This document shows, piece by piece, positions 1 through 39,470 of a stretch of DNA of 39,470 nt. This DNA is from Clostridia bacterium (lineage in GTDB: Bacteria > Bacillota > Clostridia > Christensenellales > Borkfalkiaceae), in contig JAFTQB010000007.1 in NCBI GenBank assembly GCA_017462985.1, positions 1-39,470 on the forward strand. Reading direction: 5' to 3'. A program made the translations under genes and the position numbers. Every line of letters begins with the position of its first letter. Position 1 is the stretch's first letter. Under the pieces are notes generated by a model. It was not told where the DNA came from. It made no database searches and saw only the letters and a list, made by a program, of their open reading frames with translations.

Positions 1-5
1 AGTGG

Positions 6-554
6 ATGCAAACTATGGGTACGTCCATTGACGAACAAAGCAAGCAAAAGGCGTATTCGCTGTTTGAAGACGGTATAATTAACACGATTGAGGTTGGTAC
101 GGTAAAAGGTTTAAGACAAATCCACGCGTTCATTTTTGGCGGTTTATACGAGTTTGCAGGGCAAATCCGTAACGTTAATATTCGCAAAGGTGGTTTTACC
201 TTTGCGAATGCGTTGTATTTAGATGAAACGTTGCGCACGATTGAGAATATGCCCGAGGAAACCTTTGAGCAAATCGTGCAAAAGTACGTGGAAATGAATA
301 TAGCCCATCCTTTCCGTGAAGGAAATGGACGGACGACAAGAATTTGGCTAGATATGATTTTGAAGAAGAATCTTTTCAAATGTGTAGATTGGAGTCAGAT
401 TGACAAGAATGAATATCTTGAAGCTATGAAACGTAGCCTGGTTGACGCAAGCCAAATCTTTGACCTTTTGCTGAACGCATTGACGGATAAAATCGATGAT
501 AGAGAAATCTTTATAAAGGGTATTGATTATTCGTATTACTATGAAGAAGAGTAA
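6..554 (+). CDS. Fic family protein (probable protein adenylyltransferase), possibly 5'-partial
   Basis: Fic proteins usually transfer AMP from ATP to a target hydroxyl. The family motif HPFREGNGR is complete at residues 101-109 (His101 catalytic) and is followed by TTRIWLD. The order [29 protein letters not shown] and a C-terminal [10 protein letters not shown] matches the compact ~190-residue single-domain Fic proteins of Firmicutes. The frame is open to the first base of the window, so the true start may lie upstream; the ATG at 6 gives 182 residues, close to the family length. No inhibitory (S/T)xxxE(G/N) helix is visible, so an antitoxin, if any, would be outside. The gene ends at a stem-loop terminator and is AT-rich like the rest of the accessory zone. 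Family is sure; target unknown. Confidence 0.9.
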
Positions 555-561
555 CAAAAAA

Positions 562-593
562 CTAACCACCTCCGCGGTGGTTAGTCGCTTTTA
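562..593 (+). terminator. Stem-loop terminator after the Fic gene
   Basis: A 9 bp perfect stem (ctaaccacc 562-570 with ggtggttag 576-584) starts eight bases after the stop codon and is followed by a short T-rich stretch. The U tract is interrupted (tcgctttta), so efficiency may be modest. Confidence 0.65.
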
Positions 594-639
594 TGGTAGA
601 AAATAGTCGTATAATAAGACGAACAATGCGTGATCAAAT

Positions 640-717
640 TTTGGGTTGTTATTGGATGGGAAACGCTGAAAGCCCTTAAAATAAAGGGGTTGCGAAACCG
701 TCATATCGGTTAAATCC
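640..717 (+). repeat. Direct repeat copy 1 (degenerate att-like sequence)
   Basis: This stretch matches 2551-2630. From 660 to 717 the two copies differ by two substitutions and one missing base; upstream the match is weaker (TTGG-rich arm region). Both contain two small hairpins, one around cctttaaaataaagg and one around accg.catatcggt. Copy 1 lacks the tRNA 3' end found after copy 2, so it looks like the eroded partner of an integration pair (inference). Confidence 0.75.
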
Positions 718-835
718 TGATCCTTACAAAGATTTTGAGCGCACTGCCGTAATTCAATGCATTACAGTAGAAGATAGTGCCGATAAAATAATTGATGATA
801 AAGAGGCGATTATCAATACTATCATTAAAGAAATC

Positions 836-1204
836 GTGATAAAAAATGATATATTGAATAAAAAAGCCATTTCTTTGGATAATTGGTCGGCGTATCATTT
901 TAATTGTGACTGGATTTTTGGGAAAGAGAAAGACGGAAAACATTATTTTATGCTTATACACCCAGATGGTAGTTATGAGTTTTATAATAAGTTGGATGAT
1001 TTTTCGGGCTTTGATTTAGACATATTAAATGAATGTTCCGATTTTTTGACCGATCATAGACGAGCGGATCAAAGTAATCGTTCCGAGTTGTTCTTTTTGT
1101 TGGTAAACGAAGGGAAATACCTTACTCTTTTGGGAGGTGCAAAATCGCGTAAGAAGAGAAAGGATTTTACACACAAATATAAGAAGATTAAAAAGACCTA
1201 TTAG
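836..1204 (+). CDS. Unrecognised protein, probably an N-terminally truncated remnant
   Basis: I do not recognise this family. The GTG at 836 gives 122 residues, but it has no good ribosome site and the frame stays open and protein-like upstream to 680. The extra residues (for example NPDPYKDFERTAV at about 713-751) look like real coding sequence and run straight into direct repeat copy 1. The likely history is a longer gene whose 5' part was removed when the repeat was formed (inference). The product is soluble, with a mixed acidic/aromatic body (residues with HYFMLIHPDGSYEFYN) and a very basic tail (KSRKKRKDFTHKYKKIKK), which could bind nucleic acid. No terminator is obvious downstream. Confidence 0.5.
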   Translation: MIKNDILNKKAISLDNWSAYHFNCDWIFGKEKDGKHYFMLIHPDGSYEFYNKLDDFSGFDLDILNECSDFLTDHRRADQSNRSELFFLLVNEGKYLTLLGGAKSRKKRKDFTHKYKKIKKTY

Positions 1205-1283
1205 CACTTATCGAGTTTTTGCTTTTTTTATAAAGTTGTTTGTAATGTAAAAATAATAATATTTCTATTTTTTCCAATAATTA

Positions 1284-1312
1284 TTGACAATAAAAGTTTT
1301 TTTTGCTATACT
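1284..1312 (+). promoter_or_regulatory. Sigma-A promoter of the toxin-antitoxin pair
   Basis: TTGACA (1284-1289), a 17 bp spacer and TATACT (1307-1312) lie 19 bases before the antitoxin start. This is a near-consensus promoter. It also shows that an earlier in-frame TTG at 1284 is not the translation start. Confidence 0.85.
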
Positions 1313-1331
1313 AATGTTGAGAGGTATTAAA

Positions 1332-1526
1332 ATGACGAAAATTGAAACCTTGAAAAATTCAGCGCAAGTATTATTTGGTAGCGATACGCCTATCATAAAT
1401 GGGGAAGAGTATCTTGCCCTTTTAGATGGCGCGCAATCGCAAGCCGAGAAGGAATTTTACACCCAAATTTATAATTATTTGTTAGCGAAAAGACAAAAAG
1501 AAGTGATTGCCAATGAACACTACTAA
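1332..1526 (+). CDS. Small antitoxin partner of the zeta-like toxin
   Basis: A 64-residue acidic, helical protein directly upstream of a zeta-type toxin. The start is the ATG at 1332: GAGAGG lies 5-10 bases before it and the sigma-A promoter ends 19 bases upstream. It contains a repeated Ala/Gln/Glu pattern (LLDGAQSQAEKEF, residues 30-42) but no DNA-binding motif I can name. Its last 14 bases overlap the toxin ATG, the coupling usual for toxin-antitoxin operons. Epsilon antitoxins of the classical system are ~90 residues and work by blocking the toxin ATP site; this one is shorter and I assign the role from position only. Confidence 0.75.
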   Translation: MTKIETLKNSAQVLFGSDTPIINGEEYLALLDGAQSQAEKEFYTQIYNYLLAKRQKEVIANEHY

Positions 1527-2094
1527 AAAGTTTACAATTTTTGCTGGGGTGAACGGTGTAGGGAAAAGCACTTTATACTATTCCGAAGCGAATCGTGATT
1601 TGGGGATTAGATTGAATTCCGATGAAATCTTGCACTCCTTGGGATTGGATTGGAAAGATACGAGTGCTCAAGTTTTGGCAGGCAAAAAGCTTTTACAACT
1701 TCAAAAAGAATGTTTTTCGAATGGGGTTTCGTTTAACCAAGAAACGACTTTGAGCGGGAAAACTATTTTTAATGCAATAAAAAAAGCCAAAGAGTTGGGC
1801 TATACGATACATTTAAGATACGTTGGAGTGGCGAATCCCGAAATAGCTAAGGAACGCGTTGCACAACGAATTGCGAGAGGTGGACACGGGGTGTCCGAGG
1901 GAACGTTAGAAAGAAGATTTAGTGCCTCGAAAGAAAATTTTATTAAAATTTATCCGCTTTGTGATTCGGTTATTATTTACGATAATACGGAGCAAATGAC
2001 GTGTGTTGCTTCTATAAAATCAGGAAAATTAACGCTTATACAGCATATAGCTTGGGTTGATGAATTATTAAGAGAATTGGATTTAATAAAATGA
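1513..2094 (+). CDS. Zeta-toxin-like P-loop kinase
   Basis: A 193-residue P-loop protein with Walker A GVNGVGKST at residues 12-20, LNSDEI at about 36-41, NQETTLSGK near residue 75, and the ERVAQRIARGGHGV..GTLERRF segment typical of zeta-toxin/AAA_33 kinases. Known zeta toxins phosphorylate UDP-N-acetylglucosamine and so block cell-wall synthesis; whether this member does so cannot be read from the sequence. I chose the ATG at 1513 rather than the TTG at 1507 because it is the standard codon and the reading frame overlaps the antitoxin either way. A perfect palindromic terminator follows seven bases after the stop. The pair sits between two direct repeats and is probably cargo of a lost mobile element. 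Confidence 0.85.
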   Translation: MNTTKKFTIFAGVNGVGKSTLYYSEANRDLGIRLNSDEILHSLGLDWKDTSAQVLAGKKLLQLQKECFSNGVSFNQETTLSGKTIFNAIKKAKELGYTIHLRYVGVANPEIAKERVAQRIARGGHGVSEGTLERRFSASKENFIKIYPLCDSVIIYDNTEQMTCVASIKSGKLTLIQHIAWVDELLRELDLIK

Positions 2095-2100
2095 TAAAAA

Positions 2101-2140
2101 ATAAAACCTGTCGTGTAATATATTACACGACAGGTTTTAT
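2101..2140. terminator. 40 bp perfect palindrome, bidirectional terminator
   Basis: Two 19-base arms (2101-2119 and 2122-2140) are exact reverse complements with only two bases between them, and the arm ends are A/T runs. It lies immediately after the toxin gene. It could also serve as a recombination or protein-binding palindrome. Confidence 0.8.
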
Positions 2141-2550
2141 CATTTGTTGGGTAAATTACAGGTATGAAAAACTGTTTGGAAAAACCACTTCATCTTGTAT
2201 AAATTTTATTTTTTAATCAATATATGTTGTGGTTGTAGATTTAGAAATTGTTGGAAATCGTGTTATGCAGGAATGTATACAAGGGTTCGAAACCGCCTCT
2301 GCCGCAGATTTTTGAAAGAATCAATAATAGAACTTAAAAAACATATAATGTCGTTGCGCACACGCATGCGCGTGTATAGTTGTCCTCAGTTTGTAGATAA
2401 CTAAAATAGAATGCTTTATAAGATTAAAAAAACTTTTATAACAATAAAAAAAGACGAGGGAAAAAACCTCGTCTACATTCGTTAAATATAACATAATTGC
2501 ATAACTTATTAAAAATAATTTGCTCCAATGGATAAAAATAAAGAGAAATG
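2141..2550. other. Non-coding AT-rich stretch
   Basis: No convincing gene. Short open frames on both strands have no ribosome site and no protein-like composition. It holds a small hairpin (acacgc..gcgtgt at about 2361-2376) and a minus-strand terminator at 2444-2474. Confidence 0.6.
2444..2474 (-). terminator. Stem-loop terminator on the minus strand
   Basis: An 8 bp stem (agacgagg 2452-2459 with cctcgtct 2467-2474) is followed, on the minus strand, by a T run (complement of 2445-2451). No minus-strand gene upstream of it is visible, so it may be left over from a deleted gene. Confidence 0.6.
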
Positions 2551-2630
2551 AATTGGTGCGTATTTGGTGCAGAAACGCTGAAAGCCTTTAAAATAAAGGG
2601 GTTGCGAAACCGACATATCGGTTCAAATCC
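2551..2630 (+). repeat. Direct repeat copy 2 (att-like, ends in tRNA 3' end)
   Basis: Partner of 640-717. It begins with two closely spaced TTGGTGC motifs (2553-2559 and 2564-2570) that resemble integrase arm-binding repeats, then the conserved core 2572-2630, then a tRNA 3' end. This is the layout expected at one end of an element that integrated into a tRNA gene (inference). Confidence 0.75.
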
Positions 2631-2644
2631 GCCTAGTAGCTCCA
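2619..2644 (+). other. 3' fragment of a tRNA gene (integration scar)
   Basis: The sequence reads cGGTTCAAATCCgcc, a T-loop, then an acceptor 3' strand tagtagc, discriminator T and CCA. The 3' half of the T-stem (ccgcc) would need ggcgg on the 5' side, but the repeat supplies only the last three bases, so the 5' part of the tRNA is not here. Discriminator U plus this acceptor would fit a Thr, Gly or Cys tRNA; I cannot decide. Confidence 0.6.
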
Positions 2645-2650
2645 AGAAAA

Positions 2651-2679
2651 GGACCTGTATATTCATGCGGGTCTTTTTT
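2651..2679 (+). terminator. Terminator after the tRNA fragment
   Basis: A stem of gacctgta (2652-2659) with tgcgggtc (2666-2673, two wobble pairs) is followed by six T. It fits the native terminator of the tRNA gene whose 3' end remains. Confidence 0.65.
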
Positions 2680-2764
2680 GTTTGCATTTTTGAATTTCTT
2701 ATGCTCGGTGAAAATATCCTACAAAAGGTCTTATCATAATTAGAAAAAATTCGTTTTGACATTT

Positions 2765-2771
2765 TTCGACA
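2765..2771 (-). promoter_or_regulatory. Candidate 0A box upstream of spo0A
   Basis: TTCGACA is the exact reverse complement of the 0A box TGTCGAA bound by Spo0A. It lies 72 bases before the -35 element of spo0A, so autoregulation is possible. A 7-mer match can occur by chance. Confidence 0.4.
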
Positions 2772-2842
2772 AGATAATTCTGAATATTGTAAAATAATCA
2801 AAGAATATTTAACAATATTTTCAAATTATTGTAAAATAATGC

Positions 2843-2871
2843 TTCACAAGAATGAAATTTTGTAGTATAAT
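2843..2871 (+). promoter_or_regulatory. Sigma-A-type promoter of spo0A
   Basis: TTCACA (2843-2848), a 17 bp spacer and TATAAT (2866-2871). The predicted transcript start is about 50 bases before the chosen ATG. Three short copies of a gtaaaataat-like motif lie upstream. Confidence 0.65.
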
Positions 2872-2929
2872 ATACTTACCAAACGAAAGAAAGGGAAGTT
2901 TGGGAAAAAATTTTATGGAGCGTAGAATT

Positions 2930-3694
2930 ATGCGATTAAAAAGTATTATTTTGTTGGAATCCAATTCAGCTGTATTGGAACAATTACAAGAAGAACTTGC
3001 AAAAACTGCGGAGTTTCAAGTGGTATATGCGGGGGATGACGGGGACGAGGGCGTGCGGAGAATTATGCGTGAAAAGCCCGATATGGTAATCACGGGGATG
3101 TTTTTGAAGGGTACGGACGGTAGCGGCATTATCCAAGCCATTAAAAAGACGTGGCCTACGACGAAAATTATCGGCATGGGAATTGCAAACGACGCGCTCA
3201 TCGAAAAAGCGCTCAATATGGGCGCGGATTATTATTTGGTCAAGCCCTTTGCTTCCGACGCCGCGATGGAGCGTATTCGCGAGCTTTTAAAAGAGGATAG
3301 ACAAGCCGAGGGAAAGGACTTTGCCGCGAAAAAGCGTAAATCGGTAACGATCGACGAAAAGATTAGCGAAATTTTTATTTCCATTGGAATTCCCCCGCAT
3401 ATCAAAGGATATTCTTATCTTCGCGAAGGGATCAAGCTCACCGTTGAAAAACCGTACATCATCAATAGCGTAACAAAAGAACTGTATCCGACGATCGCCA
3501 CGATTTTCGATACTTCTGCGAGCAAGGTAGAAAGGGCGATTCGCCACGCGATCGAGGTGGCTTGGAATAGAGGTAGAATCGACGCCATCAACGCCATTTT
3601 CGGTACGCGCGTTTATTTGGGTACGGAAAAACCGACGAATAGCGAGTTTATTGCTTTGGTTGCGGACAAGCTGATCTTGGAGAGCATGGTATAA
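2930..3694 (+). CDS. spo0A: Spo0A-family response regulator with a degenerate receiver
   Basis: A 254-residue protein with an N-terminal receiver domain (about 1-120) and the Spo0A effector domain (about 140-254). The DNA-recognition segment SKVERAIRHAIEVAWNRG and the end PTNSEFIALVADKL match Spo0A almost exactly. Start: ATG 2930 has GGAG nine bases before; in-frame ATGs further up lack a good site. The receiver is abnormal: aligned with B. subtilis Spo0A, the phosphoacceptor Asp56 is Gly56 (in PDMVITGMFLKG), the acidic pair DD is ES, and the switch Thr is Gly, while the Lys of YLVKPF is kept. So normal phosphorelay control looks impossible (inference); the protein may be constitutive or respond to another signal. 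The last 77 bp are duplicated at 7906-7982. Confidence 0.93.
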   Translation: MRLKSIILLESNSAVLEQLQEELAKTAEFQVVYAGDDGDEGVRRIMREKPDMVITGMFLKGTDGSGIIQAIKKTWPTTKIIGMGIANDALIEKALNMGADYYLVKPFASDAAMERIRELLKEDRQAEGKDFAAKKRKSVTIDEKISEIFISIGIPPHIKGYSYLREGIKLTVEKPYIINSVTKELYPTIATIFDTSASKVERAIRHAIEVAWNRGRIDAINAIFGTRVYLGTEKPTNSEFIALVADKLILESMV

Positions 3695-3699
3695 ATGAA
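3623..3699 (+). repeat. spo0A 3'-end repeat, left copy (candidate attL)
   Basis: These 77 bp (last 23 codons, stop codon and five bases after it) match 7906-7982 with two differences, both silent T/C changes in third codon positions. This copy completes the intact spo0A gene but is not followed directly by a terminator of its own. Confidence 0.85.
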
Positions 3700-3822
3700 A
3701 GAGATTTCCTTTTATTTTGACCTATGAATATCGAAATATCCAACTAAAATATAGCAATAGACCTATAAATATTTTTTTATACCGATAAACTTTAATGATT
3801 TATTGGCTTGTTGATATGGTCG

Positions 3823-3860
3823 AAAATTCTCCTTTGGAAAATAAACCAAAGGAGAATTTT
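3823..3860 (+). promoter_or_regulatory. Hairpin that buries the integrase ribosome site / spo0A terminator
   Basis: Two 15-base arms (3823-3837 and 3846-3860) are perfectly complementary. The right arm contains AAAGGAGAA, the ribosome site of the integrase ATG at 3863, and is followed by a six-T run. The same structure can end spo0A transcripts and block translation of the integrase from read-through RNA. Confidence 0.7.
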
Positions 3861-3862
3861 TT

Positions 3863-4291
3863 ATGGAAAGAACAAGAGAAAGAGAGTTGGCGTGGCAAAT
3901 TGAAGAATTTATGATTTGTTGCAAAAGCAAACACCTTCGTCGCAAAACGATGATGAGTTACGAACAGTCGCTTCGGTTATTTGAACGGTGGTGCAAGAAA
4001 ACGTTAGATGTCTGTTATATTAATGAAATCGGCGAAAATGTTATATTTAGCTTGCTATCAATTTTGTCGTCTTATGGTATACGGTTTATCGATAAAATGT
4101 TTATCGTCGCAAGGACTCTTATCGTGTACGGGGCTTTGGCTATTAGGGCGGTCGGTTTTATTTATTTTTATCAAAGAAAGAGGATTCGTATTTTTTCTTG
4201 CAACGATAATAAGTTTGAGGACTTTGGAAGCCCGCTTCGTACAATAGTTCGAAGGTTGCCCGATTGTCGCCTATGCGGCGTAAATGCTTGA
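3863..4291 (+). pseudogene. Truncated tyrosine recombinase (integrase) N-terminus
   Basis: The first ~60 residues (RERELAWQIEEFMICC..., SYEQSLRLFERWCKK, INEIGENVI) match the N-terminal SAM-like core-binding domain of XerC/D-type integrases. After about position 4045 the likeness is lost, the frame becomes hydrophobic and unrelated, and the catalytic R-H-R-Y domain is absent; the tail then runs antisense into the AraC gene. The start is the ATG at 3863 with a strong but hairpin-buried ribosome site. Its place beside the spo0A 3' repeat is where an integrase gene is expected. Non-functional as a recombinase. Confidence 0.7.
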
Positions 4292-4940
4292 CGTATGCGA
4301 GCCGTAACTCGTTTACGTAGTCGGAAATCCCTCTTTTCAAATACCGATGAAAGACGCGGGAGATATGTGCGGGCGTATAACCAAGCGTGCGAGCAATCGT
4401 TTCGCGGGAAATCTTTTCCCGAAAATTTTCTTGTATGTACGTGAGAATTTTTCGCATTAGTGTTCCATCGTTACGATCTGTTGTTGAGGTGAAATGCAAC
4501 GCTTCGGCAAGCTCGGCCAAGAAAAGATTGACTGCCGCTTCCGTAACGCTTTCGCTTTTGCAAAAGAAATAGTCGTTGACAAGATTGATAAGTCTGTCGC
4601 AAAGGTTTCCGTCCTTGATTATACAGTTTGCGATTTGTCCGTTTTTCCTGCGTGCGTTGAATGTTTGCAGATAGCGAAAAGGGATAAGTATAACGTACGA
4701 TTTTTCGTTCGTGATTTGGCGGACACGCCGATATTCGTGCACGGCATAGCTGTCGATTATCGCGATACAATCGTCGTTGACAGTATAAGCCTTTTCATTG
4801 ACGGACAAACGATATTCTCCCCGTTTTAGAAGTAAAATTTCCAGATTCAAATGAAAGTGAGCGGCGTACGAATGGTCGCAGTTTTTGTGGACGATTAAAC
4901 GAGCTTGGTCCTCTCTGAATTTTTCATAATAACTATCCAT
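4158..4940 (-). CDS. AraC-family transcriptional regulator
   Basis: A 260-residue regulator. The N-terminal half (about 1-130) looks like a cupin-type sugar-sensing domain (HFHLNLEILLLKRGEYRLSVN); the C-terminal ~100 residues carry two helix-turn-helix units (ISRETIARTLGYTPAHISRVFHRYLKRGISDYVNELR). The second unit is less canonical (FELLYEAGFQSPQTYYRCKKKY) and the end is short, so some decay is possible. It is divergent from the GH3 gene and very probably regulates it. On the minus strand TATAAT (4952-4947) ends six bases before the ATG and no ribosome site is present, so the mRNA may be leaderless. The 3' end overlaps the integrase remnant on the other strand. Confidence 0.85.
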   Translation of the reverse strand: MDSYYEKFREDQARLIVHKNCDHSYAAHFHLNLEILLLKRGEYRLSVNEKAYTVNDDCIAIIDSYAVHEYRRVRQITNEKSYVILIPFRYLQTFNARRKNGQIANCIIKDGNLCDRLINLVNDYFFCKSESVTEAAVNLFLAELAEALHFTSTTDRNDGTLMRKILTYIQENFREKISRETIARTLGYTPAHISRVFHRYLKRGISDYVNELRLAYVKHLRRIGDNRATFELLYEAGFQSPQTYYRCKKKYESSFFDKNK

Positions 4941-4946
4941 GCAAAA

Positions 4947-4952
4947 ATTATA
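4947..4952 (-). promoter_or_regulatory. -10 element of the AraC gene
   Basis: TATAAT on the minus strand, six bases before the start codon. A -35 at 17 bp spacing is poor (TTTTAT). The predicted transcript would begin at or next to the ATG. Confidence 0.5.
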
Positions 4953-4986
4953 TCACAAAATGAGAGTAAATAAAAGCGTTTTGGGA

Positions 4987-5014
4987 TTGATTTTGGAATA
5001 ATTTCTGTTATAAT
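4987..5014 (+). promoter_or_regulatory. Promoter of the GH3 beta-glucosidase gene
   Basis: TTGATT (4987-4992), 16 bp spacer, TATAAT (5009-5014). It gives a leader of about 125 bases that contains the inverted repeat at 5087-5133. Confidence 0.65.
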
Positions 5015-5086
5015 AAAAATACCAAATCGGGATGTAGCATTAAAAAAGAACGAAAGAAAAATTCTTTGAAGATAAACAATAAAAGG

Positions 5087-5133
5087 ATAATATTGTAGTC
5101 TGGAGTTGTCCGACTCAAACTAAACAATATTAT
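5087..5133 (+). promoter_or_regulatory. Inverted repeat in the GH3 leader
   Basis: ataatattgt (5087-5096) and acaatattat (5124-5133) are exact reverse complements, with an inner agtc/gact pair. The structure ends a few bases before the ribosome site. It may be a regulator operator or an RNA hairpin that affects translation. Confidence 0.5.
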
Positions 5134-5146
5134 ATGAGAAGAAGAT

Positions 5147-7276
5147 ATGGATGAAATCAAGCAAAGAGCAAGAGAGATTCTTTCAACCATGAGTCTTGAG
5201 GAAAAGGCGGCGCAGTTGCTACAGGTATCGTATGCGGGCTTAACGAGGGTGCAGGCGGAGGAGTATGCACGTATCGGCGTGGGGTCTTTTTTGCATGTTT
5301 TCGGGGAAGATGCAAGGCATTTGCAGGAAATTGCCGTTTCCAACAAGAAAGTACCCCTCTTATTCGGTATTGACGCTGTGCACGGGCATTGTTTGAATAG
5401 AAAAGGAACGGTTTTCCCTTCGCAACTTTCTATGGCGTGCACGTTCGATATCGCGCTTGTGGAAGAAGCGGCAAGCGCAACCGCTAAAGAAGTGTCTGCG
5501 GACGGTCTGCATTGGGCATTTTCGCCTGTGCTGTGTCTTGGACGGGATATTCGTTGGGGAAGAGTGGGCGAAACCTTTGGAGAAGATAAATACCTGGCGG
5601 GTGAATTAGGCGCAGCCATGGTGCGCGGTTATCAGGGAAAAGATTGTTCAGAGAAAGGAAAAATTCTTGCATGTGCCAAGCATTACATAGGCTATGGTGA
5701 GGCGACGGGGGCGCGAGATTCCTACGACGCGGAAATGACCTATCGAAAGGTGAAAAGTGAATTGTTGCCGCCGTTTGAGCGTGCAGTGGAAGAAGGCTGC
5801 GCTACGGTGATGACGTCGCAGGGCTCGATAAGCGGAACTCCTTGTACGGTAGATGAAAAATTGCTGAAAGACATTCTGCGCGGCGACGTGAACTTTGACG
5901 GCTTTGTCGTAACCGATTGGAGAATTGTGGGATCCTTGCTGTTTGCGCAGAGGGTGGCGTCTACGTTTGAGGAAGCTTCTAAGCTCGTGGCGGAGAGTGG
6001 AAGCGATATGATTATGGCGTGGCCTGAATTTGCCGCTGCGGCGGTTGCGCTTGTGAAAGAAGGGGAATTGTCGGAACAGGTTCTTGATGAGGCGGTGGAG
6101 CATATTCTCGTCGTAAAGCTCAAGGCTGGACTATTCGAAAATCCTTATAAAGAGCAATCAAGCGATATTATCGGTTGCGTTGAACATCAAGAACTAAGCA
6201 AGAAGTTGTCGCGGGAATGTGTAACGTTGCTGAAAAACGATGGGATTTTGCCTTTAAGTAAAAAGGGAATGAAAATAGCCGTGGTAGGCGCGCAGGCGGA
6301 AGCCGTACGGGATATGTATGGGGATTGGACTTATTTTTCTCATCCGCGTCCCAATATCGACGCCATGCCTGAAAGACCGTATTGCACCTTATTAGAGGGC
6401 TTGCGCGAAGTGGCGGGAGAGGATTTTGAGGTTGTTTACGAAAAGGGTTGCAATATGCGTTCCGAGTTTGACGGCGGTGTAGAGAAAGCTGTTCTGTTAG
6501 CAAAGCATAGCGACGTTGTCGTGTTTGCGTTTGGAGATACCATATACGAGGTGGGTGAACATAAGGATAGGGCGAAAGCTGAATTAACTTTGTCGCAAAA
6601 AAAACTATTCGAGGCACTGACGGAAACGGGTACGCCGATCGTGTCTGTGATGATTGCTTCCAAGCCTTTATGTATATCCGAAGTGGACGAGGGGAGCGCA
6701 GCGTTGCTGACGGCTTTCAACCCGGGGGCATACGGCGGGGTTGCGTTGGCGGAAGTAATTTTTGGAAAAATCAATCCGAGCGGCAAGTTGAGTATTTCTT
6801 TTCCCTATCACGTGGGGCAACAACCTACCTATTACAACCATTTGCCCGGTTGGCATGCGGATTCTTACGTGGATACGCCGAAAGAGCCTCTATATGTTTT
6901 TGGAGAGGGCTTGTCGTACACCCGTTTCGAATATACCGACGAATTTTTCGATGAGGATACGCTTACGTTGCGCGTAAAGGTAAAAAATGTTGGAGAGAGA
7001 ACGGGTAAGGAAACTGTACAGGTGTATTTCAGGGATTTGGTGAGCAGCGTCATAACGCCTGTCAAACAGTTGATTGCTTTTGAAAAAATTCAATTGGAGG
7101 CAGGGGAGGAAAAAGAGGTGACGTTTTTGTTTTCGGCAAAAGATTTTTCTCTTATCGATAGAAAAGAAAGACGGATAGCCGAAAAGGGAGAGTTTGAAGT
7201 TATGGTGGGCGGAAGCTCCAAAGACGAAGATTTGCGCAAAGTTAGATTTACGATAAAGGAAGACGTAGTGTTTTAA
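5147..7276 (+). CDS. Glycoside hydrolase family 3 beta-glucosidase
   Basis: A 709-residue GH3 enzyme: (alpha/beta)8 domain (about 1-330), alpha/beta sandwich with the general-acid region (about 350-580) and a C-terminal fibronectin-type III-like domain (about 600-700). The nucleophile is Asp257 in GFVVTDW; other family motifs are GRVGETFGED (138-147) and CAKHY (176-180), and FGEGLSYT marks the linker to the third domain. No signal peptide, so it acts in the cytoplasm on imported short beta-glucosides or similar. The ATG at 5147 has AGAAGAAG just upstream. It is the main cargo of the element inserted at spo0A and is divergent from the AraC gene. No transporter is linked to it here. Substrate linkage cannot be told from sequence. 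Confidence 0.93.
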   Translation: MDEIKQRAREILSTMSLEEKAAQLLQVSYAGLTRVQAEEYARIGVGSFLHVFGEDARHLQEIAVSNKKVPLLFGIDAVHGHCLNRKGTVFPSQLSMACTFDIALVEEAASATAKEVSADGLHWAFSPVLCLGRDIRWGRVGETFGEDKYLAGELGAAMVRGYQGKDCSEKGKILACAKHYIGYGEATGARDSYDAEMTYRKVKSELLPPFERAVEEGCATVMTSQGSISGTPCTVDEKLLKDILRGDVNFDGFVVTDWRIVGSLLFAQRVASTFEEASKLVAESGSDMIMAWPEFAAAAVALVKEGELSEQVLDEAVEHILVVKLKAGLFENPYKEQSSDIIGCVEHQELSKKLSRECVTLLKNDGILPLSKKGMKIAVVGAQAEAVRDMYGDWTYFSHPRPNIDAMPERPYCTLLEGLREVAGEDFEVVYEKGCNMRSEFDGGVEKAVLLAKHSDVVVFAFGDTIYEVGEHKDRAKAELTLSQKKLFEALTETGTPIVSVMIASKPLCISEVDEGSAALLTAFNPGAYGGVALAEVIFGKINPSGKLSISFPYHVGQQPTYYNHLPGWHADSYVDTPKEPLYVFGEGLSYTRFEYTDEFFDEDTLTLRVKVKNVGERTGKETVQVYFRDLVSSVITPVKQLIAFEKIQLEAGEEKEVTFLFSAKDFSLIDRKERRIAEKGEFEVMVGGSSKDEDLRKVRFTIKEDVVF

Positions 7277-7540
7277 AAAATCGCAGGTTTTCCCCGAAAC
7301 GGAATGGTCAGTGTATTAAATTTAATTGCCAACAATCGAACAATGAGTATATTCTCTATTACGGGGATGATAATCCCTTGGTGCGAAAAAAGGGGAAGCC
7401 TATTGGAAGAAAGAAAAAGTAATAGAAAAAAGCTTGGGGATTTATGTTTTTATGGAATTTTAGTCTATTATAAAGGGATAGTAGGGGGAATTATATAAGA
7501 ATATAAATCAAATAGGAAAAAGCTGATACTTAATATTTAT
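7277..7540. other. AT-rich stretch without a supported gene
   Basis: An open frame at 7304-7498 would encode 64 residues but has no ribosome site and no family likeness. I see no terminator hairpin directly after the GH3 stop. Confidence 0.5.
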
Positions 7541-7714
7541 ATTCGCCGTCTCGTTCCGCCGTCGTCACTCGACGGCAAGAGAATTGCTTTTCGTGGGGCG
7601 GAGACTGTAAAAAAAGTTCTCGTTAAGTTTTTAGACAGTTCATAAATCGTCTACCCGTAAGTTATTGCGTAAAAGCTTACCTGCTTTATGGTTTTAAAAA
7701 TATGCCCTCCTGTC
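7541..7714 (+). ncRNA. Candidate structured RNA of unknown class
   Basis: Two structured units follow each other. Unit 1: gtctc (7548-7552) with gagac (7601-7605) encloses a 7 bp hairpin gccgtcg (7558-7564)/cgacggc (7570-7576). Unit 2 has three nested stems: gacag (7634-7638)/ctgtc (7710-7714), cataaa (7641-7646)/tttatg (7685-7690) and gtaag (7657-7661)/cttac (7676-7680). I do not recognise an Rfam family. Orientation is uncertain. Confidence 0.35.
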
Positions 7715-7780
7715 GAATCGATTTGAGGATAGGTTTTTCTTTGCTGTTTTTCCGTTTTGCGAAAAGAAAAAATCGTACGC

Positions 7781-7808
7781 TTGACAAAGCAAAAATATAT
7801 GGTAAAAT
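7781..7808 (+). promoter_or_regulatory. Outward-facing promoter near the element's right end
   Basis: TTGACA (7781-7786), 16 bp spacer, TAAAAT (7803-7808). It reads into the right spo0A repeat and then the terminator, with AAAGGAGAGG at 7821-7830 but no start codon behind it. Confidence 0.5.
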
Positions 7809-7905
7809 AAATTAACCAACAAAGGAGAGGAGATTAGACCAACAAATAAGGCAATAAATTATTTAAATTTTATTCGTTTAAAAGAATATTTTAGGAGAGT
7901 AGACA

Positions 7906-7982
7906 ACGGAAAAACCGACGAACAGCGAGTTTATCGCTTTGGTTGCGGACAAGCTGATCTTGGAGAGCATGGTATAAATGAA
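7906..7982 (+). repeat. spo0A 3'-end repeat, right copy (candidate attR)
   Basis: 75 of 77 bases match 3623-3699, including the spo0A stop codon. It has no start codon or 5' part, so it is not a gene. The hairpin at 7991-8030 that follows identifies it as the original end of the spo0A gene. Confidence 0.85.
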
Positions 7983-7990
7983 TAAGCACA

Positions 7991-8030
7991 AAAAAAGAAC
8001 TGTTGCGTTTGTTTACAACAGTTCTTTTTT
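7991..8030. terminator. Bidirectional terminator between the spo0A 3' end and groEL
   Basis: 15-base perfect arms (7991-8005 and 8016-8030) start with A6 and end with T6, so it works in both directions. It ends groEL (minus strand) and, before the insertion, would have ended spo0A. Confidence 0.85.
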
Positions 8031-8043
8031 ATTATTGTTTGGA

Positions 8044-9687
<1,644 letters not shown>

Positions 9688-9695
9688 TTATACGC

Positions 9696-9983
9696 TCAAT
9701 CTTCCAAAATAGCCAATATATAGCTTTGCTTGATGATGGTGAATTCTTTGCCGTCCACTTTAAAATCGGAGCCGCAATATTGCGAACAAAGCACCTTGTC
9801 GCCAACTTTCACCTGCATCGTGATTTCTTTTCCGTCGATGATGCCGCCGGGACCCACCGCAACAACGGTGTACGCTTGGGGTTTTTCCTGCGAAGCCGCC
9901 GTTAAGAAAAGTCCGCTTTTCGTCTTTTCTTCTACGGGAACGCTTTCGATGACCACTTTATCGAATAAGGGTTTGATAGTCAT
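9696..9983 (-). CDS. groES: Co-chaperonin GroES (10 kDa)
   Basis: A 95-residue GroES that caps the GroEL ring. Seen: KPLFDKVVIE at the start, the mobile loop (EKTKSGLFLTAASQEKPQ, about 19-36), VVAVGPGG and GDKVLCSQYCGSDFKVDG. AAGGAGAA lies before the ATG. It is first in the groES-groEL operon. The Cys-x-x-x-Cys (CSQYC) is unusual but in a surface strand. Confidence 0.97.
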   Translation of the reverse strand: MTIKPLFDKVVIESVPVEEKTKSGLFLTAASQEKPQAYTVVAVGPGGIIDGKEITMQVKVGDKVLCSQYCGSDFKVDGKEFTIIKQSYILAILED

Positions 9984-10040
9984 AAATAGATTCTCCTTGA
10001 TTTTTTAAGCCTTTGTCGGCTCATTATTTTTTACTTATTT

Positions 10041-10068
10041 ATTATAAACTGTTTTTTCGTTTTCTCAA
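10041..10068 (-). promoter_or_regulatory. groESL promoter with overlapping inverted repeat
   Basis: On the minus strand TTGAGA (10068-10063), 16 bp spacer, TATAAT (10046-10041). An inverted repeat ttttctca/tgagaaaa (about 10060-10067 and 10078-10085) overlaps the -35. No CIRCE element (TTAGCACTC-N9-GAGTGCTAA) is present. Confidence 0.65.
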
Positions 10069-10172
10069 ACAAAAAAATGAGAAAATATAGAAAATTTTTC
10101 CGCTTTTTTCTAAAAATCGTTTTAACGGCTTATAAAATAAGGAAAAGCAGAGGGAAATTCCGTTTAAAAGCG

Positions 10173-10201
10173 TTGCGTTTTTTTTTAAATTATGTTACAA
10201 T
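10173..10201 (+). promoter_or_regulatory. Promoter of the dCMP deaminase gene
   Basis: TTGCGT (10173-10178), 17 bp spacer, TACAAT (10196-10201), 26 bases before the ATG. Confidence 0.55.
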
Positions 10202-10227
10202 ATTAAAAAAGTACGGAGATTTTCACT

Positions 10228-10695
10228 ATGGCAAAAGCAGATAAATGGGATAAGCGGTTCATGCAGCTCACTGAAACGGTGGCACAGTGGTCGAGTTGCT
10301 ATCAAAAAAATCGTCACGTCGGCGCGATCATCGTCAAAGATAAACGAGTGATGACGACGGGCTATAACGGCGCGCCCGCAGGCGTAAAGAGCTGTGAAGA
10401 AAAGGGCGAATGTATTCGCCGTACGCTCGATATCCCCAGCGGTACGAAGCAGGAAATCTGCTTTGCCGTTCATGCGGAGCAAAACGCGATTGTACAAGCT
10501 GCGAAGTATGGCATCAACGTCAACGGCGCTACGCTTTATTGTACGCATCAGCCTTGCGTGATCTGTGCAAAAATCATTATTAACGCAGGGATCACGCGCG
10601 TAGTGTATAAGCACGGCTATCCCGATGAATTTTCTCTGCAACTTTTCAAAGAAGCCAACGTACTCGTAGAAAAATACGAGGACGATGAAGAATAA
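10228..10695 (+). CDS. Deoxycytidylate (dCMP) deaminase / ComEB family
   Basis: A 155-residue zinc enzyme that turns dCMP into dUMP for dTMP synthesis. Zinc ligands and catalytic Glu are visible: HAEQNAI (His82, Glu84) and PCVICAK (Cys110, Cys113). The N-terminal HVGAIIVKDKRVMTTGYNGAPAG is typical of the family, and a second zinc-binding region with Cys56 and Cys62 fits the class. Start ATG 10228 with GGAG upstream. It is the first gene of a run with a cyclophilin (19 bases later) and purB. Length and motifs are normal. Confidence 0.92.
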   Translation: MAKADKWDKRFMQLTETVAQWSSCYQKNRHVGAIIVKDKRVMTTGYNGAPAGVKSCEEKGECIRRTLDIPSGTKQEICFAVHAEQNAIVQAAKYGINVNGATLYCTHQPCVICAKIIINAGITRVVYKHGYPDEFSLQLFKEANVLVEKYEDDEE

Positions 10696-10714
10696 TTTTT
10701 TAAGGAAGTAAGCT

Positions 10715-11233
10715 ATGAATCCTATCGTAACATTTCAAATGGATAACGGGAAATCTTTCAAAGTGGAACTGTATCCCGAAAAAGCGCCCAATACGGTGAA
10801 TAATTTCCTTTCGCTCGTAAATAAAGGCTTTTATAACGGCTTGATCTTTCACCGCGTGATCGCGGGCTTTATGATCCAAGGCGGCGACCCGAACGGTACG
10901 GGCATGGGCGGCCCTGGGTATCATATTCCCGGTGAATTTTTTGCAAACGGATTTCGTGCAAACGATATTACGCATAAGCGCGGAGTAATTTCCATGGCTC
11001 GCGCGCAACACCCCGATTCTGCGGGTTCGCAGTTTTTCGTTATGCATGAGGACGCGGATTATCTCGACGGTCAATACGCGGCGTTCGGCTCCGTGATCGA
11101 AGGAATGGAAACGGTGGACGAGATTGCGAACACCAAAACGGATTGGAGCGACCGTCCCTACGAAACGCAAACGATGAAATGCGTTACGGCAGAAACTTTC
11201 GGCGCGGTATACGAAGAGCCGAAAAAGGCGTAA
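10715..11233 (+). CDS. Cyclophilin-type peptidyl-prolyl isomerase
   Basis: A 172-residue single-domain cyclophilin without signal peptide, so cytoplasmic. Family motifs: FHRVIAGFMIQGGDPNGTG (residues about 48-66, catalytic Arg in FHRV), ISMARAQHPDSAGSQFFV and the DGQYAAFGSVIEGM segment. It catalyses cis-trans isomerisation of Xaa-Pro bonds. AAGGAAG precedes the ATG. It lies 12 bases before purB and is probably co-transcribed. Confidence 0.95.
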   Translation: MNPIVTFQMDNGKSFKVELYPEKAPNTVNNFLSLVNKGFYNGLIFHRVIAGFMIQGGDPNGTGMGGPGYHIPGEFFANGFRANDITHKRGVISMARAQHPDSAGSQFFVMHEDADYLDGQYAAFGSVIEGMETVDEIANTKTDWSDRPYETQTMKCVTAETFGAVYEEPKKA

Positions 11234-11245
11234 AGGAGAAAGAAA

Positions 11246-12682
11246 ATGGTAGATAATTCGGTATATACAAATCCGCTCATTACGCGTTATGCCAGCAAGG
11301 AGATGCAACACGCCTTTTCGGATGAAAAGCGGTTTAAGCTTTGGAGAAAGCTTTGGATTGCTTTGGCGGAATCGGAAATGGAACTTGGCTTGAATATCAC
11401 CCAAGAACAGGTGGACGAGCTGAAAGAATACGCCGAGGATATCGATTACGAATTGGCGGCGAAATTTGAAAGAGAGGTCCGCCACGATGTTATGGCACAC
11501 GTAAAGGCGTACGGCGCAAAGGCGACGAAAGCGATGCCGATCATTCACCTTGGCGCGACGAGCTGTTTCGTCAACTGTAACGCTGAAGCGATCATGATCG
11601 ACGAGGCGCTTGATCTGATTTTGAAAAAGCTCGTTAACGTAATGGATAAATTGAAGCGTTTTGCGCTCAATTATAAAGATGTTCCCACGCTTGGATTTAC
11701 GCATTTGCAGCCCGCTCAGCTCACTACGGTGGGCAAGCGAGCGACTCTTTGGTTGCAAGATTTAAAAATGGACTACGACAATCTCGTAGACCTTAAATCT
11801 CACGTCAAGCTTCGCGGCGTGAAGGGAACGACGGGTACGCAAGCGAGCTTTATGGAGCTTTTCGACGGCGACGAAGAGAAAATTAAGGAGCTTGAACGGA
11901 AAGTGGTTTCCAAGCTCGGCTACGATAAGGTGTACGGCGTAACGGGGCAAACTTATCCGAGAAAATTCGATTATAACGTGCTTTGCGTACTTTCGCAGAT
12001 CGCGCAGAGCGCTTATAAATTTTCGAACGATATCCGCATTTTGCAAAATATGAAAGAGATTGAAGAACCGTTTGAAAAGAATCAGATCGGCTCTTCCGCA
12101 ATGGCGTATAAACGCAATCCTATGAGAAGCGAAAGAATAGGCGCTTTGGCAAGATACGTGATTTCTTTGCCGATGAACAGCGCCATCACCGCTTCAACGC
12201 AATGGTTTGAGCGTACGCTCGACGATTCGGCAAACCGTCGTATCGTCAACGCGCAAGCGTTCCTTTCCGTCGACGCGATTTTAAATATTTACATGAACGT
12301 TGCGGAAAATCTTGTCGTGTACGAAAAGGTCATAGCAAAGCATATTCGTGCGGAACTTCCGTTTATGGCGACGGAGAATATTATGATGGAATGCGTGAAA
12401 GCGGGCGGTAACCGTCAAGAATTGCACGAACGCATTCGTATCCTTTCCATGCAAGCGGGTAAAAACGTTAAGGTGGAGGGCGGCGAGAATAATTTGATCG
12501 AACTGATCAAGCAAGACGAAATGTTCCGCCCCGTATGGGATCATATCGACGATATCCTCGACGCTAAAAAATTTATTGGCAGAGCGCCCTCGCAGACGGT
12601 TGAATTTATCGAAAACGAGATTGATCCTATTTTGTCGAAGAACGCGGCGTTGCTTGGGGAATCGGGCGACGTGCGAATTTAA
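11246..12682 (+). CDS. purB: Adenylosuccinate lyase
   Basis: A 478-residue lyase of the fumarase/aspartase superfamily. It cleaves adenylosuccinate to AMP and SAICAR to AICAR, each with release of fumarate. The superfamily signature GSSAMAYKRNPMRSER is at about residues 282-297 (catalytic Ser loop), the His region is in TLGFTHLQPAQLTTVGKR, and HDVMAHVKAYG is near the start. AAAGGAGAAAGAAA precedes the ATG. The small lipoprotein gene follows after 7 bases, so the next genes may be transcribed together with purB. Confidence 0.97.
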   Translation: MVDNSVYTNPLITRYASKEMQHAFSDEKRFKLWRKLWIALAESEMELGLNITQEQVDELKEYAEDIDYELAAKFEREVRHDVMAHVKAYGAKATKAMPIIHLGATSCFVNCNAEAIMIDEALDLILKKLVNVMDKLKRFALNYKDVPTLGFTHLQPAQLTTVGKRATLWLQDLKMDYDNLVDLKSHVKLRGVKGTTGTQASFMELFDGDEEKIKELERKVVSKLGYDKVYGVTGQTYPRKFDYNVLCVLSQIAQSAYKFSNDIRILQNMKEIEEPFEKNQIGSSAMAYKRNPMRSERIGALARYVISLPMNSAITASTQWFERTLDDSANRRIVNAQAFLSVDAILNIYMNVAENLVVYEKVIAKHIRAELPFMATENIMMECVKAGGNRQELHERIRILSMQAGKNVKVEGGENNLIELIKQDEMFRPVWDHIDDILDAKKFIGRAPSQTVEFIENEIDPILSKNAALLGESGDVRI

Positions 12683-12689
12683 GAAAATT

Positions 12690-12812
12690 ATGAAGCGTTG
12701 GTTTACAGTCTTTCTTGCCGTTTTTGTAGCGGCTTGCCTGTTTTCTTTTTCCGCTTGCAACGATACTAAGCAAGATTTGGGAACAGATGAAGAATATACG
12801 GATAATTATTGA
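12690..12812 (+). CDS. Very small lipoprotein-like peptide (40 residues)
   Basis: A 40-residue product: KR, a hydrophobic signal (FTVFLAVFVAACLFSF), a lipobox ending at Cys23 (FSAC), then only 17 acidic polar residues ending in GTDEEYTDNY. The ribosome site is weak (AAGAAA) but the gene lies 7 bases after purB and 9 before the kinase-like gene, so translational coupling is likely. It could be a minimal lipoprotein or a peptide substrate of the following kinase/PqqD/peptidase/exporter set; the tail has Thr and Tyr residues that could be modified. Function unknown. Confidence 0.65.
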   Translation: MKRWFTVFLAVFVAACLFSFSACNDTKQDLGTDEEYTDNY

Positions 12813-12821
12813 GTTTTGCCT

Positions 12822-13547
12822 ATGATTTACGAGATCGCCGACTTGCGCGTTTTTCTTGACAACCGATATCCTTTTACGACGAAGTTTTGCAAAGCGTACG
12901 AAGCGGAAGATCAAAGCGTTCCCGCTCAGATCACGGCGAGCGTTTTGCCGGAAGAATTGGAAGAGGAGCGTACGCTTTCGCCCGGATTTTCGGACGGATA
13001 TATCGAAAATATTTGTTTGTATCGCAGTCTTTGCTTGCAGATTCCTGCTTTCGACAGAATGTTGATGCACGCGGCGATCCTCGAATATGATGGTAGCGGT
13101 TATGCGTTTTTAGGAAAAAGCGGCACGGGAAAATCCACGCATACGGGGCTTTGGCTTCAATACCTCGGCGGGCGGATCGTCAACGGCGATAAACCGATCC
13201 TTTCGTTTTCGGATCGGGAAGTATATGCCTACGGCACGCCTTGGATGGGAAAAGAGGGAAGAGGTTGTAAAGCAAAAACGCCGTTGAAAGCGCTTTGTTT
13301 TTTAGAGCAAGCGAAAGAAAATAAAATACGCCGTTTAAGCGCTTCCGAAACGACTTCGCGGCTGTTTAATCAGTTGTTGATCCCCACGGAAGAACAAGCG
13401 GCGATCAAGACGCTTGAACTCGCCGACGCGCTTATTCAACGGATACCTGCCTACCTGTTATCGTGCGATATCTCGGAAGAAGCGGTCAAAACTTCGTACG
13501 AGGCGTTGACGGGAAAAGAATATAAACCGAAGGGAGAGAATTTATGA
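12822..13547 (+). CDS. HPr-kinase-like P-loop protein
   Basis: A 241-residue protein with Walker A GKSGTGKSTHTGLW at residues 98-111 and NGDKPIL at 121-127, the arrangement of the HPr kinase / PEP carboxykinase-like fold found beside PqqD proteins. In some lasso-peptide clusters such kinases phosphorylate the peptide (family knowledge). It is much shorter than true HPr kinase and lacks its N-terminal domain. I use ATG 12822 instead of the TTG at 12816. It overlaps the PqqD-like gene by four bases (ATGA), a sign of coupled translation. Substrate unknown; the adjacent 40-residue peptide is one candidate. Confidence 0.75.
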   Translation: MIYEIADLRVFLDNRYPFTTKFCKAYEAEDQSVPAQITASVLPEELEEERTLSPGFSDGYIENICLYRSLCLQIPAFDRMLMHAAILEYDGSGYAFLGKSGTGKSTHTGLWLQYLGGRIVNGDKPILSFSDREVYAYGTPWMGKEGRGCKAKTPLKALCFLEQAKENKIRRLSASETTSRLFNQLLIPTEEQAAIKTLELADALIQRIPAYLLSCDISEEAVKTSYEALTGKEYKPKGENL

Positions 13548-13810
13548 AAATCAAAAAAGGATTTGTTGTGAGAAATGTCGGCGGCGAATGCGTTGTGGTG
13601 CCGGTCGGCGCGATGAGTAAAACCTTTCACGGCATGATCAATTTGAATGAAACGGGGAACTTTTTATGGGAGTTTTTTTCTGCTGATCACACTGTAGAAG
13701 AGGGCGTTGCGGCGCTTTGCGCGGAATACGACGTAGAAGAGAGCGTTGCGAGAAACGACGTCCAGCGGTTTGCGGATATATTATTGCAAAACGGTTTTGC
13801 GGAAGAATAA
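13544..13810 (+). CDS. PqqD-like peptide-binding protein
   Basis: An 88-residue PqqD-family protein, the winged-helix-like fold (RiPP recognition element) that binds leader peptides for modifying enzymes. Typical features: KKGFVVRNVGGECVVVPVG..., INLNETGNFLWEFF and a C-terminal helix ending DILLQNGFAEE. It follows the kinase-like gene with a four-base overlap and precedes the peptidase gene by one base. Identity of its peptide ligand is not visible in this cluster. Confidence 0.85.
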   Translation: MKIKKGFVVRNVGGECVVVPVGAMSKTFHGMINLNETGNFLWEFFSADHTVEEGVAALCAEYDVEESVARNDVQRFADILLQNGFAEE

Positions 13811-13811
13811 G

Positions 13812-14294
13812 ATGTCGGAAGGGCAAAAACTTACAATAGAAGAGGTGCTTGCGACGGAAGGGAAATACGTAGGTCCGACGGTGGGCGTGAGTATGTTGCC
13901 AATGCTCAAAAACCGCCGCGATACGATCGTCGTTCGCCCCAAAACGGAGCGTTTAAAGCCGCTCGACGTGGCATTGTATCGCCGCGGCGAGGCGTACGTT
14001 TTGCATCGCGTGCTTTCCGTTACGGAAACGGGATATATCATTCGCGGGGATAATTGCTATTCCGACGAGGTTGTGCCGGAAGAAGCCGTATTCGGCGTAT
14101 TAACGGAATTTTTCCGCAAAAATAAGCATTATTACTGTACGGACGAAAAATATTTAAATTATGCGAAAAGACGGATAAAAACCTATAAAATACGCCGCTT
14201 TTTCGTGATCATCAAAAGCAAATTGCGTGCCGTAGCAAAAACGGTGCTTAGGTGGCTTGTTTGGAAAGGAAAAAAGGGGAAAAACAATGAGTGA
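13812..14294 (+). CDS. S24/S26-type signal peptidase-like protein
   Basis: A 160-residue protein with the S26 serine motif GVSMLPML (Ser27), the RPKTERLKPLDVALYRRG strand region, YVLHRV (His65) and IRGDN (78-81). A Ser-His pair of this type is seen in SipW-like/ER-type signal peptidases, not the Ser-Lys pair of LepB. The C-terminal part is basic with one weakly hydrophobic helix (about 130-155). ATG 13812 is chosen because upstream in-frame codons lie inside pqqD. It overlaps the ABC gene by eight bases. Likely trims a peptide exported or presented by the neighbouring ABC protein (inference). Confidence 0.75.
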   Translation: MSEGQKLTIEEVLATEGKYVGPTVGVSMLPMLKNRRDTIVVRPKTERLKPLDVALYRRGEAYVLHRVLSVTETGYIIRGDNCYSDEVVPEEAVFGVLTEFFRKNKHYYCTDEKYLNYAKRRIKTYKIRRFFVIIKSKLRAVAKTVLRWLVWKGKKGKNNE

Positions 14295-15963
14295 AAACAA
14301 GACGTCGGAAAAGGGAAAAGCGTGGTTGAAACGCGAAATGCGCCCTTATCGGGCGTCCGTTGTTTTTTTAACGGTCTTTTCCGTTTTAACAACCCTTCTT
14401 TCGTTATCGTTTGCGTATTTGATACAGTATTTGATCAATAGCGCTACGAATGCAGATCAAAACGGGCTATTGATTTTCGCCGCGGTGCTGTTGGGCGTAT
14501 TGCTGTTAAAAATTTTCTTTCAAACTGTACATTCCTATTGTGCGGAAGGTTTGCGCGCCAAGATGATCGCAAGGCAACGGGTAAAAACTTATTCGAAAAT
14601 TTTGCGTTCCGATTATGCAAAGATCAGCGAATACCACAGCGGCGATCTTTTGAACCGCTTGACTTCGGATATTACGGAAGTAGCGGTGGATACCGTAGGG
14701 CTAATGCCGTCGCTCGTAGGGCTTGCGGTGCAATGCGTAGGCGCGGTTGCCGCGCTGTTAACGCTCGATCCGCTCTTTACGGCGATCTACGTTGTTTGCG
14801 GCTTGCTTGGCGGCGGAATTGCGGCGTTTTTCCGCAAAAAGATTAAGCGGTATCATAAGGATTTTATGGAAGCGGACGGGCAAGCGCGTTCGTTTATCCA
14901 AGAGGGGCTTTCGTCCATGCTCACGATCAAAGCCTACGGCGCAGAAGATCGTATAACGGAAAAAACGGAAAGCATTTCAGATCGCTATTATTCGGTAAGA
15001 ATGAAACGAAACGCATTAAGAACGGCAATGTCGGCGGTTTTTTCCTTACTTAGCAACGTTGGGTTAATTTTTGCGATCGTTTGGTGCAGTGTAGGTCTGT
15101 TGACGGGTGAGATCACCGATTTTGGTAAAGTGCTGTCTATCGTATTATTGCTCAATCAGTTGCAGCATCCCTTCTCGGCGGTTTCGTCGATCGTTCCCGT
15201 TATTTATTCCCGTCAGGCGAGCGCAGAACGACTGCAAGAAATTGAAGATTTGGCAAAAGAAAACGCCGTCGGCGAATCCTGCGACGGCGCGTATGAAGAT
15301 ATGGAAGCGATCGTTTTTGAAAACGTCAGCTTTGATTACGGCAGAGAAAGCGTATTAAGCGGGGTAGATTTTGCGATAAAAACGGGTGAGATCGCGTGTA
15401 TCACGGGAAGCTCCGGTTCAGGGAAAAGCACGCTTTTTAAGTTGCTCTTAAGCGTTTATGCGCCAAATGGCGGCGAAATATTTTTGCAAGAAAGCAACGG
15501 GCAAAGAACGGCGATTACAGCGAGGGAAAGGGCGTTGTTTGCGTACCTGCCCCAAGGGAATTTCCTTTTTACGGGTACGATTGAAGAAAATCTTACTTTT
15601 TTTGTAAAGAACAAAGGGGAAGACTTGCAAGAAAAGATCGAGGAAGCGCTCAAAATAGCTTGCGCGCAGTTTGTATACGAATTACCCGAGGGTTTAAAAA
15701 CTCCTCTTTCCGAACGCGGCGCAGGGTTATCCGAGGGACAATTGCAACGCCTTGCGATTGCGCGCGCTTTACTTTCCGATCGTCCGATCTTGCTTTTAGA
15801 CGAAGCGACGAGCGCTTTGGATAGCGAAACGGAGGAACGGTTGCTGGAAAATATCAAATCGCTAAAAAACAAGACTTGTATTTTTGTTACGCATCGCCTT
15901 GCGGCTTTATCGATTGCCGATGTCGTTTATGAGCTACACGACGGAACGATACGAATAAAATAA
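14287..15963 (+). CDS. ABC exporter, fused membrane and ATPase domains
   Basis: A 558-residue half-transporter: six-helix exporter domain (about 20-310) and an ATPase with Walker A GSSGSGKST (374-382), signature LSEGQLQRLAIARALL, Walker B ILLLDEATSALD, and a THR switch (FVTHRLAAL). It should act as a homodimer in the membrane. It lacks an N-terminal C39 peptidase domain, which may be replaced by the separate S26-like protein. ATG 14287 has AAAAGGGGAAAA before it. Last gene of the kinase-PqqD-peptidase-exporter set; the next hairpin belongs mainly to the tRNA on the other strand. Confidence 0.88.
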   Translation: MSENKTSEKGKAWLKREMRPYRASVVFLTVFSVLTTLLSLSFAYLIQYLINSATNADQNGLLIFAAVLLGVLLLKIFFQTVHSYCAEGLRAKMIARQRVKTYSKILRSDYAKISEYHSGDLLNRLTSDITEVAVDTVGLMPSLVGLAVQCVGAVAALLTLDPLFTAIYVVCGLLGGGIAAFFRKKIKRYHKDFMEADGQARSFIQEGLSSMLTIKAYGAEDRITEKTESISDRYYSVRMKRNALRTAMSAVFSLLSNVGLIFAIVWCSVGLLTGEITDFGKVLSIVLLLNQLQHPFSAVSSIVPVIYSRQASAERLQEIEDLAKENAVGESCDGAYEDMEAIVFENVSFDYGRESVLSGVDFAIKTGEIACITGSSGSGKSTLFKLLLSVYAPNGGEIFLQESNGQRTAITARERALFAYLPQGNFLFTGTIEENLTFFVKNKGEDLQEKIEEALKIACAQFVYELPEGLKTPLSERGAGLSEGQLQRLAIARALLSDRPILLLDEATSALDSETEERLLENIKSLKNKTCIFVTHRLAALSIADVVYELHDGTIRIK

Positions 15964-15971
15964 TTGTTGCA

Positions 15972-16012
15972 ATAAAAAATCGATCCAACCCGTTAAATTG
16001 GGTTGGATCGAT
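15972..16012 (-). terminator. Terminator for tRNA-Val (may also stop the ABC gene)
   Basis: A 13 bp perfect stem (15979-15991 with 16000-16012). On the minus strand it is followed by a T run (complement of 15973-15978), so it ends the tRNA; in the plus direction no T run follows. Confidence 0.8.
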
Positions 16013-16016
16013 TCAT

Positions 16017-16093
<77 letters not shown>

Positions 16094-16109
16094 GAAATCT
16101 TGCTTGTTT

Positions 16110-16138
16110 ATTATAACAAAGAAAACGGCGTTCGTCAA
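16110..16138 (-). promoter_or_regulatory. Promoter of tRNA-Val
   Basis: On the minus strand TTGACG (16138-16133), 17 bp spacer, TATAAT (16115-16110), 16 bases before the tRNA. Confidence 0.8.
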
Positions 16139-16166
16139 TAAATTTCAACTCGTTTTTCTCAAAAAG

Positions 16167-16195
16167 TTGACTTTTTTCTTTGGAAAGAATATAAT
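16167..16195 (+). promoter_or_regulatory. Promoter of the ZIP transporter operon
   Basis: TTGACT (16167-16172), 17 bp spacer, TATAAT (16190-16195), 35 bases before the ATG. Divergent from the tRNA promoter. Confidence 0.8.
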
Positions 16196-16230
16196 AATAT
16201 ATAGAAGAACATCGTACGGAGGAAAATACT

Positions 16231-17004
16231 ATGGTCGGAGCGATTACGCTCGGGGTATTTCTTCCTTTTTTAGGAACGGCGATCGGGGCTGCAACGGTGT
16301 TTCTTTTGAAAGACGGGATCAACGGCGTATTGCAAAAACTGTTGCTGGGGATTGCGAGCGGAGTAATGATCGCGGCGTCCGTTTGGTCGCTCATCATTCC
16401 CGCCGCCGAACTTTCCGCACTAGCGGGCATGCCGCAATGGTTGCCGCCCGCGCTCGGCGTAATGCTGGGCGTTGCGGCGTTGCTTTCCGTCGACGGCTGT
16501 ACGTCGAACTTGAAAAACGCTAAAAAGGGAGTTTTTCAAGCGCTTGGGGATCAAACGCTTTTGTTCCTTTCGGTAACGCTTCATAATATTCCAGAAGGAA
16601 TGGCGGTGGGGGCGGTTTTTGCGGGGCTGATCGCCGCGGAACGGCAAATTTCTCTTGCGGGCGCGTTGGCGCTTTCGGTGGGGATCGCTTTGCAAAATTT
16701 CCCCGAAGGAGCGATCGTATCGTTGCCGCTCAAAGCCGCGGGAAAAGGGCGCGTGCGTTCGTTTTTCTTTGGCGTGGCTTCGGGCGTCGTCGAACCGATC
16801 GCAGCGGGGCTGACGATCGCGTTTTCGACGGTTTTGGTGCCGATCTTGCCGTATTTGCTCTCGTTTGCGGCAGGCGCGATGATCTACGTCGTATTTCAAG
16901 AACTCGTTCCCTCGGCAAAGCAAGATGGACGGTCGTTTGTTGCTACGGTGGGCGTAGCCTTTGGTTTCGTTTTGATGATGGTCCTCGATATGGCGTTAGG
17001 ATAA
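16231..17004 (+). CDS. ZIP-family divalent metal transporter
   Basis: A 257-residue membrane protein with about eight helices. The two ZIP metal-binding helices are clear: VTLHNIPEGMAVG (TM4) and LQNFPEGAIVSLPL (TM5), followed by ASGVVEPIAAGL. ZIP proteins move zinc, iron or manganese into the cytoplasm; this one resembles ZupT-type transporters. CGGAGGAAAA precedes the ATG. The Lrp-type regulator follows 17 bases later and shares the transcript. Metal specificity not readable. Confidence 0.9.
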   Translation: MVGAITLGVFLPFLGTAIGAATVFLLKDGINGVLQKLLLGIASGVMIAASVWSLIIPAAELSALAGMPQWLPPALGVMLGVAALLSVDGCTSNLKNAKKGVFQALGDQTLLFLSVTLHNIPEGMAVGAVFAGLIAAERQISLAGALALSVGIALQNFPEGAIVSLPLKAAGKGRVRSFFFGVASGVVEPIAAGLTIAFSTVLVPILPYLLSFAAGAMIYVVFQELVPSAKQDGRSFVATVGVAFGFVLMMVLDMALG

Positions 17005-17021
17005 AAAAGGAGTAAATACCA

Positions 17022-17495
17022 ATGAAAAAGACGGAAGTACAAAACACGACGGTGATTGACGATATCGATCTGCAGATTTTATCTCTTCTAAAAGAAAACG
17101 CGCGGATATCCTTAAAGGGATTGGCGGCGCAAACCTATCTTTCTTCCACGGCAGTTTCCGCGAGGATAGAAAAGTTGGAACAAAACGGCTATATCCAAGG
17201 CTACGGAGCAAAAATCAACGCCGAAAAATTCGGTTTGAATATCAAGGCGTTTATCAGCTTGGAATTAGAGCCGATACAAAAGAAGGATTTTTATCCGTAT
17301 ATTCGTTCCTGCGAAAACGTGGTGGAATGTAATTGCGTAACGGGCGATTATTCGATGCTGATAGAGGTATTGTTTTCGTCCACGGCGGAACTTGACCGTT
17401 TTATTAACGAATTACAGCATTTCGGGAAAACGAAAACGCAGATCGTTTTTTCCACTCCCGTGGAACACCGCGGCGTACTTCCCAAAAATCGTTGA
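17022..17495 (+). CDS. Lrp/AsnC-family transcriptional regulator
   Basis: A 157-residue regulator: helix-turn-helix in the first 65 residues (DDIDLQILSLLKENARISLK, then LSSTAVSARIEKLEQNGYI) and an AsnC-type ligand-binding/oligomerisation domain (about 75-150; VVECNCVTGDYSMLIEVLF). Such proteins usually sense amino acids. AAAAAGGAG precedes the ATG. It is downstream of the ZIP gene and ends at a strong hairpin shared with the convergent PadR-fusion gene. Confidence 0.93.
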   Translation: MKKTEVQNTTVIDDIDLQILSLLKENARISLKGLAAQTYLSSTAVSARIEKLEQNGYIQGYGAKINAEKFGLNIKAFISLELEPIQKKDFYPYIRSCENVVECNCVTGDYSMLIEVLFSSTAELDRFINELQHFGKTKTQIVFSTPVEHRGVLPKNR

Positions 17496-17503
17496 CAAGC
17501 AAA

Positions 17504-17534
17504 ACCCCTCGGCATATACCGAGGGGTAAATTTT
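17504..17534. terminator. Terminator between the Lrp gene and the PadR-fusion gene
   Basis: A 9 bp stem acccctcgg (17504-17512)/ccgaggggt (17519-17527) followed by a T-rich tract on the plus strand; on the minus strand a short T4 run also follows, so it can serve both converging genes. Confidence 0.8.
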
Positions 17535-20435
17535 TTATTTCGATTTCGCTTTGGAGAAGAAGTAGTAGAAGATCGCATACGCTACCATATTGAAAAGGTA
17601 AACGATAGGGATCGCTACGTAAGCCAACATATTTGCAGGTTGCGTGAGGGGTACTTGCAGGAACACGGCTACCATCGATACGATCAAGATACTGATTACG
17701 AACAGAACGATGGCTGTAAAAATATAAGAAGCGTGTTTGCTGCGCCGAGCCTTTGCTTGATAACCGCGGGCAAACAGGATCGCCGTTACGATGAAGATCA
17801 CAAATCCAATCGCCGTAGGGATCAACGGATAATAAAATTCTATTCCCAAAGGATCTTTTAAAAAGAATACGATCAAACTTTCTACGATAAGGAAACAGAA
17901 AGTGATCAGCGCCGCCTTAAACATAGCCGCTCCCTTATTGAAAGTAGCGGCGGGGGCGCTTTCCTTTTTTTGCCCCGACTGTGCGTGCGGGGTGGCAAAA
18001 GTCCCTGCCGTATTAAGGTGAATACCGTCGCGTTGCGCCCTTGCTTGCAAATCGTCGAATTGCGAAGCCGTCGTTTCAAAAGCTTGCGCCGTAGTTTGCA
18101 TTGATTGCGCCATCGTGGCAGTTTGCGTTGCCGCTTGCATCGGTTGCATATAGGGCTGTTGAGGCTGAGGAATAGGCTGTTGTTGGGCGTATGCTGCTTG
18201 CTGTTGCGCTTGTGCAAAAGCCGCTTCGCGCTGTTGAAGCTCGGCAAAACGCTTATCAAGTTCTTCTTGTTTTGCTTTCAAAGCGTCGATAAATTGCGTA
18301 TTGCTCTGCGCCGTTTGTGTTTTTGCCGCTTCAAATTCTTCCTGTTGCTTTTTGAACGCCGCAACCGTTGCGTCGAATGCTTCGCGATCCGCTTGCAGAG
18401 CGGCTTTATCCGCTTCGAATTTCGCTTGATTATCGTTTAAATGTTTCAGTTGCGCCGTATATTCTCCGTATTTATCGGCATATTCGAATTGCTGAATAGA
18501 AAGGGCGTTCTTTCTTGTGATAAATTCCAGCTGCTGTTGATTAAACAGCGCCGTCCGCGTAGCAAGCTCCGCCTGTTGTTGATTAAAAAGCTCCTGCGCG
18601 TATTTGAGTTGATCCCGTTCCCGTTGTAATGCCGCTTGCGCTTCCTGCAATTCCGTTTGAGATCGGCTCAAAGTTTCTTTGTCTTCAGTGGTGCGGTTCT
18701 GATCTTCGCCCACGTTGCGTTGCTGTTCTTCCAATGCGTATTCGCGTTGGGTCAGTTCGTATTCAAGTTTTTCAAGGCGTTCCTTTTCGTCCGTCAACTG
18801 TTGTTGCGTTTCTTGCAGTTGCGCCTGTTGCAGTTCGAGGGCTTCCTTTTCTTCTTCCCACGCCGCGCGCGTTTGCTCAAAAGCAGTACGCTCGTCAATG
18901 AGTTGTTGTTGTGCGGAAGAAAGCTCCGTTTCTCTGCGGTCGAGTTCCTCGCGTTCGGCGGTGGTATCCGTTTGCAACAACGCAAGCGTTTGTTTCAATT
19001 CTTCCGCTTCTTCAAAAAGCGTTTCTACTTGCGCCGACTTTTCCGCAAGGGCAACGCGCAAGTCGTTCACCGTTTGCGTTTGTTCGTCAAGCTGTGCTTT
19101 TAAAGTATCGTACCGTTCGTCCCATTGTTCCGCGGCGGCGTTCTTGCGCTCTAATTCTTCTTTCAAAATCCCAAGCGCGCCTTCCTGCGTTTCTAAAAGC
19201 GTCTTTAAAGAATCTAATTCCTCTTGTTTTTCTTGAAGTGTCGCTTGCGTTGCGGCGAGTTCTTCCTTGACGGCTTCTACCGCTTCTCCGTTTTCTTGTT
19301 CCGCGTTCAACGCCCGAAGTTTTTCTTCCAATTCCTCTCTTTCGGCTTCCAATCGCGTTTGCTCGGAAGTAACCTTGGAAAGCAGTTGATAATATTGCGA
19401 AGTCTTTTCTTCTAAATCCATTTGTGCGGAAGCGAGGGCGGTTTCCCGTTTTTCAAGCTCGCTTTGCATTTCCAAAAGGGCGGCTTCACGTTCTTGTAAT
19501 CGCGCTTGAAGCGCGAGCGTTTCTTCCAACGCTTCCGTCGCGGCGTTTTCTTTCATCGCGGCGAGTTCGGATTTCAAAGCCGCGTATTCCTGTTGCAACG
19601 CTTGCAAAGAATTTTCCGTATCTTTCAGTTCTTCCTCTTGCGAAAGGATCATCTGTTGGGATTTTTCCAACAACGCGGCTTTTGCCGCCAAATCTTCTTC
19701 CAATGCGCGGATAAGCTCTTTCGCGGCAGTAAGTTCTTCTTCTTTTTGTTTCAGCAAAAGTTCTTTCGCATCCAATTCGCCTTGTTTTTCACTCAAAGCG
19801 AGTTCTTGGCGTTCCAGCTCCGCTCTTTGTGCGTTGATCTTTTCGTTGTATTCTCCCAAATCGCTTTTTTGCGTGGTGAGGTCGGCGCTCTGCGTTGCGA
19901 TCAAAGAGCGTTCCCGTTGTAATTCGTTGCGGAGCTTTTGCAGGTTGAGTTTTTCTTCTTCCAACGCCGCTTCCCGCGCCGCCAAAGAGCGTTTTAGATC
20001 TTCCAGTTCCTGTTGTTTATCCGTGATAAAAGAAAAATCGTAGTGAGCGTCGCCGTCAGAAATCAAGCTATCGATGATCGTGCGCGAAAATTCCCATTCG
20101 GAAAGATTTTTTCTCGCCACTACGCGCCCGTCTTCCGTTAAATGAAAATACTTTCTTCTGCCGCCGTTGGAAAATTCTCCCGCGTACGATTGCACGTAAC
20201 CGAGCGATTCCAAACGCTTTAAAGCGCTGTAAAGGGTGGGGGGCTTTAATTTATAAAGACCTCCGCTCTTGCGCTCGATCTCGTCCATGATATCGTAGCC
20301 GTATTTATCCTCGTCGTACAAACAACGCAAAATGATCGTGTTGATGTGTCCGCGAATCAAATCGGAGCTGATATCGAGAATTTGCTCGTCGCCGCCGGTC
20401 ATGCCGACTTCTTCGCCGTATTCCGTCTTTTCCAT
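17535..20435 (-). CDS. PadR winged helix - long coiled coil - four-helix membrane protein
   Basis: A 966-residue protein of unusual build. Residues ~22-130 are a PadR-type winged helix (RGHINTIILRCLYDEDKYGY, PPTLYSALKRLESLGYV, GGRRKYFHLTEDGR). Residues ~135-700 are almost pure charged heptad sequence (repeated E/Q/L/A/R), a coiled coil that would extend for roughly 80 nm if continuous. Residues ~700-790 are Gln/Ala/Pro-rich. The C-terminal ~130 residues hold four hydrophobic helices (about 840-860, 868-889, 904-926, 936-958). It looks like a membrane-anchored DNA-binding tether (inference). Start ATG 20435 has AAAGGAGAAAGCT before it. It has its own consensus promoter and a palindrome between promoter and gene, fitting autoregulation. 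Most PadR proteins are 100-200 residues. Confidence 0.85.
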   Translation of the reverse strand: MEKTEYGEEVGMTGGDEQILDISSDLIRGHINTIILRCLYDEDKYGYDIMDEIERKSGGLYKLKPPTLYSALKRLESLGYVQSYAGEFSNGGRRKYFHLTEDGRVVARKNLSEWEFSRTIIDSLISDGDAHYDFSFITDKQQELEDLKRSLAAREAALEEEKLNLQKLRNELQRERSLIATQSADLTTQKSDLGEYNEKINAQRAELERQELALSEKQGELDAKELLLKQKEEELTAAKELIRALEEDLAAKAALLEKSQQMILSQEEELKDTENSLQALQQEYAALKSELAAMKENAATEALEETLALQARLQEREAALLEMQSELEKRETALASAQMDLEEKTSQYYQLLSKVTSEQTRLEAEREELEEKLRALNAEQENGEAVEAVKEELAATQATLQEKQEELDSLKTLLETQEGALGILKEELERKNAAAEQWDERYDTLKAQLDEQTQTVNDLRVALAEKSAQVETLFEEAEELKQTLALLQTDTTAEREELDRRETELSSAQQQLIDERTAFEQTRAAWEEEKEALELQQAQLQETQQQLTDEKERLEKLEYELTQREYALEEQQRNVGEDQNRTTEDKETLSRSQTELQEAQAALQRERDQLKYAQELFNQQQAELATRTALFNQQQLEFITRKNALSIQQFEYADKYGEYTAQLKHLNDNQAKFEADKAALQADREAFDATVAAFKKQQEEFEAAKTQTAQSNTQFIDALKAKQEELDKRFAELQQREAAFAQAQQQAAYAQQQPIPQPQQPYMQPMQAATQTATMAQSMQTTAQAFETTASQFDDLQARAQRDGIHLNTAGTFATPHAQSGQKKESAPAATFNKGAAMFKAALITFCFLIVESLIVFFLKDPLGIEFYYPLIPTAIGFVIFIVTAILFARGYQAKARRSKHASYIFTAIVLFVISILIVSMVAVFLQVPLTQPANMLAYVAIPIVYLFNMVAYAIFYYFFSKAKSK

Positions 20436-20475
20436 AGCTTTCTCCTTTGCGTATGCGGTAAAGTTTGTCTGGCAA

Positions 20476-20489
20476 ACGTTTTAAAACGT
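20476..20489. promoter_or_regulatory. 14 bp palindrome, candidate PadR operator
   Basis: acgttttaaaacgt is a perfect palindrome between the promoter and ribosome site of the PadR-fusion gene. A second small inverted repeat (gtttg/caaac, 20463-20477) touches it. Role inferred from position. Confidence 0.4.
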
Positions 20490-20513
20490 CGCATGTATTC
20501 TACCACGAATATT

Positions 20514-20542
20514 ATTATACAACAAATAGCAATTCTTGTCAA
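20514..20542 (-). promoter_or_regulatory. Consensus sigma-A promoter of the PadR-fusion gene
   Basis: On the minus strand TTGACA (20542-20537), 17 bp spacer, TATAAT (20519-20514). The leader before the ATG is about 70 bases. Confidence 0.85.
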
Positions 20543-20628
20543 CGGTTGAAAGAAAAAATTTTCTCGTAAAACGGTTGTTTTTAAAGAAATTTTCACAAAA
20601 TTTTTGCCTCTTTAAAAGCCTATCCTCC

Positions 20629-20657
20629 TTGACATTTTTTTCCGCTCTTGGTATAAT
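20629..20657 (+). promoter_or_regulatory. Consensus promoter of the thioesterase gene (leaderless layout)
   Basis: TTGACA (20629-20634), 17 bp spacer, TATAAT (20652-20657). The ATG begins six bases after the -10, so transcription should start at the start codon. Confidence 0.85.
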
Positions 20658-20663
20658 TGAACC

Positions 20664-21404
20664 ATGAAAGTTTATCGGCATATCAAAAATATGGATATTC
20701 GCTATTGCGACGTCGATTTTAAAGACGAATTAAAAACTTCCACCGTTCTTGCCTTTTTGGAAGAAGCGGCGTGTTCCAGTGCGGACGAACTGGGGTTTGG
20801 TTACGCTTTCGTCAAGCCCAGAGGGCTTGCGTTTATGGTTACGAACGTCGTTTGCGAATTTATTCGTCCGATCAAATTACAAGATAAAGTGTACGTTTGC
20901 ACGTGGCCTTTGCCGCCGTCTTTCGTCGTTTTTGGACGCGAATATCAAATTTACGCAGGGGAAGAGCTTTTGATGAACGCTTCTTCGCGCTGGTGCTTGG
21001 TGGATATGCAAAACGGCAAAATAACGCCGTCGAAAGTGATTGAAAATCAAGATTATTCTACCTATAATACTTCTCGCGCGGTAGAAGTCGCGCGGTGGAA
21101 GATTCCTGCGTTTGCTCTTTCGGAAGGGGAACTTAAATTTTCGCTTACGATCGCCAATTCCGAATACGATCATAATATGCACGTCAATAACACCCGCTAT
21201 GCCGATTATTGCTTCAACTGTTTTTCGATCGATGAATTGAAGAATAAAGCTCTTCAATATTTTTCTATCGCTTACGTGCGCCAATGCCACGAGGGGGACG
21301 AGTTGCGTTTTTATCGCAAGGATTGTCAAGACGGAAAGGTGCTTGTGCAAGGTGTGAATACAGACGGCGAAACCGTCGTACAGTCGGAGATCGTTTTAAA
21401 ATAA
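20664..21404 (+). CDS. Acyl-ACP thioesterase-like double hot-dog protein
   Basis: A 246-residue member of the bacterial acyl-ACP thioesterase family, which frees fatty acids from acyl carrier protein. Two hot-dog domains: about 1-130 (IRYCDVDFKDELKTSTVLAFLEEAA) and about 150-246, the second with the active-site stretch NSEYDHNMHVNNTRYADYC. No signal peptide, cytoplasmic. No ribosome site is present and the promoter -10 ends six bases upstream, so the mRNA is probably leaderless; a downstream Met at residue 10 has no ribosome site either. The ArgJ-like gene starts two bases after the stop codon and is translated from the same RNA. Confidence 0.82.
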   Translation: MKVYRHIKNMDIRYCDVDFKDELKTSTVLAFLEEAACSSADELGFGYAFVKPRGLAFMVTNVVCEFIRPIKLQDKVYVCTWPLPPSFVVFGREYQIYAGEELLMNASSRWCLVDMQNGKITPSKVIENQDYSTYNTSRAVEVARWKIPAFALSEGELKFSLTIANSEYDHNMHVNNTRYADYCFNCFSIDELKNKALQYFSIAYVRQCHEGDELRFYRKDCQDGKVLVQGVNTDGETVVQSEIVLK

Positions 21405-21405
21405 A

Positions 21406-22458
21406 ATGAAAATTATCGGATTGAGAGGAGAAGAGATAATATTAGGCGGTATGACGGCGGCAAAAGGGTTTTTCCGCGAGGACGGGGAAGAAACGATCTT
21501 CGTTTATACGAACAAAGCGTTTTCTTCCGCATATTTGCCAACGCCGCACGCTTTAAAAAGCGAGGCGGTGCAATTTTCTCAAGCGAATAAAAAATCTCTC
21601 CGCCGTGGGATTGTCATCTCCCGTTTTGCTACGGATACGATGCAAAGCGGCGCAAAGCAAGTCGTTGCCTGTCGTTTGTCGTCGGTGGAAAAAACTTTTT
21701 CGATCAAAGCGGACGAGCTTTATGCGGTTTCGCTTGGGGAGCTTTTTGAAAACAGAAGGGAAAAAACTTCGGAATATTCTTTTGCTTACCGTTTTTTCTT
21801 GGGTGACGATTATCCTTGCGTGATCGGCGGTTCGTTTTTTACGCACCTCATTGGGGCGCAAAGAAAGAAGATTTTGCTTTTAACGACGGACGTTCGTATC
21901 GAGGACGAACTTTTAAAAAAGACTTTGGAAGCTGAGCGAAAAGATACCGTGGATCTGCTCGGCGGCGGTTGCGGCGTCAACGATTGTATTTGCATGCTCG
22001 CAAGCGGCGAAGCGAATAACGCAACGATATGCGTTCGCGATACCGAATGGAGCAAGTTTTCCAAGGCGCTAGGTTTTGTTTTATCTTCTCTTTGCAAAAT
22101 GGCGGTCGTCGGTGAAAGTACGGAAAAAGCTGTATTTTTTAAAATTGTCGGGGCGACTTCGCGAAAGGTAACGCGGGCGATTTCGCTCAAGCTTTCGGAG
22201 CGGTTTTCTTTAAAAGGGGAGGAAGCGTTTTTATCGGCGGTTTTTTCTGCTATAGGAGATATATCCGTGCCTATCACGCGCGAGCGCGCGAATATGATAA
22301 TGAGTTCCGATCAAGGAAAAATGCAGATCGTGGAAAGCGGCCGCGTGTTGCCGTATTCTTCCGAGCTGTTTGATAAGATTTTAAACGGAGGAAACGCCGT
22401 TTTTACGATCGATCTTGGCGAGGGGAATTATTCGGGCGGAGTTTGGATTAGAAGATAA
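21406..22458 (+). CDS. ArgJ-like protein lacking catalytic residues
   Basis: A 350-residue protein that aligns along its length with ArgJ (ornithine acetyltransferase), though diverged. Matching segments: RGIVISRFATDTMQSGA, FTHLIGAQRKKILLLTTD, VNDCICMLASGEA, WSKFSKALGFVLSSL, GESTEKAVFFKIVGA and FTIDLGEGNYSGGVW. Key residues are gone: the self-cleavage/nucleophile Thr of the ATML motif is Lys155 (KKIL), the STGVIG oxyanion motif is SLGELF (109-114), and the DGDTSTND segment is GGGCGVND (186-193). It is shorter than ArgJ (~400). It should not self-cleave or transfer acetyl groups (inference). It starts two bases after the thioesterase stop, without a clear ribosome site, and sits just before the carA-carB operon. 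Confidence 0.65.
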   Translation: MKIIGLRGEEIILGGMTAAKGFFREDGEETIFVYTNKAFSSAYLPTPHALKSEAVQFSQANKKSLRRGIVISRFATDTMQSGAKQVVACRLSSVEKTFSIKADELYAVSLGELFENRREKTSEYSFAYRFFLGDDYPCVIGGSFFTHLIGAQRKKILLLTTDVRIEDELLKKTLEAERKDTVDLLGGGCGVNDCICMLASGEANNATICVRDTEWSKFSKALGFVLSSLCKMAVVGESTEKAVFFKIVGATSRKVTRAISLKLSERFSLKGEEAFLSAVFSAIGDISVPITRERANMIMSSDQGKMQIVESGRVLPYSSELFDKILNGGNAVFTIDLGEGNYSGGVWIRR

Positions 22459-22513
22459 CGGAAACGCAGGAAAAATTTTTTTTAAAATTCTTGCGAAAAG
22501 ATATTTTTAGCAG

Positions 22514-22542
22514 TTGACAAAGCAAATTGAAAATGCTATAAT
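22514..22542 (+). promoter_or_regulatory. Consensus promoter of the car operon
   Basis: TTGACA (22514-22519), 17 bp spacer, TATAAT (22537-22542). It drives the leader ORF and, past the terminator at 22706-22736, carA and the genes after it. Confidence 0.85.
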
Positions 22543-22565
22543 ATGCAAGATAAACAGGAGAAAGT

Positions 22566-22712
22566 ATGATTTTAATGAAAAGAAGAACGGAATATGATAT
22601 GATGAATATAAACCGTAGCGCAGCGAAAGTCATTCGCGCCGACGGTCGCATTTCCGTTTTTCAAAATTCGCTTTCTTATTTTCAAGGGGTAAATATTTCT
22701 TTCAACGGCTGA
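22566..22712 (+). CDS. 48-residue leader peptide ORF before carA
   Basis: ATG 22566 with ACAGGAGAAAGT upstream opens a 48-codon frame that ends with TGA at 22710-22712. The product is basic at its start (KRRTEY, five Arg in all) and has no known motif. The stop codon lies inside the left arm of the terminator hairpin 22706-22728, so a ribosome finishing the ORF would prevent the hairpin, the usual geometry of translation-coupled attenuation. An internal hairpin (around gcgaa-agtca-ttcgc, 22623-22637) could add control. There is no run of one regulatory codon. The alternative is a free-standing small protein gene with its own terminator. Confidence 0.6.
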   Translation: MILMKRRTEYDMMNINRSAAKVIRADGRISVFQNSLSYFQGVNISFNG

Positions 22713-22736
22713 TTTTTAAAATCAGTCGTATTTTTT
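22706..22736 (+). terminator. Intrinsic terminator/attenuator before carA
   Basis: A 10 bp stem cggctgattt (22706-22715)/aaatcagtcg (22719-22728, one G-U pair), three-base loop, then a T6 run (22731-22736). It lies between the promoter and carA with no other promoter seen for carA, so read-through must be regulated. Confidence 0.75.
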
Positions 22737-22777
22737 AATATTAAAGAAAAAATAAATTTATATAAAGAAGGTCGTAT

Positions 22778-23836
22778 ATGAAAAGAAAAAAAGTGTATTT
22801 GACGTTAGAAAACGGAAAGGTGTTCCAAGGCTATCGTTTCGGCGCGGACGGTGAAGCGACGGGCGAGATCGTCTTTACGACGGGTATGGTGGGGTATGAT
22901 AAAACGCTCACCGATCCCGCGTATTATGGGCAGATCGTGGTGCAAACCTTTCCCTTGATCGGTAATTACGGGGTGATCGCTTCCGAAATGGAAAGCGAAA
23001 AATCTTTCGTTTCCGCCTACGTCGTACGGGAAATTTGCGACGTTCCTTCTAACTTCCGTACGGAAGAAACGCTGGAAAGCTATTTGAAAAAACAGGGCGT
23101 TATCGGGATTTACGGCGTCGATACGCGCGAATTGACTAGGATCATTCGTTCCGCAGGCGTGATGAACGCGCGCATTTCTTCAAAACCGCTTGAAAATCCC
23201 GCGGAACTTTCCGCTTATAAAATTAGCGGCGCGGTAGAAGCGGTCGCACCGACGGAGCAAAGCGTTTGCGGCGACGAAAACGCAAATCTTTCCGTGGCGT
23301 TTTGGGATTTCGGCGCGAAAGAGAGCGAAGTGGCGTTTTGGGCGGAAAACGGCTTGAAAGTCGTTCGCGTTCCCGCAAAAGCGACGGCGGAAGAAATTCT
23401 TGCGCTTTCTACAAACGGCATCGTTATATCCGAGGGCCCCGGCGATCCGCAGGAAAATCAAGCGGCGATTGAAGAAATCAAAAAGCTTGTTGGGAAGAAG
23501 CCGATTTTTGCAGTAGGCTTGGGGCTTCAAATGCCTGCGATTGCGCTCGGTGGTAAAACGGTGAAGATGAAGTACGGGCATCGCGGCGGCAATCAGCCCG
23601 TGAAATATTTGGAAAGCGGCAGGGTGTACGTATCCTCGCAAAATCACGGCTACGAAGTGCTTGCGGATTCCGTAACGGGCGGCAAGATCACTTTCGTCAA
23701 CGTCAACGACGGCGGCGTAGAAGGCGTTGAATACGAAGCGGCGAATGCAATGGGCGTACAATTCGCGCCGTCTGCGTGCAGCGCTGCGCTCGAACCCAAC
23801 TTTTTAACGAACAAATTCATTGAAATGATCAAATAA
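22778..23836 (+). CDS. carA: Carbamoyl-phosphate synthase small subunit with inactive glutaminase site
   Basis: A 352-residue CarA: N-terminal small-subunit domain (about 1-145) and class I glutamine amidotransferase domain (about 165-350). The structural motifs are kept (SEGPGDP, GKTVKMKYGHRGGNQPVK, SSQNHGYEV). The catalytic ones are not: the GICLGHQ nucleophile motif reads AVGLGLQ, with Gly247 for Cys269 of E. coli; HPE of the triad reads APS (Ala330, Ser332); and the Ser47 contact in TDPSY is Ala48. So it cannot release ammonia from glutamine (strong inference); the complex would need free ammonia, as mammalian CPS I does. GAAGG lies 8-12 bases before the ATG. carB follows 11 bases later. 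Confidence 0.9.
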   Translation: MKRKKVYLTLENGKVFQGYRFGADGEATGEIVFTTGMVGYDKTLTDPAYYGQIVVQTFPLIGNYGVIASEMESEKSFVSAYVVREICDVPSNFRTEETLESYLKKQGVIGIYGVDTRELTRIIRSAGVMNARISSKPLENPAELSAYKISGAVEAVAPTEQSVCGDENANLSVAFWDFGAKESEVAFWAENGLKVVRVPAKATAEEILALSTNGIVISEGPGDPQENQAAIEEIKKLVGKKPIFAVGLGLQMPAIALGGKTVKMKYGHRGGNQPVKYLESGRVYVSSQNHGYEVLADSVTGGKITFVNVNDGGVEGVEYEAANAMGVQFAPSACSAALEPNFLTNKFIEMIK

Positions 23837-23847
23837 GGAGAAAGACA

Positions 23848-26800
23848 ATGCCTAAGAGAAGTGATATTAAAAAAGTATTGGTAATCGGCTCCGGTCCGAT
23901 CGTGATCGGACAAGCCGCGGAATTCGACTACGCCGGCGCACAGGCTTGCCGCGTATTGAAAAGCGAAGGCATCAACGTCGTTCTCTGCAATTCCAACCCT
24001 GCGACGATCATGACGGACAGCGCGCTTGCGGATGAAATTTATCTTGAACCGCTCACGGAAGAAACCTTAAAGCGTATCATTATTAAAGAAAAGCCCGATA
24101 GCTTGCTTGCTTCGCTTGGCGGGCAAACGGGTCTTACGATGGGCTGCAAGCTCGCAAAATCAGGCTTCCTTGCCGCGCACGGCGTGAAGCTTATCGGTAC
24201 GAAGCTGGACGCAATCGACCGTTCGGAGGATAGAGAACTTTTCAAAGAAACGATGGAAAAGATCCATCAGCCTTGCGTTCCGTCTGATATCGCGTATACG
24301 GTGGAAGAATGCGTTGCCATCGCAAATAAGCTCGGTTATCCCGTTATTATCCGTCCCGCTTATACGCTAGGCGGCGCGGGCGGCGGCGTTGCATATACGG
24401 AAGAAGAATTACGCTTGATTTCGCATAACGGCTTGATGCTCTCGCCCATTACGCAGGTGCTTATCGAAAAATATATCGCGGGCTGGAAAGAGATTGAATT
24501 TGAGGTGTTGCGCGATAGCGCGGGCAACGTTTTGACGGTTTGTTCGATGGAAAACGTCGATCCCGTCGGGATCCACACGGGCGATTCGATCGTCGTTGCT
24601 CCCGCCGTAACTCTTTCGAATAAAGAATACTCTATGCTTAGAAGCGCGGCGCTTGCAATCATCAGCGAGCTTGGAATCGAGGGCGGTTGTAACGTTCAAT
24701 TCGCGCTTAACCCCGATTCTTTCGAATATTCCGTTATCGAAGTAAATCCCCGCGTCAGCCGCTCTTCTGCGCTCGCGTCCAAAGCGACGGGATTCCCGAT
24801 CGCTAAGGTTACTTCCAAGATCGCGCTCGGTTATACGCTCGACGAGATCCGCAACGACGTTACGGGCACTTCCTTTGCTTGCGTTGAACCGACGATCGAC
24901 TATCTCGTGGTAAAAATGCCCAAGTGGCCTTTTGATAAATTCCTCTATGCAAAGCGTGAGCTGGGTACGAGAATGAAAGCGACGGGCGAAGTGATGTCGA
25001 TCGGAACTTCGTTTGAAATGGCGATCATGAAAGCGGTGCGCGGCGCGGAAATTTCCACGAGCACGATGAATTATAAAAAGTTTGCGGATTGGACGAAAGA
25101 ACAGCTTTTGGCGCAAGTTGCCGTTATGTCCGACGAACGGATTTTCGCCGTATACGCCGCGCTTAAAAAGGGCGCGAGCGTCGACGAAGTGTTCAATATC
25201 ACCAAGATCGACAGATGGTTCTTGAATAAGTTTAAAAACTTGATCGCATACGAAGAAACACTCGCAAACGAAAAGCTTACGAGAGATCTTTATAACGAGG
25301 GCAAGCGCCTTGGGTATTTGGATAAAGATATCGCGGCGTTCAGCGGTCAAAAAATTCCTTGCAAGAAGAAAGCCGTTTATAAAATGGTAGATACCTGCGC
25401 AGCGGAATTTGAAGCGAAAACGCCTTACTTTTATTCGACGTTCGACGAATTTGAACACGACGAAGCGAAACCGTTCGTGGATAAGAGCGATAAAAAGCGT
25501 ATCGTTGTTATTGGTTCGGGACCCATTCGTATCGGTCAAGGGATCGAATTCGACTATTCCTCCGTGCATTGCGTATGGACGCTGAAAGAGCTTGGATACG
25601 AAGTGGTGATCATTAACAACAACCCCGAAACGGTTTCTACCGACTTCGACACGGCGGATAGATTATATTTCGAACCGCTCACGCCCGAAGACGTCCAGCA
25701 CGTTTTGGACGTGGAAAAGCCTTACGGCGTAATTATCACCTTCGGCGGTCAAACGGCGATCAACCTTTGCTCGTATTTCGATACGCACGGCATCCGTATC
25801 CTCGGAACTTCCGCCGACAGCGTAGACAGAGCGGAAGACCGCGAGCGTTTCGAAGCGTTGCTTGAAAAATATGCGATTCCCCGCCCGAAAGCGATCACCG
25901 TTATGACGAAAGAGGAAGCTTTGGCGGCGGCGCAAAAGCTCGAATATCCCGTCTTGCTTCGTCCGTCCTACGTTATCGGCGGTCAAAATATGACGATCGC
26001 GTTCACGGAAGAGGACGTATGCAGATATATGGACGTTATCTTGGCGCAGGGCATCGAAAACCCCGTGCTGTGCGATAAGTATTTGATGGGCACGGAATTG
26101 GAAGTAGACGCCATTTCCGACGGAAAAGACGTGCTGATCCCCGGCATTATGCAGCATATCGAACGCACGGGTATCCATTCGGGCGACTCGATCGCGGTTT
26201 ATCCTCCGTATAATCTTGACGATACGCTTTTGGAAAGAATTATCGAAGTTTCCACTCAGCTCGCGTTGGAATTGAAAACGAAAGGGTTGATCAATATTCA
26301 GTATCTGATCTATCGCGGACAGCTTTACGTGATCGAAGTCAATCCCAGAGCTTCACGTACCGTTCCGTATATTTCCAAGGTAACGGGCGTGCCGATGGTA
26401 GAGCTAGCAACGAAAATCATTGTCGGCGCGAAGCTGAAAAAACTCGGCTACGGAACGGGGTTATATCCTTCCTCGCCGTACGTGGCGGTGAAAGTGCCCG
26501 TGTTCAGCTTTGAAAAGCTTAACGACGTCAACTCTCAGCTCGGTCCGCAAATGAAATCGACGGGCGAAGTGCTCGGCATCGGCAAAACAATGGAAGAAGC
26601 GATGTTCAAAGGGCTTGTTTCCGCGGGCTTTAAGATGTGCCATCCTTCCGAACGCCGTCCTGTAGGCGTGTATATGACCGTCAACGATCAAGATAAATTA
26701 GAGCTGTTGTCGATCGCGAAAAAGTTTGCCGATCTCGGCTGTACGATGTACGCGACGAAGGGCACGGCGAAAGTGATTTCCGATCTTGGAATCGATTGTC

Positions 26801-27903
26801 AGATCGTCGATCGACTCTCCGCAACCGATACGGTGAAAAAGCTGATGGATGAAGGCAAGATCGACTACGTTGTGTATACGGGTAAAACGGATATCGAATC
26901 GATCAACGACTTCATCAACTTGCATCACCACGCGATCTTGCTCGGTATCACGGTGCTCACGGCGTTGGATACGGCGAACGTGCTTGCGGATATTATCGCG
27001 AGCAAATTTACGGAAGACAATACCGAACTTGTCGATATCAACGCGTTGAGAAGCGAAAAACTCAAATTGTCGTTCACGAAAATGCAATCTTGCGGAAACG
27101 ATTATATTGTATTCGATAACCGCGACGGCAAGATCACTTGCCCCGAATCGATTGCGGTAAGCTATGTGATTCCCCATTACGGGATCGGCGGCGACGGAAT
27201 CGTACTCATCGAAAATTCCACGGTTGCGGACGCAAAAATGCGCGTTTTCAATAAGGACGGCTCGGAAGTATCGCTCGGCGGCAATCCGATCAGAATGGTG
27301 GGAAAATATCTCTACGAAAAAGGGATCGTAAAAAAGAACGATATGACGATCGAATCTTCGGGACGCGTTTACGAAGTAAAGGTGTACTCGATGACGGGGA
27401 AAGTCAATTCCGCAAGCGTAAACCTTGGAAAAGTAGAGCTTTCGGGCAAAAAGATTCCTTGCGTATGGGATGAAGAAAGCATCGTAGGAAAAACGATCAA
27501 TATCGGCGGGCTTGAATACCGCGCGACGCTCGTTAATGTGGGAAATCCCCATTGCGTTATTTTCAGCGATAAAGTGGACGCGATCAACGTGCCCGCGATC
27601 GGCCCCGATTTTGAAAACAGCGAATACTTCCCCGAGGGCGTGAATACAGAATTCGTGCGCGTCGTGAATAAAGTAACGATCAAAATGCGCGTTTGGGAAA
27701 GAAAGAACGGCGAAACCTGGTCTTGCGGTACGGGCGCGGCAGCGGCAGTCGTAGCGGCGGTGCTCGGCGGCTATTGTGAAAAGGATACGAACGTTACGGT
27801 CAAGCTTCGCGGCGGCGACCTTACGGTAAATTATCATTCGAACGGCGAAGTGGAAATCCTTGGCAACGTGAAAACGGTGTACGAGGGAGCTTTGGAAATC
27901 TGA
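23848..27903 (+). CDS. carB: CarB-DapF fusion: carbamoyl-phosphate synthase large chain joined to a diaminopimelate epimerase-like domain
   Basis: A 1351-residue protein. Residues 1-~1065 are a complete CarB: two ATP-grasp halves, the first with NSNPATIMTD, RPAYTLGGAGGG and NVQFALNP..VIEVNPRVSRSSALASKATG, the second starting near KRIVVIGSGPIRIGQG, and the MGS-like allosteric domain at the end. Residues ~1072-1351 are a DapF domain, beginning LSFTKMQSCGNDYIVFDN with no linker. DapF needs two Cys; the second is present (SCGTGA, Cys1293), the first (CGNG of NADGSE...CGNG) is GGNP with Gly1144. So the domain may bind but should not epimerise diaminopimelate (inference). No in-frame stop or ribosome site separates the parts. 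AAGGAGAAAG precedes the ATG. Frameshift artefact is unlikely since both parts share one frame. Confidence 0.92.
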   Translation: MPKRSDIKKVLVIGSGPIVIGQAAEFDYAGAQACRVLKSEGINVVLCNSNPATIMTDSALADEIYLEPLTEETLKRIIIKEKPDSLLASLGGQTGLTMGCKLAKSGFLAAHGVKLIGTKLDAIDRSEDRELFKETMEKIHQPCVPSDIAYTVEECVAIANKLGYPVIIRPAYTLGGAGGGVAYTEEELRLISHNGLMLSPITQVLIEKYIAGWKEIEFEVLRDSAGNVLTVCSMENVDPVGIHTGDSIVVAPAVTLSNKEYSMLRSAALAIISELGIEGGCNVQFALNPDSFEYSVIEVNPRVSRSSALASKATGFPIAKVTSKIALGYTLDEIRNDVTGTSFACVEPTIDYLVVKMPKWPFDKFLYAKRELGTRMKATGEVMSIGTSFEMAIMKAVRGAEISTSTMNYKKFADWTKEQLLAQVAVMSDERIFAVYAALKKGASVDEVFNITKIDRWFLNKFKNLIAYEETLANEKLTRDLYNEGKRLGYLDKDIAAFSGQKIPCKKKAVYKMVDTCAAEFEAKTPYFYSTFDEFEHDEAKPFVDKSDKKRIVVIGSGPIRIGQGIEFDYSSVHCVWTLKELGYEVVIINNNPETVSTDFDTADRLYFEPLTPEDVQHVLDVEKPYGVIITFGGQTAINLCSYFDTHGIRILGTSADSVDRAEDRERFEALLEKYAIPRPKAITVMTKEEALAAAQKLEYPVLLRPSYVIGGQNMTIAFTEEDVCRYMDVILAQGIENPVLCDKYLMGTELEVDAISDGKDVLIPGIMQHIERTGIHSGDSIAVYPPYNLDDTLLERIIEVSTQLALELKTKGLINIQYLIYRGQLYVIEVNPRASRTVPYISKVTGVPMVELATKIIVGAKLKKLGYGTGLYPSSPYVAVKVPVFSFEKLNDVNSQLGPQMKSTGEVLGIGKTMEEAMFKGLVSAGFKMCHPSERRPVGVYMTVNDQDKLELLSIAKKFADLGCTMYATKGTAKVISDLGIDCQIVDRLSATDTVKKLMDEGKIDYVVYTGKTDIESINDFINLHHHAILLGITVLTALDTANVLADIIASKFTEDNTELVDINALRSEKLKLSFTKMQSCGNDYIVFDNRDGKITCPESIAVSYVIPHYGIGGDGIVLIENSTVADAKMRVFNKDGSEVSLGGNPIRMVGKYLYEKGIVKKNDMTIESSGRVYEVKVYSMTGKVNSASVNLGKVELSGKKIPCVWDEESIVGKTINIGGLEYRATLVNVGNPHCVIFSDKVDAINVPAIGPDFENSEYFPEGVNTEFVRVVNKVTIKMRVWERKNGETWSCGTGAAAAVVAAVLGGYCEKDTNVTVKLRGGDLTVNYHSNGEVEILGNVKTVYEGALEI

Positions 27904-27924
27904 GCCGATACTAAGGAGGGAAAA

Positions 27925-28566
27925 TTGGAAGCATATTACGAAGAAAGCGCCACGAATCAAAAAGCGAAAAGCCAAGGCGTGATCTATAAAATTTTGCACG
28001 TCGTGCAGATCGTATTCATCGTGTTGGCGGTGTTTTTTCTGCTGATCGCGCTCAATACGATTCCCTTGCAACCCGACGGCTCGGAAGGAAGCCAAGAAAA
28101 TTATCAAATGCTCTTGTCGCTTTGTTTGTCTTCGGTTTTTTGGGGCGTATCGTTCATTCTATTTGCAGTGCTCGTATTTTTCATGAAACGCAGATTTAAC
28201 GTCAGCTACGATTATCTGTTCGTTTCGGGAGAGCTTAGAATTGCAAAGGTGTTCAATCAATCCAAGCGCAAGCGCGTTTGTATCCTCGATAGCGTTTCCA
28301 TTCTACAGGTCGGGGATATGGAAAGCGCCTCATACGATCGTTTTCGCGCTACGCCGGGGATGAAAGAAGTGATTTGCACGCCCAATCTCACGGCGAGCGA
28401 GGGGAAATTCTTTATGTATGTCCTCGCGCAACACGACGGGTTGAAGAAACTGTACGTGCTCGAATGTCGCGAAGAATTGCTCGTAAATATGATGCAATTT
28501 TTACGCCGCGATATTTTGGATAGAGATTATATCCCGCAGGCAAGAAAAGCCGCGCAAAGCGTATGA
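27925..28566 (+). CDS. Two-helix membrane protein of unknown function (DUF6106-like)
   Basis: A 213-residue protein starting at TTG with a perfect AAGGAGGG five bases before. Two membrane helices (about 23-45 and 68-91) are followed by a cytoplasmic-type beta-rich domain with GELRIAKVFNQSKRKRV, which from memory resembles the DUF6106 family of Clostridia; I am not certain. It lies between carB-dapF and the cysteine desulfurase gene, which overlaps it by four bases (ATGA). No catalytic motif seen. Confidence 0.75.
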   Translation: MEAYYEESATNQKAKSQGVIYKILHVVQIVFIVLAVFFLLIALNTIPLQPDGSEGSQENYQMLLSLCLSSVFWGVSFILFAVLVFFMKRRFNVSYDYLFVSGELRIAKVFNQSKRKRVCILDSVSILQVGDMESASYDRFRATPGMKEVICTPNLTASEGKFFMYVLAQHDGLKKLYVLECREELLVNMMQFLRRDILDRDYIPQARKAAQSV

Positions 28567-29693
28567 TTTATTTGGATAACGCCGCCACGACGAAGCCTTC
28601 TCTTACGGCTTTGTCGCGTGCGGAAGAGTTTATAACGGAAAAATATTTCAATCCTTCCGCAAAATACCGCGAGGGATTTTCCTTGCAGAGCGAGCTGAAA
28701 ACGGCGCGCTCGTCTTTGCTTTCTTTTATAGCGGATAGCGCGGCGTTCGAATGGATATTCACTTCTTGCGGCACGGAAAGCGATAATCAAGCGATTTTCG
28801 GAGCGGCAAGGCGCGGCAACGCGGTTACGACGGCAGGGGAACATTCAGCTGTCGGCGCGGCGTTTGCCGAATTGAAATTGCGCGGCGTGGAAACGCGCGT
28901 TGCGCCTTTAAACAGCGACGGTAGCGTGAACGTGGACGCGCTTTTGTCTTTGGTGGACGAAAAAACAACGCTCGTTTCCGTTATTCATATAAACAACGAA
29001 ACGGGCGCGGTGAACGATATCAATGCGATTGCGAAAAAAGTCAAAGCAAAAAATCCCCGCGCGGTCTTTCATAGCGACGGCGTGCAGGCGTACGGAAAGC
29101 TTCCGTTTCGCCTTGCAAAAGAGGTGGACGCGTATTCGGTCAGCGCGCACAAAATCGGCGGTTTAAAGGGCGTTGGCGGGCTGATAAAGCGAAAAACTCT
29201 TGCGCTTCCCGCCTATTTGATCGGCGGCGGGCAAGAGGGCGGCAAGCGTAGCGGCACGGAAAACACTTTTGGGATTATGAGCTTTGCGTATGCCGCGGAA
29301 GAAAAATTCAAAACATTGAAAGAGGACTACGAACGGATGCAAGAATATCGCGAACTGCTTTGGTCGCTATTGGATCAAGAAATGTTTCTTCGTATTTCCT
29401 CGCAAAATTCTTCTCCGTATATTTTAAGCGTATCGGCAAAACGCTTGCGCGGCGAAATTTTATTGCATATGGCGGAAGATAAGGGTTTGCTCGTCGGCAC
29501 GGGATCGGCTTGTTCTTCGAATGCGAAAAACCGTTACAGCAAAGTAATTTTGGCTTGCGGCTACGACGAAACGACGGCGGACGGAGTGCTTCGGCTGAGC
29601 TTTTCGCCGCAAACGACGAAAGAGGAAGTGGAAGAAGCGGCGAAAATCTTAAACGGGATCGCAAACGAGCTTTCGCAAAGAATGAATATCTAA
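28563..29693 (+). CDS. Cysteine desulfurase (NifS/IscS type)
   Basis: A 376-residue PLP enzyme that takes sulfur from cysteine and carries it as a persulfide. Seen: YLDNAATTKPS at the start, SCGTESDNQAI, GEHSAV, HSDGVQAYGK, the PLP lysine in SAHKIGG (Lys197), and the persulfide Cys317 in GTGSACSS. It directly precedes thiI, so its likely partner is ThiI in 4-thiouridine formation of tRNA. The start overlaps the preceding stop by four bases. Length and motifs are normal. Confidence 0.95.
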   Translation: MIYLDNAATTKPSLTALSRAEEFITEKYFNPSAKYREGFSLQSELKTARSSLLSFIADSAAFEWIFTSCGTESDNQAIFGAARRGNAVTTAGEHSAVGAAFAELKLRGVETRVAPLNSDGSVNVDALLSLVDEKTTLVSVIHINNETGAVNDINAIAKKVKAKNPRAVFHSDGVQAYGKLPFRLAKEVDAYSVSAHKIGGLKGVGGLIKRKTLALPAYLIGGGQEGGKRSGTENTFGIMSFAYAAEEKFKTLKEDYERMQEYRELLWSLLDQEMFLRISSQNSSPYILSVSAKRLRGEILLHMAEDKGLLVGTGSACSSNAKNRYSKVILACGYDETTADGVLRLSFSPQTTKEEVEEAAKILNGIANELSQRMNI

Positions 29694-29703
29694 GGATAAG
29701 TTT

Positions 29704-30858
29704 ATGAAAAAGGTGATTATTATCCGCTATGCGGAATTGTTTTTAAAGAAGAAAAACAGAGGCTATTTCGAACGTATTTTTTTCGAAAATATGGAAAAAG
29801 CGTTGGGAGAAATTCCCCACGTCCTGCATAAAAATTGCGGCAGATACTTGATCGACGGCTTTGCGGAAGAGGATATCGACGAAATGATCGAACGCTTGAA
29901 AAAAGTGTTCGGCTTGCATACGCTCAGTGTGGCGTATGAAACGGCTTCCGATTTGAACAGTATTTTGGAAGCGGCGCTTTTGGTTTGCGACGACGAGGGT
30001 ACTTTCAAAGTGGCTTCTCATCGCGGCGACAAACGCTATCCGATGACTTCCGTAGAGATCAGCCGTACACTTGGCGGGATGATCTTATCCAAATATCATC
30101 ATTTGAAAGTGGACGTGCATACGCCTGATCAAACGGTATACGTCGATATTCGCGAGGGCGGCACGGCGCTTGTGTTCGGTAAATTTATCGACGGGGCGAA
30201 CGGTATGCCCGTCGGCACGGCGGGGAAAGGCTTATTGCTTATTTCGGGCGGCATCGATAGCCCCGTGGCGGGTCATATGATCGCCAAACGCGGTATGCGC
30301 GTGGAATGTTTGCATTTCCATAGCTATCCTTATACCAACGAACAGGCAAAAGAAAAAGTGGTGGAGCTGGCAAGCACGCTTTCGGCATATACGGGCGTGA
30401 AAAAGCTTTTCACCGTCAGCGTAACGCATATTCAAGAAGAAATTCACGAAAAGTGCAAGCCTGAACTCATGATCACGCTTTTGCGCCGTTTTATGTTCCG
30501 TATTGCCGAGCGCCATGCGCTCCGTATCGACGCGCAATGCCTGATCACGGGCGAGAGTTTAAGTCAAGTGGCAAGCCAAACGATCGAGGGGATGACCTCT
30601 TCCAATTCCGTAGTGGAAAAATTACCGATCTTGCGCCCGCTCGTCGGGTTTGACAAAAACGAGATCATCGATCGCGCGGTGAAGATCGGCACTTATGAAA
30701 CCTCGATTTTGCCGTATGAAGATTGTTGCACGGTGTTCCTGCCCGATTTCCCCGCGATCCGTCCCAAGCTCCGCGATATTTTGGCGGAAGAAAGCAAATT
30801 GGACGTGGAAGGGCTGATTCAAGAAGCGTTCTCCACACTGGAAAAAATCGAACTTTGA
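29704..30858 (+). CDS. thiI: tRNA 4-thiouridine synthase ThiI
   Basis: A 384-residue ThiI: ferredoxin-like and THUMP domains (about 1-165) and PP-loop ATPase with LLISGGIDSPVAG (about 177-189). It lacks the C-terminal rhodanese domain of E. coli ThiI, as is normal in Firmicutes, and ends shortly after the CTVFLP region; sulfur would come from the cysteine desulfurase encoded just upstream. Ten bases separate the two genes. It is last in the car operon, before a clear terminator. Confidence 0.95.
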   Translation: MKKVIIIRYAELFLKKKNRGYFERIFFENMEKALGEIPHVLHKNCGRYLIDGFAEEDIDEMIERLKKVFGLHTLSVAYETASDLNSILEAALLVCDDEGTFKVASHRGDKRYPMTSVEISRTLGGMILSKYHHLKVDVHTPDQTVYVDIREGGTALVFGKFIDGANGMPVGTAGKGLLLISGGIDSPVAGHMIAKRGMRVECLHFHSYPYTNEQAKEKVVELASTLSAYTGVKKLFTVSVTHIQEEIHEKCKPELMITLLRRFMFRIAERHALRIDAQCLITGESLSQVASQTIEGMTSSNSVVEKLPILRPLVGFDKNEIIDRAVKIGTYETSILPYEDCCTVFLPDFPAIRPKLRDILAEESKLDVEGLIQEAFSTLEKIEL

Positions 30859-30863
30859 TTAAA

Positions 30864-30897
30864 CGCGCCCAACCTAACGGCTGGGCGTTCTTTTTTT
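30864..30897 (+). terminator. Terminator of the car-iscS-thiI operon
   Basis: Stem cgccca (30866-30871)/tgggcg (30882-30887) extended by further pairs, followed by T-rich sequence with a T7 run. Confidence 0.85.
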
Positions 30898-30910
30898 GCC
30901 TTATTTATTA

Positions 30911-30972
30911 TAGGATTGCCACGCTCGTGAACTTGCTCGCAATAACGGCGAGGGAAAGACGCGGCAATTTCG
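30911..30972. repeat. Degenerate REP-like intergenic repeat
   Basis: attgccacgctcg...cttgctcgcaataacg and gcggcaatttcg resemble, from memory, the common intergenic repeat that reads ATTGCCACG...CTCGCAATGACG in gut Firmicutes. Only partial symmetry remains. The rest of 30899-31381 holds the two promoter copies described separately and no gene. Confidence 0.4.
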
Positions 30973-31068
30973 TATAATATTTCCGTACCTTTTCACTCTT
31001 CCTTTTTACTTACTATTTTTATTCTCTTTCTCTCTCGCTCGAAGTACGGGCGGGAGCTTTTATTTTGC

Positions 31069-31129
31069 AAGAAAAGAGATTATTTTTCTAAAAAGAGTAA
31101 TTGAAATGCTCGCAAGCAGGAGTTATAAT
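31069..31129 (+). promoter_or_regulatory. Tandem promoter copy 1 upstream of the ABC importer locus
   Basis: TTGAAA (31101-31106), 17 bp spacer, TATAAT (31124-31129), preceded by an AAGAAAAGAG element at 31069. The same layout recurs exactly 167 bases later. Confidence 0.65.
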
Positions 31130-31235
31130 TAAAAAACATTGGGGCAGAGTTGGAAAACATAACGCTATAAAACCCGCCGTGATTTTTATTGATAAGCAAA
31201 TTTTCGTTTTTACGCTTGAAAAGCTGTTTTTCTGT

Positions 31236-31296
31236 AAGAAAAGAGAGGTTTTTTATAAAAAAAGCGATTGAAAATGCAGGATTTTGCAGTTAAAAT
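31236..31296 (+). promoter_or_regulatory. Tandem promoter copy 2, proximal promoter of the solute-binding protein
   Basis: TTGAAA (31268-31273), 17 bp spacer, TAAAAT (31291-31296), with AAGAAAAGAG at 31236. The spacer here carries tgcaggattttgca, a short inverted repeat. Leader of ~80 bases with a gtccg/cggac hairpin (31317-31337). Confidence 0.65.
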
Positions 31297-31381
31297 ATAG
31301 ATAACTACATAATTAAGTCCGCAAAATATCGTCGGACGGGCAAAGCAAGGAAAGAAAAATAATCCGTATAGGAGGAATTTT

Positions 31382-33061
31382 ATGAAAAAAATACAAAAGT
31401 TAGGAGCAGTAGCATTGGCGGCAATATGCTGCGCGGGCGTATTCGCTTTTCCCGCTTGTTCTAAACAAGGGGAACAAGTCGATGAAACCAAAACCCAGCT
31501 TCACGTGGGCACGTTCAGCGGCGGCGTAGGCTATTCTTGGCTTGAAAACGTAGAAAAGCGTTTCGAGCAAGACTACGCAAACGTTTCGTTTGAGCCAGGG
31601 AAAACGGGCGTGCAGGTCTGGATCGATCCGCAGTCATCGTATTCGGGGATCGCGCTCAGCCAAACGATGAAAACCAACCAAAACGCCGTGTTTTTCGTGG
31701 AACAAGTGTATTATACGCAAATGGCGAAATCGGGCAACTTGTTGGAAATCACCGATATCGTACAGAGCACCGATCGTGAGGGCGGCTCGTTGGAAAGTAA
31801 TATCCTTGATTGGCAGCTTGACGAATTGAAGGTGAACGGCAAATACTACGCATTGCCGCATTATCAATCGTTTACGGGCGTCGTGTACGACGTAGACCTT
31901 TTCGAAAAAGAAGCGCTTTATCTTTCCGCTGATCCCGATAACGGTAACGGCGGCTTCGTTTGGGATAGAGAGGAAGAAAGATCTCTCGGTCCCGACGGCA
32001 AAACAGGCGTAGACCCTGAAACGGGCTACGACTATTCTGCGGACGACGGCTTTCCCGCAACCTATGACGAATTAAAAGCGCTCTTCTATTATATGGAGGA
32101 CGAAAAGGATATTACGCCTTTTATCTTCCCCGGTCAACACAAAACCTATTTAGCACGTTTGTTTAAAGGCGTTGCGGAAGCCTATAACGGCGATTTGGGC
32201 ATGAGAGTACAGGCGACTTTCGATAGCAACGGCAAACAGCTCGATATTGTAACGGGCTTCGATAATAACGGCGACCCGATCATCGAACAAAAAGTGATCA
32301 CGCCGGAAACGGGCTATCTTGTTCGTCAGCTCGCAGGGAACTATTACGCGCTCGATATTGTAGAACACGTCCTCGATAACGAAGACTATTATACGAAGTC
32401 GTCGCGGCAGGGCAGCTCCTCGCAAACGGACGCGGAAGAAGAATATATTTATTCCTCGCTCGAAGGCGAGCCGATCGCATTCCTCTTGGAGGGTAGCTAT
32501 TGGGAATCCGAAGCCCGCGAGAAATTCACCCAGTCGGTGATGGATATCGGCGCAAAGGCGGAAAACCGTAATTTTGCTTTCTTCCCGTTTCCGCAAGGCG
32601 GCAACGGCACGACGATGACCGATAGTGCCAGCGCGTATTCCTTTATCAACGCGCGTATCAAAGACGATACCAACCTCGTGAATACGGCGAAAGAATTCCT
32701 CGCTTATTGCTATCAGGAACAGGAATTGGTGGAATTTACCAAGGAAACGGGCGTTAGTATCGGCGTTCAATACGAGCTTGGCGACGTTTATAACGAGCTG
32801 ACTAACTTCCAACAATCTTGTTGGGACAGTAGCAGAGGCATGGGATATTCCGCATTGGTTTCTTCCAATCCCACCTATACCACCTCGCAAGCGAAATTCG
32901 CGTTGCTTTCCAACTCCAACTACTACGACGTAGTCATCGATAGCGAACCGTATAAAACGATGTATGCGGCGATGAAGGAAAACGGAAAAACGGCGGCGCA
33001 ATACTTCCAGGCAATGTGGATTGATTCGGGAACGTGGACGGGTACTTATTATAAACAATAA
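31382..33061 (+). CDS. ABC importer solute-binding lipoprotein (carbohydrate type)
   Basis: A 559-residue extracellular binding protein. A signal peptide ends in a lipobox with Cys26 (AFPAC), so it is tethered to the outer face of the membrane. The body has the extended size and motifs of large family 1/8 sugar-binding proteins (TQLHVGTFSGGVGYSWLENVEKRFEQ at the mature N-terminus is typical; aromatic-rich DYYTKSS and WESEAREKF follow). AGGAGGAATTT precedes the ATG. The two permeases encoded at 36371-38187 should form the channel. Substrate is probably an oligosaccharide (inference). Confidence 0.88.
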   Translation: MKKIQKLGAVALAAICCAGVFAFPACSKQGEQVDETKTQLHVGTFSGGVGYSWLENVEKRFEQDYANVSFEPGKTGVQVWIDPQSSYSGIALSQTMKTNQNAVFFVEQVYYTQMAKSGNLLEITDIVQSTDREGGSLESNILDWQLDELKVNGKYYALPHYQSFTGVVYDVDLFEKEALYLSADPDNGNGGFVWDREEERSLGPDGKTGVDPETGYDYSADDGFPATYDELKALFYYMEDEKDITPFIFPGQHKTYLARLFKGVAEAYNGDLGMRVQATFDSNGKQLDIVTGFDNNGDPIIEQKVITPETGYLVRQLAGNYYALDIVEHVLDNEDYYTKSSRQGSSSQTDAEEEYIYSSLEGEPIAFLLEGSYWESEAREKFTQSVMDIGAKAENRNFAFFPFPQGGNGTTMTDSASAYSFINARIKDDTNLVNTAKEFLAYCYQEQELVEFTKETGVSIGVQYELGDVYNELTNFQQSCWDSSRGMGYSALVSSNPTYTTSQAKFALLSNSNYYDVVIDSEPYKTMYAAMKENGKTAAQYFQAMWIDSGTWTGTYYKQ

Positions 33062-33080
33062 ATTAAAAGGGGAAATCATT

Positions 33081-36035
33081 ATGACAAAAAGAATGAAAAC
33101 GATCGCTACTTTACTTGTCGCTTGCGCCTTAACGACGGCGGCGGCTGTGACGGTAAGCCTTACGCCCGATAATCTCGCGTCGGCAGCCGTAACGACTGAT
33201 TATTATACCCAATACGATATTGAAGACGTAGTGGAAACAATGGAAGATATTTCGTTGCATTACGGGCAGACCGATTTGGTAGAAGGAACGACCTATGAGA
33301 TCGACGGCTCGGAAGAAGCCGAAATGGGCAATATTTGGTTTATTCCTCCCGCAACGAATCAAGTAGCAAATACGGGTTTCCACGTGGAATTTGCAAATGG
33401 TACTTCCGCGTTGTTAAGCTTCCGTATGAAGTATAATGCAAACTTGAAATATCGTTTTCGGTTTGGCGATACTAACACTTCGCAATGGGTAACGACAAGT
33501 AAGGGATATTTTGCCGATTTAAACCCGTCTGCAACCAAACTAACTGTTCGCGGGTGGTGTACGAAAGATGATGCCGCCGATACGGCGGGAGGTGCAAGTT
33601 CGGATGCGCTGTATAACGCCGCGTCGAATGTGAATCTTAGCGAAACGCTTACCGATGGGGACGATCTGATCGTTACGCTCGGCGTATATACCAACGCCAA
33701 TAGTAAAAATCAAGTGGTTCTCAAGCTTGAAAAATACGCAAATGGAACAACTACGACTGTATTAAACTGTGATATCGAGGATCAGTATACCTCTTATAAC
33801 ACGATGATAGCAGGCACAGGTACCGTAAAACACGGGGTTGTTTTGAACGGCGCAACAGATACTGCCGGTTCTTTGGAAAATGTGCTCGGCGGCGTTAAGC
33901 GCCCGATTATTGCAAGCGAATACGATACTTCCGCAAAAGACGGAGAATATTATGCAAATGATAGCGCGAGCTTGGCGCTTCCCGAGGGATATACCTTGCA
34001 GGAGGAAAGTAAAACGCTTGTTGCAGGCGAAAATAAAATTCCCGTATATTATGCAATGACCTATTACGGCTCATCGATCAAAGTGCCTTGTACGATGACG
34101 GCAACGGCGAGTGCATACCGCATTACCAATATCGAAGATTTGGCAACTTCGATTGATAGCGATGGGGCGCTCTCCGTTGGCGAGCTAGCCTTGAAAACGG
34201 GGGTAAATGCTTTGGTAGCGGGAGAAACCTATACGACTGACGGTACTACGCTCGGCAGCACAACGTTCAGTAGCGCAACGAAGGGCAATATCTATCTGAA
34301 AGGGATACAAAATACGGGCTTTATTCTGCCGATCGAAAAGGAAACCTTGTTGCGGTTTAGAATGAAGTACGATTCCGATCAAATATACACTTTCATGTTC
34401 TCCAACGACGCTTATACCAATGGTATTGCGGTCGCTGCTTCAAGCGGATATTTTGCACAATTCCGTCCGACGTTTCTGCAAGTTCGATCTAAAACGGCAA
34501 ACGGTAGTACAGCGGATACAGCAGGTGGGGGTACCGCAGACGGATTGTATACAGTTAAAACTTTGAATAACGATTTTACAGCTTATGACGGCAAGGACCT
34601 TATCATCACTTTCGGCTCTTATCCCACCTCCGAAGGTAAAAATCAAGTCGTTTTAAGAGTAGAGTGCGAAGAGAATAATACAGTTACGTTGGTCAAAGAG
34701 ATCAATCAAGTGGATACTTATTCGGATATATACAAAGTCGGCAACGATACGAACTATATGGGGATGTATTGGAACGGCGGCACTTCGGGCGTAGTATACG
34801 AAAACGAAATTGGCGGCGTAAACCGTCCGTTGATCGCAAACGAGTACGATACTTCTGCAAAAGACGGAGAGTATTATGCAAATGATAGCGCGAGCTTGGC
34901 GCTCCCCGAAGGATATACTTTACAGAACGAAAACGCAACGCTTGAAGCGGGCGAAAACAAAATTTCCGTATATTATCCAATGACCTATTACGGCTCATCG
35001 ATCAAGGTGCCTTGCTTCATGATGGTAACGGCGAAGAGTCCGTATACGGTTACGCTGCAAAAAGCGGACGGTACGCAGATCCAAACGCAATCGTTCAACG
35101 GCGAAAGCAGCTATTTGTTGCCCGAAAAAATCAATGAAAACGTTACCTTTATCGGTTGGCTTACGGAAGATAACAAGCTGTATCCCGCAGGTTATACTTA
35201 TGCGGTAACGGAAAGCGTAGTGCTTACGCTTGCAGAAGCGGCGTTCTCGCTTGATGACGGCGCGGCGGTGCGCGTTTCCAACGCAAACAGCGGCTATGGC
35301 GGGATGCGATTCACGGCACAGTTGCAATCGGCTACGGTTTCCGAGATTCTCGCTCACGGCAAATGGATCGGCGCGATCTTGCCCACCGATTCGCTTGGCG
35401 ACGACGGGCTTTTCACCGAAGCAGATCTTACGACGGTAACGGAAACGAACAGCGGAAAAGAGATCGGCGAAGATAACAGAGAATCGGTTATCGGCGGCGT
35501 TGACGGATACTTTGCTTTAACGAGTATTTTGGTAACCAATTATAACCGCGAATTTTCAGCAATGTCTTATCTCACGATCACCTACGACGATGATGCGAAA
35601 ACGACAAAATCCCTCTATACGGCGTACGATGAAGCGAAGAACAGCCGTTCGGTGGTGCAAATTGCTTATATGGCGAAAAACGATACTGATACCGATTATA
35701 CGGACGCGCAGGACAAAATCCTTGACGACTATATCCAATCGGTCGTGATCATCGACGCAAACGGCGCAGTGCCTACAACGATTACGTTTACTGTGCAGAG
35801 TGAAGAATATACCGTTGCAACGAATAACGCATATCAAGTTAGCGGGTATACTGCGGAAAGCGGGTTCCCGCTGACGACGGGCAAGGCGTATACGACGAGT
35901 GCGGACGGAAAGATTCATATTCCCGTGATCTTGGTAAGAGATGGGGTGTGGACGCGTAAGCAGACGACGGCAACGCTTACCGCTGCCGAGGACGGAACGA
36001 ATACCTATACCGTGGAATGGTATACTCAAAGCTGA
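33081..36035 (+). CDS. Large secreted protein with duplicated ~308-residue domain
   Basis: A 984-residue protein with an N-terminal signal peptide (TKRMKTIATLLVACALTTAA...). Two homologous domains (about 48-343 and 345-652) share RMKYN/D, ADTAGG, GKNQVVL/KNQVVL and an almost identical end (EYDTSAKDGEYYANDSASLA). They may be jelly-roll/lectin-like (inference). A short TVTLQKADG...GWLTEDNKLYPAGYTY module (about 655-710) resembles Listeria-Bacteroides-type repeats; the rest contains the AAVRVSNANSGYGGMRFTA motif seen in clostridial surface proteins. No LPXTG, dockerin or C-terminal membrane helix. Start 33081 has AAAAGGGGAAA before it. It lies between the binding protein and permease genes, so it probably helps to capture the transported glycan. 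Confidence 0.8.
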   Translation: MTKRMKTIATLLVACALTTAAAVTVSLTPDNLASAAVTTDYYTQYDIEDVVETMEDISLHYGQTDLVEGTTYEIDGSEEAEMGNIWFIPPATNQVANTGFHVEFANGTSALLSFRMKYNANLKYRFRFGDTNTSQWVTTSKGYFADLNPSATKLTVRGWCTKDDAADTAGGASSDALYNAASNVNLSETLTDGDDLIVTLGVYTNANSKNQVVLKLEKYANGTTTTVLNCDIEDQYTSYNTMIAGTGTVKHGVVLNGATDTAGSLENVLGGVKRPIIASEYDTSAKDGEYYANDSASLALPEGYTLQEESKTLVAGENKIPVYYAMTYYGSSIKVPCTMTATASAYRITNIEDLATSIDSDGALSVGELALKTGVNALVAGETYTTDGTTLGSTTFSSATKGNIYLKGIQNTGFILPIEKETLLRFRMKYDSDQIYTFMFSNDAYTNGIAVAASSGYFAQFRPTFLQVRSKTANGSTADTAGGGTADGLYTVKTLNNDFTAYDGKDLIITFGSYPTSEGKNQVVLRVECEENNTVTLVKEINQVDTYSDIYKVGNDTNYMGMYWNGGTSGVVYENEIGGVNRPLIANEYDTSAKDGEYYANDSASLALPEGYTLQNENATLEAGENKISVYYPMTYYGSSIKVPCFMMVTAKSPYTVTLQKADGTQIQTQSFNGESSYLLPEKINENVTFIGWLTEDNKLYPAGYTYAVTESVVLTLAEAAFSLDDGAAVRVSNANSGYGGMRFTAQLQSATVSEILAHGKWIGAILPTDSLGDDGLFTEADLTTVTETNSGKEIGEDNRESVIGGVDGYFALTSILVTNYNREFSAMSYLTITYDDDAKTTKSLYTAYDEAKNSRSVVQIAYMAKNDTDTDYTDAQDKILDDYIQSVVIIDANGAVPTTITFTVQSEEYTVATNNAYQVSGYTAESGFPLTTGKAYTTSADGKIHIPVILVRDGVWTRKQTTATLTAAEDGTNTYTVEWYTQS
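33918..34090 (+). repeat. Internal repeat, copy 1
   Basis: 173 bases that recur at 34842-35014, exactly 924 bases (308 codons) later and nearly identical, with mostly silent differences. Confidence 0.85.
34842..35014 (+). repeat. Internal repeat, copy 2
   Basis: Second copy of 33918-34090. The high identity here compared with the diverged remainder of each 308-codon unit suggests recent gene conversion or a functional linker. Confidence 0.85.
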
Positions 36036-36047
36036 GGGGGTTAAAAG

Positions 36048-36170
36048 ATGAAGAAATACGAAACACTTCAACTGGAAATTTTAAACATCTCGGAGGAAGA
36101 TATCATCACGGCTTCGATCGGGGAAAAAGATTCATTGATTTTTGATACTTTTGACGAGTTCACGCAATGA
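36048..36170 (+). CDS. 40-residue peptide, MKKYxxxxLE family
   Basis: ATG 36048 has GAGGGGG at a good distance and encodes 40 residues starting MKKYETLQLEILNI, followed by SEEDIITASIG and an acidic end. From memory, many Clostridia encode similar short peptides (MKKYxxPxLE..xxEDIITAS), often near surface proteins. Y-x-x-x-x-L near the N-terminus resembles the YxxPxL leader signal recognised by PqqD-like proteins, but Pro is replaced by Thr/Leu here. It could be a modified-peptide precursor; unproven. The MITE-like repeat begins 12 bases after the stop. Confidence 0.65.
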   Translation: MKKYETLQLEILNISEEDIITASIGEKDSLIFDTFDEFTQ

Positions 36171-36181
36171 CAGCGCGATAA

Positions 36182-36299
36182 TGTCATTCTGAGCGCAGCG
36201 TAAGGAGGGCGAAGCTTGACGGAATAGCAAGCCTACCGAGCGTCGGAATCTCTCTTTTATGCGGACAGATTCTTCGTCGCATTGCTCCTCAGAATGACA
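36182..36299. mobile_element. MITE/REP-like repeat with 12 bp terminal inverted repeats
   Basis: tgtcattctgag (36182-36193) and ctcagaatgaca (36288-36299) are exact reverse complements, enclosing about 94 bases with further partial symmetry (gaatctct, gattcttcgtcgc). This matches, from memory, the abundant GTCATTCTGAG...CTCAGAATGAC intergenic repeat of many bacteria. It sits inside the importer locus and could form a long RNA hairpin. Confidence 0.8.
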
Positions 36300-36370
36300 G
36301 TTTTAAATATTTTCCACAAAAAAATCAATTTCCCAAAAATCGGAAGAAAAATTTCTTTTGGAGAACAACT

Positions 36371-37294
36371 ATGGACGCTACAATCAAACGCGGCGGCGGT
36401 TATGCAAAACAAAGACGGAACAAGCTCTTGTTCTATATTTCGCTCGTCGGATTGCCGAGCTTGCAATTCGTTATTTTTTACATAATCGTCAATTTCAACT
36501 CGATCGCACTTGCCTTTCAAAGCTACGATTCGGATAACGCCGTTTACTTTTTTTACGGATTTGAAAATATCAAGCAGGTATTCGTCAATTTTTCCACGCA
36601 AAGCTTTTTGCCCGCGGCTGTTAAAAATTCGTTGATCTGCTATTCGTTTACTTTGCTCGTAGGCATTCCGCTAGCGATCATCTTTTCCTATTATATCTAT
36701 AAAAAGAGCTTTTTCAGCGGCGGCTTTAAGGTTTTCCTCTTTATGCCGCAGATCGTATCGGCGTTGGTATTTGCGCTTATTTTCCGCTTTTTCACCGATA
36801 ACGCAATCCCGCAGTTTGTAGAAATGTTTACGGGGGAAGAAGCAGACGGCTTACTTTCCTTGCCCGAAACGCGCTTTGGAACGGTGTTGTTCTATACGCT
36901 TTGGGCGGGCTTCGGTACGCAGGTCTTAATGTATTCGGGGACGATGAGCGGGATTTCCGATTCTGTCATCGAAGCGGGGCAGCTCGACGGGATCAATTCC
37001 TTTCAAGAGCTGATCTATATCGTCGTTCCGATGATTTTTCCTACGATCACGACGTTTATTGTTGTCGGTTTTTCGGGGATTTTTATCAATCAGATGAACT
37101 TGTACGCATTCTTTGGGACGAAAGCCGAATACGCCGATTATACGCTCGGTTACTATATGTACTCAGCGGCGACGGAAGCGGGGCCGGCGGAGCTTCCCTA
37201 TCTTTCCGCGTTCGGCTTGGTGATGACGCTTTTTGCCGCGCCGCTCACGCTGGGGCTTCGTTGGGCGCTCAATAAGTTGGGTGAGAAATTTTAA
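36371..37294 (+). CDS. ABC sugar permease, MalF/UgpA type
   Basis: A 307-residue inner-membrane protein with six helices and a basic cytoplasmic N-terminus (KRGGGYAKQRRNK). The EAA loop that docks the ATPase is VIEAGQLDGINSFQELIYI. It forms a heterodimer with the next permease. GGAGAACAACT precedes the ATG. It starts 71 bases after the MITE-like repeat and 11 bases before the second permease gene. Confidence 0.92.
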   Translation: MDATIKRGGGYAKQRRNKLLFYISLVGLPSLQFVIFYIIVNFNSIALAFQSYDSDNAVYFFYGFENIKQVFVNFSTQSFLPAAVKNSLICYSFTLLVGIPLAIIFSYYIYKKSFFSGGFKVFLFMPQIVSALVFALIFRFFTDNAIPQFVEMFTGEEADGLLSLPETRFGTVLFYTLWAGFGTQVLMYSGTMSGISDSVIEAGQLDGINSFQELIYIVVPMIFPTITTFIVVGFSGIFINQMNLYAFFGTKAEYADYTLGYYMYSAATEAGPAELPYLSAFGLVMTLFAAPLTLGLRWALNKLGEKF

Positions 37295-37305
37295 GGGGGC
37301 GGAGT

Positions 37306-38187
37306 ATGGAAAAGAAAAAAATGTCTGCGTTCAATTGGGTTATTTTCGCCGTGCTCGCTCTTTACGCGCTTTCTATGATCTTATTGCTCTTTTGGGGAGC
37401 AACGACGGCGTTCAAAGCGCAAAGCGAATTCCGCACGAACAGAATTTGGCCTACGCTCAATCCAACGGTGAATAATTTCAGCTTTTTGCTCGATCAGTTT
37501 TACGTAATCGTGATTATCGAGGGCGAAGGGCAGTATTTCATAGGCATGGGCGAGCAGGTGCTCAATACAATTCTCTACGCAGGGGTCGGCTCGTTTTTGA
37601 TGACGCTTGCGCCCTGCGTGGTGGCGTACGCGGTTACGAAGTTCGAGAATTATTTCTATTCGAAAGTGCTTCACACCGTCGTGATCGTCGCGATGATTTT
37701 GCCTGTTGTCGGCGCGTATCCGTCGATGATACAGGTGATGCAAACCCTGGGGATTTACGATACTTTCTTGGGGCTGTGGTTGCAAAAATTCAATTTCTTG
37801 GGGCTGTACTTTTTAACTTTCTGCGCGGCGTACAAAAACGTTTCCAAAGAGCTGAGCGAAGCCGCGTATATCGATGGTGCGAATGAATGGCAAACCTTTT
37901 TGCAGATTGTATTGCCGATGGTCAGAAATATGTTCTTCACGGTATTTTTGATCCATTTCGTAGAAATGTGGAACGATTATCAGGTGCCGTTGCTGTATTT
38001 GCCGTCGCATCCTACGCTTGCGGGCGGCGTGCACTATCTCGTTTATAAACGCAATTATTCGCCGTTCTCGGATACGCCCGTGAGGTTGGCGTGCTGTATG
38101 ATCTTGGCGATCCCTATTTTGATCCTGTTTATTATCTTCCGAAACAAGCTGATGGGCAACGTTTCGATGGGAGGAGTGAAAGAATGA
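37306..38187 (+). CDS. ABC sugar permease, MalG/UgpE type
   Basis: A 293-residue inner-membrane protein with six helices; the EAA loop reads LSEAAYIDGANEWQTFLQIVLP. AAGGGGGCGGAG precedes the ATG. No ATPase is encoded in the window, so the pair probably uses a shared MsmK-type ATPase, as many Firmicute sugar importers do (family knowledge). The next gene overlaps its stop by four bases. Confidence 0.93.
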   Translation: MEKKKMSAFNWVIFAVLALYALSMILLLFWGATTAFKAQSEFRTNRIWPTLNPTVNNFSFLLDQFYVIVIIEGEGQYFIGMGEQVLNTILYAGVGSFLMTLAPCVVAYAVTKFENYFYSKVLHTVVIVAMILPVVGAYPSMIQVMQTLGIYDTFLGLWLQKFNFLGLYFLTFCAAYKNVSKELSEAAYIDGANEWQTFLQIVLPMVRNMFFTVFLIHFVEMWNDYQVPLLYLPSHPTLAGGVHYLVYKRNYSPFSDTPVRLACCMILAIPILILFIIFRNKLMGNVSMGGVKE

Positions 38188-39470
38188 AAAATGTTTTTGG
38201 CAAAAAACTCAAAATTGCGTGCGCGGGCTTTTTGGCGGCTTGCGCTTGCGTAACGGCGGGGATTTGTTTTTCGGATAACGGCAATCCCACGCAAGCGAAC
38301 GCTGAATTTGTGGAAGCGCCCGTATTTCAAACGGTTTACGATCTCAATTCCACGATTTCGATTCCGTCCGCTTCGCTTTCCTACGGCTCGGCGCAATACC
38401 CTGCGACGGCGTATCTTATCTCGCCCGACGGCACGGTGTATTCTTTAAACGAATGTACGCTTGATACGGCAGGGAAATGGCAGGTAATGTATAAGGCGCA
38501 AACTGATAGCGGCGAGATCGTTTCCGAAACGCTTTCTTTCGAGGTGTACAGTCAAATTGTTTCCGTCGGCGATAAGAGTACGATGGAGTATACCACCTTT
38601 TCCAACACGCACTATTCCTATGAAGGATACAGAATTGAGCTAGCCAAGGGCGAAAGTATCGATTACAACCGTATTATCGATTTGAACGAGGTAACCTCGA
38701 AAGACGATTTGTTTTCCCTGTTCGTCATTCCCAAAAACCTCGGCTCGGCAGACGCGACGCGGTTGATCGTAACCTTTACGGATATTTACGATCCCGAAAA
38801 CGTCGTAAGCGTAATGCTTCAACAAACGCTCGTTGATACGACGACTTGGTCGTATGTAACGGCAAAAGCGCCGGGGCAATCATATTCGGGGCTTTATAAT
38901 CAGCCGAGAACGGGATTTGATACGGTGAGCATAGACGGCGTGGACGTAGGGTTGTTTTCGGGAAGTATTTACGGCACGCAACTTGCCTTCTCGTTTGTAG
39001 GCAACGTGCATAAATATACGGGCAACGGCAGAAGGTATTACGGCGAAGTGGGCGATCAGCTGTTCTCGCTTTCGTGGGATTATTCGCAAAGGCGGGTGTA
39101 TTTGCCTTGGCATCACACATCGCAAAAGGTCATTTGCGATTTGGACGAAAGCTATATGAAAGTGGATTGGGACGGCTTCACGACGGGCGAAGTAATGATG
39201 AGCATTTCCGCTGACGGATATTTGAGCGATACGATCTGCTTGTTCGTGGAGGATATGAACGGCGAGAATCTTTCGAATAACCGTTTCCAAGATGCGAAAG
39301 CTCCCGAAATCAAGCTCGATTTTGGCGCGTTTGATCGTGATTCGTTGCCCGTGGCGGTTGTCGGGGAAAAATATCCGCTGTTCCCTGCGGTCGCTTTCGA
39401 CGATTACAGCGGATACTTATCTTATCAAACGCGAGTTTACTATAATTATCATAACAATATGCGTGTAGAG
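38184..39470 (+). CDS. Secreted protein, 3' end outside the window
   Basis: ATG 38184 overlaps the permease stop (ATGA), with GGAG ten bases upstream. The frame is open to the window end (429 codons). A signal peptide is visible (KNVFGKKLKIACAGFLAAC..., hydrophobic to about residue 30, cleavage probably near TQANAEF). The rest is beta-rich: an Ig-like segment (about 45-115, SPDGTVYSLNECTLDTAGKW) and further lectin-like sequence. I do not recognise a catalytic domain in the visible part. Its coupling to the transporter suggests a surface glycan-binding or glycan-degrading role (inference). Confidence 0.8.
   Translation, partial: MKNVFGKKLKIACAGFLAACACVTAGICFSDNGNPTQANAEFVEAPVFQTVYDLNSTISIPSASLSYGSAQYPATAYLISPDGTVYSLNECTLDTAGKWQVMYKAQTDSGEIVSETLSFEVYSQIVSVGDKSTMEYTTFSNTHYSYEGYRIELAKGESIDYNRIIDLNEVTSKDDLFSLFVIPKNLGSADATRLIVTFTDIYDPENVVSVMLQQTLVDTTTWSYVTAKAPGQSYSGLYNQPRTGFDTVSIDGVDVGLFSGSIYGTQLAFSFVGNVHKYTGNGRRYYGEVGDQLFSLSWDYSQRRVYLPWHHTSQKVICDLDESYMKVDWDGFTTGEVMMSISADGYLSDTICLFVEDMNGENLSNNRFQDAKAPEIKLDFGAFDRDSLPVAVVGEKYPLFPAVAFDDYSGYLSYQTRVYYNYHNNMRVE

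Follow-up and report, generated by a model that had tools for sequence, protein, structure and literature searches.

Carbamoyl-phosphate synthase large subunits of Clostridia fused to a diaminopimelate epimerase domain that has probably lost its activity in many of them

The protein described here combines two known enzymes, the large subunit CarB of carbamoyl-phosphate synthase (CPS; TIGR01369) and the diaminopimelate (DAP) epimerase DapF (TIGR00652, PF01678). In the available text on DapF of C. glutamicum, DAP is contacted by N15, N74, N85, N159, N194, E212, R213 and T223 (PMC5296763, PMC12039745), and the exchange of either catalytic Cys for Ala almost abolishes activity (PMC5296763). E. 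coli DapF lacking both Cys continues to bind and stimulate its partner RppH, another enzyme, according to the accessible part of PMC4227774; this is a precedent for regulation by the fold without catalysis. A CPS with a whole catalytic domain retained after replacement of its Cys (Ser294) is known from human CPS1, which is under allosteric control (excerpts of PMC4655335).

The window, i.e. the whole analysed stretch of 39,470 nucleotides, encodes a complete CarB adjoining carA. Unlike the known CarB, this protein bears an additional C-terminal domain past the MGS-like allosteric domain. The domain resembles DapF in fold, both lobes, active-site residues and second catalytic Cys (Cys2). It differs from DapF in having Gly1144 instead of the first Cys (Cys1) and in its fusion to the CarB C-terminus; furthermore, its genome (77% complete) has a meso-DAP dehydrogenase (Ddh) and no separate DapF was found there. 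In human CPS1, in contrast, the inactive domain is the ancestral glutaminase of the CPS and not a foreign epimerase, and N-acetylglutamate regulates via the MGS-like domain (same excerpts of PMC4655335). The E. coli case differs as well: DapF and RppH are separate proteins, the partner is another one, and wild-type DapF is also the epimerase of the cell (PMC4227774, accessible part).

Structure, distribution and origin of the fusion

The fusion gene lies directly downstream of carA. The following features were assigned.

22778..23836, + strand: carA, glutaminase (small) subunit of carbamoyl-phosphate synthase (PRK12838 372.4 bits, TIGR01368 359.6 bits, both NCBIfam and above cut-off)
23848..27903, + strand: carB-dapF fusion gene, 1351 aa, single unbroken frame, no internal stop
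23848..26991, + strand: CarB part, residues 1-1048 (TIGR01369, residues 2-1048)
26992..27054, + strand: junction, residues 1049-1069, where in the alignment the usual CarB C-terminal tail runs into DapF
27055..27900, + strand: DapF-fold domain, residues 1070-1351 (TIGR00652; Foldseek)
27277..27279, + strand: codon of Gly1144 at the first catalytic Cys position (SLGGNP; C83 in C. glutamicum, C75 in Anabaena)
27724..27726, + strand: codon of Cys1293, the retained second catalytic Cys (WSCGTG)

The CarB part consists of two CPSase synthetase halves and the MGS-like domain (PF02142, Pfam, residues 952-1038), its CarA partner is present, and residues 2-1048 match the NCBIfam model TIGR01369 with 1387.5 bits (cut-off 1027). 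Residues 1075-1349 match the NCBIfam model TIGR00652 with 235.6 bits (cut-off 114.65), and Pfam DAP_epimerase (PF01678) scores 155.2 bits on the fused protein. Foldseek against solved DapFs gave 2otn as best match of the domain (E 4.8e-35). A near-identity search of a plasmid collection gave no match. The initial annotation described a complete CarB running into DapF without linker or stop. The single frame is correct, but the MGS domain and the DapF fold are separated by about 20 residues (NTELVDINALRSEKLKLSF). In the alignment they look like the usual end of a CarB, and in four CarBs of the same clade that are not fused the protein ends at this very point (...NTELVDIN.MR).

Structure models were built from 44-45 sequences without an inter-domain error map. 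With MGS and DapF domains alone, the junction was poorly ordered (pLDDT blocks 64 and 55, pTM 0.66). It became ordered once the CPS half was included (blocks 87-92, pTM 0.83), which suggests packing of the DapF domain on CPS in the model.

The fusion was read in 115 genomes of a chosen set, which span 17 family codes within the window's order, and also in 47 of 80 named loci; in 108 of the genomes, 480 or more CarB residues precede the DapF domain. The fusion is common in this order; the initial statement that no such fusion is known agrees, however, with the literature matches listed, none of which holds one, and with the available part of PMC9026213. CarB-epimerase fusions occur in many gut Clostridia. 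Two separate genes in related genomes had initially been named as a finding that would speak against the fusion, but 23 of 29 genomes with the same genus code have the fused type, three have a stand-alone DapF only and three are without DapF match. Among the 23, one contig (G071) ends 45 residues short of the domain, and its sequence was the reason for counting it as fused; for two more only 239 and 310 upstream residues are visible. The operon of Ruminococcus sp. FC2018 (L288) comprises carA, carB-dapF and dapL; two others (L073 and L066) comprise carA, carB-dapF and pyrG.

The fusion is probably old and of single origin, judged from the trees. All fused CarBs fall within one starred clade (100*). 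The fused DapF domains require one label change in a 93-row tree, where the dividing branch has a support of only 8, and two in a 278-row tree. The unfused set holds 19 truly unfused CarBs; G458, whose contig ends inside the start of the DapF domain, was counted as fused. Six unfused rows fall inside the fused clade: four belong to f4, and the others, G229 and G211, are long branches of unsure placement. The domain was apparently lost outright about three times within this clade, and CarB can therefore do without it. Stand-alone DapFs of the window's family were also considered as copies of the fused domain. This is not supported, as the majority group apart from it in 17 rows of their own (support 91, not starred).

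Active site, selection and routes to meso-DAP

The annotated replacement of the first Cys by Gly1144 and retention of Cys1293 are exactly as described initially. All 83 stand-alone DapFs examined have Cys at the first position. In the window's protein (P0001) the DAP-contact residues are all present (N1084, N1135, N1146, N1233, N1266, E1284, R1285, T1295), and all 11 non-Cys active-site positions are intact. Based on the published Cys mutants of other DapFs, the epimerase activity of the Gly1144 domain has probably been lost and the domain is probably catalytically dead.

Cys states of the relatives were read from the alignment. Both Cys are present in 38 of the 115 fusion genomes and at least one is lost in 77. 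Cys2 is retained in 69 of 75 domains without Cys1, and six are without both, a state seen in f24/g61. Cys1 is replaced by Ala (33), Gly (27) or Ser (9) in the 69 one-Cys domains. Their mean entropy is 0.31 at active-site positions versus 1.41 in the rest of the domain; none of 10000 random site sets was as low. With genus g7 excluded, all 11 positions are intact in 56 of 67 Cys1-less domains. In g7 the pocket has decayed and none of eight domains retains all 11. Thus, considering g7 and the six losses of Cys2, an intact DAP pocket is not required in every lineage retaining the domain. Loss can be followed within one genus code (f6/g80): one genome is intact, and four have Cys exchanged for Ser together with a separate DapF. 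In the genome G251, both a fused and a separate DapF have the two Cys.

The dead domain is not decaying but under strong purifying selection. In each of 13 genome pairs the stand-alone DapF had the higher dN, and dN/dS of the dead domain was the lower one in all 12 computable pairs. Values of dN/dS for the dead domain ranged from 0.02 to 0.15 (16 of 18 pairs computable). For G353/G451 the domain and CarB have the same ratio, 0.043 each.

The suggested search for a separate intact dapF in the window's genome (G000) found none in this 62-contig draft, 77% complete. The genome has a Ddh gene (438.7 bits), dapB and a MurE with DNPR, a motif which we take to mark the DAP type; no DapL match exceeded the cut-off. 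Among the 38 genomes with a two-Cys fused domain another DapF was found in one, and none was found in 37; the two-Cys fused domain is therefore probably a working epimerase. For nineteen of these 37 both routes were examined: DapL occurs without Ddh over cut-off in 14 and together with Ddh in five. In the 14 genomes an epimerase is thus needed, with the fused domain as sole candidate. The 77 Cys-lost genomes comprise 52 with a separate two-Cys DapF, 20 with Ddh (including the window's genome), two with DapF fragments and three unexplained (G097, G374, G142), in which neither stand-alone DapF nor Ddh was found. For G097 a dapF beyond a contig end is not supported, as no DapF is encoded in the 348 bases that precede pyrG-dapL. 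Among 80 tested genomes, a two-Cys DapF is present in 37 of 39 with DapL and without Ddh versus 0 of 22 with Ddh and without DapL. Loss of the DAP pathway in genomes with a dead domain and no other DapF is not supported either: Ddh explains most of them, and dapB was over cut-off in 54 of 57 genomes searched (exceptions G152, G192 and G228) and murE in 51, the other six giving weaker or partial matches. Independent contrasts, three on starred branches and five in all, are too few for significance. For 'no other route' about 2.1 of 3 had the expected direction, 0.0 were against and 0.8 showed no difference; for 'no stand-alone DapF' the values were 1.4, 0.0 and 1.6.

Possible functions of the fused domain

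The best reading of these data is that the dead domain, no longer catalytic but probably able to bind DAP, has a regulatory or structural role in CarB. More specifically, we assign a probability of about 0.5 to a CarB-fused dapF that lost its Cys and was kept as a DAP-binding regulator of CPS. Long ago, carB would have been fused once to the adjoining active dapF, both lying in an operon arranged as carA-carB-dapF-(pyrG)-dapL. The ancestral protein was probably bifunctional, because in many relatives the fused domain has two Cys and is the only DapF found; there it would still be the cell's only DAP epimerase candidate. The window's protein is probably a derived form. In its lineage meso-DAP would be made otherwise, by stand-alone DapF in some species and by Ddh here, and the first catalytic Cys would then have been lost. 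The domain may have been kept with its ligand pocket under purifying selection, most likely binding DAP (LL- or meso-) without turnover and closing on the ligand like DapF. Beside the MGS domain it could tune carbamoyl-phosphate synthesis to the supply of cell-wall and lysine precursors, to which the supply of UTP/CTP and UDP-sugars would thereby also be tied. More tentatively, fused epimerases may have become DAP sensors of CPS more than once, with loss of Cys once meso-DAP was made elsewhere.

Of the initial interpretation, fusion and Cys loss were right. A role as ligand sensor is compatible with the data and somewhat better supported, because active-site residues are kept under purifying selection and epimerase activity is not needed; the sensing itself we infer. 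A modified epimerase is disfavoured as a DAP epimerase, considering Ddh in the genome and the near-abolished activity of Cys-to-Ala enzymes (PMC5296763, available text).

A purely structural role is less likely. After a long time as a fusion, CarB would have come to depend on the domain to fold, to remain stable or to make oligomer contacts; the pocket would be retained only because it joins the two lobes. The modelled ordering of the junction with the CPS half, the identical dN/dS of domain and CarB in G353/G451 and the retention of domains with altered pocket (g7) or without both Cys (f24/g61) are consistent with it. However, the entropies show active-site residues conserved far above the rest of the domain, and stability alone would not obviously preserve charged ligand residues in this way; also, about three lineages dropped the domain.

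It is improbable that the one-Cys domain is a different enzyme, such as a one-base isomerase, dehydratase or exchange catalyst with DAP or a related compound as substrate. Retention of Cys2 in most Cys1-less domains would fit, as would related racemases with Thr for one Cys that have dehydratase or one-way activities (review PMC8142540, part available). But the residue replacing Cys1 varies, with no fixed new catalytic residue, six domains are without both Cys, and the neighbourhoods scanned hold no gene pointing to another substrate.

Recruitment of stand-alone DapF to the CarAB complex as a hetero-dimer seems very improbable. DapF of C. glutamicum is a dimer (PMC5296763, available text), and a stand-alone DapF accompanies the broken fused domain in 52 of 77 genomes. 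Against this, the dead domain persists in 19 genomes with Ddh and without DapL in which no other DapF was found, and its dN/dS remains low in such genomes (0.059 for G000-G126).

Neutral decay of a dead passenger is close to refuted: about three apparent domain losses would agree with it, but the stand-alone paralogue has the higher dN in every pair and dN/dS of the domain is low throughout, and in the largest Cys1-less clade 56 fused rows (7 family codes) stand against five unfused rows. An assembly or frame artefact, conceivable for a window that is one contig of a draft genome, is refuted by the same junction in many genomes, including Ruminococcus sp. FC2018, which is not labelled as a MAG.

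For annotation, 14 tested genomes have their sole DAP epimerase candidate inside a gene likely called carB, and the call of an active DapF on Cys-less domains is probably false. The fusions offer a natural series of one protein across the loss of catalysis, from the intact and probably bifunctional form through forms lacking one or both Cys to a CarB from which the domain has gone. All of these states can be compared with the presence of another meso-DAP route in the cell. Thus, how enzymes turn into regulatory domains is testable in relatives, e.g. f6/g80. The fusion may link two pathways, carbamoyl phosphate and cell wall/lysine; if the regulatory reading is true, pyrimidine and arginine synthesis would be tied to the levels of cell-wall and lysine precursors.

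The fusion gene and its neighbourhood

The CarB-DapF architecture is real and conserved. As the initial annotation had stated, CarB continues into a diaminopimelate (DAP) epimerase domain without a stop; the single ORF has 1351 residues and is matched by TIGR01369 and TIGR00652. Sequence reading and alignment also agree with its claim that the first catalytic cysteine is replaced by Gly1144, while the second is kept as Cys1293.

22778-23836: carA; the start of carB-dapF lies 11 bases downstream
23848-27903, + strand: carB-dapF fusion, open frame of 1351 residues
Residues 2-1048: CarB part (TIGR01369, 1387.5 bits)
Residues 952-1038: MGS allosteric domain of CarB
Residues 1075-1349: DapF part (TIGR00652, 235.6 bits; cut-off 114.65)

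The fold is that of DapF: for modelled residues 931-1351 (mean pLDDT 89.6) the closest solved structures were DapFs, with 2otn at the top (E 4.8e-35, TM 0.86 by target length). In the titles and abstract openings of the papers listed by open-access literature searches, and in excerpts of PMC9026213, no CarB-DapF fusion was found; as far as searched, it is undescribed.

Upstream of carA, a 350-residue protein (21406-22458, +) resembles the C-terminal part of ArgJ in residues 158-347 (Pfam 67.9 bits; NCBIfam 63.2 bits, far under the equivalog cut-off of 351); its N-terminal half matched nothing. Immediately 3' of the fusion lies a 213-residue ORF (27925-28566, +) whose match to DUF6106 is borderline (25.1 bits against a cut-off of 25). 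A protein of about 966 residues, an unusual length for a PadR regulator, is encoded at 17535-20435 (-), with a PadR-type DNA-binding domain (34-106) and then a long stretch of weak SMC/coiled-coil-like similarity. Two large overlapping ORFs of 559 and 1004 aa (31382-36035, +), without Pfam match at E 0.001 or NCBIfam match at E 1e-10, precede two permeases of the binding-protein-dependent transport type at 36371 and 37306.

Distribution and origin of the fusion

In the window's family 160 of 201 genomes had a DapF, many of them with a second match in an ORF of about 1354 residues; across the order, searching 297 genomes with the fused domain gave such frames in many families. The fused domain was read from loci of 115 genomes (17 family codes), a non-random set chosen from long frames and listed matches. 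At least 480 CarB residues precede it in 108 of these; the other seven are shortened by contig or locus ends, among them G071 and G364, whose upstream parts are too short and which were counted as fused from sequence. Among the matches listed, 47 of 80 named loci were fused (the DapF domain preceded by more than 200 residues), Ruminococcus sp. FC2018 included, and 18 of these 47 have both cysteines; the closest named record among these matches was a Clostridia MAG originating from the caecum of water deer (L268, at 80% identity). Fusions without the first cysteine also occur on Treponema- or Spirochaetaceae-labelled MAG contigs (L294, L313, L318), through either lateral transfer or mis-binning.

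The trees indicate that the fusion probably arose once. In the tree of the CarB part (FastTree, 128 rows) every fused CarB falls within one starred clade, and 13 unfused CarBs lie outside it. Nested within the clade are seven rows that had been treated as unfused; one of these, G458, is actually a fused gene truncated by a contig end. The remaining six (four of family f4, and G229 and G211, whose long branches make their placement unsure) would represent about three losses of the DapF domain. In the DapF-domain tree (IQ-TREE, 93 rows) the fused domains form one group with one label change, though the dividing branch has a support of 8; the larger tree (FastTree, 278 rows) needs two. In the 93-row tree most stand-alone DapFs from the window's family group apart (support 91, unstarred), and therefore do not look copied from the fused domain.

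The gene order is carA, carB-dapF, dapL at locus L288 and carA, carB-dapF, pyrG at L073 and L066. These neighbours suggest a route by which the fusion arose. In the window's family, dapF-pyrG-dapL form a separate cluster at L349, with which L350 is syntenic.

Loss of the catalytic cysteines and the routes to meso-DAP

Both cysteines are present in 38 of the 115 genomes. At least one is lost in 77: the first in 75 (in six of these also the second) and the second alone in two. Both are gone in L071, L072, L138, L139 (f24/g61), L168 and L080. HMM searches detected no other DapF in 37 of the 38 genomes with an intact fusion, some of which are incomplete (e.g. G312 69%, G283 73%). A stand-alone two-cysteine DapF was found in 52 of the 77 genomes with a broken fusion and in none of the other 25 (Fisher p 2.7e-12, kinship ignored). 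In 20 of these 25, meso-DAP dehydrogenase (Ddh) exceeded the cut-off; in G382 and G206, both outside the Ddh test, DapF fragments were seen, and in G097, G374 and G142 neither stand-alone DapF nor Ddh was found.

The DapL route, which needs the epimerase, was compared with Ddh in 80 genomes. A two-cysteine DapF was present in 37 of 39 genomes with DapL and without Ddh, and in 0 of 22 with Ddh and without DapL. Nineteen of the 37 lone two-cysteine fusions were covered, 14 with DapL only and five with both routes. The initial annotation had proposed a check for a separate intact dapF; in the window's genome (77% complete) no other DapF was found, nor DapL over the cut-off, and Ddh (438.7 bits), dapB and MurE with DNPR are present. 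At least five changes between intact and broken forms are needed on the CarB tree; independent pairs number only three to five, too few for a test.

In the genus of the window (g1), DapL with stand-alone DapF hardly ever occurs together with Ddh, a swap of the route to meso-DAP among closely related species; matches to both routes were seen in G080 and G197, and to neither in G142. G097 and G374 combine a dead fused domain with DapL, without Ddh or another DapF found, pointing either to genes that were missed or to an unknown epimerase.

Retention and possible function of the dead domain

Substitution patterns argue that the dead domain is kept. Its dN/dS was 0.02-0.15 in the 16 computable of 18 genome pairs. 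Its dN was below that of stand-alone DapF in 13 of 13 pairs with stand-alone DapF in both genomes, and its dN/dS in 12 of 12 computable pairs; since synonymous sites approach saturation in many pairs, some genomes are used more than once and stand-alone orthology is assumed, the dN comparison is safer, yet no formal test. Inside the fused gene the DapF domain changes faster than CarB in all 25 pairs, dead and intact alike (dN ratio 1.1 to 6.3). The fused domain had the shorter end branch in six of seven window-family genomes with both forms (93-row tree); in G025 this was reversed. For the f24/g61 pair G353/G451, dN/dS was 0.043 for both domain and CarB.

Outside genus g7 the pocket is also kept. 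Eleven positions, ten DAP contacts and one glycine contacting the second cysteine, were placed by alignment from excerpts on the DAP-bound C. glutamicum (PMC5296763) and aziDAP-bound Anabaena (PMC12039745) structures. All 67 domains without the first cysteine outside g7 keep N1135, G1145, N1233, N1266, E1284, G1294 and T/S1295; R1285 is found in 66, G1296 in 65, N1084 in 63 and N1146 in 62. The complete set is present in 56 of the 67, compared with every one of the 38 intact fused domains and 79 of the 83 stand-alone DapFs. The main rival explanation, a purely structural role, is favoured in g7, where none of eight has the complete set.

According to the excerpts consulted, either Cys-to-Ala change almost abolishes activity of C. 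glutamicum DapF (PMC5296763), and the E. coli double cysteine mutant, reported inactive, still binds and activates RppH (PMC4227774). A domain with Gly1144 would accordingly be expected to bind DAP but not to epimerise it, and the window's fusion very probably has no epimerase activity. Ligand binding closes C. glutamicum DapF (same excerpt, PMC5296763). Closure on DAP could likewise give a conformational signal beside the MGS domain, by which UTP/CTP and UDP-sugar supply would be matched to DAP supply; the neighbours pyrG and dapL fit such a role. In models from shallow alignments (44-45 rows), the junction was ordered with the carbamoyl-phosphate synthase (CPS) half included (residues 549-1351, pTM 0.83) and poorly ordered without it (931-1351, pTM 0.66), which hints that the DapF domain packs on CPS. 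DAP binding and control of CPS are inferred; DAP sensing by the dead domain is plausible, if unproven.

The closest precedents are human CPS1, which keeps a glutaminase-like domain although its cysteine is gone (PMC4655335, in part), and E. coli DapF as non-catalytic activator of RppH (PMC4227774, in part). As a domain architecture the fusion offers a clear before-and-after series, and the window's case falls in the known pattern of a catalytic domain becoming a non-catalytic accessory domain.
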